The notes beneath the pieces were generated by a model, which saw only the letters and a program-made list of their open reading frames with translations, was not told the DNA's origin and made no database searches. DNA of 64,000 nucleotides from Clostridiales bacterium DTU083 (GTDB lineage: Bacteria; Bacillota; Clostridia; Caldicoprobacterales; DTU083), in the NCBI GenBank assembly GCA_001512915.1, contig LFTC01000066.1, positions 37,528-101,527 of the forward strand. The letters run 5' to 3'. A program made the position numbers and the translations under genes. The first letter of the stretch is position 1; every line of letters starts with the position of its first letter. Shown piece after piece: positions 1 through 64,000 of the stretch.

Positions 1-1
1 T

Positions 2-2185
2 GGCAGTAATTCCTCCCGGAGCAGCAATTCAGGCAATAATAAAAGCTCTTCATCCAGCACAGTACCAATCAAGCGGACATTAAGGCTGGGCAGCAGAGGA
101 AGCGATGTAAAAGAGCTGCAGAAAAGGTTAAACGCACTTAAGTTTAATGCAGGCAAAGCGGATGGCATCTTTGGTTCGAAAACATTAAGTGCCGTACGTG
201 CATTCCAAAAATCCCGCGGTCTGGCAATTGATGGCATAGTGGGGCCAAAGACCTTGGCAGCACTATATTCAGGAACCAGTTCATCGCGCTCAAACAAAAC
301 TGAAACTAATCAAAATAATGACGGCCAAAGCAAAACTAATGAAAAGATTACCGCTACCTTAAGGCTTGGAAGCAGGGGAAGCCAGGTGCGGATTCTTCAG
401 AAAAAACTTAATGAGTTAGGGTTTAAGTGCGGCACAGTTGACGGTGTTTTTGGTTCCAAAACACGAAATGCAGTACGTTCATTTCAGAAGGCTCATGGTT
501 TGGCAGTGGATGGAATAGTGGGGCCGAAAACAAGATCTGTATTAAACTCAATTAGTTCCAAGCCTAAACCTTCACCTACTCCAAAACCGAGCCCTTCGCC
601 AAAACCGTCACCAACTCCTAAACCGACGCCTAAGCCTTCGATACCTTTAACTCAGACATTAAAGCGAGGCAGCACAGGCAGCCAGGTTAAAATACTTCAA
701 ACCAGGTTAAATGAGCTGGGATTTAACTGTGGTGCAGTAGACGGTATATTTGGCTCAGCAACGGAAAGTGCGGTAATTCTTTTCCAAGTCGCTTATGGCT
801 TGACTCCTAACGGCATTGTAGATTCGAAGACCAGAACTAAGCTATATGAGGTATCTCCCTCATCTCCGGGAAAAAGAGAATACCCTGCAGCGAATGCCCT
901 GAAAGGTAAAGTAGTAATAATCGATCCCGGCCATGGCGGCTCAGATCCTGGCGCGGTGCGCAACGGAGTAAGGGAAAAGGATCTTGCCCTGGACATAGGG
1001 CTGAAACTTCGAACAATGCTGAAAAAAGCCGGTGCTACAGTTTACATGACAAGAGATGATGATCGATTTGTATCATTATTCTATCGTTCAGCTTATGCCA
1101 ACAAGGTAGTATTGGATCTGGAAATAAAGGAAAAAACCAATGCACTAAATAAAGCAGAAGCTGACAAGAAGGACTATAAAAAACAAATCGATGATCTTAA
1201 TAAACAGATTACCGGGCTGGATAAGTATGACATAGCTCTAAAAGAATTATTAAGCTTGATTGAAGACTTATTTAATAAGCTGGCGAAGGCAGAAGAAAAG
1301 CTTCCAGCAGAAGACCAGGAAACTGCGGGAGATGACGGAACCGAAAATGAACAACCGCAGTATCAAGAGTTGGAAAATTTACTGAAACAACTTGATGATC
1401 AATTAAAAATAGTTAAGGAGAAAGGCGAAGCTTTGCCTGAGAAAATCAAGAAAAATTTCTATCCTGCTGAGGTGAGCGATCTGACAGTAGAAGCCTTGGT
1501 CGAGGCAGGACCTGATTCAAGCCGTATTTTCGAATCCATAAGTGAAAATTTGACTGCTGAAAAGGATAAGGCAGAGAAAGAAAAGAATGCACTAGAAAAA
1601 AAGTTTAATGAAGCTGACAACATGGTTAATACTTATGAAAATGAAATTAGTGAATTACAAGACCTGTTAAAAGGATTCGATTATTATTTTAAGTATCCTG
1701 CTAATAATAATCGGACAGGAATTTATCAATATGGAAAGTCTAATACAGCATCAAGTTATTTGAAAAAAGTAATGGATCTAACCCGAAAAAAATATCAGGA
1801 TAATATTATATTTGTATCCATACATCTAAATTCTACTAATGATGCTGTACAGACGAGTGCTTCCGGAATGTATACTTTCTACAGAGATAATAGTCCTTCT
1901 ACCAATACAAATTATTACAAGAATTATAATGTAGACAAGCGTAAAAGGCTTGCTTCTCTGTTACTGCTTGAAACCAATAAGTCCACCAATTTCAGCAAGA
2001 AACCGTCTGCACCACTCAATGCTGACTTTAGCGTACTGCGGGAAAACAATCTGGTATCAACTTTGGTGGAAGTTGGGTTTATGAATAATCCCAACGATTT
2101 AAAACAGGTTGTAAAGGATTCAGTCCGCGAAGATGTTGCCTATGGTTTGTTAAAGGGTATAGTAGCGTATTTTAAGAGCAAGTAA
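2..2185 (+). CDS. N-acetylmuramoyl-L-alanine amidase (Amidase_3) with three PG_binding_1 repeats; 5' end truncated by window start
   Basis: Frame is open from base 2. Three repeats of the type 'LRLGSRGSxVxxLQKxLNxLxFxxGxxDGxFGSKTxxAVxxFQ'. Amidase_3 motifs IDPGHGGSDPGA, REKDLALDI, FVSIHLNS and LVEVGFMNNPND. Confidence 0.93.
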   Translation, partial: GSNSSRSSNSGNNKSSSSSTVPIKRTLRLGSRGSDVKELQKRLNALKFNAGKADGIFGSKTLSAVRAFQKSRGLAIDGIVGPKTLAALYSGTSSSRSNKTETNQNNDGQSKTNEKITATLRLGSRGSQVRILQKKLNELGFKCGTVDGVFGSKTRNAVRSFQKAHGLAVDGIVGPKTRSVLNSISSKPKPSPTPKPSPSPKPSPTPKPTPKPSIPLTQTLKRGSTGSQVKILQTRLNELGFNCGAVDGIFGSATESAVILFQVAYGLTPNGIVDSKTRTKLYEVSPSSPGKREYPAANALKGKVVIIDPGHGGSDPGAVRNGVREKDLALDIGLKLRTMLKKAGATVYMTRDDDRFVSLFYRSAYANKVVLDLEIKEKTNALNKAEADKKDYKKQIDDLNKQITGLDKYDIALKELLSLIEDLFNKLAKAEEKLPAEDQETAGDDGTENEQPQYQELENLLKQLDDQLKIVKEKGEALPEKIKKNFYPAEVSDLTVEALVEAGPDSSRIFESISENLTAEKDKAEKEKNALEKKFNEADNMVNTYENEISELQDLLKGFDYYFKYPANNNRTGIYQYGKSNTASSYLKKVMDLTRKKYQDNIIFVSIHLNSTNDAVQTSASGMYTFYRDNSPSTNTNYYKNYNVDKRKRLASLLLLETNKSTNFSKKPSAPLNADFSVLRENNLVSTLVEVGFMNNPNDLKQVVKDSVREDVAYGLLKGIVAYFKSK

Positions 2186-2204
2186 CAGTAAAGTAAATAA
2201 TATT

Positions 2205-2234
2205 GCCCCATTCTTATAATGGGGCGCTTTTTTT
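2205..2234 (+). terminator. intrinsic terminator after the amidase gene
   Basis: GCCCCATT-CTTAT-AATGGGGC followed by GCTTTTTTTG. Confidence 0.85.
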
Positions 2235-3470
2235 GAGTTTAAATCTATCACTTCTGTTGTTTATCAAGGATAAGAGTGCAGAGCAGAGAAAGAATACGCC
2301 TGTCTGATCAATTATTCCTTTGCGGTTCCAATTAAAATCTTGATTTGATGTTGTAATATATATACGTTTAGGGAAAACAGTATTAAATCCAGGTTGTTTT
2401 TTAATATTTGATTGTATAGTTCGGGACAATTTTACCCACCTGATAAGTTTTTTGATTTCATTATCATGTGCTCGGTGATATGATCCTAAAAGCAATTCCA
2501 GGTAAACATCGAGAATCTTGTTTATGGTGTTTGTCTGTTCGGATTTATTAAAAGAATAATGAGATGCCCTGTTCAAAAAACTTAATAATGCACCAACATC
2601 AAAAGCGTTATAACTAATAATCCTGGGTTTAAATACATATATTCCATTATTTTCATTGTATAGCATTCTGTGCAATTTTAAATATACTGAAAATATTTCT
2701 TCCAAAATATAATCCAGCTGTATAAAAGGGAAAGCTTGAAGAAGAGCATCCATAACGAAAAACTGCCGGCCAGGCGGAAGGAGGGCATAATCGGCTGTAT
2801 TGAAACAAAAAAGTCCGTTTCTGCTTTTTCTATTAAGCACTTCAAGTGCCAGAGATGTTAAAAAATCATTTCTATAATCAAAATGAATACGATTAAGCCA
2901 GGCCGAAACACCTCTTAAAATATCAGCCAGTTCCATTGTGTTTACAATGCCCGGATCCAAATCGTTTGTTAAGTTTAAATAAATTTCTTTTAAGACCGGG
3001 ATAAAGTCAGGAAAATCTTCCTTTTCAAGTCCATCAGGAATAAAATATGAACCGCCTTCAAGAACAGCAGACTTTTCTCCAAAATCGCACTTGTTTTTTT
3101 CCATATATTCTATGCAAAACATTAACTGCAATGCTGCTGAACTTTTCAATTCAAGATATAGTGAAGGGTTTGAAAGAAGTGATGATGTATTATAATTGGA
3201 TAAAATATTGGATAGGCGGGACATAGTTTGGATACTGTATCCGGTTGTTTTGATACATGGTCTGCCCGCTTCTCTGGTTTCTCTAATATATGAAAAGGAT
3301 GCTTTATCATACCATGATATTACCGGCGGTATCGGCATCTCTCTTATATAACGGTATTCTGTATCTTTCCACTTTATCAGACGTAAAGCGGCATTCGACA
3401 AATAATGAAGAGAAAGTGCCTGTATTATTACAAAATCAAGCACCGGGTCGCCCGTAATTGCAATAAACAT
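2214..3470 (-). CDS. conserved hypothetical protein (418 aa), family not recognised
   Basis: Long single ORF on the minus strand in a region with no competing plus-strand ORF; convergent with the amidase. Confidence 0.7.
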   Translation of the reverse strand: MFIAITGDPVLDFVIIQALSLHYLSNAALRLIKWKDTEYRYIREMPIPPVISWYDKASFSYIRETREAGRPCIKTTGYSIQTMSRLSNILSNYNTSSLLSNPSLYLELKSSAALQLMFCIEYMEKNKCDFGEKSAVLEGGSYFIPDGLEKEDFPDFIPVLKEIYLNLTNDLDPGIVNTMELADILRGVSAWLNRIHFDYRNDFLTSLALEVLNRKSRNGLFCFNTADYALLPPGRQFFVMDALLQAFPFIQLDYILEEIFSVYLKLHRMLYNENNGIYVFKPRIISYNAFDVGALLSFLNRASHYSFNKSEQTNTINKILDVYLELLLGSYHRAHDNEIKKLIRWVKLSRTIQSNIKKQPGFNTVFPKRIYITTSNQDFNWNRKGIIDQTGVFFLCSALLSLINNRSDRFKLKKSAPL

Positions 3471-3574
3471 AATCCGGCCTCCTGTAAGTATATTGTTACA
3501 TTATGAATATGCAGCCAGATTATGATATAGTAGTTCTATTAATTTATGCTTAAGCAAACTTTATTTTCAAATAC

Positions 3575-3604
3575 TTGCAAACAATGATACTGCTGGGCTA
3601 TAAT
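3575..3604 (+). promoter_or_regulatory. putative sigma-A promoter of the yicC-remA-gmk operon
   Basis: TTGCAA - 18 bp - TATAAT, about 75 nt upstream of yicC. Confidence 0.55.
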
Positions 3605-3673
3605 ACTATGAAGGACCACTTTGCGATGAGAATGCTGCATAATTATTAGCAAAAAAAGGAAGGATGAAGGCTC

Positions 3674-4552
3674 TTGGTTATGAGCATGACCGGATTCGGC
3701 ACAGGTAAGGCTGAAGGCAACAATCGCGAGATAACAATTGAGTTAAAAACTGTGAACAATCGTTATCTTGATATCAATCTGCGAATGCCAAGAGCTCTTT
3801 CTGTATTAGAAGAAAGTTTAAGAAAAAGAATTCAGCAAAAAATTGCCAGAGGCCGTGTAGAAGTCTATATTTCTTATCAAAACAACTCCCAGGAACAGGT
3901 TTCTGTATCAGTAAATGAACCTGTAGCTGAAGCATACTATAAAGCACTCACAGCCCTGGCTGGCAAGTTCCAATTGGATATGAAACCGGATTTGGGGGTT
4001 TTAGCAGATATTGACGATATTTTTATCGTCGAAAAGCCGGAAGAAGATGAAGAGCTGCTCAAAGAGCTTTTGTTTTCTGCACTGGATGAAGCTTTGAATG
4101 CAGTTATTAAAATGCGCAAGCAAGAGGGCAGCTTTTTAGCTGAAGATCTGAAGCAGCGCAGCCTTCGCATTGAGAACATGGTTAAGCAAATAGAACAACG
4201 TTCTTCTGTTGTTGTGGAAGAATATAGACAAAAATTGGAGCAAAGGCTGAAAGAGATGTTAAACAATACAGAGTTGGATGAAGCGCGCTTTCAGGCGGAG
4301 GTAGTCTATTTTGCCGACAGGTCAAATATCACGGAAGAAATTGTACGCATAAGAAGCCACTTGGATCAATTGCGTCAAACCTTAGAATCAGGCGGCAGTA
4401 TTGGCCGCAAGCTGGATTTTATCGTACAGGAATTGAATCGGGAAACCAACACTATTGGATCTAAGTCATCTGATGTTATTATAGCAAACTATGTGGTTGA
4501 AATTAAAAGTGAACTTGAGAAGATTCGGGAACAGGTTCAAAATATTGAATGA
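3674..4552 (+). CDS. yicC: YicC/YloC-family endoribonuclease
   Basis: N-terminal MSMTGFG and C-terminal [24 protein letters not shown] are hallmarks of YicC/YloC. Confidence 0.95.
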
Positions 4553-4578
4553 TGAAAAAGGAAAGCAGGGATATAATC

Positions 4579-4839
4579 ATGGGGATCAGACTAATTAATG
4601 TAGGCTTTGGCAATATAGTATCAGCTAACCGAATTATTGCCATAGTAAGCCCTGAATCGGCTCCTATTAAGAGAATTATACAGGATGCCAGGGACAGAGG
4701 CATGCTGATCGATGCAACTTACGGGCGGAGAACCAGAGCTGTCATTGTAACCGATAGTGATCATGTGATTCTTTCAGCCGTTCAACCTGAAACTGTAGCT
4801 CACCGCCTTCATTCCAGGGAACCGGGCCTTGAAGAATAG
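4579..4839 (+). CDS. remA: RemA/DUF370 family regulatory protein
   Basis: [56 protein letters not shown]; start refined to the ATG at 4579. Confidence 0.92.
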
Positions 4840-4880
4840 TATTTACAATTAATTATAGTAGTTCTTGAAAGGATAAAGAT

Positions 4881-5492
4881 ATGAAGAAAAAAGGATTGCT
4901 AATTGTAATTTCGGGTCCTTCGGGTGCTGGTAAAGGCACAGTTTGCAAAGAATGGCTTAAAAGAAACCCTGAAGCAGTTCTTTCTGTTTCGGCTACAACC
5001 AGAAAGCCCAGACCTATGGAGGTCGATGGAGTTAATTATTTTTTCATCAGCCGGGAAGAGTTTGAAAAGATGATTGAAGATAATGAGTTCTTAGAATATG
5101 CCGAAGTGTATGGCAATTATTACGGCACTCCCAGAAGGTTTGTTCAGGAAAAGTTAATGGAAGGAAAGGATGTTATCCTGGAGATTGACATTCAGGGAGC
5201 CCTGCAGGTGAAAGAACGGTTTGATGATGGTGTGTTTATCTTTATTATTCCACCTACGATGGAAGAATTGAAGAGGCGGATTGTAAAACGAGGAACAGAA
5301 GATCCTGACGTTATTTTGCAGCGTTTTACCAGTGCCTTTGAGGAAATCAACTTTATAAAACGTTACAATTACGTTGTGGTTAATGACCAGGTAGAAGAAG
5401 CGGTTCGAAAAATCGATGCAATTGTTCTTGCTGAAAAATGCCGTGTTGATCGTAATAATTACTTAATAATGTATCTGAAAGGAGAGATATAG
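4881..5492 (+). CDS. gmk: guanylate kinase
   Basis: SGPSGAGKGTVCKEW P-loop, TTRKPRPMEVDGVNYFF. Confidence 0.97.
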   Translation: MKKKGLLIVISGPSGAGKGTVCKEWLKRNPEAVLSVSATTRKPRPMEVDGVNYFFISREEFEKMIEDNEFLEYAEVYGNYYGTPRRFVQEKLMEGKDVILEIDIQGALQVKERFDDGVFIFIIPPTMEELKRRIVKRGTEDPDVILQRFTSAFEEINFIKRYNYVVVNDQVEEAVRKIDAIVLAEKCRVDRNNYLIMYLKGEI

Positions 5493-5696
5493 GTGATATA
5501 CCCGACCTTAAAAACCTTAATGGAAAAGGTTGATAGTAAATACTCTTTAGTTGTAGCAGTAGCAAAGCGCGCAAGACAGCTTGTTTCAGGCGCATCTCCA
5601 TTAATTGATGAGGAAAACGCTAACGACAGGCCTGTAACTACTGCTGTTAGAGAAATTGAATCAGGCGCAGTTACGTATAAACATATGAAAAAGTAA
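5493..5696 (+). CDS. rpoZ: DNA-directed RNA polymerase omega subunit
   Basis: Short ORF directly after gmk with SKYSLVVAVAKRARQL and KPVTTAVREI-like (RPVTTAVREIESG) motifs. Confidence 0.93.
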   Translation: MIYPTLKTLMEKVDSKYSLVVAVAKRARQLVSGASPLIDEENANDRPVTTAVREIESGAVTYKHMKK

Positions 5697-5704
5697 GCGG
5701 CTAG

Positions 5705-5727
5705 AAAGGTACTTAGTACCTTTTTTT
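5705..5727 (+). terminator. intrinsic terminator between rpoZ and priA
   Basis: AAAGGTAC-TTA-GTACCTTTTTTT. Confidence 0.7.
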
Positions 5728-5764
5728 ATTGCCGTTATGTTAAAGTTCAGGAAGGAGTGAGCAA

Positions 5765-8014
5765 GTGGAAAAGAGTAAATATGCGGGCGTAGTTGTGGAC
5801 CAGATACACCCTTCCTTGGATAAAATATTTCATTACGAAATTCCGGATCATCTTTATAGCTGTATCCAGCCAGGTGTCCGTGTACAGGTTCCATTTGGGT
5901 CACGCAGTCTGCAAGGATATGTTCTTTCTTTGGAAGATAAAATTGATTTTCCTGAAGAAAAAATTAAACCTATTAAAAAAGTGCTTGATCCAAAGCCTGC
6001 ACTTCCCAAATCATTGATTCCTTTGATTTTCTGGATGAAGGAAGAATATCATTGCTTGTTTATTGAAGCGATTCGTTGTTTCATTCCTCCCGGATTGCGT
6101 ATGAATATCAAGGAGAAGACGCATAAAATAATAGTTTTGGAAGATACTGATGCCTTGGACGATTGGATAAAAACTGTGGAAAAACGTTCATCTGGCATGG
6201 CATCTATACTCAGGATGCTTGAGCAGAATAAATCCATGCCTTTAGAGGAACTGTTAGACCTTTCAGGTGCATCACGGTCCAGTGTTCAGTCGTTGCTGAA
6301 ACGAGGGTATATACGAATTGAGGAAGAGGAAACATACAGGGATCCATGGCCTGTTGACCTTAGACCGATCCAGCCTCCTGAATTGACATCTGAACAGTTA
6401 TATGCAGTCCGGATGATTGAGAATTGTTTAGAAAAACAAAGAGGCACTGTTCTTCTGTTTGGTGTTACTGGCAGCGGCAAAACAGAAGTGTATATGAAGG
6501 CGGCAGAGGAAGCTGTATCATTAGGCAAACAAGTTATTGTACTAGTGCCTGAAATTTCTCTGACGCCGCAGACGGTAGGCAGGTTTAAAAGCAGGTTCGG
6601 AGATAAAGTGGCAATTCTGCACAGCCGTTTATCAATAGGTGAGCGATATGACGAATGGCGCAGGATAAGGACCAATGAAGTTACTATTGTGGTGGGCGCC
6701 AGATCAGCCATATTTGCTCCCCTTGAAAGGCTGGGATTAATTATAATAGATGAGGCACAGGAAGAAAGCTATAAATCAGAAGTCCGCCCCAGATATCATG
6801 CAAAGGAGGTTGCGGCCAAGCGATGTGAACTGGAAGGAGCGGTACTGGTTCTTGGCAGTGCAACTCCCAGTTTGGAGGATTATTACAAGGCTGTAAAAGG
6901 TGATTATAAGCTGGCAGAAATAAAACATAGAATCGATCATCAATCAATGCCCCGGGTTGAAATGGTAGACATGCGGCGGGAATTGGAAATGGGCAATCAC
7001 AACATGATAAGCAATAAGTTGTATAATGCTATTGAGCAGGTATTGAATAGGCATGAACAAGCTATTTTGCTTATTAACCGCAGAGGATATGCATATTTTG
7101 TTTCCTGCAGAAGTTGCGGGCATGTGATTAGATGTCGCAATTGTGATATATCACTTACATATCACATTAGCGATGATGCTTTAAAATGCCATTATTGTGG
7201 TTACAGAGAAGCTTATCCCATTATTTGCCCTGAATGCAGGAGTAAGAAAATCAAGCATTTTGGCGCTGGGACACAAAGGATAGAAGAAGAACTGTATAGG
7301 CTGTTTCCTTCAGTTAGGCTGCTTAGAATGGATGCCGACACCACCGGCCGTAAAGGAGCTCACCAGCGTATCCTGGAAGCCTTTAAAAGTCAGACATACG
7401 ATATACTATTGGGCACACAAATGGTAGCCAAGGGGTTGGATTTTCCGAATGTAACGCTGGTAGGAGTCCTGGCGGCAGATACCGCCTTAAATCTTCCTGA
7501 TTACCGGAGCAGCGAAAGAACCTTCCAATTAATCACACAAGTGGCCGGACGTGCGGGACGCGGATATAAACCCGGCCGGGTTATAGTCCAAACCTATCAG
7601 CCGGAACACTATGCTTTCCACTACGCTGCCAATCATGACTATATCGGCTTTTATAACCGGGAAATCCAAATACGTCGGCAATTCTCTTATCCCCCGTTTG
7701 CTCATATTATAAAAATTTTATTAATGGGTGAGGATGAAAATAATATAATACATATATCAAAAAATATGGTAGAATGGCTGAAGAAAAGGATTGGAGATGA
7801 TAAGCAGCTTAAAGAAGGATTGCTGGACTTAGGTGCATATTCTGCTCCAATTGAAAGAATAAAAAGGAAGTACAGATGGCAGGTTTTGATGCGTATTCAT
7901 ACGAATGAAATATACCGAAACGCTTACCATCGTCTTTGTAATGAATTAATAAATAAGTTTTATGATGATGATTATTCTTTGTCTTTGGACTTTAATCCAA
8001 TTACATTATTATAG
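5765..8014 (+). CDS. priA: primosomal protein N' (PriA helicase)
   Basis: GVTGSGKTEVYMKA, DEAQEESYKSE, zinc-binding CxxC repeats (CRSCGHVIRCRNCD, CHYCGYREAYPIICPEC), GTQMVAKGLDFPNVTLVG. Confidence 0.97.
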   Translation: MEKSKYAGVVVDQIHPSLDKIFHYEIPDHLYSCIQPGVRVQVPFGSRSLQGYVLSLEDKIDFPEEKIKPIKKVLDPKPALPKSLIPLIFWMKEEYHCLFIEAIRCFIPPGLRMNIKEKTHKIIVLEDTDALDDWIKTVEKRSSGMASILRMLEQNKSMPLEELLDLSGASRSSVQSLLKRGYIRIEEEETYRDPWPVDLRPIQPPELTSEQLYAVRMIENCLEKQRGTVLLFGVTGSGKTEVYMKAAEEAVSLGKQVIVLVPEISLTPQTVGRFKSRFGDKVAILHSRLSIGERYDEWRRIRTNEVTIVVGARSAIFAPLERLGLIIIDEAQEESYKSEVRPRYHAKEVAAKRCELEGAVLVLGSATPSLEDYYKAVKGDYKLAEIKHRIDHQSMPRVEMVDMRRELEMGNHNMISNKLYNAIEQVLNRHEQAILLINRRGYAYFVSCRSCGHVIRCRNCDISLTYHISDDALKCHYCGYREAYPIICPECRSKKIKHFGAGTQRIEEELYRLFPSVRLLRMDADTTGRKGAHQRILEAFKSQTYDILLGTQMVAKGLDFPNVTLVGVLAADTALNLPDYRSSERTFQLITQVAGRAGRGYKPGRVIVQTYQPEHYAFHYAANHDYIGFYNREIQIRRQFSYPPFAHIIKILLMGEDENNIIHISKNMVEWLKKRIGDDKQLKEGLLDLGAYSAPIERIKRKYRWQVLMRIHTNEIYRNAYHRLCNELINKFYDDDYSLSLDFNPITLL

Positions 8015-8029
8015 AAAGAGTTGATAAAT

Positions 8030-8506
8030 ATGGCCTTAAGGCAGATTAAAGATTATATGAAAGATGATGTTCTCAGAAAAAAAGCCAAATATGTGGAGAA
8101 AATTGATGCGAGAGTACAGACTCTGGTCGACGATATGATAGAGACAATGTATCATGCCGATGGCGTAGGATTGGCTGCTCCCCAGGTAGGTGTTTTGAAG
8201 CGGATAATAGTCATAGATGTTGGAGAAGGGGTGCATGTTTTGATCAATCCTGAGATAATTGAAGAAAAGGGAGAACAAACTGATTATGAGGGTTGTTTAA
8301 GCGTCCCCGGAGTAAGGGCACAGGTAAAACGGCCGGAAGAGGTGCTTGTTAGAGCTTTGGATCGTGACGGCAATGAGGTTGAAATCAGGGGAAACGGCCT
8401 TATGGCAAGAGCATTATGTCATGAGATTGATCATCTAAATGGCGTATTATTCTTAGACAGGGCTGTTCCCGGAACTGTGATAAGAGAATCAAATGAAATG
8501 GAATAA
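8030..8506 (+). CDS. def: peptide deformylase
   Basis: GVGLAAPQVG, EGCLSVPG, HEIDHLNGVLF motifs. Confidence 0.97.
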   Translation: MALRQIKDYMKDDVLRKKAKYVEKIDARVQTLVDDMIETMYHADGVGLAAPQVGVLKRIIVIDVGEGVHVLINPEIIEEKGEQTDYEGCLSVPGVRAQVKRPEEVLVRALDRDGNEVEIRGNGLMARALCHEIDHLNGVLFLDRAVPGTVIRESNEME

Positions 8507-8538
8507 ATAATGCTGATTGTGATTGGAGGTCTGTTGGC

Positions 8539-9495
8539 GTGCTAAAATTTATATTTATGGGTACCCCCGAGTTCGCACTTCCTGCCCTGGAATCTGTTAA
8601 GAGCAGCGGACACAAACTTTTGGCAGTAGTAACACAGCCAGACAGGCCAAAAGGCCGCGGGCATCAGCTTGCCCCGCCTCCTGTTAAAGTTTGGGCAGAT
8701 AACAATCAGGTTCCGGTATTACAACCAGATAAAATAAAAGGAAACAAAGAATTTATTAAACATGTAAGCAACCTGGATCCTGATTTGATAATTACTTGTG
8801 CTTATGGACAGATATTGCCCAGCGAACTTCTGAACATCCCCTCTTTAGGATGCATTAATATACACGCTTCACTGCTTCCTGAATATAGGGGAGCTTCGCC
8901 AATCCAGCAGGCTTTGATTGATGGAAAGGAAAAGACAGGTATTACTATTTTTTATATGGATGAAGGAATGGATACAGGCGATATAATAATACAGAAAGAA
9001 TTAGAAATACATCCTGATGAAAATGCGGGAGAGTTGCATGATCGTTTGTCTGAACTTGGCGGGAAGCTGCTTACTGATGTAATAAAAATGTTTGAAAAAG
9101 GAAAGCCAGAAGGCATACCACAGGATGACGATAAGGCAACCTATTGCGGCAAAATCGATAAATCCATGGGTGAGATTTCATGGGATCAACCGGCATATGT
9201 TATTCGTAATTTGATCAGAGGTTTGACACCTTGGCCGGGTGCATATACCTTTATAAACCAGGGTAAACGCTTAAAAATATGGAAAGCAATTGTGGAGACA
9301 GAGGATTCATCTAATCAAAGGCATACACCGGGAACTGTCATTAAGGCAGATCAAAGCTATGGATTACAGGTAGCTTGCGGCCAAGGTATTATTCGGATAG
9401 TTGAGTTGCAGGAACAAGGCGGAAGGCGTATGTCGGATGTTGATTATTTAAGGGGCAATCTCATAAAAACAGGTACAAAATTTGGCAGAGCATAA
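8539..9495 (+). CDS. fmt: methionyl-tRNA formyltransferase
   Basis: FMGTPEFALPAL, INIHASLLPEYRGASPIQQALIDG. Confidence 0.97.
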   Translation: MLKFIFMGTPEFALPALESVKSSGHKLLAVVTQPDRPKGRGHQLAPPPVKVWADNNQVPVLQPDKIKGNKEFIKHVSNLDPDLIITCAYGQILPSELLNIPSLGCINIHASLLPEYRGASPIQQALIDGKEKTGITIFYMDEGMDTGDIIIQKELEIHPDENAGELHDRLSELGGKLLTDVIKMFEKGKPEGIPQDDDKATYCGKIDKSMGEISWDQPAYVIRNLIRGLTPWPGAYTFINQGKRLKIWKAIVETEDSSNQRHTPGTVIKADQSYGLQVACGQGIIRIVELQEQGGRRMSDVDYLRGNLIKTGTKFGRA

Positions 9496-9514
9496 TATAA
9501 GCAGGTTTTAAGAG

Positions 9515-10882
9515 ATGAGGAAAAATAAGGATAACAGAAATGGCGGTCTGCAAGTGAGACTTGCAGCTTTGCAAGTGCTGAAAGAAGTAAATAGAGACGG
9601 TAAATATATCCATATCAGCCTAAAGGAAAATCTGCGAAAATGGAGGTTTGAGCGTCTGGATGCCGCCTTTGTTACTCAATTGGTTTATGGAACTTTAGAA
9701 AAACAGATTTCTATAGATTATTATTTAAGCAAACTGTCAAACCCGAAACGTGTCAATCCATGGATTGAAAACATTATGCGAATGGGGGCTTATCAGATAC
9801 TTTACATGGATAAAGTCCCTGATTTTGCTGCCTGCAATGAGGCTGTGGAGCTTTGTAAAGCAAAGGGATTAGCTGGACTTAAAGGATTTGTTAATGGAAC
9901 TTTGCGTAATCTTTCTAGGAATAAGGAGAAGCTGTTGAAACCTGATCCGAACTTATCAGATGCTGAAAACCTTTCTATTTTATACAGCTTTCCGCTATGG
10001 TTAGTTGAACAATGGATTGAAGATTACGGTCTTGCTGCTGCAGAGGAAATCCTAAAACCATTGGATACGGACAACTATACTACTATTAGAGTAAATACAT
10101 TAAAAACCTCCAAAAAAGATTTGAAAGCAAAACTGGAGAGCTGCGGTATTGAGGTGTTTGATGGACTATACTTGGATGAAGCCTTGCGCTTCGCAAGCGG
10201 AGGAGATATAGAGGAAAACCCGTTTTATCAGGAAGGTAACTTTATCGTACAGGCTGAGAGTTCCATGCTGGTTTCTCGCATAGTGGATCCTAAACCTGGA
10301 GAGATTATTTTAGACGCTTGCAGCTCACCTGGCGGAAAAACAACACACATGGCAGAATTGATGAATGGAAAAGGCAAAATAATTGCATGGGACATTCATC
10401 CTCACCGGGTAGAGCTGGTAAGAAGAAATAGCGGACGAATGAATGTGGATATTGTAGAACCTTTATTATTTGATGCAACTGTTCCAGCTGCTGAATGGAG
10501 GAACATATTTGACAGAGTGCTGATTGATGCTCCTTGTTCAGGATTGGGCATAGTTCATAAAAAACCTGACATAAAATTAAATATTTCAAAAAAAGCATTG
10601 AAGCAATTGCCCGATCTGCAGTATAGAATTCTGGATGCATGCAGCAAGTATGTTAAGCCCGGTGGAGTGCTGGTTTATAGTACCTGTACTATAAATTTAT
10701 CAGAGAATGAAGCAATAATTGACAAATTTCTGAAAAACAATAATGAATATTATTTGGATAATATTCTGCCTTTAACGCCTGAAAAGCTGCATTCCGCAGT
10801 AGAAAACGGGTTTATTAAACTGATTCCATCGCGTTATGGTATCGATGGCTTTTTTATTGCTAGGTTGAGGAGGAAAAACTGA
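9515..10882 (+). CDS. rsmB: 16S rRNA (cytosine-967-C5)-methyltransferase RsmB
   Basis: NusB-like N-terminus plus LDACSSPGGKTTHMAELM and DAPCSGLGI, YSTCTIN. Confidence 0.95.
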   Translation: MRKNKDNRNGGLQVRLAALQVLKEVNRDGKYIHISLKENLRKWRFERLDAAFVTQLVYGTLEKQISIDYYLSKLSNPKRVNPWIENIMRMGAYQILYMDKVPDFAACNEAVELCKAKGLAGLKGFVNGTLRNLSRNKEKLLKPDPNLSDAENLSILYSFPLWLVEQWIEDYGLAAAEEILKPLDTDNYTTIRVNTLKTSKKDLKAKLESCGIEVFDGLYLDEALRFASGGDIEENPFYQEGNFIVQAESSMLVSRIVDPKPGEIILDACSSPGGKTTHMAELMNGKGKIIAWDIHPHRVELVRRNSGRMNVDIVEPLLFDATVPAAEWRNIFDRVLIDAPCSGLGIVHKKPDIKLNISKKALKQLPDLQYRILDACSKYVKPGGVLVYSTCTINLSENEAIIDKFLKNNNEYYLDNILPLTPEKLHSAVENGFIKLIPSRYGIDGFFIARLRRKN

Positions 10883-10883
10883 T

Positions 10884-11978
10884 TTGTCAAATCCATCAGA
10901 TAAAACTGAGACCAGAATGAATAAACAGCCAGAGAAAAGAAGAGCAGATTTACTTAATATGAGCCTGGAAGAAATAAAGTCGGATTTGGTTTCTTTGGGA
11001 GAGGAACATTACAGGGGAGATCAGATCTATCAGTGGGTATACAGAGATGTTGCTTTTGACGAAATGACAAACCTATCTAAGTCATTAAGGCAAAAGTTGG
11101 CACAAAATTATATTATTGGAACCTTAAAACAGTTGAAGCGTTTGATATCAGCAGATGAGCATACTATAAAGTATTTGTATTTGCTGTCTGATAATAATAT
11201 AATAGAATGTGTTGTTATGAAATATCGTCATGGCAACACTATATGTCTGTCTACCCAAGTGGGCTGTGCAATGGGTTGTAGTTTTTGCGCATCTGCCACT
11301 GGGGGACTTATTCGACAGTTGAATGCCGGGGAAATGATGGCACAAGTTTTGGAGTCAAACAGGGATTTGGCTAAACTTGGTTGGAATCCTGTGAGCAATG
11401 TAGTTCTTATGGGCAGCGGTGAACCTTTGGATAACTATGAAAATACAATGAAGTTTATACATCAAATTCATCATCCTAAAGGATATAATATGAGCTATAG
11501 AAACATTACCCTGTCCACTTGCGGTTTGGTGCCAAAAATGCGTGCGCTGGCCGATGAAGGACTTAACATTAATCTGGCGGTTTCCCTTCATGCTTCCAAT
11601 GATAATGTCAGGAAAAAGATTATGAAAGTTGCCAATGTATACTCAATTGAAGAGATTATAGATGCCAGCAGATACTTTTATGCTAAAACAGGCAGAAGAA
11701 TAACCTTTGAATATGTGATGATAGATGGTGTAAATGACAGGCCTGAGCTTGCGGCTGAGCTTTCCCAATTATTATATGGCTTTCCAAACCATGTTAATTT
11801 AATTCCTTTAAATGAGAATAAACAAAATAAGAAAAAAAGAAGCAATAATACTGCTATTAGAGAATTTATGTCTGTATTAAGATCTTATGGCATCAATGTG
11901 ACAATAAGACGTGAAATGGGATCAGATATTCAAGGCGCCTGCGGGCAATTAAAGGCTGATTTTATGGAGAAACTATAA
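10884..11978 (+). CDS. rlmN: 23S rRNA (adenine-2503-C2)-methyltransferase RlmN (radical SAM)
   Basis: STQVGCAMGCSFCASATGG, VLMGSGEPLDNYENT, RREMGSDIQGACGQL. Confidence 0.97.
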   Translation: MSNPSDKTETRMNKQPEKRRADLLNMSLEEIKSDLVSLGEEHYRGDQIYQWVYRDVAFDEMTNLSKSLRQKLAQNYIIGTLKQLKRLISADEHTIKYLYLLSDNNIIECVVMKYRHGNTICLSTQVGCAMGCSFCASATGGLIRQLNAGEMMAQVLESNRDLAKLGWNPVSNVVLMGSGEPLDNYENTMKFIHQIHHPKGYNMSYRNITLSTCGLVPKMRALADEGLNINLAVSLHASNDNVRKKIMKVANVYSIEEIIDASRYFYAKTGRRITFEYVMIDGVNDRPELAAELSQLLYGFPNHVNLIPLNENKQNKKKRSNNTAIREFMSVLRSYGINVTIRREMGSDIQGACGQLKADFMEKL

Positions 11979-11990
11979 AAGGGGGTACCC

Positions 11991-12758
11991 ATGGAATACG
12001 GAGCATTCAGCCATAAAGGATTGCAAAGAAAATCTAATGAAGATTATTATTATATACCCGAAAATGAAGATAAACCTGCCATTATGATGGTTGCTGACGG
12101 TATGGGCGGCCATAATGCCGGAGAACGTGCAAGCAGGCTTGCAGTAGAGTATGTTGTTGCTTACTTTGAGAAAAACAAAGATAATTTAAAATATACAGAA
12201 GAATTAATTCAGGCAATACAGGATTCCATTGAACAAGCCAATGAACATGTTCTGGATTTGTCCCGTACAGAAGAGCGTTTTTCCGGCATGGGAACTACAT
12301 TAACATTGGTGGTGTTCGATGAAGACCGCTTCCATGTCGCTCATATAGGAGACAGCAGATGTTATTTAATTCGTAATGGAATTGTCCGCCAAATAACCAG
12401 AGATCACTCCTTAGTACAAGAGCTTTTGGATCATGGCAGCATAACGAAACATGAGATGAACATCCATCCAAAAAGAAATGTTATAACCAGGGCTTTGGGT
12501 ACGGAAGATAAGCTTCGTATTGATTGCTTTGAAGAAATCCTTCAATCAGGCGATATTATTCTTCTATGTACAGATGGATTAATAAATTATGTTGATCTGG
12601 AAAAAGTTGCGGCTGACCTGCCCCAGAATATTTCCATGGTACAATTGGCAGAAATGTTAGGTAAAGAGGCTTTAGCAGCCGGGGGCTCTGATGACATTAC
12701 AATTACTGCCGCCAGATATACCGGCATGGAAAAGAGGGGTGAAAACCATGCTAGGTAG
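11991..12758 (+). CDS. prpC: PP2C-type serine/threonine phosphatase
   Basis: VADGMGGHNAGERAS, HIGDSRCYLIRNG, LCTDGLINYV; overlaps the start of prkC. Confidence 0.95.
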   Translation: MEYGAFSHKGLQRKSNEDYYYIPENEDKPAIMMVADGMGGHNAGERASRLAVEYVVAYFEKNKDNLKYTEELIQAIQDSIEQANEHVLDLSRTEERFSGMGTTLTLVVFDEDRFHVAHIGDSRCYLIRNGIVRQITRDHSLVQELLDHGSITKHEMNIHPKRNVITRALGTEDKLRIDCFEEILQSGDIILLCTDGLINYVDLEKVAADLPQNISMVQLAEMLGKEALAAGGSDDITITAARYTGMEKRGENHAR

Positions 12759-14691
12759 GATTCTGGGGGGACGCTATGAACTAATTGAGAAAACCGGTGG
12801 AGGCGGCATGGCTGTTGTATATAAAGCAAAATGCCATTTGCTTAACCGTTATGTTGCTGTAAAAATTTTACGGCCTGATTTGGTGGAAAATGAAGAGTTT
12901 GTAACTCGTTTTAAAAGAGAATCACAGGCAGCTGCAAGCCTTTCGCATCCCAATATTGTAAACATGTATGACGTTGGTCAGGAAGATGATATCCATTATA
13001 TAGTAATGGAATATGTAGATGGAATGACATTAAAAGAATATATCAGAAAAGAAGGAAGGCTGTCCTGCGAAGAAGCTGTACGCATTGCGTGCCAAGTTTG
13101 CTCTGCCTTGCATCATGCCCATGAAAACAACATAGTTCATCGTGATATAAAGCCGCAAAATATACTTATCAGCAGAGATGGTACTGCGAAGGTGGCAGAT
13201 TTTGGCATTGCCAGAGCTGTAACATCTGCTACGGTTACCATGGCCGGTGCTAACGTAATTGGCTCTGTTCATTATTTTTCTCCGGAACAGGCTAAAGGGA
13301 GTTATGTAGACAAGAAATCTGATATTTATTCTCTAGGCATTGTATTATATGAGATGGTAACCGGTGTAGTGCCATTTGAAGGTGACAGTGCAATATCAGT
13401 AGCCTTAAAACATATACAGGAGCAGGTTACACCTCCTGGGGAATTAAATCCGGATATACCAAAAAGCATCCAGTATATTATTGAACGTGCGCTGGAGAAA
13501 AGACTAGAAGACCGATATAATGATGCAGCAGAAATGCTTAGTGATTTAAAAAGAGCATTAAAAGAGCCTGACGGTTCTTATGTTAAGCGTATAACCAGCG
13601 ATAGTCAGGCTACCCGTGTAATTCCTCGAATTGAATATGAGAGACATATTAAAGATCATCAGGTTACAGAATTAAATGACATCGATGTAAAGAATACAAC
13701 GGAAAACGAGGGAGAAACGCGTGTCAGACGCCGGGGATGGATGCTGACAACACTTTCTGTTATTGCTGCAGCCGCAGTATTGTTTGTTCTTTTTATGGTT
13801 GTTAGGACAATTTATAATCAAAATTTTGCAATCCGAAATACAGAGGTTCCCAGCATTGTTGGATATGATGAGTCAACTGCAAGGGAGATTCTGAAGGAAC
13901 GAGGTCTGCAGTTAACCATAGAGGAATGGCAGTATGATGAGAGTGTGCCCGAAGGCAGAATTATTTCTCAGAATCCCCAAGAGGGTACAAATGTAAAAAC
14001 TAACAGCAAAGTATACGTAGTCATGAGCAGCGGTGTGAAAATGATTACAGTGCCGGATGTTATCAATCTATCCCAGCGAAATGCTGAGATTGAGTTGGAA
14101 AACATAGGCTTAAAGGTAGGCCCAATTGAATATATAAACAGCGACATAGCAAGTGGATATGTAGTTAAACAGGAACCAAGTGCGTTTCAGGATGTTCCTG
14201 AGGGAACTGAAATACGCTTGTATGTCAGTAAAGGGCCAGAGGATACTTCCGTAATGGTCGGCAAATACACAGGAATTACCGAAGACCTGGCTGTTGAAAT
14301 GATTAAGAGCAGCAATTTGGAAGTTGGAAATGTATATCGCGAATATAACAGTGAATATAACGAAGGCATTGTTTTCAGGCAGTCACCGCATGAAGGGGCT
14401 AATGTAGAACATGGAAGAAAGATTGATATATGGGTGAGTCTGGGTGAACAACAAAGTAATAAGAAAAAGATAACAATTACTTTGGATGGAACGGATAGAA
14501 ATGTAAGGGTCCAGATAATACGAACTTCAGATGATAGAATCATATATGACAAAGAACACAATCCCAAGGAAGGGGAGATAGAGATCGTAATAGAGGATAC
14601 AGGCGTGCAGAATTATGCAGTTTGGATTGATAATGAGTATTTTATGACAAAAACATTGGATTTTACAAAACATGAAAGGAGAGACGAATGA
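12748..14691 (+). CDS. prkC: Ser/Thr protein kinase with three PASTA domains
   Basis: Kinase motifs GGGGMAVVYKAK, HRDIKPQNILI, DFGIARA; one TM segment (MLTTLSVIAAAAVLFVLFMVV); PASTA repeats VPSIVGYDESTAREIL, VPDVINLSQRNAEIEL, VGKYTGITEDLAVEMI. Start refined to the ATG at 12748. Confidence 0.96.
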   Translation: MLGRILGGRYELIEKTGGGGMAVVYKAKCHLLNRYVAVKILRPDLVENEEFVTRFKRESQAAASLSHPNIVNMYDVGQEDDIHYIVMEYVDGMTLKEYIRKEGRLSCEEAVRIACQVCSALHHAHENNIVHRDIKPQNILISRDGTAKVADFGIARAVTSATVTMAGANVIGSVHYFSPEQAKGSYVDKKSDIYSLGIVLYEMVTGVVPFEGDSAISVALKHIQEQVTPPGELNPDIPKSIQYIIERALEKRLEDRYNDAAEMLSDLKRALKEPDGSYVKRITSDSQATRVIPRIEYERHIKDHQVTELNDIDVKNTTENEGETRVRRRGWMLTTLSVIAAAAVLFVLFMVVRTIYNQNFAIRNTEVPSIVGYDESTAREILKERGLQLTIEEWQYDESVPEGRIISQNPQEGTNVKTNSKVYVVMSSGVKMITVPDVINLSQRNAEIELENIGLKVGPIEYINSDIASGYVVKQEPSAFQDVPEGTEIRLYVSKGPEDTSVMVGKYTGITEDLAVEMIKSSNLEVGNVYREYNSEYNEGIVFRQSPHEGANVEHGRKIDIWVSLGEQQSNKKKITITLDGTDRNVRVQIIRTSDDRIIYDKEHNPKEGEIEIVIEDTGVQNYAVWIDNEYFMTKTLDFTKHERRDE

Positions 14692-15569
14692 AGGAAGGAG
14701 TTATAATAAAAGGAATTGGCGGCTTTTACGATGTCCTGGCATCAGATAATCAGGTATATCGGTGCAGACCCAGGGGAATATTCCGTAAGCTGGGAATCAC
14801 GCCAATGGTGGGAGACAGAGTTCGTATAACTCCGCAAAGTTCAGAACATGAAGGTGCATTGGAAGAAATTTTGCCAAGAAAAAACACCTTAATTCGTCCT
14901 CCTGTGGCAAACATAGATAATTTAGCGGTTGTCGTGGCTGCAGAACAGCCATCCCCGGATTTTTATATGGTGGATAAGTTAATTATAACTGCAGAACGAA
15001 TGGGAATATCTGTAATACTGCTAATAAACAAAATAGACTTGGCCAAGACCGATGTTTTAAAGAAGATGAAATCCCAGTACTCCGGATCAGGCTATCCAAT
15101 ATTTTGCGTTTCCGGCAAATTTGGCCAAGGGATAGAAGAGTTGAGCAAGGCGATGAAGGGGATTACTACTTTAGCCGGCCAGTCAGGAGTAGGAAAATCT
15201 ACCATTATCAATAGATTAAATCCTGGAAAAAAACTGGAAACAGGAAAAATAAGTGCGAAGATTAAACGCGGCAGACATACAACCCGCCATGTTGAACTGT
15301 TAATTTTACCTCATGGCGGAATGGTTGTTGATACACCCGGATTTAGCCAATTAGAATTAAAGGATGTTGATCCAATTGAATTGCAAAATAGTTATCCGGA
15401 ATTTGACAGGTACAGACATGAGTGCTATTTTAATGGTTGTCTCCATGTCAGCGAACCAAACTGCCGAGTAAAACAGGCCGTTGAAGAAGGAAATGTATCA
15501 AAGGAAAGATATGATCGTTATATTCACATTATGGAAGAAATAAAAGAGAATAGGAGGAATTTATGGTGA
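14688..15569 (+). CDS. rsgA: ribosome small-subunit-dependent GTPase A
   Basis: Circularly permuted GTPase: [29 protein letters not shown], zinc motif [16 protein letters not shown]. Confidence 0.97.
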
Positions 15570-16222
15570 TACAGATAGCACCGTCCATTTTATCAGCAGA
15601 TTTTGCAAGATTGGGAGAAGAAATCGTTCTTATGGAAAAAGGAGGAGCGGACTGGATCCATATTGATGTGATGGATGCTCATTTTGTACCTAATCTTACC
15701 TTTGGCCCTCCTGTTATAAAAGCCATTCGCCCTGTAACAAAGGTACCATTTGATGTACACCTGATGATGGATAACCCTATGGATTACATAGATGATTTTA
15801 TTGATGCTGGTGCAGACAGCATTACAGTTCATGCAGAAGTTTTATCTCATCTTCATCGTTCTGTAACTTACATTAAACAAAAAGGTATAAAAGCTGCCGT
15901 ATCATTAAATCCTTCCACTCCATTAAATATACTGGAGTATATTCTCGAGGATTTGGATATGGTGCTCCTAATGACTGTTAATCCAGGTTTTGGGGGGCAA
16001 AGCTTCATTCCCTCAATGATTAAGAAAATCAGGCTGCTTAAAAAGATGGTTGATGAAAGACAGTGCAAAACGATTATACAGGTAGATGGAGGAATTTCAC
16101 TTAAGAATATTCGGGAAGTTGCTGAGGCAGGAGCTAATTGCTTTGTTGCAGGATCTTCCATATTCTCAGCTCCTGATCCGGCTGCTATGATTTCTCAAAT
16201 GAGGGAAGCTGCGATGCTATGA
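15563..16222 (+). CDS. rpe: ribulose-phosphate 3-epimerase
   Basis: [42 protein letters not shown]. Confidence 0.97.
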
Positions 16223-16854
16223 TAGCCGCTATTATATCCAATGGAGAGCTTGGAGATGTAAGAAAAATAAAAAAAGGGCTGCCGGAGTTTGATTTTGTTG
16301 TATGTTGTGATGGTGCTTTAAGGCATTTGGAGAAATTAGGTCTTTTGCCTGATATTATCGTGGGTGATTTTGATTCTGCTGATCCAGTCCTACTGGAAAC
16401 CTATAGAAGAAAAGGAATTGGAATAAGAACCTATCCTGTTGATAAGGATGAGACAGACACTGAACTGGCAGCACAGGCTGTCATCAAAGCCGGAGCAGAC
16501 AGAGTATTTATTTTGGGCGGGCTGGGCAGTCGCTGGGATCATTCATATGCAAATGTAATGATACTTGTTAAACTGGTAAAATCAGGAATTGATGCTATGA
16601 TTCTGCACAGCCATAATCGAATAATAGTCTCCAATAAAACTCTTTCTTTGTACGGCACGCCTGGCCAATATGTCTCTCTTCTGCCTTTGGGTGAGAATGT
16701 ATTCATACATGAAACAAAAGGATTGAAATATCAGATAAAGAATAAAGGATTGCCTTTGGATACCCCTTATGGAATAAGTAATATCATGCTTGGGAATAAA
16801 GCTGAAGTTAAAATTGCTTCCGGATGGCTGATGGCAGTTATCGCAGAAGATTAA
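16219..16854 (+). CDS. thiN: thiamine diphosphokinase
   Basis: [46 protein letters not shown]. Confidence 0.93.
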
Positions 16855-16936
16855 AATCTTTATCATCACTATTTCCTATCCGGCCGAATATAATAAATCA
16901 GATTAAGCATTTATAAACCGGCTGGAGGGGAGAAAT

Positions 16937-17137
16937 GTGTTTATATGGTACCGATTTAAGCCGGGCAAGCCTTCAAAACCTCGCAAACCAAAAAAAAAAT
17001 ATAATGTATTATCAATTATTTTAATAATTATGGGTATTCTTTTGGTTATGATTTATACCCCTCCTTGGGTATGGTTTTTTCTTCTGGGTCTGATATTGAT
17101 CATAATAGGCTTGCTTAGCTTTAATAAATGGAAATAA
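16937..17137 (+). CDS. small two-TM membrane protein (66 aa), GTG start
   Basis: RBS GGAGGGGAGAA upstream of GTG; Lys/Pro-rich N-terminus then two hydrophobic segments (VLSIILIIMGILLVMIY; VWFFLLGLILIIIGLLSF); terminator follows. Confidence 0.65.
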   Translation: MFIWYRFKPGKPSKPRKPKKKYNVLSIILIIMGILLVMIYTPPWVWFFLLGLILIIIGLLSFNKWK

Positions 17138-17149
17138 ACCCTATAAGTC

Positions 17150-17175
17150 AAAAAACGTGCAAAAGCACGTTTTTT
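17150..17175. terminator. bidirectional intrinsic terminator
   Basis: AAAAAACGTGC-AAAA-GCACGTTTTTT perfect hairpin between the convergent small ORF and rpmB. Confidence 0.85.
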
Positions 17176-17181
17176 ACCATA

Positions 17182-17370
17182 CTATATGGAGTTTACCTTT
17201 CCTGAACGGATACACTTGGTGCAGACATTCAAAGTTACGTGGGATCCGTTTACGACCGCTCTTACTTTTTTTAAGTTAGGAGTCCATGTACGATTTCCTC
17301 TTCTATGAGAGTGGCTGACAGTATTACCAAACAATTTTCCTTTATTACATATATCACAAACTTTTGCCAT
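17182..17370 (-). CDS. rpmB: 50S ribosomal protein L28
   Basis: MAKVCDICNKGKLFGNTVSHSHRRGNRTWTPNLKKVRA. Confidence 0.97.
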   Translation of the reverse strand: MAKVCDICNKGKLFGNTVSHSHRRGNRTWTPNLKKVRAVVNGSHVTLNVCTKCIRSGKVNSI

Positions 17371-17608
17371 AACTCACACCTCCTTTGAATGAACAACGCT
17401 TACAAATAACGGCAACCTTTATTCTATCATTTTCCCAGCCGTTTGGCAAGAAAAAGAAAAATAAGGATCTTATATTGCATTATTAGCATTGATAGGATAA
17501 AATAAAAGCTGAATTCTTCAGATAATGTAAATAAACACTGTATTGCTGATATTTTTTTTATATATAGAGAATTTTCCAAAGTAATAAAGCCGGTTAGGAG
17601 GTTAAACG

Positions 17609-17959
17609 ATGAGCACTGTTACAGTGAACGAATTGGGGGAAGTTCGCATATCTGACGAGGTGCTGGCAACTCTAGCAGGGATTTCAGCTATTGGTTGTTA
17701 TGGAATAGTTGGCATGGCCTCAAAAAGAGCTACTGATGGACTAATTGAACTTCTGGGTATGGAAAACTTGTCCAGAGGGGTTAAGGTTACTACTCATGGA
17801 AATGAAGTTACCATTGATTTGTTTATTATAGTTGAATATGGTATTTCCATAGCCGCAGTTGCACAGAACATCATTGATACAGTTAAATATAATGTAGAAA
17901 AGCTGACTGGCGTTACAGTTAATAAGGTAAATATTAAGGTCGAAGGCGTGAGAGTATAA
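17609..17959 (+). CDS. Asp23/Gls24 family envelope stress protein (YloU-like)
   Basis: GEVRISDEVLATLAGISAIGCYGIVGMASK; position upstream of yloV. Confidence 0.92.
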   Translation: MSTVTVNELGEVRISDEVLATLAGISAIGCYGIVGMASKRATDGLIELLGMENLSRGVKVTTHGNEVTIDLFIIVEYGISIAAVAQNIIDTVKYNVEKLTGVTVNKVNIKVEGVRV

Positions 17960-17990
17960 GCTTTGACCCGGCTGTAAGGAGGTACTCATA

Positions 17991-19658
17991 TTGGATCAGA
18001 AGATTTTGGATGGCGCAAAGCTGAGGCTCATGTTTCTTTCGGCTGCTCAGTTTTTGGAAACCAATAAAGAAACCGTGAATGCATTAAATGTTTTTCCAGT
18101 GCCTGATGGGGATACTGGCACTAATATGTCGTTGACAATGTTATCTGCTGCCAGGGAAATAAAAGCATTGAATACAAATGATTTGCCTTCGGTAGTGGAA
18201 GCTCTATCCAAGGGTGCGCTGAAAGGTGCCAGGGGCAATTCAGGCGTGATTTTATCTCAATTGTTTCGCGGGTTTGCTAAGGTTCTGAAATATGAGCACG
18301 AAGTAACGACAAAGAAATATGCCGATGCTTTGACAGCAGGTGTGGAAACTGCATACAAAGCTGTAATGAAACCTGTGGAAGGCACCATGTTGACAGTTGC
18401 CAGGGTAACAGCAGAAGAAGCTAGGAGGCTCGCTGCCCGCATAAGCGATTTTGAATTGTTTTATGAAGGTCTGATTGATGCAGCTAAAGATGCATTGGAT
18501 AAGACTCCTGAAATGCTGCCGGTGCTGAAACAGGCCGGCGTTGTAGATTCAGGAGGGATGGGTCTTTTATATATTATGATGGGGCAAGCGCGGGCGTTGG
18601 ATGAAGATTTTGATTTGGAAGCCCCGTTGGAGCAGCTGGATTTATATATTGGCAGCAGCGCAAGTGTCAGCAGTGCCGGTATACCTGCGCCAGAAAAAAT
18701 ACAGGAACAACCTATTGAATTTTTGTATTGCACCGAGTTTTTTATAACCAATCTTTATCCTTATGTAAGGAAAGAAGATATTGAGAAACTGAAAGCGCGA
18801 CTGGAGCGGATTGGAGATTCTATAGTTGTAGTTGGTGACGAGGATTTAATTAAGGTACATTTTCACACCAATATGCCTGGTAAAGGGCTGCAACTGGCAC
18901 TGCGCTTTGGGGAATTGACAAACATAAAAATTGATAATATGAAGGAACAGCATAAACACGTTATCGAAATGGAAACTAGGGCAGCAGCCAGTGAACCTGA
19001 AAAGAATCTGGGTTTAGTATCAGTTTCTATGGGAAATGGCATTGCAAGTGTCTTCAAGGATTTAAATGCAGACTATATAATTGAAGGCGGCCAGACTATG
19101 AATCCCAGCATAGAGGATATTCTAAATGCTGTAGAAAAGGTTAATGCAAGAGAGGTGTTTGTACTTCCTAACAACAGCAATATTGTTCTCTCTGCTAAAC
19201 AAGCAGCGGAAATCAGCAGTAAGCCTGTTCACGTAATACCTACCAAAACCATTCCTCAAGGGCTGGCAGCATTGATTGCCTATAATCCGGAAAGTGATTT
19301 ACAGGCTAATATAGACGCTATGACAAATGCTATCAAGCAGATTAAGTCAGGGCAGGTAACGTATGCGGTCAGAGATTCACAAGTGGATAACCTCGAGATA
19401 AAAAAAGGCAATATTATGGGTATTACAGATGGTAAGATTTCTTTTGTAGGGGAAGATATTGCTGATGTTACCAAAAAATTGCTGGATAAGATGCTGGAAG
19501 ACGGCGGCGAGATAGTTACCATATTCTATGGCAGCGAAGCCAGTGAGGATGATAATGAATCAATTCGGGCATACTTGGAAGAAAAGTATCCCGATGTTGA
19601 TGTGGAACTGCTCTCCGGTGGCCAGCCTTTATATTATTACATTTTATCGGTGGAATAG
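17991..19658 (+). CDS. DAK2/DegV-type protein YloV (FakA-like fatty acid kinase)
   Basis: NVFPVPDGDTGTNMSLTM, GARGNSGVILSQLFRG, VDSGGMGLLYIMMG; TTG start. Confidence 0.93.
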   Translation: MDQKILDGAKLRLMFLSAAQFLETNKETVNALNVFPVPDGDTGTNMSLTMLSAAREIKALNTNDLPSVVEALSKGALKGARGNSGVILSQLFRGFAKVLKYEHEVTTKKYADALTAGVETAYKAVMKPVEGTMLTVARVTAEEARRLAARISDFELFYEGLIDAAKDALDKTPEMLPVLKQAGVVDSGGMGLLYIMMGQARALDEDFDLEAPLEQLDLYIGSSASVSSAGIPAPEKIQEQPIEFLYCTEFFITNLYPYVRKEDIEKLKARLERIGDSIVVVGDEDLIKVHFHTNMPGKGLQLALRFGELTNIKIDNMKEQHKHVIEMETRAAASEPEKNLGLVSVSMGNGIASVFKDLNADYIIEGGQTMNPSIEDILNAVEKVNAREVFVLPNNSNIVLSAKQAAEISSKPVHVIPTKTIPQGLAALIAYNPESDLQANIDAMTNAIKQIKSGQVTYAVRDSQVDNLEIKKGNIMGITDGKISFVGEDIADVTKKLLDKMLEDGGEIVTIFYGSEASEDDNESIRAYLEEKYPDVDVELLSGGQPLYYYILSVE

Positions 19659-19674
19659 AATACAGTGGGTAATG

Positions 19675-19702
19675 AACCGGAGTTTCTCCGGTTTAATTTT
19701 TT
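19675..19702 (+). terminator. intrinsic terminator between yloV and recG
   Basis: AACCGGAG-TTT-CTCCGGTT followed by TAATTTTTT. Confidence 0.75.
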
Positions 19703-19736
19703 GGGTGCATTGTTTAAATGGAAGGGGGCTTGGATA

Positions 19737-21821
19737 TTGGCTTTATCATCCGAGAACAAACTTAGCAGCGATATACAAATAATAAAGGGAATCGGCCCCA
19801 AGAAGGCAGCTTTGTTCAACAAGCTGGATGTAAACACCATCGAAGATGCTATATACTTTTTCCCCAGGGAATATGAATATCGAAGCCCAATTAATAAGGT
19901 CGCCTCTATAAAAGAAGGAATGGTGGCCTTATGCCTTAAATGGAAGGGAATTCCACAAATAACACGTAAATCAAAAGGATTAAGCATTGTTATCCGAAAG
20001 GGTTATGATGAAACAGGCATTATCGAATGCATTTGGTTTAACCAGCCATATAAGGCAAAAAGTTATAAGTATGGAACAAAGTATTATGTGTACGGCAAAG
20101 CAGTAAAACGGCCGGATGGTTATCAGATTCAAAATCCGTTTGTGGAAGAATATAATGAATTATATCATAGACAGCCCAAATATTTGCCCATATATCCATT
20201 AACCAATGGTTTGACGCAAAGAGACGTCAGGCTAGTTACAAGCGAAGCATTAAAATTACTAGAATTTGAAAATTTTTACTATGAAGTAGATAGGTACATA
20301 ACCAAACGATATAATCTTATCAGCAAGGTAAACGCGCTTAGGTTTATACACTATCCTGAAGATGCAAACTCAATCAGGACTGCTAGAACGCGAATTATAT
20401 TTGATGAGTTTTTGCAGATCCAGGTTGCTACACAATTTATAAAAAGCCGAATACAAAGAAATAATACAGGACATGTAATCTCCATTTCAAGAGAAACGCT
20501 GGGCTTGTTCCTTAAAGACTTGCCGTTTAAGCTGACAGGCGCCCAGGAAAGGGTCCTGAACGAAATATTAGTTGATATAAAAAGTGGAAATGTAATGAAT
20601 CGGCTGGTTCAAGGCGATGTCGGTTCTGGAAAAACAGTGATTGCAGCTATTGCCATGTATTGTGTTGCTATTAATGGCTATCAGAGCGTGATGATGGCAC
20701 CTACAGAGATTTTGGCTCAACAACATTTTGATTATTTGACTAAACTGTTTAATACATGTAATTCAACAAATAAAATAAACGTTGGTTTGTTAACAGGCAG
20801 TATGAAAGAATCTGAAAAGAGAAAAGTAAAATCGGCATTAAGGAGTGACAGAATTCAAATTTTAATCGGTACCCATGCTGTATTGGAAGAGAATGTGAGT
20901 TTCAGGAATTTGGGATTGGTAATTACAGATGAACAACATAGGTTTGGAGTAAGGCAAAGAATCCAGCTTAGAAGTAAGGGTAAAGCTCCCCACATGCTTG
21001 TCATGTCTGCCACACCCATTCCCAGAACGCTTACACATATAATCTATGGTGATCTGAATCTTTCTATAATCGACTCAATGCCTCCAGGAAGAATGCCTGT
21101 AAAAACTTATGTGGTACATAGCGGCTATCGAAAACGAGTTTACAATTTTGTAAAAAAACACGCTTTGCAAGGCAATCAAGCTTATATAGTATGCCCTTTA
21201 GTTGAAAAATCGGATAACATTGATATGCGATCTGCAGAATTAGTTTTTCAGGAACTTACCAAGGGTATATTAAAGGAAGTTAGTATAGGTTTGATGCATG
21301 GGAAGATGAACGCAAATGAGAAGGAAGAAGTAATGCAAGCTTTTGCTGAAGGTAAAACTCAGGTTCTTATTTCTACCACGGTTATTGAGGTAGGCATAAA
21401 TGTTCCCAATGCAGTTATTATGGTTATAGAAAATGCAGAACGTTTTGGTTTGGCCCAACTACATCAATTGCGGGGAAGAGTTGGAAGAGGAGATAAGCCT
21501 TCTTACTGCATATTGATTTCTGACAGCAAAGATGATAGGGCATTTAAGCGTTTGCAAATATTATCTAACACCAATGATGGATTTGAAATAGCGCAGAAGG
21601 ATCTGGGGCTTAGAGGACCGGGTGAAATATATGGATTGCGTCAACATGGCAAGCCTGATTTTCGGCTGGCTGATCCATTGAGAGATTATAATTTATATGT
21701 TATTGCAGAACAAGCAGCAAAGGAAATTGTGAAACAAGCTGAGATTGAGCCATTTAAAGAATTTATTTGTTCAATATTAGAAAAGTATGAAGATGAATTG
21801 TTTACTATAACAGCAAATTAA
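19737..21821 (+). CDS. recG: ATP-dependent DNA helicase RecG
   Basis: GIGPKKAALFNKL, LVQGDVGSGKTVIA, TDEQHRFGVRQR, SATPIPRTLT; start refined to TTG 19737 because the longer ORF spans the upstream terminator. Confidence 0.95.
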   Translation: MALSSENKLSSDIQIIKGIGPKKAALFNKLDVNTIEDAIYFFPREYEYRSPINKVASIKEGMVALCLKWKGIPQITRKSKGLSIVIRKGYDETGIIECIWFNQPYKAKSYKYGTKYYVYGKAVKRPDGYQIQNPFVEEYNELYHRQPKYLPIYPLTNGLTQRDVRLVTSEALKLLEFENFYYEVDRYITKRYNLISKVNALRFIHYPEDANSIRTARTRIIFDEFLQIQVATQFIKSRIQRNNTGHVISISRETLGLFLKDLPFKLTGAQERVLNEILVDIKSGNVMNRLVQGDVGSGKTVIAAIAMYCVAINGYQSVMMAPTEILAQQHFDYLTKLFNTCNSTNKINVGLLTGSMKESEKRKVKSALRSDRIQILIGTHAVLEENVSFRNLGLVITDEQHRFGVRQRIQLRSKGKAPHMLVMSATPIPRTLTHIIYGDLNLSIIDSMPPGRMPVKTYVVHSGYRKRVYNFVKKHALQGNQAYIVCPLVEKSDNIDMRSAELVFQELTKGILKEVSIGLMHGKMNANEKEEVMQAFAEGKTQVLISTTVIEVGINVPNAVIMVIENAERFGLAQLHQLRGRVGRGDKPSYCILISDSKDDRAFKRLQILSNTNDGFEIAQKDLGLRGPGEIYGLRQHGKPDFRLADPLRDYNLYVIAEQAAKEIVKQAEIEPFKEFICSILEKYEDELFTITAN

Positions 21822-21948
21822 AAAAACTGGTGACATAAGTCACCAGCGTTGGGAGAGGAGAAATTGAAGGAAGAGCTCTATGGGGAAAATAGAAACTCTC
21901 TTTAATTTTATTGTTGACATCATGCCAAAAATTATACATCATTGCTCC

Positions 21949-21977
21949 TTGTTCGCTATATGCAAATATGTTAGAAT
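21949..21977 (+). promoter_or_regulatory. putative sigma-A promoter for rsmD-coaD
   Basis: TTGTTC - 17 bp - TAGAAT. Confidence 0.4.
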
Positions 21978-22026
21978 GAAAAAAAGCATGAGAAATTCGT
22001 CAATATTTGGAGGAACTGACTAATAA

Positions 22027-23072
<1,046 letters not shown>

Positions 23073-23088
23073 GGGGAGAAAGTGAAAT

Positions 23089-23538
23089 ATGAATATAATA
23101 AGTCTTTTAGATATTCTGGAGGATGAATTGGAAAAAGGAGCAAGTGTTCCTTTTGCATCAAAAGCTTTTATTGACCGTGAAAAATGCCTGGATATTATTA
23201 AAGATATTCGATTAAGTCTTCCTGAAGAGATTAAGCAGGCTGAATGGGTAAAAAAAGAGCAGCAGCGAATTCTCCTGGAAGCTCAGAAAGAAGCTGAGGC
23301 TATTACCAGAGAAGCCGAACAACGGATTAAAGCCCTAATTGATGAAAATGAAATCACAAAAACCGCTTATCAACAGTCACGAGAAATAGTTGAAACAGCG
23401 CAAAACAATGCTAAGGAAATTCGTTTAGGCGCCAAGGAATATGCTGACTCTATTTTAGAGGAAGTGGAAAAATACTTAATAAATCAACTAGAGATTATAC
23501 GAAGCAACCGTCAGGAGTTAAATGTAAAAAAAAGATAG
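23089..23538 (+). CDS. coiled-coil hypothetical protein (ATPase/F0-b-like annotation in clostridia)
   Basis: Charged helical ORF immediately downstream of coaD with RBS. Confidence 0.75.
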   Translation: MNIISLLDILEDELEKGASVPFASKAFIDREKCLDIIKDIRLSLPEEIKQAEWVKKEQQRILLEAQKEAEAITREAEQRIKALIDENEITKTAYQQSREIVETAQNNAKEIRLGAKEYADSILEEVEKYLINQLEIIRSNRQELNVKKR

Positions 23539-23563
23539 ACAGTTAGCTGACAACTGTCTTTTT
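23533..23563. terminator. bidirectional terminator between convergent genes
   Basis: GACAGTT-AGCTGAC-AACTGTC flanked by A-run and T-run. Confidence 0.75.
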
Positions 23564-24817
23564 CTTTATCCCTTGCCAAACAAGGGCAAACAATGCAAAG
23601 ACAGTTATAAACAATAAAGCTGCAAATACCAGTCTTATCGAGGTCAATAGGTTATCCCTCCAAGCTGCGGCGGATGCGACAAGATCGCCAGCTGAAGCCG
23701 TTGTCAAAGCTTCCGGATAGATAAAATGAGTCAGTGGAATAGAGATAATAGCTGCCAATAGTCCATGCAGAAATTTTCCAATTATGTATAAACCAATTCT
23801 AATGCCGGTTCCAGACAGAAAACTGACTGATTGGGCATGAATACACAGTCCGCTCCATCCTATGATAAAAGATACACCGGCGATTTTTGCTTGCATAGTA
23901 GCAGCTGTTTCGCTAATCAGTTTGCTTCCCTTGGTTATCTCAATTAATCCTCCTGTCAATGCGCGTATTAAGGGTTCTTCGATTGAGAACATTTTTATAG
24001 GTATGGCAGTTATAGATGCCAGCCAGTCTATAATTTTTAAACGCATCGATAAGTCTATTATAACTGAAAAAAACATAATAAAACCGCCTACGATCCATAG
24101 TACATTTACTGAATTGCGTACTGCATCACCAATTAATTGTCCAACTGGTCTGCCGTCCTTTCTGCGGGATGCATATAATGCTGAAAGCGCCTGCGAGCAG
24201 ATAGTCTTACAACTCTGTCTGTCGGTTTTTTTATTTTTATGGTTACCCGAACGATAATTCTTGCTATGATAAAACCGGAATCCCAGTCCTAAAAACAGGG
24301 CAGCAGTGTAGTGGCTGATTACGATGATTAATCCTCCTATTTTGGTTCCCATCATGCCAATTGCAACGGCACCCATCATAAATAGAGGACCGGAGGTAGA
24401 AGTAAATGAAAGAATTCGCTGTGCTTCATAAACAGTAATTCTTCTTTGTTTTAAAAACGCGGCTGTCAGTCTGGCACCGGCTGGATAACCGGAAGCCATG
24501 CTCATTACCCATATAAATGAGCTGTCACCCGGACAACAAAATAGAGGTTCCATGACAGGTTTCAGCAATACAGAAAAAAAATCCACAATCCCAAGGCCTA
24601 TCATAATTTCCGATGCAATAAAAAAAGGTAAAAGAGCAGGGAACACCGAATTCAAAAATAAGTCAAGACCGGACAAGGCGGATTGATATGACTCCATAGG
24701 AAAAATAATTATAACAGATACAAATAATAAAGCGGCAAAACTGGTGAGAACTACTTTCAGTTTTCTTAAGCCTGAACTTCTCATAAGAATCACCATAATT
24801 TGAAAAACATGTTTCAA
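23543..24817 (-). CDS. ylbJ: sporulation integral membrane protein YlbJ (nucleoside-recognition/Gate domain)
   Basis: Multi-TM protein with SVFPALLPFFIASEIMIGLG, MASGYPAGARLTA, GLIEITKGSKLIS typical of YlbJ. Confidence 0.9.
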   Translation of the reverse strand: MKHVFQIMVILMRSSGLRKLKVVLTSFAALLFVSVIIIFPMESYQSALSGLDLFLNSVFPALLPFFIASEIMIGLGIVDFFSVLLKPVMEPLFCCPGDSSFIWVMSMASGYPAGARLTAAFLKQRRITVYEAQRILSFTSTSGPLFMMGAVAIGMMGTKIGGLIIVISHYTAALFLGLGFRFYHSKNYRSGNHKNKKTDRQSCKTICSQALSALYASRRKDGRPVGQLIGDAVRNSVNVLWIVGGFIMFFSVIIDLSMRLKIIDWLASITAIPIKMFSIEEPLIRALTGGLIEITKGSKLISETAATMQAKIAGVSFIIGWSGLCIHAQSVSFLSGTGIRIGLYIIGKFLHGLLAAIISIPLTHFIYPEALTTASAGDLVASAAAWRDNLLTSIRLVFAALLFITVFALFALVWQGIKKKTVVS

Positions 24818-24864
24818 TAATCTAATAAATCCAATAATATATGTATTAGGAGGGGAGTAATTGT

Positions 24865-25638
24865 ATGAAACAAAAACCGAAAATAGGATTGGCGCTAGGT
24901 GCAGGGGCCTCCAGAGGTTTTGCTCATATCGGGGTGCTGCAGGTATTAGAAGAAATTGGAATAAAGGTAGATTACATAGCAGGAAGCAGCATTGGCTCTA
25001 TTGTTGGCGCATTGTATGCTGCTGGTGTATCGCCTAAAATGATGGAAGGGCTTGCTTATAATATCGATGCAAAGCTTTGTTATGATTTAGGTTTTTCCAG
25101 GAGAGGTTTTATTCAGGGAAAAAAAGTAGAAGAATTAATAAAAATGTTGACGAGAAACAGGAGCTTTGATGAATTGGACATTCCACTGGCAGTTACTGCT
25201 GTAGATTTAATCACTAACAAAAGGGTTATTATCAAGGAAGGGAAAGTCTATAAAGGCGTGCGTGCAAGCATATCCATTCCAGGAGTCTTTCAGCCTGTAT
25301 ATGAAGGGGACCAGGTTTTGGTAGACGGCGGAATCCTGGAGCGGGTACCGGTTAATGTAGTGAGGGAAATGGGTGCTGATATTGTTATAGGTGTAGATGT
25401 TGCCTTCAGAGGCAAACACCGCCCTCCTGAGAATTTTATAGAAACAATATTGCAAACCATTGAGGTTATGGAGTTGGAGATTATTAAATATACAATTCCT
25501 ACTGAAGATATATTAATTTGTCCTGAAGTTTACCTTGACAATCCACTTTCCTTGGATGGGGTTGAGGAAATCATAGAAGAAGGCAGAAAAGCCACATGGA
25601 AAGTTAAGGATAGATTAATGGCTTTAATTGATGAATAA
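24865..25638 (+). CDS. patatin-like phospholipase (RssA/YlbK family)
   Basis: GLALGAGASRGFAHIGVL, GSSIGSIVGALYA, DGGILERVPV. Confidence 0.93.
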   Translation: MKQKPKIGLALGAGASRGFAHIGVLQVLEEIGIKVDYIAGSSIGSIVGALYAAGVSPKMMEGLAYNIDAKLCYDLGFSRRGFIQGKKVEELIKMLTRNRSFDELDIPLAVTAVDLITNKRVIIKEGKVYKGVRASISIPGVFQPVYEGDQVLVDGGILERVPVNVVREMGADIVIGVDVAFRGKHRPPENFIETILQTIEVMELEIIKYTIPTEDILICPEVYLDNPLSLDGVEEIIEEGRKATWKVKDRLMALIDE

Positions 25639-26884
25639 AATCTCTCCCCCCCTGCCTGGCAGACGGGTTATTTATTGCCAATGCATATAAATCAGTTGCT
25701 AAACAATCGTATGCAAACATTTTTTGAACATCAGCTCCATACCTGTTTATGTGTGCTGCCTTAGTAATGACTGGCACATGTGCTGTTTTTTTTAATTTTT
25801 TCAACAGCGGAAGTGCCCTGTTAGAAAAAGCAAGTATGCGTAAATAAGACGGACCGGTCTTGCGATGCATATCCTGAAAATCCGGGTCAGTCAAATTTAG
25901 TAATCCGTGTATTACAATGCGTTGGAGCCTTGTTAGAGGATATCTTTTAGTCTTTACCATAGTTAAGAATTCTTTCAAGTTGGTTGCTTTTTGCGCGTTC
26001 TCCTTAATTCTGTTTTCTAAACCTTCTTTTACGTCCACCCAAGAAGCAATTTCATCCAGCCTGCTGCGTCTAACTATTCCCAGAAATAAATCTCCCAAAT
26101 GATTATTATCTACAGGGCCCATACCTTGATCAAAGAAATCGGATAAACTATTGTAGACTTTTTCAGGCAAAGCATTTCGTACCTTCATATTCATTCCGTT
26201 TTTTAGTATCTCCTTTCGGATTGAGGTTGCACTGGATATTCCCTTTTTGATTCTAGTATCTGAATATGAAGACTTAATTCTGGGTATAGTTATTGGAATT
26301 ATATTGCTGTTAGTTATTTTTAATGCTTTTAGATACTCTATTGCCAGTATGGAATTGCTTCCCGATAATGCTTTCTTTATCATTTTCAGATCTAAACAGT
26401 CATAAATGCTTTTCTTACTATCTGAATATTTTATGTAATCTAGTAATGCATTGTATCGTGCTGCTGGATAGGACAGACCATTAGACAGGTAATTCCTCAG
26501 CAGCTCTTTGTATTGAATATCTTCAGCGACAAGAATATCTGCTATTTGCTTAAGAATACTCAGATTTCCAGTTTCGCTGCCAAAGCTGATATGAGTAACG
26601 AGACCTGTATTATTCAGCATTTGAATGCCGCCATAGGCAAATAATTCGGCGGTTTGGACTGCATAAACGACAGGCAGTTCCAGCACAAGATCTATACCAC
26701 AGTTGACTGCAGCTTCAGCTCGGATCCATTTATCAACCATGGCAGCTTCTCCACGCTGGGTAAAGTGACCTGACATAACCGCTATTGTGTAATCAGCCTT
26801 TGTTTCTTTTTTTGACTGTAATAAATGATACAAATGACCATAATGAAAGGGGTTGTACTCGGCGATTATTCCTAAAACTCTCAT
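25604..26884 (-). CDS. tmcAL: tRNA(Met) cytidine acetate ligase TmcAL (YlbM)
   Basis: MRVLGIIAEYNPFHYGHLYHL, VMSGHFTQRGEAAMVDKW. Confidence 0.95.
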   Translation of the reverse strand: MRVLGIIAEYNPFHYGHLYHLLQSKKETKADYTIAVMSGHFTQRGEAAMVDKWIRAEAAVNCGIDLVLELPVVYAVQTAELFAYGGIQMLNNTGLVTHISFGSETGNLSILKQIADILVAEDIQYKELLRNYLSNGLSYPAARYNALLDYIKYSDSKKSIYDCLDLKMIKKALSGSNSILAIEYLKALKITNSNIIPITIPRIKSSYSDTRIKKGISSATSIRKEILKNGMNMKVRNALPEKVYNSLSDFFDQGMGPVDNNHLGDLFLGIVRRSRLDEIASWVDVKEGLENRIKENAQKATNLKEFLTMVKTKRYPLTRLQRIVIHGLLNLTDPDFQDMHRKTGPSYLRILAFSNRALPLLKKLKKTAHVPVITKAAHINRYGADVQKMFAYDCLATDLYALAINNPSARQGGRDFIHQLKPLIYP

Positions 26885-27103
26885 TGAATGCTCCTTTAGG
26901 ATACTTATTTTAAATGAAGGAATAATATTTACTATATTTTACTCTTATTTTTTTTATGGAACAAGGGTAACACTTACTTTAATTTTATCCCTTCTTTGAT
27001 AGAGGAATTCAAAGATTAGTGTAGAATACATAATAATTGGTTGTTTGATTCTTAACAATGTATTATGATACATATTATACAGATAGTTGAAAGGAGTTAT
27101 ATA

Positions 27104-28099
27104 ATGAGTGTACTAAAAGACATACGAGAAAGAGCAGCACAATATGACAAAACCATTGTCCTTCCGGAAGGAAATGACGACAGGATAATAGAAGCCGCTG
27201 CCATGATTACAAAGGAAGGTATTGCAAAAATTATATTGCTTGGAAATGCGGAAGAAATAGCAAAGAAAGCCGAAGCTAATAACTGGGACTTAAGCGGTGT
27301 ACAAATTATTGACCATTTAAAATCCGAGAAAATGGAGTGTTATGTTGAAGAATTTGCAGAGTTAAGAAAAAATAAAGGTATGACAATAGATAAAGCCAGA
27401 GAAATTATGAAAAATCCTCTCTATTTTGGTACAATGATGGTAAAATTAGGTGATGCAGACGGTTTGACAGCAGGAGCGGCAAATGCCACTGGAGATGTAC
27501 TGCGTCCCGCTTTTCAGATTATAAAAACAGCACCCGGCATCCCTGTTGTATCCAGCTGCTTTATCATGGAAATGCCAAATGCAAAATACGGAGCAAACGG
27601 TGTTTTCCTATTTGGAGATTGTGGTGTAAATCCAGACCCTGATGCTGAACAGTTAGGCGCAATAGCTGTTTCAACAGCAATAACCATGAAAAAAGTTGTA
27701 GGTCAAGAGCCGGTAGTTGCATTATTGTCATTCTCAACAAAAGGAAGCGCAGAACATCCCCGAGTAGACAAAGTTCGTGAAGCAACCAAAATTGCACAGA
27801 AAATGGCTCCTCAATTTTTAATTGACGGAGAACTGCAAGCGGATGCTGCATTGGTGGAGCATGTCGCAAAAAGCAAAGCTCCTGGCAGCAAGGTTGCTGG
27901 AAAGGCTAATGTGTTAATCTTCCCTGATTTGGATTCAGGAAACATTGGATATAAGCTTACTCAGCGTCTTGCTGGGGCTGAAGCAGTCGGGCCGATTTGC
28001 CAAGGATTGGCGAAGCCGGTTAATGACTTATCTAGAGGCTGCAATGCAACAGATGTAATGAATGTGGTCGCTGTTACCGTTCTGCAGTCAGTACTATAG
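27104..28099 (+). CDS. pta: phosphate acetyltransferase
   Basis: IVLPEGNDDRIIEAA, DGLTAGAANATGDVLRPAFQIIKT, LIFPDLDSGNIGYKLTQRL. Confidence 0.97.
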   Translation: MSVLKDIRERAAQYDKTIVLPEGNDDRIIEAAAMITKEGIAKIILLGNAEEIAKKAEANNWDLSGVQIIDHLKSEKMECYVEEFAELRKNKGMTIDKAREIMKNPLYFGTMMVKLGDADGLTAGAANATGDVLRPAFQIIKTAPGIPVVSSCFIMEMPNAKYGANGVFLFGDCGVNPDPDAEQLGAIAVSTAITMKKVVGQEPVVALLSFSTKGSAEHPRVDKVREATKIAQKMAPQFLIDGELQADAALVEHVAKSKAPGSKVAGKANVLIFPDLDSGNIGYKLTQRLAGAEAVGPICQGLAKPVNDLSRGCNATDVMNVVAVTVLQSVL

Positions 28100-28111
28100 G
28101 GGGTGGAATAA

Positions 28112-29320
28112 ATGAAAGTATTAGTTATCAATGCAGGAAGCTCATCTTTAAAGTATCAGCTGATAAATACAGAAGATGAAAGTGTTCTGGCACGGGGAAA
28201 TGCTGAACGTATTGGTATTCCAGGTTCTTGTCTTAAACATGAACCTGCCGGAAAAGACCGTATAGAATTAAAGGCAGAATTCAAAGATCATACCGATGCC
28301 ATTAAAATGGTGATGGATGCGTTGCTTCATCCAGAATATGGCGTAATTAAAGATATGAGTGAAATTGGTGCAGTTGGACATCGTGTTGTGCATGGTGGTG
28401 AGAAATTCTCAGAATCCGTATTGATAGACGATGAGGTAATGGGAGCCATTAAGGAAAATATAGAACTGGCTCCCCTCCATAATCCAGCAAATATCATGGG
28501 CATAGAGGCTTGCCGTAAGATTATGCCGGATGTTCCGAATACCGCTGTTTTTGATACGGCATTTCATCAAACAATGCCCAAAAAAGCATTTTTGTATGCT
28601 GTACCATATGAAGCATATGAAAAATATGGTGTTAGGCGGTATGGATTTCATGGCACGTCACACAAGTATGTAGCTTTGCGTGCAGCCCAAATATTGAATA
28701 GACCTATTGAATCTTTGAAAATAATTACCTGTCACTTAGGAAATGGCTCCAGCATAACGGCAGTAAAACACGGTAAATCTATAGACACCAGTATGGGATT
28801 CACTCCTTTGGAAGGCTTACCCATGGGAACCAGATCCGGAAATATTGATCCGGCTATAATAAGCTATATGATGGAAAAGGAGAATTTAACCAGCGAAGAA
28901 GTAAATAGAATTCTTAACAAACAGTCAGGTGTCCTAGGCTTGTCAGGTGTCAGCAGTGACTTCCGTGATCTGTTTAAAGCAGCAGCAGAAGGTGTGGAAC
29001 GAGCTAAAATTGCACTTGATGTATTTGTTTATCAAGTCGAGAAATTCATCGGCGCATATACTGTTGCAATGGGCGGTGTAGATTGCATAGTGTTTACTGC
29101 AGGCATTGGAGAGAATACTCCTGAAATTAGAAAAGGAGCCTGCTCTAATCTTGGATTCATGGGTATAAAAATAGACGATGAAAAAAACAACAATATCCCC
29201 GGCAAATATAAAGAAGGGATCATAAGCACAGATGATTCAAAAGCAGATGTATTAGTAATTCCAACCAATGAAGAGTTAATGATTGTTCGGGAAACCATGG
29301 AACTGTTAGAAAAGAATTAA
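28112..29320 (+). CDS. ackA: acetate kinase
   Basis: [47 protein letters not shown]. Confidence 0.98.
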
Positions 29321-29339
29321 TGATTTTACGGTATGTTGC

Positions 29340-29368
29340 TTGACAAACCTTTTTGTGAAACCTATAAT
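29340..29368 (+). promoter_or_regulatory. consensus sigma-A promoter of DUF177-rpmF
   Basis: TTGACA - 17 bp - TATAAT exact consensus, about 25-30 nt upstream of the start. Confidence 0.85.
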
Positions 29369-29398
29369 AAATTATCGTAAGTCTATGGGGTGAAATTG

Positions 29399-29941
29399 TT
29401 GAAAATTAATGTCGAAGATATCCTGAAGGAAACAGGAGCCAGTAAGGGCTTTTGTGTTGACATTACCCTTAAGGATATCAATTGGCAGGGCGAGCCTCTT
29501 CAGTTCAGGACACCTATAAAGGTTGAAGGTAATATCACTAATACGGGTAACATACTTTTACTAAATGTTGCTATTCGGGGTTCCGTCACCTTACAATGTG
29601 TCCTATGCCTGGAGCAGTATGAGCATAACCTTGATTTTTCATTTGAAGCAAGGTTGGCCAGAGCTTCATCCGATATAAGCAATATGGATGTTGATGCTTT
29701 CTCATTAGAGGGAAATGAGTTTAACCTGCTTGACATAATTTGGGAATTTCTTTTACTAGAAATACCGATTAGAAAAACGTGTCAAGAAAATTGCAAGGGC
29801 ATATGTCCCGAATGTGGAACGAATTTGAATAAACAGACTTGTAAATGCAAAAATTCTGTGGAGGATGATCCTGATCTTACCTTGGATGAACGGTTACAGC
29901 TATTGAAGGATCATTTTTCCAAACAGGGCAAGGAGGTGTAG
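29399..29941 (+). CDS. DUF177 / YceD family protein
   Basis: [29 protein letters not shown]; upstream of rpmF; TTG start inferred. Confidence 0.92.
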
Positions 29942-29945
29942 AGAA

Positions 29946-30125
29946 ATGGCTGTGCCCAAAAAGAAAACTTCCAGAGCAAGAAGAGACAAAAGAAGGGCAA
30001 ATTGGAAACTGACGGCGCCCAGTATTGTAGAATGTCCACAATGTGGAGAAGCTAAGCTAAGTCATCGTGTATGCAAAAAGTGCGGATACTATAACAAAAA
30101 GCAAGTTATAGAGGTGGCTGAGTAA
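29946..30125 (+). CDS. rpmF: 50S ribosomal protein L32 (59 aa, not in the supplied ORF track)
   Basis: Direct translation [59 protein letters not shown]. Confidence 0.97.
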
Positions 30126-30137
30126 ATCTTGTTATTA

Positions 30138-30168
30138 TTGAGAGCATCCTTTCAGGGTGCTCTTTTAG
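30138..30168 (+). terminator. intrinsic terminator after rpmF
   Basis: GAGAGCATCC-TTTCA-GGGTGCTCTTTTAGTTTT. Confidence 0.8.
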
Positions 30169-30207
30169 TTTTAGGTAAATAAAAAGAATAATATTTTAAT
30201 TTTACTC

Positions 30208-30236
30208 TTGCATTTCATATTTAACTCTTATATACT
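30208..30236 (+). promoter_or_regulatory. putative sigma-A promoter of the fapR-plsX-fab operon
   Basis: TTGCAT - 17 bp - TATACT. Confidence 0.75.
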
Positions 30237-30239
30237 AGC

Positions 30240-30258
30240 TTTAGCATCAGGTACTAAT
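30240..30258 (+). promoter_or_regulatory. FapR operator
   Basis: TTTAGCATCAGGTACTAAT matches 15 of 19 positions of the FapR box as I remember it (ATTAGTACCTGRTACTAAT); lies just downstream of the -10. Confidence 0.75.
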
Positions 30259-30296
30259 AACAGATAATAGACTAAACCTATACTTGAGGTGAAAAA

Positions 30297-30869
30297 ATGG
30301 CACGAAATACCATGCCCAAAAAAGAACGGCAGCAGGCTTTAGTGGATATTATCAATAAAGATCCTTTTATTACTGATGAGGAACTCAGTGAAACATTTAA
30401 TGTTAGCATTCAGACTATCCGCTTGGACCGACTTGAGCTGGGCATTCCAGAGCTTCGGGAAAGGATAAGATCTGTCGCATCTGAAAATCAAAAAAAGCTA
30501 AGAAGCTTAGATGCTAAAGAGGTCATAGGAGAAATTGTTGATTTGGAACTCGGGGTCAGCGGTATTTCTATTTTGGAGACAACCGAGGATATGGTATTTG
30601 AACGTACCCAGATAGTACGAGGCCATTATATTTTTGCCCAGGCTGAATCATTGGCCATAGCTGTAATAGATGCAAAGGTTGCCCTGACGGGTGTTGCCAA
30701 CATTAAATATAAAACTCCGATTTTTGCTGGTGATAAGTTGGTAGCCAAAGCTAAGGTGATGCGAACCAGAGGGAATAAATATTTTGTATGGGTTTTTACT
30801 AAAGTTCGTCAACAGGAAGCATTTCGAGGTAAATTCATTTTAGTGACTATAGGCGAGGATAGGAGGTAA
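30297..30869 (+). CDS. fapR: fatty acid/phospholipid biosynthesis transcriptional repressor FapR
   Basis: N-terminal HTH ([31 protein letters not shown]) plus hot-dog domain; first gene of plsX/fab operon. Confidence 0.95.
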
Positions 30870-30873
30870 AGCA

Positions 30874-31881
30874 GTGAAAGTAATTGTAGATGGCATGGGT
30901 GGAGATTTCGCTCCCAGAGAAATCGTAAAAGGAAGCCTGACGGCAGCTCGGGAATACGGCATAAAAATTGTAATTACTGGAGACAGCGTCAGATTAAACG
31001 AAGAACTGGGTAAGTTAAACGCACCCAAAGATATTTTTGAAATAATACATACATCTGAAGTAATAACCATGGAAGACAGCCCAGTAAAAGCTATTAGAAG
31101 CAAAAAGGACAGCTCAATGGTAAAGGGATTGGAAATGGTGCGCGGAAATGCTGACACTGTGTTGGTATCAGCTGGAAGCACAGGTGCCTTGTTGGCAGGC
31201 GGATTGCTAAAAGTAGGCCGTATTAAAGGAATTGATCGCCCTGCGCTTACTTCACTGCTTCCTTTTAGAAAAAAAAGCACCCTTTTATTGGATATGGGTG
31301 CCAATACGGAATGCAAACCTGTAAATTTGGCTCAATTTGCTTTGATGGGTACAATTTATATGGAAAATGTATTAGGAAGAAAGAATCCCACTGTGGGATT
31401 ATTGAACATCGGCACAGAAGAAACCAAGGGAACCGAATTATATAAAAATGCATATCAAATGATTAGCAAACTTAAAAATATCAATTTTGTTGGAAACATA
31501 GAAGCCAGGGATGTGCCGGAAGGTGCAGTTGATATACTGGTATGCGATGGGTTTACAGGCAATATTGTATTGAAATATACTGAAGGTTTGGCTTCCAGTT
31601 TGTTTGCTATGCTCAAAGATGCTATGACTCAAAATGCTGTAAGCAAGCTTGCAGCTTTAGCTTTAAAGCCCAGCCTGAAACAATTTAAAAAGAAAATGGA
31701 TTATACAGAAATTGGCGGAGCGCCGCTTTTGGGCATCAACGGAGGAATAATTAAAGCACATGGCAGTTCTAATGCAACTGCAATAAAAAATGCTATACGC
31801 CAGGGCATAGCTTATATGGAAAATGGAGTATTGGAACGTATCCGATCAGCGGTTGAATCAGCTGGGGAGGACATAAGATGA
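30874..31881 (+). CDS. plsX: phosphate acyltransferase PlsX
   Basis: VDGMGGDFAPREIVKGS, SAGSTGALLAGG. Confidence 0.97.
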   Translation: MKVIVDGMGGDFAPREIVKGSLTAAREYGIKIVITGDSVRLNEELGKLNAPKDIFEIIHTSEVITMEDSPVKAIRSKKDSSMVKGLEMVRGNADTVLVSAGSTGALLAGGLLKVGRIKGIDRPALTSLLPFRKKSTLLLDMGANTECKPVNLAQFALMGTIYMENVLGRKNPTVGLLNIGTEETKGTELYKNAYQMISKLKNINFVGNIEARDVPEGAVDILVCDGFTGNIVLKYTEGLASSLFAMLKDAMTQNAVSKLAALALKPSLKQFKKKMDYTEIGGAPLLGINGGIIKAHGSSNATAIKNAIRQGIAYMENGVLERIRSAVESAGEDIR

Positions 31882-32879
31882 AATCAGATTTGTTTTCTGC
31901 CGGAATAATTGGCGTAGGTTCATATGTTCCGGGAAACATAATCACCAATAAAGATTTGGAAAGAATCGTCGATACAACTGATGAATGGATTTTGAATCGA
32001 ACAGGAATACGAGAAAGACGAATTGCTGACGACAATCAGGCTGCTTCTGACCTGGGTACCATAGCCGCAAACAAAGCTCTTAAGAATGCCGGTTTGACTC
32101 CAAACGACATTGATCTTATAATTGTTGCTACTATTACTCCTGATATGAATTTCCCATCCACCGCATGTATTATTCAGCATAACTTAGGCGCTGTGAAAGC
32201 AGCTGCGTTTGATTTGGAAGCAGCTTGTTCCGGATTTCTTTATGCACTAAACGTTGCCAGCCAGTTTATCATGAATGGCTCTTATGAAAACATTCTGGTA
32301 ATCGGTACTGAATGTATGAGCCGTATAACTAATTGGAAAGACAGAAAAACTTGTATACTGTTTGGAGACGGCGCTGGAGCAGTTGTACTAAGTAAAGTAG
32401 AAAAAGGGTATGGATTTCTGTCCCAATATATGGGCGCTGACGGCAGCGGCAAAAATTTTCTCAAAATTTCGGCTGGAGGTTCCAGACTGCCTGCTTCCAT
32501 ATCCACTATTGAACAGAATCTTCATTATATTTACATGGACGGTAGTGAAGTGTTTAAATTTGCTGTAAGAATAATGGCTGATGCTGCAAAAGAAGCGATA
32601 ATTCGAGCGAATATTGAAAAAGAAGATATTGATTTTCTTATTCCACATCAGGCGAACAAAAGAATTATAGAAGGAGCTGCAAAGCGGCTTGAATTAAATA
32701 TGAGTAAAATAATTACTAATTTAGACCGCTATGGCAATATGTCAGCAGCTTCAATTCCAGTAGCCTTGGACGAAGTACTGGCAAAAGGAATGATAAAAAA
32801 GGGTGATATAATCTGCATGGTTGGTTTTGGTGCAGGTTTAACTTGGGCTTCCAATATCATAAGATGGGCTGTAGATTAA
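31878..32879 (+). CDS. fabH: 3-oxoacyl-ACP synthase III
   Basis: GIGSYVP-like GVGSYVPG, EAACSGFLYAL, PHQANKRIIEGAAKR. Confidence 0.97.
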   Translation: MKSDLFSAGIIGVGSYVPGNIITNKDLERIVDTTDEWILNRTGIRERRIADDNQAASDLGTIAANKALKNAGLTPNDIDLIIVATITPDMNFPSTACIIQHNLGAVKAAAFDLEAACSGFLYALNVASQFIMNGSYENILVIGTECMSRITNWKDRKTCILFGDGAGAVVLSKVEKGYGFLSQYMGADGSGKNFLKISAGGSRLPASISTIEQNLHYIYMDGSEVFKFAVRIMADAAKEAIIRANIEKEDIDFLIPHQANKRIIEGAAKRLELNMSKIITNLDRYGNMSAASIPVALDEVLAKGMIKKGDIICMVGFGAGLTWASNIIRWAVD

Positions 32880-32910
32880 TACTAGATTAAACTGAAAGGC
32901 AGGATAGCCT

Positions 32911-33843
32911 ATGAAAGTTGCATTTATTTTCCCTGGCCAAGGGGCTCAATATGTTGGAATGGGCAAGGACTTATATTCTCATTTTGATATCATAAGAAAA
33001 TTTTTCGATAAAACCAATCAGATTCTAAAAGAAGAATTTGTTGATTTAATTTTTTATGGCGATGAAGAGGATATAAAGAAAACAGAGAATACACAGCCTG
33101 GCATTCTGATGGTGAGTACAGCAATATCAGAACTATTAAAAAACGAGGGCATATATCCGGTTATAACTGCAGGGCTTAGTCTTGGGGAATACAGTGCTTT
33201 GGTGGCAGCCAAATCCATAAGCTATGAGGATGCCATTCCGTTGGTACGAAAAAGAGGCATTTTGATGAATGAAGCTTATCCACCAGGTAAAGGTACTATG
33301 GCTGCAGTTCTTGGTTTGGAAGCAGAAAAACTATTGACTTGCTGTAAAAAAGCAGCTGAATACGGTGTTGTAACCATAGCAAACTATAATTGTCCAGGCC
33401 AGCTGGTAATATCAGGGCAGGTTGAAGCTGTGGAAGCTGCTTCACAATTGGCGAAGGAAGCTGGAGCGAAACGAGTGATTCCCCTGCAGGTAAGCGGGCC
33501 CTTTCATACTTCACTGCTTCAGCCGGCGGGAGAAGCATTGTATGAAGAATTAAAGAAAGTCTCTATAAAAGAGCCTGAGATTCCGGTTATTTCTAATGTA
33601 ACAGCCAAACCAGCCGGAAGCTGCGAGGAGATTCGCGAGTTATTGGCACTCCAGGTTAGTCATCCTGTCCTTTTAGAAAATTCTATTCGGTATATGCTCT
33701 CTCAGGGTGTAGATACATTTATAGAAGTTGGCCCAGGTAAAGCATTGACAGGATTTGTTCAAAGGATCGATAAAAAAGTATCGGTATATAACATAAATAA
33801 TGTGGCTTCTTTGGAATTCGTATTAAACTTGCTTTTACTTTAA
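32911..33843 (+). CDS. fabD: malonyl CoA-acyl carrier protein transacylase
   Basis: FPGQGAQYVGMG, GLSLGEYSALVAA. Confidence 0.97.
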   Translation: MKVAFIFPGQGAQYVGMGKDLYSHFDIIRKFFDKTNQILKEEFVDLIFYGDEEDIKKTENTQPGILMVSTAISELLKNEGIYPVITAGLSLGEYSALVAAKSISYEDAIPLVRKRGILMNEAYPPGKGTMAAVLGLEAEKLLTCCKKAAEYGVVTIANYNCPGQLVISGQVEAVEAASQLAKEAGAKRVIPLQVSGPFHTSLLQPAGEALYEELKKVSIKEPEIPVISNVTAKPAGSCEEIRELLALQVSHPVLLENSIRYMLSQGVDTFIEVGPGKALTGFVQRIDKKVSVYNINNVASLEFVLNLLLL

Positions 33844-33857
33844 CTGGAGGGTAGAAC

Positions 33858-34601
33858 ATGAATTTAATTGGCAAGGTTGCTTTGATTACTGGCGCTTCCA
33901 GGGGCATAGGCAGAGCCTGCGCGTTAAAACTGGCAAAGTTGGGGGCCGATATAGCGATAAATTGCTCTAAAAACAAAGCACTGGCTGAAGAAGCAGCAAA
34001 TGAAATCAAAAATATAGGTAGAAAAGCAATTGTTATCCAAGCTGATGTTTCAAAACAAAAAGAGGTAGAATTAATGGTGGAGACCACCATAAAGCAATTG
34101 GGCAGTTTAGATATTTTAATTAATAATGCAGGAATAACAAGAGATTCTCTCCTGTTACGCATGAAAGAAGATGATTGGATCAAGGTGTTGGAGACAAATC
34201 TAAATAGTGTTTTTTTCACGACCAAGGCTGCAAGTAAATACATGATAAGGAAACGCCAGGGCAGAATTATAAATATATCTTCAATCATTGGCATTGCAGG
34301 GAATATTGGACAGGCAAATTATGCTGCTTCTAAGGCGGGGATAATTGGTTTTTCCAAGTCGGTTGCTAAGGAGCTGGCTTCCAGAAATGTTTTGGTTAAT
34401 GTTATTGCTCCAGGCTTTATTGAAACAGATATGACTGATGCTCTCAACAAGCAGCAAAAGGAAATTATCTTGTCGTCTATTCCTTTGAAAAGATATGGCA
34501 AACCGGAGGATGTCGCCAATCTGGCTGCTTTCCTTTCCTCCGAAGAAAGTTCTTATCTGACCGGCCAGGTTATATTTGTTGACGGCGGTATGAATATGTA
34601 A
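33858..34601 (+). CDS. fabG: 3-oxoacyl-ACP reductase
   Basis: TGASRGIGRACAL, NNAGITRD, YAASKAGIIGFSKS. Confidence 0.97.
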   Translation: MNLIGKVALITGASRGIGRACALKLAKLGADIAINCSKNKALAEEAANEIKNIGRKAIVIQADVSKQKEVELMVETTIKQLGSLDILINNAGITRDSLLLRMKEDDWIKVLETNLNSVFFTTKAASKYMIRKRQGRIINISSIIGIAGNIGQANYAASKAGIIGFSKSVAKELASRNVLVNVIAPGFIETDMTDALNKQQKEIILSSIPLKRYGKPEDVANLAAFLSSEESSYLTGQVIFVDGGMNM

Positions 34602-34661
34602 TAATATGTTAACGTGTTGCATATTATAAGCAAAATTATAGTACATAAGGGAGGTGAAAAT

Positions 34662-34886
34662 ATGTTTGAAAAAGTCAGAGATATTATTGCTGAACAGCTG
34701 GGTATTGAGGCAAGTGAAATAACCCCTGAATCAACGTTTGTTGATGATTTGGGTGCTGACTCATTGGATATTGTTGAACTTATAATGGCTTTTGAAGAGG
34801 AATTTAATATGGAAATTCCCGATGAAGAAGCAGAAAAAATATCCAAAGTCGGAGATGTAGTCGAGTATCTTAAATCGCATTCTTAA
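34662..34886 (+). CDS. acpP: acyl carrier protein
   Basis: [49 protein letters not shown]; start refined to ATG 34662. Confidence 0.97.
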
Positions 34887-34896
34887 TAATTCATTC

Positions 34897-34925
34897 GATC
34901 GGATTCCCTTGAAGGGAATCCGATC
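34897..34925 (+). repeat. 14-bp perfect inverted repeat (hairpin) between acpP and fabF, no T-tract
   Basis: GATCGGATTCCCTT-G-AAGGGAATCCGATC. Confidence 0.8.
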
Positions 34926-35020
34926 CATCATCCTAATGCAATAATAATGTTCATATCTTTATTATTCATTCATCCTAATGAATTCCTTTCACTCCTTTCT
35001 ACAGTCAGGAGGTTTTAAAC

Positions 35021-36259
35021 ATGAAACACAGAGTGGTTGTAACTGGAATAGGTGCAATAACCCCTCTAGGCAACAATGTGGATACATTTTGGGAGAATAT
35101 TAAAAAAGGAAAAAATGGAATTAAGAAAATTTCTCGCTTTGATGTAGAAATCTTTGAAACTAGAATTGCAGCACAGGTAGAGAATTTCATACCTGAAAAC
35201 TTCATGGATAAAAAAGAAGCAAAGCGAATGGACCGATATACTCAATTTGCAGTAGCAGCTGCCCATATGGCTGTTGAACAAGCAGAATTGAATCTAAATA
35301 AGGTAGATGCAGAGCGCTTTGGGGTAATCCTGGGCACAGGCATAGGTGGAATCGAAACTTTAGAAAACCAAGCCAATGTTTTGAAAAACAAGGGACCAAA
35401 ACGTGTAAGTCCTTTTTTTGTACCTATGATGATAGCTAATATGGCTGCAGGACACATTTCGATCATATTTGGTGCAAAAGGAATTAATACAACTGTTGTG
35501 ACAGCCTGTGCCTCCGCTACAAATGCAATTGGAGAAGCTTTTAGGACAATTCGGGATGGATATGCTGATGCAATCATTACCGGCGGCAGTGAAGCTCCCA
35601 TCACCTCACTAGCATTGGCGGGTTTCTGCTCCATGAAAGCCCTTTCAGCTAATAATGATCCGGAAACAGCCTGCAGACCTTTTGATTTAAATCGTGATGG
35701 ATTTGTTATGGGAGAAGGGGCAGGAATTCTATTACTTGAAAGTTATGAACATGCGGTGAGACGGGGGGCTAAGATTCTAGCAGAAATTGCAGGGTATGGA
35801 TCTACATCCGACTCTTATCATATTACAGCACCAGCGCCGGAAGGGGAAGGAGCAGCACGATCGATGAGGGAAGCACTTAGAGACAGCGATATTGCTGCCG
35901 ATGAAGTGGATTATATTAACGCACATGGCACTTCAACTCCATATAATGATAAATTTGAAACTGCGGCCATAAAGTCAGTTTTTGGTGATCATGCAAAAAA
36001 ACTTGCTGTCAGCTCTACCAAATCCATGACTGGACACTTGCTTGGTGCGGCAGGAGGAATTGAAGCCATTGTCTTGATAAAAGCCATTGAGGATCAATTC
36101 CTGCCTCCAACTATAAATTACGTAACACCAGATCCCGATTGTGATTTGGATTATGTGCCAAATAAAGGACGAAAGGGAAAGGTCGAAATCGCAATGTCCA
36201 ATTCATTTGGCTTTGGTGGTCAAAACGCTTGTATAATAATGAAAAAGTTTTTTGACTAG
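35021..36259 (+). CDS. fabF: 3-oxoacyl-ACP synthase II
   Basis: [46 protein letters not shown]. Confidence 0.97.
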
Positions 36260-36298
36260 TAATAGTTTTAATATTGTTTTATTCTAATTGCATCCGGG

Positions 36299-36340
36299 AA
36301 GGACGGTGCCTATGGTTTAATAAGGCATCGTCCTTTTTGG
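36299..36340 (+). terminator. intrinsic terminator after fabF
   Basis: AAGGACGGTGCCT...AAGGCATCGTCCTTTTT hairpin. Confidence 0.8.
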
Positions 36341-36389
36341 TAAAATAATTCAACAATAAGATGAATTTAAACTCTATTATTAAATGTAA

Positions 36390-36418
36390 TTGATAAAAAA
36401 AGGGATAATGTATATAAT
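36390..36418 (+). promoter_or_regulatory. putative sigma-A promoter of rnc-smc-ftsY
   Basis: TTGATA - 17 bp - TATAAT, about 40 nt upstream of rnc. Confidence 0.7.
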
Positions 36419-36457
36419 TACACTAGTGTAAAAGCGGTTATAAGGAAGAAGTTGAAT

Positions 36458-37156
36458 ATGAATAATTCTGTACAACTTAATGAACTGTTTGATATATTAG
36501 CCTACGAATTCAAAGATATCCATCTTATTATTACAGCATTAACCCACAGTTCCTACGCTAATGAAGCCGGCGGGAAGATACCATATAATGAACGCCTTGA
36601 ATTCTTGGGCGATTCAGTGCTGGGATTAGTTATAAGTGATTATTTATACAAAACCTATTCGGATCTGTCGGAAGGAGAACTTAGCAAAATACGTGCTGGT
36701 GTGGTATCGGAGTATTCACTGGCGCAAAGAGCCAGAGAAATAGGCCTCGGATCTTATCTCAGGCTTGGCAAAGGTGAAGATAATTTTGGAGGCAGGGACA
36801 GATCTTCGGTGCTTGCTGATGCTATGGAGGCAGTAATTGGAGCTGTATATTTGGATGGCGGTTTGGATGCTGCCAAAACTTATGTATTAAACCAGTTGAG
36901 AAGTATTATAGTCTCTCAGTTAGCCGGAAAAGGCCATCAGGACTATAAGACCCGGCTTCAGGAATTGCTGCAAAGTCGTTCATCTCTTGAAATCACTTAT
37001 CGAATCGTCAGGGAAGAGGGGCCTGATCATGACAAGTGGTTTACTGCGGAAGTATACCATGGCGGGGCAACAATAGGCAGGGGGCAGGGCAAAAGCAAAA
37101 AAGAAGCCGAGCAACAGGCTGCATGCCAAGCTCTCAGTAAATTAAATAAAAAATAG
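36458..37156 (+). CDS. rnc: ribonuclease III
   Basis: NERLEFLGDSVLGLVISDYL, DAMEAVIGAVYLDGG, dsRBD C-terminus. Confidence 0.97.
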   Translation: MNNSVQLNELFDILAYEFKDIHLIITALTHSSYANEAGGKIPYNERLEFLGDSVLGLVISDYLYKTYSDLSEGELSKIRAGVVSEYSLAQRAREIGLGSYLRLGKGEDNFGGRDRSSVLADAMEAVIGAVYLDGGLDAAKTYVLNQLRSIIVSQLAGKGHQDYKTRLQELLQSRSSLEITYRIVREEGPDHDKWFTAEVYHGGATIGRGQGKSKKEAEQQAACQALSKLNKK

Positions 37157-37200
37157 ACATATAGTACAATTTATGATGCTTAAGATGAGGTGTTGAAATA

Positions 37201-40200
37201 TTGCTTTTAAAGAAGTTGGACATATATGGTTTTAAATCATTTGCAGATAGAATTAGTATGAAGTTTGATAAGGGCATTACCGCCATTGTCGGACCTAATG
37301 GCTGCGGTAAAAGCAATGTTGCTGATGCAGTACGGTGGGTTCTTGGTGAGCAAAGTGCAAAATCATTACGTGGTAGTAAGATGGAAGATGTTATATTCTC
37401 TGGGACCCAACTCAGAAAATCTTTGGGCTTTGCAGAAGTGTCCCTGACTCTGGATAATAGCGATGGAGCACTGCCGGTAGATTTTTCCGAAGTAACCATA
37501 ACCCGTAGAATGTTTCGGTCCGGAGAGAGTGAATACTTTATTAATAAAACACCCTGCAGGCTGAAAGATATTATTGAGTTATTTATGGATACAGGAGTTG
37601 GTAAAGAGGGCTACTCAATTATCGGGCAAGGCAGAATTGACGAAATTTTAAGCACCCGTTCTGAAGATAGAAGATATATCTTTGAAGAAGCGGCTGGAAT
37701 AGTTAAATATAAAGCCCGCCGAGACGAAGCAGAAAAAAAACTTGAGAAAACCAAGCAGAATCTTATGCGGGCAGAAGATATTCTTTCTGAATTGGAGCAA
37801 CAGCTAAGTCCATTGGAAGAACAGGCCAAAAATGCTAGGAAGTACTTAAAACTGAAAGAAAAGTTAAAATTTTATGAAATTAATAAATTTCTACACCAAT
37901 ATTCCAGTCATACTCAAAAAATTCATGAGTTGAAGGAACAAATAAAAAAATTGAAAGAAGATATAGACTTTCGGAAAGCTAGATTATCGGAAATAGAAAA
38001 GCAAAAACAAAATTTGTCTCAAAGCTTAAATCTTTTACATCAGGAAATAGATGAAACAAAAAGGCAATGCTATGATCTTACTAATTCTTCAGAAAAACTA
38101 AAAGGAGAACAAAAGCTAAATTTAGAACGCATACAACAATATGAACGGGAAAATAACAGGCTTAAAGAGGAAATCCAAAGAAGGCAGGAGGAAATGCAGC
38201 AAGCCGAGGAGCAAATTACATTTTTAAACGCTGCTGTTGAAAAACGAAGGAAAGAGTTTGAAAAATTACATTTAAAAGCAGATTTCATAACCAATAAATT
38301 AGAGGAAGCAAATAAAAAAATAGACAGCTTCCAACATCTTATAGACGAAACAAAAGGAGATATTATTCAGATACTAAATAAAATATCTGATTGTAAGAAC
38401 CAATTAACTCGATATCAAACTATTGAAAGCAGCCTTAAAGATCGTTTAAAAAATATAGAAGAACTGATAGCAAACAAAAAAAATGCACAGGATGAACTAG
38501 GAAAAAGGCTTAAAAGTTTACATAATAGTATTATGTTAACTAAATTGAATTTTGATGAACTAACAGAAAGAAGATTGCATATAGAACAAAAAATCAACAG
38601 TGGAAAAAAAGAGTTGCGTTCAATCGAAGAACAACTTAATAAAGAAAGGCAAATTCTTGAGGGAAGAAGTTCCCGTTTGAAACTTCTTGAAGATATGAGG
38701 AGAGGATACGAGGGTTTTAATAAAACGGTTAAAGAGATTATGACAGCTTGTCAATCTAATCCAACTATGTCCCGGAAAGTATGTGGAGTTGTTGCATCAT
38801 TAATTCATGTGCCTAAGGATTATGAAGTAGCAATAGAGACCGTATTAGGTAGCAGTCTACAATATATTGTTACTGAAGATGAGGAAGATGCTAAGTATCT
38901 TATAAATTTTCTCAGGGAGAACAATTATGGCCGTACAACTTTTCTTCCTATATCATCTGTACAATGCAGAAGACTAAATTCTAAAGAACGAAACGTTTTG
39001 GCTGAGAAAGGCTGTTTGGGTATTGCTTCTGAACTGGTGGAATGTGATCCTAAATATAAGAATATAATAGATCATTTATTGGGACGCGTAGTAATTGCTG
39101 AAGAATTAGATTCTGCTATATCAATAGCCAAGCTTTTTTCATATTCATTTAAAATCGTAACTATAAAAGGTGATATAATTAATCCCGGCGGTTCAATTAC
39201 TGGTGGAAGCAATAGTATTAGAAGCATCAGCATCTTGAGGCGTAAAAGAGAAATTGCTGAGTTACGCAAGGAAATTATCAACAGAAAAAAGATTATAAAT
39301 GAACTAGAAAAACAATATGGGAAACTTAAAGAAGAATATAATGATAATAAAGCATTCCTGGAAAACCTTGATACCAACATACACAAAACTGAAATGCAGC
39401 TTTCCAGCGAAGAAGAAAACTTGAATAGATTATTATTGCAACAGGCAGATGCAGAAAGTGAAATCATAGTACTGGAAAATGAGAAAAAGGAAATATATCA
39501 AAATTTAAAAGAGTTAAAGAATTCTATTCTCGAAGCTAAGACCAGGTTAGATAATCTGGAAATCAAGAATAGATTTATAAATGAGGAAACTAAAGAATTT
39601 GAGAGCCGTTTGAAAGAGAAGTTAAATGAAAGAGATAAAATCATCAAAGAACAAACCGACTTACGGGTACAATTAGTCACCTTGCAGCAAGAAGTGCGCA
39701 ATTTAAAAGAACAAGTGGGCCATATTAAGAAAAAACTTGTTCACTTATATGAAAGTATAGAAATCAGAAGAAAGCAAATACGGGATAATAATGATAAAAT
39801 AACTTCAATCCAGTCTAGTATTGAAAATAATAAAGCTAAAATAAGTAATATGGAAAAAGAAGTTACACAATTAAAGGCTTCCATTGAGAACATGGAGAAT
39901 AAGCGCAGTAAGGATGAAATAAGGCTAAGTGAAGTTGAGCAGGAACTTAAGGACATAAATAAGATTATTCAAGATATCACTGACAATAAACATCGTGTAG
40001 ACATTCAATGTTCACGATATGAAGTGGAATTAGAGAATATTCAAAATAACATATGGGAAGAGTACGAAGTTACCTGGAAAACGGCATCTGATTATAGAGA
40101 TGAAAAACTTACTCTTTCAACAATTAATAAGCAGATCCAATTACTAAAAAGTGAAATAGATAAAATGGGCGATATCAATGTGAGTGCCATAGAAGAATTT

Positions 40201-40770
40201 AAAAGAGTTAATGAAAGATATCAGTTTATGATAGAACAAAAGAATGATTTGATTACCGCTGGTAAAAACCTTCGCAATGTTATTTCTGAAATTACAACAA
40301 CAATGGAAAAGCAGTTTAGAGAGGAATTTGCTGTTATAAACGAATATTTTGGTGAAAGCTTCAGAAAACTTTTCGGAGGAGGACAAGCTAAGCTTGTATT
40401 GGAAGATCCGAATGATGTATTAAATTGCGGAATTGAAATTATAGCACAGCCGCCAGGAAAAAAACTGCAAAATCTTTTATTGCTGTCGGGAGGAGAACGG
40501 GCTATAACAGCTATTGCTATATTGTTTGCAATTCTCAGACACAAACCTACACCATTTTGTGTGCTGGACGAGATTGATGCAGCCTTGGACGATAGCAATG
40601 TTTATCAGTTTGGAAAATATATAAGAGAATTTTCCAATGAAACCCAGTTTGTTATTATTACTCACAGAAAAGGCACTATGGAAGTCAGTGATGTATTATA
40701 CGGAATAGCAATGGAAGAAAAAGGTGTATCAAAACTCATTTCAGTTAAATTTGATGAAATGGTCAGCTGA
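37201..40770 (+). CDS. smc: chromosome segregation protein SMC
   Basis: KLDIYGFKSFADR, GPNGCGKSNVADAVRWVLGEQSAKSLRG, C-terminal LLLLSGGERAITAIAILFAILRHKPTPFCVLDEIDAALDDSNV. Confidence 0.98.
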   Translation: MLLKKLDIYGFKSFADRISMKFDKGITAIVGPNGCGKSNVADAVRWVLGEQSAKSLRGSKMEDVIFSGTQLRKSLGFAEVSLTLDNSDGALPVDFSEVTITRRMFRSGESEYFINKTPCRLKDIIELFMDTGVGKEGYSIIGQGRIDEILSTRSEDRRYIFEEAAGIVKYKARRDEAEKKLEKTKQNLMRAEDILSELEQQLSPLEEQAKNARKYLKLKEKLKFYEINKFLHQYSSHTQKIHELKEQIKKLKEDIDFRKARLSEIEKQKQNLSQSLNLLHQEIDETKRQCYDLTNSSEKLKGEQKLNLERIQQYERENNRLKEEIQRRQEEMQQAEEQITFLNAAVEKRRKEFEKLHLKADFITNKLEEANKKIDSFQHLIDETKGDIIQILNKISDCKNQLTRYQTIESSLKDRLKNIEELIANKKNAQDELGKRLKSLHNSIMLTKLNFDELTERRLHIEQKINSGKKELRSIEEQLNKERQILEGRSSRLKLLEDMRRGYEGFNKTVKEIMTACQSNPTMSRKVCGVVASLIHVPKDYEVAIETVLGSSLQYIVTEDEEDAKYLINFLRENNYGRTTFLPISSVQCRRLNSKERNVLAEKGCLGIASELVECDPKYKNIIDHLLGRVVIAEELDSAISIAKLFSYSFKIVTIKGDIINPGGSITGGSNSIRSISILRRKREIAELRKEIINRKKIINELEKQYGKLKEEYNDNKAFLENLDTNIHKTEMQLSSEEENLNRLLLQQADAESEIIVLENEKKEIYQNLKELKNSILEAKTRLDNLEIKNRFINEETKEFESRLKEKLNERDKIIKEQTDLRVQLVTLQQEVRNLKEQVGHIKKKLVHLYESIEIRRKQIRDNNDKITSIQSSIENNKAKISNMEKEVTQLKASIENMENKRSKDEIRLSEVEQELKDINKIIQDITDNKHRVDIQCSRYEVELENIQNNIWEEYEVTWKTASDYRDEKLTLSTINKQIQLLKSEIDKMGDINVSAIEEFKRVNERYQFMIEQKNDLITAGKNLRNVISEITTTMEKQFREEFAVINEYFGESFRKLFGGGQAKLVLEDPNDVLNCGIEIIAQPPGKKLQNLLLLSGGERAITAIAILFAILRHKPTPFCVLDEIDAALDDSNVYQFGKYIREFSNETQFVIITHRKGTMEVSDVLYGIAMEEKGVSKLISVKFDEMVS

Positions 40771-40807
40771 AAGAAGGAACTAATGTTATAGGAGGTAAAA
40801 TATATAA

Positions 40808-41731
40808 ATGCAACATAATAAAAAAGGATTTTTTTCCAGGCTTAAAGATGGTTTAACCAAAACCAGAAGTAATATTACAAGCAGAATAGATGAATTGGTA
40901 AAATACTATAGCCAAATAGATGATGAGTTTTTCGAGGAATTAGAAGAAACTCTTATAATGGCTGATGTCGGTTTACAAACAACAGAAGATATAATAAGAA
41001 ATATACGTCAGCAAGTTAAGAGCGAAAAAATCGGTGATACTTTAAGAATTAAATCATTGTTGAAAGAACAGATAGTTAGTATATTGGAAACGGATAGTCG
41101 TAAGCTAACGATTACCAGACCAACAATTATATTGGTAGTAGGAGTTAACGGAGTAGGCAAAACCACAACAATAGGAAAACTGGCCAGCAAATATCGAAAG
41201 GAAGGCAAAACAGTTATGCTGGCTGCGGCAGATACTTTTAGAGCGGCTGCAGGAGAACAATTGGAAATATGGAGCAAACGGGCAGGCGTACCCATAATAT
41301 TACATGGTGAAGGTGCAGATCCTGCAGCAGTTGTTTATGATGCAATACAGTCAGCCAAGGCTAAAAATATTGATGTTTTGCTATGTGATACGGCGGGTAG
41401 GCTTCATAATAAAAAGAATTTAATGAATGAATTGGGAAAGATTAATCGAATTATAGACAGGGAGTATCCTGAAGCCCAGAAGGAAGTATTGCTGGTAATA
41501 GACGCTACAACTGGGCAGAATGCAATTACACAGGCTTCTTTATTCAAAGAAGCAGTAGGCATTACAGGCATTGTATTAACCAAGCTGGATGGTACTGCCA
41601 AAGGCGGAGTTATATTGGCAGTTAAAGCTCAGTTAGGCATTCCTATTTATTATATAGGTGTAGGAGAACATATTGAAGATTTGCAGGATTTTAATGCCAG
41701 GAATTTTGCTGAGGCCTTGTTTGATGATTAA
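40808..41731 (+). CDS. ftsY: signal recognition particle receptor FtsY
   Basis: VVGVNGVGKTTTIGKLA, DTFRAAAGEQLEIW, DTAGRLHNKKNLM. Confidence 0.97.
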   Translation: MQHNKKGFFSRLKDGLTKTRSNITSRIDELVKYYSQIDDEFFEELEETLIMADVGLQTTEDIIRNIRQQVKSEKIGDTLRIKSLLKEQIVSILETDSRKLTITRPTIILVVGVNGVGKTTTIGKLASKYRKEGKTVMLAAADTFRAAAGEQLEIWSKRAGVPIILHGEGADPAAVVYDAIQSAKAKNIDVLLCDTAGRLHNKKNLMNELGKINRIIDREYPEAQKEVLLVIDATTGQNAITQASLFKEAVGITGIVLTKLDGTAKGGVILAVKAQLGIPIYYIGVGEHIEDLQDFNARNFAEALFDD

Positions 41732-41752
41732 TATAGTTAATTATTTGTCACC

Positions 41753-41790
41753 TCGTCAATTAAAAATACTTGACGGGGGTTTTTTTTTAA
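41753..41790 (+). terminator. intrinsic terminator after ftsY
   Basis: CCTCGTCAA...TTGACGGGGGTTTTTTTTT. Confidence 0.8.
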
Positions 41791-41863
41791 TTTATAATGT
41801 TCAAGTGTTAAGTAAAAAAACTTGACGTCTTTATTTAAGTACTGGAGAACGATGTGAAGTTCA

Positions 41864-42256
41864 ATGGAAAAATTTGAAAAAATGGCTTTGCTTTTGGATA
41901 TGTATGGAGAGTTGCTTACTCAAAAGCAAAGAAACGTAATGGATCAATACTATAATTTCGATTTGTCATTGCAAGAAATTGCAGAAAATGTTGGCATCAG
42001 CAAGCAGGGAGTTCATGATCTGATCAGGCGAGCTGAAAACTTATTATTAAGAACCGAGAATAAATTAGGCTTTCTGAAGCGGTTGTTGAGAATTCAGGCC
42101 GAACTGAAAACAATCAAATGCATGCTGGAACTCTACAACCAAGAGAGCATACACCAAGCTGATCAGAAATGTATTAATATTGGGCAATCGCACGATAAGC
42201 TTTTGGCCTGCCTGGATAAGCTTGATAATCTCATTAATATCTGTATGGGAGGTTAA
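41864..42256 (+). CDS. ylxM: YlxM/p13-like HTH protein
   Basis: LLDMYGELLTQKQRNVMDQYYNFDLSLQEIAENVGISKQGVHDLIRRAE; immediately upstream of ffh. Confidence 0.93.
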   Translation: MEKFEKMALLLDMYGELLTQKQRNVMDQYYNFDLSLQEIAENVGISKQGVHDLIRRAENLLLRTENKLGFLKRLLRIQAELKTIKCMLELYNQESIHQADQKCINIGQSHDKLLACLDKLDNLINICMGG

Positions 42257-42260
42257 TGGA

Positions 42261-43598
42261 TTGGCATTTGAGAGTTTGACGGATAAACTTCAGTCTGCAT
42301 TTAAAAAGCTGACAGGCAAGGGCAAACTAAGCGAAAAAGATGTAAAAGAAGCCATGCGAGAGGTTAAATTAGCTTTACTTGAAGCAGACGTGAACTTTAT
42401 TGTTGTAAAAGATTTAATAAAAAAGATAAGCGAACGTGCTGTGGGATCGGAAATTATGGAAAGCCTGACTCCGGGCCAGCAAGTAATTAAGATTGTTAAT
42501 GAGGAATTAACCACTCTTATGGGAGGCTCCCACAGTAAAATTACTATGGCATCTAAGTCCCCAACTATCATAATGTTGATTGGATTGCAGGGTTCAGGAA
42601 AAACAACTCAAGCTGGAAAACTGGCTTATTTTTTTAGAAAACAGGGTAAAAACCCATTGTTGGCCGCATGTGATGTATACCGCCCGGCAGCAATCAAGCA
42701 GTTGCAAATAGTTGGTGAGAAAGTTAATACTCCAGTATTTGAGAAGGGACAGGGAGATCCTGTAGACATTGCAAGAGAAGCCATAGAGTATGCCAAAGAA
42801 AACCATAATGATATGGTTTTGATTGATACAGCTGGCCGACTGCACATTGATGAAGAGCTGATGAGTGAGCTTAAATCCATTAAATCTGAAATTAAGCCGC
42901 ACGAAATTTTATTGGTAGTCGATGCCATGACAGGTCAAGATGCTGTCAACGTAGCAAAATCTTTTAACGAACAGCTTGGCATTGATGGATTGATCCTGAC
43001 CAAGCTGGATGGCGACACACGCGGCGGTGCTGCACTTTCTGCCAAAGCGGTTACAGGTAAGCCCATAAAATTTATCGGTATTGGCGAAAAATTAGATGAT
43101 TTGGAAGTATTTCATCCGGATCGAATGGCCAGCCGAATTCTTGGTATGGGAGATATACTAACTATAATCGAAAGAGCCCAGGCCAGCCTTGATTTAAAAA
43201 AAGCACAGGAGATGGAAAAAAAGCTTCGTACCCAGACTTTTACTCTGGATGATTATTTAGAACAGTTAGAGCAAGTAAAGAATATGGGCTCCATGCAGGA
43301 AATACTTTCCATGATACCGGGCATAAACGCTGCAAAACTGCGGGGATTGCAGTTGGATGAAAAACAGATACCAAGAACACAGGCGATTATTCAGTCCATG
43401 ACACCACAGGAACGAAATAATCCGTCGATTATTAATGCCAGCCGTAGAAAAAGAATAGCTGCTGGCAGTGGTACTAGAATACAGGATGTTAATCAGTTAC
43501 TAAAATCCTATGAGGATTTAAAACGCATGATGAAACAGATGTCGAGCATGACCAAGAGCAAAGGGAAAAAAGGAAAATTCAGATTTCCGTTTATGTGA
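42261..43598 (+). CDS. ffh: signal recognition particle protein Ffh
   Basis: [37 protein letters not shown]-domain; TTG start at 42261 (listed ORF start is upstream inside ylxM). Confidence 0.96.
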
Positions 43599-43667
43599 TA
43601 CTGTTTAAAGCCAGCAACTGATTTTGTCAGTTTGCATAAAAAAATATTTATACAGTGAGGTGAGAAT

Positions 43668-43907
43668 ATGGTAAAAATCAGATTAAAGAGAATGGGAGCT
43701 AAGAAGAATCCATTTTATCGCCTGGTTGTGGCTGATTCCCGATATCCCAGAGATGGGAGATTTCTGGAGGAAATTGGTTATTATAATCCTACCACCAACC
43801 CGGCAGAAATAAAAATTGATGTTGAAAAAGCAAAGGATTGGCTTAGGAAAGGTGCACAGCCTACCGATACAGTCAGGGTTCTTCTTAAGAAGAACGGCAT
43901 ATTATAG
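43668..43907 (+). CDS. rpsP: 30S ribosomal protein S16
   Basis: [41 protein letters not shown]. Confidence 0.98.
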
Positions 43908-43918
43908 GAGGCAGAGCT

Positions 43919-44146
43919 ATGGTTGAATTGGTGGAATATATCGCCAAATCCTTGGTCGATAATCCAGACAAGGTCAATGTAAGCAAGAAAGAAGAAGACA
44001 ATGCCATAATAATAGAATTAAGAGTAGCTCCTGACGATATGGGAAAAGTTATTGGCAAGCAAGGCCGCATAGCTAAAGCTATTCGGACTGTTATTAAGGC
44101 GGCATCTTTTAAAGAAAATAAGAGGGTAACATTGGAAATAATTTAA
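43919..44146 (+). CDS. khpA: KH-domain RNA-binding protein (KhpA/YlqC)
   Basis: VAPDDMGKVIGKQGRIAKAIRTVIKAA KH motif, between rpsP and rimM. Confidence 0.94.
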   Translation: MVELVEYIAKSLVDNPDKVNVSKKEEDNAIIIELRVAPDDMGKVIGKQGRIAKAIRTVIKAASFKENKRVTLEII

Positions 44147-44147
44147 G

Positions 44148-44681
44148 GTGAAAAAACCAATGCAAGAATATCTGTCTGTTGGTATTGTTCTAAAACCTCA
44201 TGGCCTACGAGGAGAAGTAAAGGTTAAGCCTTTGACAGATGATGAAAGACGTTATGATTGTCTGAACTGTGTTTATGTTAAAAATGATGAGTTCAAAGAG
44301 CTTAGCATTATATCCAGACGTTATAACAAAGGTTTTGTTTATTTAAGATTTAAGGGCTTAGAAACCATAGATTCGGTGACGAATTTAAGAAACAAATATC
44401 TCTGGATACCTCGACATATGGCTCGTAAGCTGCCTGCAGATACTTACTTTATAGCCGACTTGCTTGGTTGCCGGGTAGAGACTTTGTCAGGTGAATACTT
44501 AGGTGAAATCGCAGACGTACAGGAAACCGGAAGCAATGATGTATATATAGTGCATGGAGGTCCTAAAGGGGAAATATTGATCCCTGCACTTAAGAAAGTG
44601 GTTGTCGAGGTAGACATAAAAAATAAACTTGTGCGGGTGGACCTGACAGATATGGAGGGATTACTGCCCGATGAGAATTGA
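44148..44681 (+). CDS. rimM: 16S rRNA processing protein RimM
   Basis: VGIVLKPHGLRGEVKVKPLTD; gene context. Confidence 0.96.
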   Translation: MKKPMQEYLSVGIVLKPHGLRGEVKVKPLTDDERRYDCLNCVYVKNDEFKELSIISRRYNKGFVYLRFKGLETIDSVTNLRNKYLWIPRHMARKLPADTYFIADLLGCRVETLSGEYLGEIADVQETGSNDVYIVHGGPKGEILIPALKKVVVEVDIKNKLVRVDLTDMEGLLPDEN

Positions 44682-45420
44682 TATACTCACACTTTTTCCC
44701 GAGATGTTTGAAAGTTTTCTAACAACCAGTATATTAGGACGTGCTGTTGAAAAGGGTTTGGTTTCTATAAAAGTCCATAATATACGTGATTTTGCTGATA
44801 ATAAGCATAAGCAGGCTGATGATTATCCGTATGGCGGAGGTGCCGGCATGGTATTGATGCCTCAGCCATTGTCTGATTGCATAAAACATGTGCTTTCCCA
44901 ATATCGGGAAAAGACATATGAGAAAAAAACAAAAATTATTTACCTTTCTCCGCAAGGCCAGGTGCTCAGCCAACAAATGGCAAGAGAGCTGTCTAAAGAG
45001 CCTTCTTTGATTCTGATATGCGGGCATTATGAAGGGATTGACCAACGAATTATTGACAGATATGTAGATATGGAAGTTTCTATCGGTGATTATGTACTTA
45101 CAGGCGGGGAAATCCCTGCTATGGTGCTAATTGATTGTGTTACCCGCTTAATTCCTGGAGTATTAGGCAGCCAAGAATCCATATTGGAAGAATCACATAC
45201 AGCAGGCTTGCTCGAGTATCCTCAGTATACCAGGCCAGCTGTCTACGACGGAGATGAGGTCCCTCAGGTATTATTATCCGGGGATCATGAAAGAATAAAA
45301 AGATGGCGAAGACAGCAGAGTTTGAAAAATACATTGAAGAAGCGGCCTGATATGTTGAAGAAAGCTTCATTGACTGAAGAGGACTACAAGTTTCTGAAAG
45401 AGCTGAAAGATTCTGAATGA
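44671..45420 (+). CDS. trmD: tRNA (guanine-37-N1)-methyltransferase
   Basis: MRIDILTLFPEMFESFL, YPYGGGAGMVLMPQPL, ICGHYEGIDQR. Confidence 0.98.
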   Translation: MRIDILTLFPEMFESFLTTSILGRAVEKGLVSIKVHNIRDFADNKHKQADDYPYGGGAGMVLMPQPLSDCIKHVLSQYREKTYEKKTKIIYLSPQGQVLSQQMARELSKEPSLILICGHYEGIDQRIIDRYVDMEVSIGDYVLTGGEIPAMVLIDCVTRLIPGVLGSQESILEESHTAGLLEYPQYTRPAVYDGDEVPQVLLSGDHERIKRWRRQQSLKNTLKKRPDMLKKASLTEEDYKFLKELKDSE

Positions 45421-45427
45421 CAGCTTA

Positions 45428-45457
45428 TTGCATAAGGGAAGTTCCTTATGATATAAT
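45428..45457 (+). promoter_or_regulatory. putative sigma-A promoter for rplS
   Basis: TTGCAT - 18 bp - TATAAT. Confidence 0.55.
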
Positions 45458-45470
45458 TTTTTGCATGATT

Positions 45471-45512
45471 AAAAGCGTTCCTCTTTCCAGGTTATAGGTT
45501 ATGAACGCTTGT
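45471..45512 (+). ncRNA. L19-leader-like hairpin in rplS 5' UTR
   Basis: AAGCGTTC...GAACGCTT stem directly upstream of the rplS RBS, in the position of the known L19 ribosomal leader. Confidence 0.55.
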
Positions 45513-45532
45513 AAAAAGGAGGTTAAAAACCC

Positions 45533-45883
45533 ATGAATATTATTAGAACTTTGGAACAGGAGCAAATGAGGAAGGATTTACCAGAATTCTCCGTTGGTGA
45601 TACAGTGAGAGTATTTGTTAAGGTTGTAGAGGGATCTCGCGAAAGGTTGCAAGCTTTCGAGGGAACTGTTATTCAAAGAAACGGAGGAGGAATTAGCGAA
45701 ACTTTTACAGTGCGCAGGATTTCTTATGGTGTTGGTGTAGAGAGAACTTTTCCGCTTCATTCACCAAGGATTGATCGTATTGAGGTAGTGAGAAAAGGTA
45801 AAGTACGTAGAGCAAAACTATTTTATCTGCGTGACCGGATCGGAAAAGCTGCTAAAATTAAAGAAAAGCAAGTTAGCAAATAA
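45533..45883 (+). CDS. rplS: 50S ribosomal protein L19
   Basis: [62 protein letters not shown]. Confidence 0.98.
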
Positions 45884-45888
45884 AACAC

Positions 45889-45920
45889 ATATGGGACTGG
45901 CAACAGTTCCATATTGTTTT
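45889..45920 (+). terminator. intrinsic terminator after rplS
   Basis: ATATGGGACTG-GCAA-CAGTTCCATAT followed by TGTTTT. Confidence 0.75.
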
Positions 45921-46004
45921 ATTATAAGCACAAATGCCCATCAAAGCTTTAGATATAAAGGTTGTATGCAATTATTTGATTACTACGGGAAGGTCTGATA
46001 TGTA

Positions 46005-46580
46005 ATGAAACAGAAAAAGGGCAGCATGAGCAGCGTCAAAATTTCAGAAAATATAAAGCAATCCGGAACATTGAGGGAAATATGGGATTGGGCTCAAACC
46101 ATAATTATAGCTGTGATTATTGCCCTCTTAATTCGCAGTTTTCTGTTTGAAATTATTCTGGTAGACGGGAATTCGATGGCTCCTACTCTTTTCGACCGGG
46201 ATAGGGTTTTTGTAAATAAAATCATATATTTATTGGAAGAACCAAGCCATGGTGATATCGTTATTTTCAAGACTCCTGAAGATAACAAGTCAAATTATGT
46301 AAAACGTCTTATTGGCTTGCCAGGAGATAGAATTAAAATAGAGAATGGAATTGTTTACTTAAATGGTGACCCCCTGCATGAGCCATATGTTGAGGTTCCT
46401 GCGATCAATGATTATATGGAAGTAACCGTACCGGAAGGAGCTTTCTTCGCTTTGGGGGATAATCGCAATGATAGTAAAGACAGCAGAGATTTTCGAATTG
46501 GTTTTATTTCCATGAAGAATCTAGTTGGTAAGGCGGTATGGCGTATATGGCCTTTGAGCAATATTTCTCCAATCCAGTAG
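46005..46580 (+). CDS. lepB: signal peptidase I
   Basis: VDGNSMAPTLFDRDRVFVNK, NYVKRLIGLPGDRIKIENG, ALGDNRNDSKDSR. Confidence 0.96.
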   Translation: MKQKKGSMSSVKISENIKQSGTLREIWDWAQTIIIAVIIALLIRSFLFEIILVDGNSMAPTLFDRDRVFVNKIIYLLEEPSHGDIVIFKTPEDNKSNYVKRLIGLPGDRIKIENGIVYLNGDPLHEPYVEVPAINDYMEVTVPEGAFFALGDNRNDSKDSRDFRIGFISMKNLVGKAVWRIWPLSNISPIQ

Positions 46581-46596
46581 GAAGGAAGTGAACATT

Positions 46597-47442
46597 TTGA
46601 GTATTAACTGGTATCCTGGCCATATGGCCAAGGCAAAGCGTTTAATAAGAGAGGATTTAAAATTAGTAGATATGGTCATCGAACTGCTCGATGCCAGGAT
46701 ACCGTCCAGCAGCACTAATCCAGATTTTAGTTCTCTTTATCACAACAAAATCCGCGTAATTGTGCTAAATAAAGCAGATTATGCTGATCCTGACAAAACG
46801 AAAAAATGGCAGGACCATTATCAGAATCAAAATATGCCGGTTGTAGCAATTAATGCATTAAATAAGAAAGATATAAACAACGTAAGAAAGTTTCTTTTTT
46901 CACTGGCAGATGAAAAACGAAAGCAAATAAGAAAACAAAAAGGCATAAATAAGACTATTCGTGCAATGGTTGTGGGGATACCAAATGTTGGAAAGTCCAC
47001 TTTTATAAACAGCATTACAGGGAAATCCAAAGCAAAAACAGGAGACAGACCAGGCATTACTAAAGTTAAGCAATGGTTTAGAGTAACTCCTTATTTTGAA
47101 CTTTTGGATACCCCCGGTCTTTTATGGCCAAAGTTTGAAGAAGAGTTAATTGGTCTGCATCTTGCTTATGTTGGGTCCATCAAAGAAGAGATTATTCAAC
47201 CGGAAGAAGTGGCCTTTCGTTTTTTGGAGGAAATGTCTGAAAGCTATCCTGATCTATTAAAAACACGTTTTCAACTCAATCATATAGACAGAGAAGGACA
47301 TGAACTTTTGGCAGAAATAGCAGTAAAAAGAGGATGGTTGCAATCTGGCGGAATAGCTGATATAGAAAGAGCTGCCAAACAAGTTCTGTATGAATATCAA
47401 GCCGGCATTATTGGACGTACTACATTAGAGCTTCCTTATTAA
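46597..47442 (+). CDS. rbgA: ribosome biogenesis GTPase RbgA (YlqF)
   Basis: INWYPGHMAKAKRLI, GIPNVGKSTFINSI, permuted GTPase; TTG start inferred. Confidence 0.96.
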   Translation: MSINWYPGHMAKAKRLIREDLKLVDMVIELLDARIPSSSTNPDFSSLYHNKIRVIVLNKADYADPDKTKKWQDHYQNQNMPVVAINALNKKDINNVRKFLFSLADEKRKQIRKQKGINKTIRAMVVGIPNVGKSTFINSITGKSKAKTGDRPGITKVKQWFRVTPYFELLDTPGLLWPKFEEELIGLHLAYVGSIKEEIIQPEEVAFRFLEEMSESYPDLLKTRFQLNHIDREGHELLAEIAVKRGWLQSGGIADIERAAKQVLYEYQAGIIGRTTLELPY

Positions 47443-47505
47443 AGAAGGAAAATCTACAAAAATATCGAACTATTCTTGAGATTAGCACGATGAGGAGGCT
47501 TTTTT

Positions 47506-48285
47506 TTGGATATACATAAATTGACCATTTCTGAAGTAAAAGATCTTCTTCAAAATACGCACATAGTATCCGAAGATTTGCTAAATGCGTTAAGGCGCGA
47601 TAATCGAAAAGGAATTCAGGTGCTGCTTAAAAAATATTATAGAGAACAGGAAATCCTTAGAAGAAAAAATGATAATGCAAAAAAATTATTACAATATGAA
47701 AAGAGAATTTGGTCTCAAGGTTATATTAATATAGGAGGAGTTGATGAAGCAGGACGGGGGCCTTTGGCAGGTCCTGTTGTTTCTGCCTGTGTTATATTAC
47801 CAAAAAATCTCATCATTGTAGAAATAGATGATTCAAAAAAGCTGTCAGCTGCTAAAAGAGAGGAACTATATAATAGAATATTTAATAATGCATATGCAAT
47901 TGGAATTGGAATAGTAGAGAATAAAAGGATAGACGAAATAAATATTTACAACGCCACTAAGGAAGCAATGATACAAGCAGTGCTTGCAAGCAAACAGCAA
48001 CCGGACTTTCTTTTGTTGGATGCCATGAATTTAAAAGAATTACCTATACCCCAATTATCCGTGATTAAAGGCGACTCGAAATCCCAGTCTGTAGCGGCAG
48101 CTTCTATCATTGCCAAAGTCACCAGAGACAGGATAATGGAGGATTTTGCCAAGTTATATCCGCAGTATGGATTTGAAAAACATAAAGGATATGGTACTAA
48201 GGAACATGTTGAAGCTATTCGTAAATATGGTACTACACCAATTCATCGCTTAAGTTTCTTGGATAAAATATTACCTACGATGTAA
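47506..48285 (+). CDS. rnhB: ribonuclease HII
   Basis: GGVDEAGRGPLAGPVVSACVIL, DDSKKLSAAKREEL, KGDSKSQSVAAASIIAKVTRD. Confidence 0.97.
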   Translation: MDIHKLTISEVKDLLQNTHIVSEDLLNALRRDNRKGIQVLLKKYYREQEILRRKNDNAKKLLQYEKRIWSQGYINIGGVDEAGRGPLAGPVVSACVILPKNLIIVEIDDSKKLSAAKREELYNRIFNNAYAIGIGIVENKRIDEINIYNATKEAMIQAVLASKQQPDFLLLDAMNLKELPIPQLSVIKGDSKSQSVAAASIIAKVTRDRIMEDFAKLYPQYGFEKHKGYGTKEHVEAIRKYGTTPIHRLSFLDKILPTM

Positions 48286-48298
48286 GGAGGCTTTGCTT

Positions 48299-49834
48299 GT
48301 GTTAGCTAAAATAAAAAGTGCCGGCCTCATTGGCATCAATGGTTATATTATCGATATTGAAGCAGATATTTCAAATGGCTTACCCGTGTTTGATATTGTC
48401 GGTTTAGCCGATACAGCTGTTAAGGAGTCCAGAGAACGGGTTCGTACGGCAATAAAAAACTGTGGTTTTGATTTTCCAATTAAACGAATAACAATTAACA
48501 TGGCACCAGGTGATACAAGAAAAGAAGGCTCTGCCTATGATTTGGCAATTGCCATTGGTATTATGAAAGCAACAGGGCAGGTCAGTTTTCCTGCCGGTTT
48601 TCATCCTATTATTTTAGGTGAACTTTCACTTGATGGTAGCATCCGTCCGATAAACGGAGTATTGCCTATGCTGCTATCTGCGGCGGATAAAGAAAAAGAT
48701 GTTATCCTTCCTAAAGAAAATGCCCTTGAGGCTTGTCATGTAGAAGGAATCAATGTATATGCTTTTGAGCATCTGTCGGAATTGGTTTCGGCATTAAACG
48801 GCGATACGCCAATGAGTAAGTTTAATAAAACAATTAAAAATATGAGATCTTCTTCCTGTAATTCCGTTTGTGATGATTATGCTGATGTAAAAGGGCAGGA
48901 AGCAGCGAAGAGAGCTTTGAAAATAGCCGCTGCCGGAGGACATAACCTTCTCATGATTGGCAGCCCTGGCACTGGGAAAACCATGTTAGCCAGGAGATTG
49001 CCATCTATTTTGCCTGATTTAACATATGAGGAAGCTATAGAAACTACCATGATATATAGTGCTGCAGCTCTATTGGATTCAAAAGAAGGTCTGATACAAA
49101 AAAGGCCGTTCAGGTCTCCACATCATACAATTTCAAATGTTGCCCTGGTAGGAGGCGGAAGAATACCTAAGCCTGGAGAAATCAGTCTTGCTCATAATGG
49201 TGTTCTGTATTTAGATGAACTGCCTGAATTCAGAAGAGATGTACTAGAAGTATTAAGACAGCCGCTGGAAGATGGCAAGATAACAGTTTCCCGTGCCTAT
49301 GGGTCTGTAGTATTTCCTGCAAAATTTATGCTTATTGGCAGCATGAATCCTTGTCCATGTGGATATTTTGGAGATCAAAATCATTACTGCAAATGTTCTC
49401 CTAATCAAATAATGCGATACTTAGATCGTTTATCAGGGCCGTTAATAGATCGTTTTGATATTCACCTCGAAGTAAGGCCAGTCAGCTTTGATAAGCTAAC
49501 TGGAGACTATGAAGGAGAAACATCAGCTCAAATGAAGAAGGAGGTGGATAAAGCGAGAAATATTCAGCTTGAGAGATATAAGGATAAAGAAATTTATTGT
49601 AATGCACAACTAAGCCCAAAGCAGATCAAACAATACTGTAGACTTACTAAGAGCCAGAAAAGTATTCTAAAGGACGCTTTTTCCAGTTTATCATTAAGTG
49701 CAAGAGCTTATGATCGCATCCTGAGAGTTGCTCGAACGATTGCAGATTTAGATGGAGAAGTACACATTATGGATCATCATTTGGCAGAAGCTATACAATA
49801 CCGCAGTTTGGACAGACAATATTGGAATTATTAA
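48299..49834 (+). CDS. comM: YifB-family Mg chelatase-like AAA ATPase (ComM)
   Basis: IVGLADTAVKESRERVRTAIKNCGF, MIGSPGTGKTMLARRLPSILP, FRSPHHTISNVALVGGG. Confidence 0.95.
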   Translation: MLAKIKSAGLIGINGYIIDIEADISNGLPVFDIVGLADTAVKESRERVRTAIKNCGFDFPIKRITINMAPGDTRKEGSAYDLAIAIGIMKATGQVSFPAGFHPIILGELSLDGSIRPINGVLPMLLSAADKEKDVILPKENALEACHVEGINVYAFEHLSELVSALNGDTPMSKFNKTIKNMRSSSCNSVCDDYADVKGQEAAKRALKIAAAGGHNLLMIGSPGTGKTMLARRLPSILPDLTYEEAIETTMIYSAAALLDSKEGLIQKRPFRSPHHTISNVALVGGGRIPKPGEISLAHNGVLYLDELPEFRRDVLEVLRQPLEDGKITVSRAYGSVVFPAKFMLIGSMNPCPCGYFGDQNHYCKCSPNQIMRYLDRLSGPLIDRFDIHLEVRPVSFDKLTGDYEGETSAQMKKEVDKARNIQLERYKDKEIYCNAQLSPKQIKQYCRLTKSQKSILKDAFSSLSLSARAYDRILRVARTIADLDGEVHIMDHHLAEAIQYRSLDRQYWNY

Positions 49835-49862
49835 AACTAGATAAGGAGAATTGGGAAAGTAT

Positions 49863-51023
49863 ATGAAAAAAATCATCAAAAGATCTAATATCGATATTAA
49901 TCTTGCGTGCTATTTTACAATGGTATTGCTCGGTTTATACTTGGCAGGTTATCAAAATGCAGTTGACTCTATTACTAAAGAATATTCAATTTCCAGCGCG
50001 ATTATGGGGGCTATTATAGCGTTGCATTTTATTGGTTCCATAACATCGCCTGTAGTATTTGGTGAAATAAGTGATCGAAAAGGTACAAAAATAGTTACTT
50101 TAACAGCTTTTGTTTTTTTAATAATCGGCCTATTAGCAGTTAGTTTAATTAAAAACATATATATCTTAGCCTTAGGTATTTTTTTAATAGGATGCGGTTT
50201 TTCCGTTATAGAAGGGACCTTATCAACAGTATTATCAAATAACAACCCAGGTCATACTGTAAAAGTTATTAATATGTCCCAAATGTTCTTTTGCATTGGC
50301 GCTGTCTTAAGTCCCATTTTTACACTATTTATAATGAAACGTTTTGGAAGCTGGAAATATGTTTTTATTATACTAACTTTCTTATTCTTTTTTATGGCTG
50401 TTATTTTTTTTCGATTTGATCTTGATAAGTCTAGAAATAAGCAGACTAAAAATATAGAATGTGAAAATAAGATACATTCTTTTGTATTACTAAAACAGAA
50501 AAGTTTTATACTATTATGTCTGGCTATGTTTATATATGTAGGAGTTGAGGAAGGTATAGCATTTTGGATGACAACGTTTTTTGGTCATACTTATAATAGT
50601 ACACTATGGGGATCATATGCATTATCTGCCTACTGGGCTGGAATGGTTTTGGGACGTTTTTTCGCCGCATTATTGCCGGAAAAAGGCATCACATTTCTAA
50701 AAATTGGCACCATTCTGACTTGTTTCAGCATATTACTAGTTCTATTGACTGAGAATAAAGTATTAGGATTTGTTTCTTTTGCATTGGTTGGGCTGGGCTT
50801 TTCTGTCACATGGCCAATGATTGTTTCCATTACATCAGAAAAATTCCACAATTTTAGGGGAACAGCAATTGGCATAATGATGTCACTGGGAGCTCTAGGA
50901 GGAACAGTTCTTCCTTTTTTAATTGGCATATTTGATAATTTTGGTAAGATAAGAATAGCTTTTTGGGCAATGCCCTTTCTTGCCATAATCATATTAATAA
51001 GCATTCTACATACAGAAAAATAG
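49863..51023 (+). CDS. MFS transporter
   Basis: 12-TM pattern with MFS motif GEISDRKGTKIV; ATG 49863 preferred. Confidence 0.88.
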   Translation: MKKIIKRSNIDINLACYFTMVLLGLYLAGYQNAVDSITKEYSISSAIMGAIIALHFIGSITSPVVFGEISDRKGTKIVTLTAFVFLIIGLLAVSLIKNIYILALGIFLIGCGFSVIEGTLSTVLSNNNPGHTVKVINMSQMFFCIGAVLSPIFTLFIMKRFGSWKYVFIILTFLFFFMAVIFFRFDLDKSRNKQTKNIECENKIHSFVLLKQKSFILLCLAMFIYVGVEEGIAFWMTTFFGHTYNSTLWGSYALSAYWAGMVLGRFFAALLPEKGITFLKIGTILTCFSILLVLLTENKVLGFVSFALVGLGFSVTWPMIVSITSEKFHNFRGTAIGIMMSLGALGGTVLPFLIGIFDNFGKIRIAFWAMPFLAIIILISILHTEK

Positions 51024-51052
51024 TAATAAATTAATTATGCAATTCGCTATAT

Positions 51053-51098
51053 AACAGCTGATAGTTTAGATATAAAGATATCAATCAGCTGTTTTTTT
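51053..51098 (+). terminator. intrinsic terminator after the MFS gene
   Basis: AACAGCTGAT...ATCAGCTGTTTTTTT. Confidence 0.75.
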
Positions 51099-51183
51099 AT
51101 ACTTATTTAACACTAAATAATAGAAATTATACTATCTGACTATAATATAATAAGCAAATTGCATAAAAAAATAAAAAAAAGAC

Positions 51184-51212
51184 TTGACTGTTTCTTTATA
51201 CATGTTTATAAT
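51184..51212 (+). promoter_or_regulatory. sigma-A promoter of the accessory transport/catabolic operon
   Basis: TTGACT - 17 bp - TATAAT. Confidence 0.8.
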
Positions 51213-51217
51213 TAACA

Positions 51218-51235
51218 TGTAATAACGTTATTACA
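51218..51235. promoter_or_regulatory. operator O1, LacI-type palindrome
   Basis: TGTAATAACGTTATTACA, a perfect 18-bp palindrome with central CG, 5 bp after the -10. Confidence 0.8.
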
Positions 51236-51489
51236 ATGAAGTTAGGAATATATTTAAGAGAAAAATCATAAAAAATGAATCAAATTATCAATAATACACA
51301 AATAATCTTTGACGATATACAATAAAAAAGAATTTAGCAATTTACTGCTTTACATACTTATTTATTCGATCTAATTAGTATGAATATATCACTACAATAA
51401 GCCATTATAAGATTTACTCACTCATAGAAATGCTCGTTGTATTATTTATAAAAACTACTAATATTTAATTACCATTCTGATTTGCTTTT

Positions 51490-51507
51490 TGTAATAACGT
51501 TATCACA
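51490..51507. promoter_or_regulatory. operator O2, second copy of the palindrome
   Basis: TGTAATAACGTTATCACA, 17/18 identical to O1. Confidence 0.78.
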
Positions 51508-51544
51508 AGAAATTTTTATATAAATTAAAGAAAGAGGTGCAGAA

Positions 51545-52633
51545 ATGAAAAGAATTATTGCTGTGTTTTTAGCTATGATGATGCTGACTGCAATGATTAC
51601 CGGATGTTCTCAACCAGTGGAAACAGAGCCTTCTCCTGAGCCAGAACCAACCCAGACTACAGAAGGTTCTGAACCTGAAGAGTCTGAAACATCTGGTGAT
51701 GAAGAAGGTTCTGATGAGCCCATACTAATAGGAGTCAGCATCATGGAAATGACTGCTTATACTTGGTTTTTGGGTGCTGTAGATGGTTGCAAACAGTGGG
51801 CAGAAGAACATCCAGAAGCGAATTTTACATTTCAGTTTGAAGATTCTGCTTCTGATGTTCAAACAATGTTGAATAACATTGAAAATCTTGTTACAGCAGG
51901 AGCAAAAGGAATTATACTATTCCCAGCTGATGCATCCTCTGCAATCCCAACTATGAAGCAGTATGTTGCACAGGGTATTCCTTTTATCATTGGAGATTAT
52001 AAGCAAGAACCTGCTTCTCCGGATGATGTTGTGTGGTCAACTTTTGTAGGTCATGATATGAGGGCCCTAGGTGAAACTGCTGGTAAAGTTGCGGTAGAGT
52101 ATTTGAAAACCTTAGGCAAAGATGATCCTGTTTGCTTATTCATTTCTCGCCCAACTTCCGGCCAAGTATCAGTAGACAGATTCGAAGGATTCCGCGACAC
52201 AGTTTTAGCTGAATTCCCGAATGCTAAAATAATTGAAGAAGGCGATACTGGTGCTGGAAGCAGAGCTTCTGCGCAGGATCTGGTGGAGAATATTCTCCAA
52301 AGAGAACCGCATATTGATGTAGTTTGCGGACATAATGATGCTGCAGTAGTTGGTGCGTATAATGCTGCTGTTTCCCAAAATAGGAATGAAATGAAATTCA
52401 TCGGAATTGCGGGTGACAAGGACGTACTAACATTTATTACTGAAGGTAACGAGGCTTGGTTAGGAGAAGTTTTGCAAGATCCAGTAGTACTTGGATATCA
52501 GGCATGTGAAGCTATGTATAAAGTATTAGTATTAGGTGAAGAGCTTCCTGAAGAATATGAATTGCCTATGCCTGAAGCAATTACGCCAGATAACGTAAAA
52601 GACTATGACTGGCAGAATTGGTCATGGCTGTAA
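51545..52633 (+). CDS. sugar ABC transporter substrate-binding lipoprotein (Peripla_BP_4, CUT2 type)
   Basis: Lipobox LTAMITGC; type I periplasmic-binding fold motifs (GAKGIILFPADASSAIPTMK; DVVCGHNDAAVVGAYNA; IGIAGDKDVLTFI). Confidence 0.93.
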   Translation: MKRIIAVFLAMMMLTAMITGCSQPVETEPSPEPEPTQTTEGSEPEESETSGDEEGSDEPILIGVSIMEMTAYTWFLGAVDGCKQWAEEHPEANFTFQFEDSASDVQTMLNNIENLVTAGAKGIILFPADASSAIPTMKQYVAQGIPFIIGDYKQEPASPDDVVWSTFVGHDMRALGETAGKVAVEYLKTLGKDDPVCLFISRPTSGQVSVDRFEGFRDTVLAEFPNAKIIEEGDTGAGSRASAQDLVENILQREPHIDVVCGHNDAAVVGAYNAAVSQNRNEMKFIGIAGDKDVLTFITEGNEAWLGEVLQDPVVLGYQACEAMYKVLVLGEELPEEYELPMPEAITPDNVKDYDWQNWSWL

Positions 52634-52644
52634 GTATTGTAGAA

Positions 52645-52681
52645 CAATTGGGAGTGGGCCCATACAAGCCCCTCCCTATTG
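52645..52681 (+). repeat. intercistronic hairpin between SBP-A and the glycosidase-like gene
   Basis: CAATTGGGAGTGGGC-CCATACAA-GCCCCTCCCTATTG imperfect inverted repeat, no T-run. Confidence 0.65.
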
Positions 52682-52705
52682 AATACAAATTCAGGAGGTA
52701 TGATT

Positions 52706-54802
52706 ATGATCAATTTGTTACCTGAACCTAAAAGGATTAGAGATGATAACGGGTATACAAAATCTTTTAAAAATTTCCTTTTGCTAACAGAAAGTAATGT
52801 GGATTATTTACAAGAAATAGCAACCTTACGTCTTTGGAATCATGATGATATAAAAGTATTTACAAAAACTACTAGTAATGCCAGCAATTACATAACTATT
52901 AATATTATACCTACACTGGATGGTATTAGCACAGAGAATGATGAGCTTTTCAAGTCACAAGGATATTATATCGAAATTAAGGAAGATCAAGTCACATTAA
53001 AGTATGAGAATAATGCTGGTTATATTTATGGAATAACGAGTATAATCAGATTATTGAGAAAAGAAGATGAAATGTATAAATTGCCTCTGTGTGAAATAAT
53101 AGATTACCCGTCAGTTCCAGTAAGAGCTGTTGCTCCGACTTTTTCCTGGTATGCAGGCTATGGAAGAATAGGATTTGATTCACAATTGTGGGGATATGAT
53201 GAATGGGTCGAGTTTATAAATATTTGCGTTGATAATAAAATTAATCAGATGAACATGGTAATGTATGGCTATTGGCCATTTGAAATGGAAGAATATCCAG
53301 AAACCGTTTTCCGCAATGTTCCAGTGAAAATATGGAATCACGAAAATAGGAGATGGCTAACTATACGATTCAGCCATCCTAATATTGAGGAGAACTTTCT
53401 ACAAGATCTAATTGAATATGCACATAAATTAGAAGTAAAAATATTTGCTTACGTAGGACTTAATTCATATAATGGCGGTTACAGTATTAAGCATCCTGAA
53501 GCAAGATCAAAACCCCCCAAATCAGAAAAGTTTTTAAACGACTTTGATTCACTTTGCTTAAGCTATCCAGGAACCGTAGAATATATTGTAGAGTGCATGA
53601 AGAAAATTGCTACCTTAGGTTTCGATGGATATGCACTTGAGGAAAGCGAGGAAGGTTTCTGGTATTGTGAATGTGATGGATGTAAGAAGCGTTGGCATGC
53701 TATTTCGAACACTCCAGGAGAGGCTAAGCATAAAGCTAATATGTGGTTGCTTAATCAAATTTATGAAGAAGTAAAAAAGATTAATCCTGATATTGTGTTA
53801 GGAATTCGTGCTTTCCGTCAACCTCCTTTGGAAAAAGATCCTGAATTTTTGAGAGAATGTGCAGAAGCCATGCCTGATGATGTTGTATTATTCTGGGCGC
53901 CAGGATTATATGTCCCAGAAAGTGAATTTGAAAAATGGGTCAATATCTTTGGCAAGCATAGAATTTGGGCTAGAGACACAGAAGCAAATTCAATAACATC
54001 AACTATGGGCAGGTTATATCGTACTTTTAAGTCTAATGTAATAAGATATGAAGATGAGACTAATGAACAAGTTATAGAAACAGATATACGGCAGCATAAA
54101 GGCAGTGTGAGAATGGGAGTACACGGGATCAATGGATACGTATTTGAATGGTATGGGCTTCCTTTACATTTGTTTGCACACGGCAATTACGGTTGGGGTT
54201 CTATGATGGATGAGGAAGCATTCTATAGCAAGGCTTGTAGAATTAATTTTGGTGAAATGGGAGATAAAGTACTATATCTGCTGCGAAATATTATAACTAT
54301 TCATGAGAGTCAAATACCGTTGTATACCACTCCATTCCCATTCCAAAAGAATAAAATAACAAAAGATGATATTCCAACAATCATGACAGCCAAAGAAAAT
54401 CTGCCCCATTTATTAAAAATATGCGAGGAATTAAGGGAGTGGGCATCCAGCAATAAAGAATATAGAATTTGGTTGCCTCACTTTGACAAACTACACAATG
54501 CCATAAGACGTAATGCAGTAATTTATGATCTAGTATTAGCTGCATTGCGATATGAAGAGGAAACAGATCCTGTTAAGAAAGACGCTATTTTAGATGAAAT
54601 ACTAGAACTAAATGAGAAAGATTTTGATATCGTAAAAGAAATGTTCTTTGATATTAATCCTGTAGGTGAAACAGGTGTAAAGAGCTGCATGTATCCATAC
54701 CATGAATTAAAGAGACTAATTCATAATATAAGGAATCCAGAAAATCCTGATGATGATATTATCTGTTCTGGAATTGAAGCATTAGGCTGGCTATGGCTTT
54801 AA
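52706..54802 (+). CDS. glycoside hydrolase-like protein with GH20b/GH67-type N-domain and DUF4838-like barrel
   Basis: N-terminal NLLPEPKRIRDDNG...GYYIEIKEDQVTLKYENNAGYIYGITSIIRLL resembles the GH20b N-domain; DYPSVPVRAVAPTFSW; LEESEEGFWYCECDGCKKRW Cys cluster. Confidence 0.7.
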   Translation: MINLLPEPKRIRDDNGYTKSFKNFLLLTESNVDYLQEIATLRLWNHDDIKVFTKTTSNASNYITINIIPTLDGISTENDELFKSQGYYIEIKEDQVTLKYENNAGYIYGITSIIRLLRKEDEMYKLPLCEIIDYPSVPVRAVAPTFSWYAGYGRIGFDSQLWGYDEWVEFINICVDNKINQMNMVMYGYWPFEMEEYPETVFRNVPVKIWNHENRRWLTIRFSHPNIEENFLQDLIEYAHKLEVKIFAYVGLNSYNGGYSIKHPEARSKPPKSEKFLNDFDSLCLSYPGTVEYIVECMKKIATLGFDGYALEESEEGFWYCECDGCKKRWHAISNTPGEAKHKANMWLLNQIYEEVKKINPDIVLGIRAFRQPPLEKDPEFLRECAEAMPDDVVLFWAPGLYVPESEFEKWVNIFGKHRIWARDTEANSITSTMGRLYRTFKSNVIRYEDETNEQVIETDIRQHKGSVRMGVHGINGYVFEWYGLPLHLFAHGNYGWGSMMDEEAFYSKACRINFGEMGDKVLYLLRNIITIHESQIPLYTTPFPFQKNKITKDDIPTIMTAKENLPHLLKICEELREWASSNKEYRIWLPHFDKLHNAIRRNAVIYDLVLAALRYEEETDPVKKDAILDEILELNEKDFDIVKEMFFDINPVGETGVKSCMYPYHELKRLIHNIRNPENPDDDIICSGIEALGWLWL

Positions 54803-54826
54803 TTGAATGGAGATGGAGAAGTGAAA

Positions 54827-56368
54827 ATGAATACATCAGCAGAAGTAATAAAACAGACATCGAATGCAATACCTCTAATTGAAGTTAAAAACTGTACAAT
54901 GGAGTTCCCGGGCGTCAAAGCGCTAGATAATGTTAACTTCACTTTGATGCCCGGCGAATGCCATGCCCTAGTAGGTGAAAATGGGGCAGGCAAATCTACT
55001 TTATCAAAGTGTATAACTGGCGAATATCGCATGACTCAAGGCGAGTTATACATTGAAGGGAAAAGAATAAGAAATTCTAATTATACAATAAGAGAATCTC
55101 AGAGCCTTGGCATTTCAATAGTTCATCAAGAATTTCAGCTTATGAATGAAATGACCGGTTTAGAAAACGTCTTTTTAGGTCGTTATGAAACGAAAAGTGG
55201 TTTTATAGACTGGAAAGCTTTACAGAAAAAAATTGAGGAATTAAAAGATTTTTTAGAAGTAGACGTTAATTTTAATATACCGGTTAAGTATTTGAGAACA
55301 GCTGAAAAGCAAATAGTACAGTTGGCAAGGGCATTAGTTAATGATTCGAAAGTCATAATATTCGATGAGTTAACTGCTGTACTACAGGAAAAGGATATTC
55401 AAAACATATTCCGGATAATAAATGTTCTTAAGAAAAGAGGAATAGGAATAATTTATATATCTCACAGATTAGATGAGGTTTTTGAGTGTTGTGACAGTTA
55501 CACGGTTCTATGCGACGGTAAACATATTAACAGTGGGAAAGTAGCAGATATTGATAAGCCTCAGCTTATTAGAATGATAATTGGCCGTGAGTTAACGCAA
55601 GCTTATCCTCAAATAAACAATAAGATTGGTGATACATTATTAGAAATTAGAGATTTCACAGCACCAAAGGCCTTTAGGGATGTTAATCTTTGCTTAAGAG
55701 AAGGTGAAGTTATAGGAATTGCAGGATTGGTTGGAGCAGGTAAGACTGAGTTGGTACAAGCCATCTTTGGCAATCATGAATTAATTAAAGGGAAAATCCT
55801 CTTAAGAGGTAAAGAAGTTAAGATTAAAAATCCTAGACATGCTATTAAACTAGGAATTGGATTTGTTCCAGATGAAAGAAGAATGCTCGGTCTTAACATG
55901 CTATTTGACATCAAGGATAATACTACCTTGCCCACTATGGCTATGTTTAGAAAATATAAAATCTTTCAGGATAAAAAAGCGGAAGCCAAGGCTGCATACG
56001 ATATTAACAAGAAGCTTAATCTAAACTATTATTCCTTATGGCAGAAGGTTTCAAAACTATCTGGAGGAAATCAACAAAAAATCGTTATTGCAAAATGGAT
56101 GTTGCGAAACTGCGATATATTTCTTATGGATGAACCTACCCGTGGAATAGATATAGGGGCTAAATTCGAGATATATTCATTGATTAACGAATTAACAAAA
56201 CAAGGAAAAGGCATTATTATGGTATCACCAGAAATGGAAGAACTTATTGGACTTTGCCATCGTATTTACGTAATGTATGAAGGAGTTGTTATGGATGTGG
56301 TTGAAGGTGAACGGAAAACACAAGAAGTTATTATTAACAGTTTGTTAGGAGTGAAAGAAAATGTTTGA
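54827..56368 (+). CDS. sugar ABC transporter ATP-binding protein (RbsA/MglA-like, two NBDs), transporter A
   Basis: [20 protein letters not shown]-terminal [36 protein letters not shown]. Confidence 0.95.
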
Positions 56369-57335
56369 ATTAGACTACAAAGAAAAAACCAAAAGATATA
56401 GCGGTGGCATTAAATCATTCCTATCAGACTGGATGATACTTATATTGTTTATAGCATTAGTGACTATATGTATGCTTACAATGAGTAAGTTTAGAGACCC
56501 AAAAAACTTGTTTAATATAATACGACAAGCATCTTTTATTGCTATTATTTCCATGGGTGAGTTCTTTGTTATCCTTACGGGTAACATGGATATGTCAATA
56601 TCTTCCATCATAGGTATGGTGTCAATTTTCTTTGCAGGATTAGTTGTTACTATGGGTCTTCCAGTTTGGCTAGCAGTTTTAATAGTTATTCTGATGTCTA
56701 TTATAGTTGGCATAATTAACGGAGTTCTAACAGTAATTGGGAAAATGCCTTCTTTCATTGCTACTTTAGTAGTTATGAACATTATACGCGGTTTTAACTT
56801 CATATACTCTGGAGGACTCCCGATCTCTGGTCTTCCTGAAGGTTTCAATTTCCTTGGTGCAGGATATGTGGGTGTTGTTCCTTTTCCAATGATCCTTATG
56901 TTTATAATAGCGATCATACTATATGTATTTACCACCCAAACGTCTTTAGGTAGAAGTTTTTATGCAGTGGGAGGTAATTATGAAGCAAGTAAACTTTCTG
57001 GTATAAATGTACAATTTGTTGGGATACTTGCTTTTGTGATTTGCGCTGTCTTAACATCAATTGGCGCATTAGGACTAACATCGAAAACCTTAGCTGGTAA
57101 CATAGCCTTAGGTGATGAATTGTTATTTGATGTAATGACAATCGTAGTGCTAGGTGGCACATCTTTAATGGGTGGTAGAGGTAGAATATTTGGAGTTGTA
57201 ATAGGAGCACTATTCTTACAAGTAATTAGTAATGTAATGGTATTAATGAGTATTGCTACACCTTGGCAGTGGGTGGTAAAAGGCATTATTCTGGTCACTG
57301 TGGTTTTGATTGATTCAAATACAAAACGTGATTAA
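56361..57335 (+). CDS. sugar ABC transporter permease (RbsC-like), transporter A
   Basis: Multi-[52 protein letters not shown]. Confidence 0.94.
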
Positions 57336-57356
57336 ATGGTTTAATTAATAAACCAT
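57336..57356 (+). repeat. intercistronic hairpin after permease A
   Basis: ATGGTTTA-ATTAA-TAAACCAT. Confidence 0.6.
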
Positions 57357-57417
57357 AATTCAACTGGGATTCTTCCGGTTATGAAAAAAAATAATAAACA
57401 TAAAGGAGAGATGTATA

Positions 57418-58590
57418 ATGCACGGACGTATCCTAATACCAGATCATGAATACAAGGAAAGAGTGATGCGGGCAGCTGAGTTGATCAGAAGAGATGGATT
57501 AGACGCACTAATTGTAAACGGTAATGAAGCTGATTTCGCAAATACCAGGTATTTTTCTGGATTCTGGCCTTTATTTGAAAGATGCGGTGTTGCTATCAGT
57601 GCGGCTGGAGATGCAGCACTTATGGTTGGACCGGAAAGTGGCGAATTTGCCAAAGATCGGTCAAAAATTGATAAAATTTATGTATTAAAAGATTACCGTG
57701 AAAGTGCCGACCCCGCATATCCTGAGCTGAAGTGTGATACTTTTAATGATGTATTTAAAGGAATCGGTGTTACCGGCAAGAAGTTAAGAATAGGTGTTGC
57801 TAGCTTCTTGGATACTTCAGTTGTAATTATGGAAGGAATAAAACAAGCATTTCCTGAAGCAGAAATTGTTAGATCAGATCATATAATGGTAGAACTTCGC
57901 TCCATAAAATCTGAAAATGAGATAGCCTGCTTAAAGGAAGGTTATAGAATTGCGGAACTTGCAACCAAACAGGTAATTGAAGAAATAAGACCTGGAATGA
58001 CAGAGTTACAAATGGTTGGGGTGGCACAGAGAGTAATATACGAAAACGGTGCTGAATACGAAGGTCTACCCATGTATGTATTCTCTGAGAAATCAACCAG
58101 ACATGCAATTTCTCGTTCTTCTTACCGTAAATTTGAAAAGGGTGATATAGTACAACTTAATCTGTCCGCTAGAATTGACGGATACTCTGCTTCTATTGGT
58201 TTCCCAATTGTATTAGGGAAATTAACCGGTAAAAGACGGGATGTAGTAATGTTTGGACTTGAGGCTCATAAATGGACCGAAAAGCAACTTAGAGCTGGAG
58301 TACCAGCAGCTGATGTTGCTAAAGGATATTACCAGTTTTTTGTTGACAATGGCTATAAGGATAACTTTGTATATGGACCGATGCATGGCACAGGCATGAT
58401 AGAAGTTGAAGCGCCCTGGGTTGAAACTACTTCAGATTATACTTTTAAACCAAATATGACATTCCAGATTGACTCTTTTATTGCTACTGAAGAATTCGGT
58501 GTAAGATGGGAAAAAGGAATAGCAATAAAAGAAAATGGAGTAGAAGTACTGTCTTCACCGATAGGAAGGCTGTATGAGCTAGATTTCTAA
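57418..58590 (+). CDS. M24 'pita-bread' family protein, creatinase-like (metal ligands largely substituted)
   Basis: Creatinase N-domain (RAAELIRRDGLDALIVNGNEADFANTRYFSGF) and M24 domain (MVELRSIKSENEIACLKEGYRIAELATKQVIEEIRPGMTE; YGPMHGTGMIEVEAPW). Confidence 0.88.
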   Translation: MHGRILIPDHEYKERVMRAAELIRRDGLDALIVNGNEADFANTRYFSGFWPLFERCGVAISAAGDAALMVGPESGEFAKDRSKIDKIYVLKDYRESADPAYPELKCDTFNDVFKGIGVTGKKLRIGVASFLDTSVVIMEGIKQAFPEAEIVRSDHIMVELRSIKSENEIACLKEGYRIAELATKQVIEEIRPGMTELQMVGVAQRVIYENGAEYEGLPMYVFSEKSTRHAISRSSYRKFEKGDIVQLNLSARIDGYSASIGFPIVLGKLTGKRRDVVMFGLEAHKWTEKQLRAGVPAADVAKGYYQFFVDNGYKDNFVYGPMHGTGMIEVEAPWVETTSDYTFKPNMTFQIDSFIATEEFGVRWEKGIAIKENGVEVLSSPIGRLYELDF

Positions 58591-58621
58591 ATTAATAATT
58601 ACACACATTGTCGTGAATTTT

Positions 58622-58676
58622 TATAAAACTGCCATTAAAAGGAGTGATTTCTACTCCTTTTAATGGGCAGTTTATA
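58622..58676 (+). repeat. long intercistronic hairpin between the M24 and creatininase-family genes
   Basis: TATAAAACTGCCATTAAAAGGAGT-GATTTCT-ACTCCTTTTAATGGGCAGTTTATA, about 20-bp stem with a bulge. Confidence 0.75.
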
Positions 58677-58707
58677 ACAATAAATATAAGATGAAAGAAG
58701 GATAGTT

Positions 58708-59442
58708 ATGAAATTAGAACTATTATTCCCCAAAGAAATAGAAGAAGCAAAGCGAAAAAAAATTCCACTAGTAATACCAGTTGGGACCATAGAATACCAT
58801 GGACCTCATTGTGCATTTGGATGTGATGGTCTAATTGCATATGGAATTCTGGAAAGATTAAAAGAGGAAAAAGATATAATAATTGCACCACCTATTTGGT
58901 ATAGCCCCTCCAGCTGGGCCGTTGGGGGTCCGGAAACTGGAACAGTACATGTTGATGCTGATGTATTTGAGCAATATGTTTATTATGTGTTGAAGTCTTT
59001 TCTTTATGGAGGATGGCAAAATATTTATTTACTCATACATCACCAATATGAGCAGGAAAACTTGCTTCCCATGACCTTATGTTGTATGAAGGCGGCAAAA
59101 AAACTAACTTTCCAATATCTAGAAGAAAAACGTGGAATAGGTTGGTGGGGAAGCAATGAGAATAAGGAGTTTTATGAAAAACTGGACGATAGTGATAATC
59201 CTTGGGATTGGATTACTGTATTGCCTGTTATGAGCAAAGAAGTTCAAAACGCTACTGGATATGATCATGCTGGTAAATGGGAATGTTCTATTTTAAGTGC
59301 TCTTTACCCTGAATCAGTAGAATTAGACAGGATTAAAGGTAGTAATGAATGGTTTATTCAGGATGCAGTTGCATCTTCACCTGAAATCGGAGAAAAAATG
59401 GTAAGTTTATGCTTGGAAGATTTGAAAAAGAAGATACGATAA
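58708..59442 (+). CDS. creatininase family protein
   Basis: PVGTIEYHGPHCAFGCDGLIA (E/H/D metal motif) and YDHAGKWECSILSALYPESV (HAGxxE-S motif). Confidence 0.85.
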   Translation: MKLELLFPKEIEEAKRKKIPLVIPVGTIEYHGPHCAFGCDGLIAYGILERLKEEKDIIIAPPIWYSPSSWAVGGPETGTVHVDADVFEQYVYYVLKSFLYGGWQNIYLLIHHQYEQENLLPMTLCCMKAAKKLTFQYLEEKRGIGWWGSNENKEFYEKLDDSDNPWDWITVLPVMSKEVQNATGYDHAGKWECSILSALYPESVELDRIKGSNEWFIQDAVASSPEIGEKMVSLCLEDLKKKIR

Positions 59443-59480
59443 ACGTTTTATAGTTGTTAAATATATATGAGGTGGTGCAT

Positions 59481-61001
59481 ATGGACAGCAAGGTATTGGA
59501 GATGAGAAATATTTCTAAAAGCTTTCCAGGAGTTAAAGCATTGGATGATGTTTCTTTTGACTTAAAAGCTGGGGAAGTACATGCTTTAGTTGGAGAAAAC
59601 GGAGCAGGCAAATCAACTCTGATGAAAGTATTGGCTGGAATTTATTCTAAAGATTCAGGAGCCATATTAATAAATGGAAACGAAGTCAAGATTGAATCCG
59701 TAAGAGATGCGCAAAGATTGGGTATTGTTATGATCCATCAGGAGCTAAATCTGATGAATCACCTGACGGTAGCTGAGAATATCTTTATTGGCCGTGAGTA
59801 CAAAAAAAAGTTCCCTTTATTTCTTGATGCGGGCAAACAAATAAAAAAGACTCGTGAAATATTTTCTGAGTTAAATATAGACATTGATCCAACAGTTAAA
59901 GTAGGAAAACTAACTGTTGCAAAACAACAAATGGTTGAAATTGCAAAAGCTCTTTCTTATGATTCAAAAATATTAATAATGGATGAACCAACTGCATCTC
60001 TTACAGATAGCGAAATTGAAGATTTGTTCAGGATAGTAAGAACACTGAAAGAAGAGGGCAGATCCATTATCTACATTTCTCATAGGTTAGAGGAGTTAAA
60101 AATTATTTCTGACAGAATTACTGTAATGAGAGATGGAAGATATATAGATACAGTCAAGACAGAGGAAGCTGACATTGATGATGTCATTAAGATGATGGTA
60201 GGAAGAGAAATATTTGTTAAAAAACAAGAACCTTTTAAAAACGAAGACGCTCCTGTTGCACTCAAAGTAGAGAACTTAAGTGCGGGCAGAATGGTAAAAA
60301 ATGTTTCTTTCCACGTAAGAAAAGGCGAGATTCTGGGGTTCGCCGGCCTGATGGGTGCAGGAAGGACTGAGGTTGCCAGGGCAATATTTGCTGCAGAGAA
60401 TTATGAATCAGGAGATATATATATAAATGGAAGAAAAGTGAAGATTAAGACTCCCAATGATGCGGTAAAAGCAGGGATAGCGTATCTGTCTGAAGATAGA
60501 AGGCGGTATGGGTTAGCTTTAGGTATGAATGTTGATGAAAACATTTCAATGGCTAACATGAAAAAATTCTCCAAACTTTTATTTATAGATTTTAAAAAAT
60601 CTTTTACAAATTCTCAGATGCAAAGAGAGAAATTAGATATTAGAACTCCGTCATTAAAACAGAGAACAAAATTTCTGTCCGGCGGTAATCAGCAAAAAGT
60701 TGTACTGGCAAAATGGCTGACCAGAGACTCTGAGATAATTATATTTGATGAACCTACCCGGGGCATCGATGTCGGAGCTAAAAATGAGATATATAAGCTG
60801 TTAAATAATCTAGCGCAACAAGGTAAGGCAATAATTGTAATTTCTTCAGAATTGCCTGAAATTATAAGAACATGCCATCGTGTACTGGTCATGTGTGAAG
60901 GCAGAATTACTGGCGAATTAATCGGGGATGAAATCGATCAAAATACAATCATGCAATATGCCATCAAAAGGGATATCAATAACGGGAGGCTCTCATCATG
61001 A
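59481..61001 (+). CDS. sugar ABC transporter ATP-binding protein (two NBDs), transporter B
   Basis: [83 protein letters not shown]. Confidence 0.95.
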   Translation: MDSKVLEMRNISKSFPGVKALDDVSFDLKAGEVHALVGENGAGKSTLMKVLAGIYSKDSGAILINGNEVKIESVRDAQRLGIVMIHQELNLMNHLTVAENIFIGREYKKKFPLFLDAGKQIKKTREIFSELNIDIDPTVKVGKLTVAKQQMVEIAKALSYDSKILIMDEPTASLTDSEIEDLFRIVRTLKEEGRSIIYISHRLEELKIISDRITVMRDGRYIDTVKTEEADIDDVIKMMVGREIFVKKQEPFKNEDAPVALKVENLSAGRMVKNVSFHVRKGEILGFAGLMGAGRTEVARAIFAAENYESGDIYINGRKVKIKTPNDAVKAGIAYLSEDRRRYGLALGMNVDENISMANMKKFSKLLFIDFKKSFTNSQMQREKLDIRTPSLKQRTKFLSGGNQQKVVLAKWLTRDSEIIIFDEPTRGIDVGAKNEIYKLLNNLAQQGKAIIVISSELPEIIRTCHRVLVMCEGRITGELIGDEIDQNTIMQYAIKRDINNGRLSS

Positions 61002-61999
61002 CAAGAACAAGTGACAAACCTTCAAAAAAAATAAACGATAATAAAATGACAAGTTCAATAAGAGATAGATCGCAAATTGTTATTATTTTGGGCATATACA
61101 TCTTGATGATTTTATTCTTTTTTATACTAAAACCCAACTACCTGAGCTATGATAACATTATGACCATTTTATTAGCTACTTGTGTAAATGGTCTTTTGGC
61201 TCTTGGAGTTTCATTTGTAATTTTTACCGGAGGAATTGATATTTCTGTAGGTACAGTTATGACCTTTTCCAGTGTAATGAGCGGAATAGCCCTAAATAAC
61301 TGGGGATTACCATTGCCACTTGTAATTTTATTTGGTTTTCTTGTAGGTGCCTTCTGTGGCGCTGTTAACGGATTTGGCGTTGCCAAAATGTATCTTCCGC
61401 CATTTATAGCAACTATGGCAATGCAAATGATTACCAAAGGTCTTTCTTTAGTGGTTTCAGGGATTAAGCCTATATATTTTACTGCTGCACCGGGCTATCA
61501 AAATATAGCTACAGGATACTTTTTAGGTATTCCGGGATTTTATAATGCAATTGTGATTTTACTTGTAATTGCTGTTATAGCCTATATTATTTTTTCTAAA
61601 ACAATTATCGGAAGATTTGCCCTTGCTATAGGCTCCAACGAGGAAGCAACACGTTTATCCGGTGTAAAAACTGACAATTGGAAAATTGCCATATATTCAT
61701 TATGCGGTTTATTCGCAGGTTTTGCCGGGCTGATAATGTCTTCCAGGTTAAATTCAGCTCAGCCTCAGCTAGGTGCCGGTTATGAATTGGAAGCTATAGC
61801 TGCAGCTGTAATTGGTGGCAATTCATTAAATGGAGGAGAAGGCAGCATTACCGGTACGATCCTAGGAGCCCTTATTATCAGTTCATTAACAAATGGGTTA
61901 AGAATTATGTCTGTACCTACCGAACTTCAATCAGCAATAGTAGGACTAGTTCTTGCCTTGGCTGTATATTTTGATAAGAGAAGAAGAATAAATGAATAA
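60998..61999 (+). CDS. sugar ABC transporter permease, transporter B
   Basis: VIFTGGIDISVGTVMTFSSVMSG; AIGSNEEATRLSGV; AAVIGGNSLNGGEGSITGTILGA. Confidence 0.94.
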   Translation: MTRTSDKPSKKINDNKMTSSIRDRSQIVIILGIYILMILFFFILKPNYLSYDNIMTILLATCVNGLLALGVSFVIFTGGIDISVGTVMTFSSVMSGIALNNWGLPLPLVILFGFLVGAFCGAVNGFGVAKMYLPPFIATMAMQMITKGLSLVVSGIKPIYFTAAPGYQNIATGYFLGIPGFYNAIVILLVIAVIAYIIFSKTIIGRFALAIGSNEEATRLSGVKTDNWKIAIYSLCGLFAGFAGLIMSSRLNSAQPQLGAGYELEAIAAAVIGGNSLNGGEGSITGTILGALIISSLTNGLRIMSVPTELQSAIVGLVLALAVYFDKRRRINE

Positions 62000-62062
62000 T
62001 CACGTTCAGGCTAATACCCTAGGCAAAGATTAGGGGTTAGTATAAAAAAATAAGGAGGAGAA

Positions 62063-63103
62063 ATGATGAAAAAAAGAATTCTAGCACTTCTCTTGATTGT
62101 ATCGATTTTGGCATTTGTTGTCGGATGCCAGCAAGCAAGCCAAGATCAACCATCTCAAGAAACACCTCAAAAACCTGCTGAAGAGCCAGCACAGGAACCA
62201 GCTGAAGAACCAGCGCAAGAACCTTCAAGTGATGAAAAGCCATATGTAGCTATGATTGCTTTAGGATATGGACATCAGTTCTGGCAAGCAGTTAGACAAG
62301 GTGCAGAAAACGCAGCAGAGGAGTTCGGCGTAAGGATCACATTCGAAGGCCCTGAAGAAGAGACAATGGTCGACAAACAACTTGATATGCTGAACACCGC
62401 TTTATCTAATAATCCAGCAGCAATAGCATTAGCTGCAATTGATGTAGAAGCTGTTACGCCAATACTGAAAGATGCCAAATCAAAAGGAATAAGAGTAGTT
62501 GGTTTCGACTCAGGCTGCGGTGATGAAGCAGAATCACATTGCTCTACTGATAACTTGCAAGCAGCCGCGCTGGCAGCAGAAAACGCAGCTAGACTGTTGG
62601 AAGGCAAAGGGAAAATAGGAATTGTAGGACATTCCCAGACTGTAATTGATGCAGTGCAAAGAGTAGATGGATTTGTAGAAAAGATAAAAAATGAATATCC
62701 TGACATAGAAATTGTCGATATTCAGTATGGTGACGGAGATCATCTGAAATCTGCCGAAGTTACCAAAGGTATGTTACAAGCACATCCGGATATAGACCTG
62801 ATCTATACATCTAATGAAGGAGCCTGTGTAGGAGCTTATAACGGACTTAAAGAAGCTGGCAAATTGAATGAAGTAATACTAGTTGGATTTGACTCCTCAG
62901 CTGCAATGAAGGAAGCTATCAGAAATGGAGAAATTGCCGGAGCGATCACTCAGGACCCTGTTGGCATGGGATATAAGACTGTTGAAGCTGCAGTAAAACT
63001 AATCAAAGGTGAAAAAGTGGAAGAATTCATAGACACAGGTTGCTATTGGTATGATGCCAGCAACATGGATGAAGATCATATTGCACCACTTCTATACGAT
63101 TAA
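62063..63103 (+). CDS. sugar ABC transporter substrate-binding lipoprotein, transporter B
   Basis: Lipobox LAFVVGC; Peripla_BP_4 motifs (GYGHQFWQAVRQGAENAAEEFGVRITFEGP; DLIYTSNEGACVGAYNGLKEAG). Confidence 0.93.
   Translation: MMKKRILALLLIVSILAFVVGCQQASQDQPSQETPQKPAEEPAQEPAEEPAQEPSSDEKPYVAMIALGYGHQFWQAVRQGAENAAEEFGVRITFEGPEEETMVDKQLDMLNTALSNNPAAIALAAIDVEAVTPILKDAKSKGIRVVGFDSGCGDEAESHCSTDNLQAAALAAENAARLLEGKGKIGIVGHSQTVIDAVQRVDGFVEKIKNEYPDIEIVDIQYGDGDHLKSAEVTKGMLQAHPDIDLIYTSNEGACVGAYNGLKEAGKLNEVILVGFDSSAAMKEAIRNGEIAGAITQDPVGMGYKTVEAAVKLIKGEKVEEFIDTGCYWYDASNMDEDHIAPLLYD
62176..62223 (+). repeat. two imperfect 24-bp tandem units encoding AEEPAQEP linker repeats
   Basis: GCTGAAGAGCCAGCACAGGAACCA / GCTGAAGAACCAGCGCAAGAACCT. 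Confidence 0.8.
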
Positions 63104-63129
63104 CTAAAACAAAATATAAACAAAATCAA

Positions 63130-63162
63130 GCTATGGATTAGCCTGTTTGGCTAATCCATAGC
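63130..63162 (+). repeat. perfect 14-bp-stem hairpin after SBP-B, no T-tract
   Basis: GCTATGGATTAGCC-TGTTT-GGCTAATCCATAGC. Confidence 0.8.
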
Positions 63163-63239
63163 GCTAATATATTGATAAATATAATTAAAATAATTATAAT
63201 AGCAGGAGATCCACAGCAATTTTGGAGGTGTTTTTTAAT

Positions 63240-64000
63240 ATGATGCCAATTACTATTAATCTAGACAGAAATTATTTTACACCAAAAGAAAAAGTTTTTG
63301 CTCAAAATGGAGATTTGAGGGCTTCTTTATTTCTTTATGATAGCGGAGTACATGGTATAAAAATAGAAAATAAATTGGGATATATTACTGTGCTGCCTTA
63401 TCAAGGCCAGCAAATATGGGACTGCAATTTTTTAGATAGAAATTTAACTATGAAGTCCATGTTTAAAGAGCCGATCCCCAATGTAGACTATTTAAAATCA
63501 TACGGGGCTTTTCTTTTACACTGCGGCGCTACAGCCATGGGTGTGCCTTCTGAAAAAGATTCTCATCCTTTGCATGGAGAGCTGCCTAATGCTGAATATG
63601 AGAAGGCTTGGCTGCAAATAGGAGAAGATGAAAACGGAAAGTATATTTCTGTAGGCGGACAATATCATCATTGTGTTGCATTCAATACTAATTACGTTGC
63701 AATACCTAATATAAGGGTTTATGAAAACTCTTCCTTGATCGATGTTTCTATTTCAATTGAAAACCTTAAGAAAACAGATATGGAACTTATGTACATGATG
63801 CATATTAATTTCAGACCTGTCGATAATAGTGAGATTATATATACTGCAGATTATACACCAGAGAAGATAATGGTGCATGATAGTTTACCCAGTCATATGC
63901 AGACTGATTCAGATTCAGCAAGACTAATTAAGTATTTGAAAGATTTAAAAACAAAACCCGAATTGCATCATAAATTGGATCCTGAATTACCCTACGATCC
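63240..64000 (+). CDS. DUF4432 / aldose 1-epimerase-like protein, truncated by window end (not in the ORF track)
   Basis: RBS GGAGGTG; my translation from ATG 63240 is open to 64000: MMPITINLDRNYFTPKEKVFAQNGDLRASLFLYDSGVHGIKIENKLGYITVLPYQGQQIWDCNFLDRNLTMKSMF...HCGATAMGVPSEKDSHPLHGELPNAEYEKAW. Confidence 0.8.
   Translation, partial: MMPITINLDRNYFTPKEKVFAQNGDLRASLFLYDSGVHGIKIENKLGYITVLPYQGQQIWDCNFLDRNLTMKSMFKEPIPNVDYLKSYGAFLLHCGATAMGVPSEKDSHPLHGELPNAEYEKAWLQIGEDENGKYISVGGQYHHCVAFNTNYVAIPNIRVYENSSLIDVSISIENLKKTDMELMYMMHINFRPVDNSEIIYTADYTPEKIMVHDSLPSHMQTDSDSARLIKYLKDLKTKPELHHKLDPELPYD

Follow-up and report, generated by a model that had tools for sequence, protein, structure and literature searches.

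What does a protein with the M24 peptidase fold do once its metal site has degenerated? This question is raised by the gene at 57418–58590 of the window, the 64,000-nucleotide stretch of the Clostridiales bacterium DTU083 genome analyzed here. The original prediction described its product as an M24 protein that appears to have lost the dinuclear metal site, with creatinase-like substitutions, and proposed that it is a non-peptidase C–N hydrolase. Only a small number of M24 enzymes are not peptidases, and still fewer, such as creatinase and ectoine hydrolase, are known to function in the absence of the metal pair.

Metal-ligand columns of the M24 protein

The translated open reading frame scores 95.6 bits against the Pfam model Peptidase_M24 (cut-off 23) and 38.8 bits against Creatinase_N. 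Its AlphaFold2 model (pLDDT 95.3) was recognized by Foldseek as a pita-bread fold (E 1.8e-32), with TMq values of up to 0.82 for prolidases, 0.81–0.84 for creatinase (1chm/7yto), and about 0.80 for the ectoine hydrolase DoeA/EutD (6twk). Based on the Pfam scores and the fold, the protein belongs to the M24 superfamily. The predicted coordinates, reading frame, and quoted motifs were correct. The positions of the features discussed below are collected in Table 1.

Table 1. Features of the M24 gene and its surroundings in the window.
Feature	Position	Strand	Evidence and remarks
Ribose-type ABC substrate-binding protein	51545..52633	+	PF13407; PDB matches are sugar-binding proteins
GH20b/DUF4838-like glycosidase-like protein	52679..54802	+	~700 aa; no evident signal peptide (N-terminus by eye)
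Sugar ABC importer ATPase	54803..56368	+	Profile match
Sugar ABC importer permease	56361..57335	+	Profile match
M24/Creatinase_N protein with degenerate metal site	57418..58590	+	390 aa; ORF, Pfam, alignment, AlphaFold2
H229, candidate catalytic His of the original prediction	58102..58104	+	Invariant, 82/82; two residues before the creatinase H232 position
I231, column of creatinase catalytic H232 and of the prolidase His	58108..58110	+	Alignment
N248, first metal-ligand Asp column	58159..58161	+	Asn, 82/82, and likewise in creatinase; Q/T/G in paralogues
S259, second (bridging) metal-ligand Asp column	58192..58194	+	Family A 47/S 34, never Asp
H323, retained metal-ligand His	58384..58386	+	82/82
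D352, ligand Glu column	58471..58473	+	Asp, 82/82
E365, retained final bridging Glu (His376 in creatinase)	58510..58512	+	82/82
Strong hairpin between M24 and creatininase genes	58617..58681	+	–28.5 kcal/mol, z –8.6
Creatininase-family hydrolase (PF02633)	58708..59442	+	Metal motif retained: E29, H31, D40, H112, E115, H187, E192
Second sugar ABC ATPase	59454..61001	+	Profile match
Second sugar ABC permease	60998..61999	+	Profile match
Second substrate-binding protein (RhaS/LsrB-like)	62063..63103	+	Profile and PDB matches

The ligand columns were defined by an alignment to the prolidases of Pyrococcus and Thermotoga; in the former, PH0974, the ligands are Asp215, Asp226, His290, Glu319, and Glu333 (PMC2814137). 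The five columns are occupied by N248, S259, H323, D352, and E365, so that the signature D, D, H, E, E of active dinuclear M24 peptidases reads N, S, H, D, E. This alignment bears out the predicted change of the first Asp to Asn and of a ligand Glu to Asp, as well as the retention of the His in the HG.G region and of the final Glu. The loss of the second Asp is likewise real, but it had been placed one residue off: A258 is ruled out as its position, since the alignment gives S259.

We next consider conservation, based on 82 distinct homologues that are at least about 52% identical. N248, H323, D352, E365, and H229 are invariant in all 82, and position 259 is occupied by Ala in 47 and by Ser in 34 but never by Asp. 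Because four of the ligand columns are identical throughout the family, the pattern is not a matter of chance. H323, D352, and E365 are also retained in nine aligned paralogues. With both Asp columns substituted in the M24 protein and in all homologues, the dinuclear metal centre is, as judged from these alignments, lost in the whole family, and the joint occurrence of this loss with an invariant pocket argues for a non-peptidase function. A metal-free state is not thereby established: the His, Asp, and Glu of one half-site persist, so that a single metal may still be bound.

In a quick tree, the family and its paralogues, all of which lack both Asp residues, formed a single clade (36 rows, SH-aLRT 98). 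The best tree keeps this metal-less clade separate from the creatinases, but joining the two was not rejected by the AU test (p 0.33), so that the metal may have been lost once or independently in both. The distance to the nearest homologue (L018) is low at nonsynonymous sites (dN 0.057) and saturated at synonymous ones. A close-relative genome (G008, loci L013 and L101) contains several metal-less M24 paralogues, two of them in tandem on one contig, with Gln, Thr, or Gly in the first-Asp column.

Genomic context in the window and in related loci

Two ribose-type ABC importers and a GH20b/DUF4838-like gene surround the M24 gene and the creatininase-family gene. The GH20b/DUF4838-like gene accompanies the importer in 10 of the 80 related loci described below, and the only PDB matches of its product are weak ones with the N-terminal domain of O-GlcNAcase/GH20 proteins. 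The seven residues of the creatininase metal motif are invariant in 19 aligned members. The AF2 model of this protein (pLDDT 85) had 26 significant fold matches, all of them creatininase-family structures (TM about 0.55–0.70), which together with the motif places it in this family. Its score against the creatinine-specific equivalog TIGR04448 is 68 bits, below the cut-off of 235. By a reading of ORF translations, positions 1–49834 of the window contain mostly housekeeping genes (priA-, def-, fmt-, rsmB-, rlmN-, fab-, smc-, ffh-, and trmD-like).

The hairpin between the two genes has 29-nt arms (58617–58645 and 58653–58681) without a clear U-run after it, and it may be a terminator, an attenuator, or a processing site. 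No gene for an ASRT protein adjoins the M24 gene in the window; the genome carries one on another contig. The intervening hairpin and this missing neighbour both weaken the case for simple co-transcription and count against the cassette function proposed below.

Scanning contigs from many genomes yielded 80 related loci (64–91% identity), which belong to Clostridia, Spirochaetes, Paenibacillaceae, and some further groups. The gene is uncommon: in a sample of 399 genomes from the phylum, a single one, that of the window itself, matched at 1e-100, and an order-level search gave five genomes with the M24 gene, again including this one. The most frequent partners in the 80 loci are genes for ASRT (60) and creatininase-family proteins (57), followed by rhaM-like (23), acetyltransferase (18), DUF4432 (13), CE4 (10), and glycoside hydrolase (GH, 10) genes. 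ASRT and M24 genes are separated by a median gap of 34 bp, and the creatininase gene is mostly located 8–130 bp downstream of the M24 gene on the same strand. The usual orders are ASRT-M24-creatininase, M24-ASRT-creatininase, and M24-ASRT-CE4.

A CE4 deacetylase-like gene is present in 9 of the 23 loci without creatininase. Taken together, one locus has both genes, 56 have creatininase alone, 9 have CE4 alone, and 14 have neither, so the two are nearly exclusive (Fisher p 2.9e-5, kinship ignored, with the test run on the data that had suggested the pattern). In kinship-independent pairs, the exclusion still points in one direction (0 same, about 3.3 opposite) but falls short of significance (p 0.25). 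The loci of paralogues from the same clade carry ribose-type ABC importers, NagA (above cut-off), M20 deacylase, and sugar kinases. The clues to the substrate are mixed, since the M24 operons also repeatedly contain genes resembling AllA (ureidoglycolate lyase; L021 and others, 8 loci by clustering) and URO-D (6 loci).

Two observations concern individual loci. At 9023–11173 of L019, a permease and the M24 protein lie within one open frame of 716 aa, either a fusion or an assembly frameshift. In GC-rich loci such as L026 (9491–12295), antisense ORFs of up to >1500 aa are found opposite real genes.

Solo ASRT (ASRAH) genes accompanied by a monosaccharide ABC importer have been described before, and a sugar-binding role was proposed for ASRT domains (De Souza et al. 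2009, PMC2739507). The operons in that study resemble ours in these two components. They differ in that the association with M24, creatininase, or CE4 proteins is not described there, the main text being free of the words M24, peptidase, or creatin-. Among open-licence papers, we found no description of M24 together with creatininase or with ASRT. The combination of ASRT, M24, and creatininase or CE4 within sugar-type operons looks like a conserved catabolic cassette that has not been described.

Comparison with known M24 proteins and alternative explanations

Prolidases and aminopeptidase P (2zsg, 1wy2) are the top sequence and fold matches overall, and on this ground the M24 protein could be an ordinary Xaa-Pro peptidase with unusual ligands. 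We consider this hardly credible: in addition to both Asp ligands, it lacks two substrate-site His residues, with I231 in the prolidase His column and V330 in that of the HE-motif His. Creatinase offers a closer parallel at the metal site. In the 1chm sequence, which is identical to the PDB chain across residues 2–402, the two Asp columns are occupied by N249 and A260; hence, the predicted parallel in the Asp substitutions stands. The His at the third ligand is shared as well, and F62 and R64 of creatinase are matched by F53 and R55. The catalytic set, which we take to be H232, E262, E358, and H376, is replaced by I231, G261, D352, and E365, and R335 by Val. The two proteins thus have the fold and the Asp loss in common and differ in their catalytic residues. 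The His of the STRHAISRSS motif, likened in the original prediction to the catalytic His of creatinase, is H229; although invariant, it lies two residues upstream of the H232 column and is ruled out as its equivalent. A true creatine pathway, in which the creatininase would make creatine from creatinine and the M24 protein would be the creatinase, could draw on these shared residues and on the creatininase-family gene directly 3′ of the M24 gene. It is very improbable, and we discard a literal creatine operon because of the lost catalytic residues, the low TIGR04448 score of the partner, and the sugar importers of the window, which stand where a genuine creatine operon (L139: creatinase, creatininase, sarcosine oxidase, glyA) has the sarcosine oxidase genes. 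Sarcosine pathway genes are absent from the M24 loci examined. DoeA is comparable as a C–N hydrolase on an M24 fold without the standard ligands. However, the residues of the aligned S. meliloti DoeA differ from those of the M24 protein at all five ligand columns, and DoeA is encoded in a compatible-solute operon (L136 as contrast). The M24 protein scores 52.3 bits on the ectoine hydrolase model TIGR02993 (cut-off 613), and neighbours such as doeB or an ectoine transporter are absent from the window and are not among the recurrent partners of the related loci.

Two further explanations accept the loss of the dinuclear site. A serious rival to catalysis by residues alone is a mononuclear metalloenzyme, a hydrolase or lyase with a single metal in the His half-site; we regard it as possible, though on the doubtful side. 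H323, D352, and E365, conserved as described above, are three of the four ligands of this site, and in PH0974 the second metal is held by Asp226, His290, Glu319, and Glu333 (PMC2814137). Against it, the bridging Asp has become Ala or Ser, and at the fourth ligand there is now the shorter Asp. Moreover, creatinase has His324 and Glu358 in the matching places and is not known to use a metal. Alternatively, the protein could have no catalytic function and serve to sense a ligand or as a partner subunit, regulating the creatininase-family enzyme or binding to the ASRT protein. The lost ligands and the tight ASRT linkage would agree with such a pseudoenzyme, and M24 pseudoenzymes without a peptidase role exist, as exemplified by LmaPA2G4 (PMC3888471). 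We nevertheless judge it unlikely, since its polar pocket does not vary even between phyla, beyond what a scaffold needs.

A proposed role in carbohydrate-nitrogen catabolism

All relatives have a broken two-metal site, and within sugar-uptake clusters the gene keeps company with those for a putative sugar-binding protein (ASRT) and an amide-cutting enzyme; the M24 protein is therefore probably a small-molecule enzyme rather than a peptidase. On balance, we somewhat favour the view that the M24 protein is a non-peptidase enzyme on a pita-bread fold with a destroyed dinuclear site, which acts within a cassette for a nitrogen-containing, sugar-like compound. Of the original proposal, the non-peptidase part fits the operon context and the amidohydrolase neighbour; creatinase-like catalysis is not supported.

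In the proposed pathway, such a compound would be imported, usually via the adjoining monosaccharide-type importer, with the ASRT-family protein as the putative sugar binder of the cassette. The metal-dependent creatininase or CE4 enzyme would cut an amide (N-acyl or cyclic), and the M24 protein would perform a neighbouring step by residue-based acid–base catalysis in a pocket of N248, H323, E331, D352, E365, and probably H229. That the substrate is a small molecule, its sugar-like nature, and the order of the steps are inferred. Its identity as an amino-sugar derivative is a guess, and so is the breaking of a C–N bond in the M24 step, although we consider this the most likely reaction.

Conserved in gut Clostridia, in Spirochaetes, and in Paenibacillaceae, and linked there to an ASRT protein and a swappable amide hydrolase, the M24 clade presents a testable module for a putative route of carbohydrate-nitrogen catabolism. 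Tentatively, it may represent an undescribed enzyme class, in which an M24 fold without the dinuclear site would break C–N (or other) bonds in nitrogen-containing sugar-like compounds. It would then be the central part of a catabolic ASRT-M24-amidohydrolase module in gut Clostridia and in Spirochaetes, the amidohydrolase of which would have been swapped between the unrelated folds of creatininase and CE4. For genomes that carry members of the metal-less clade, the annotation of these genes as Xaa-Pro peptidases is probably wrong.
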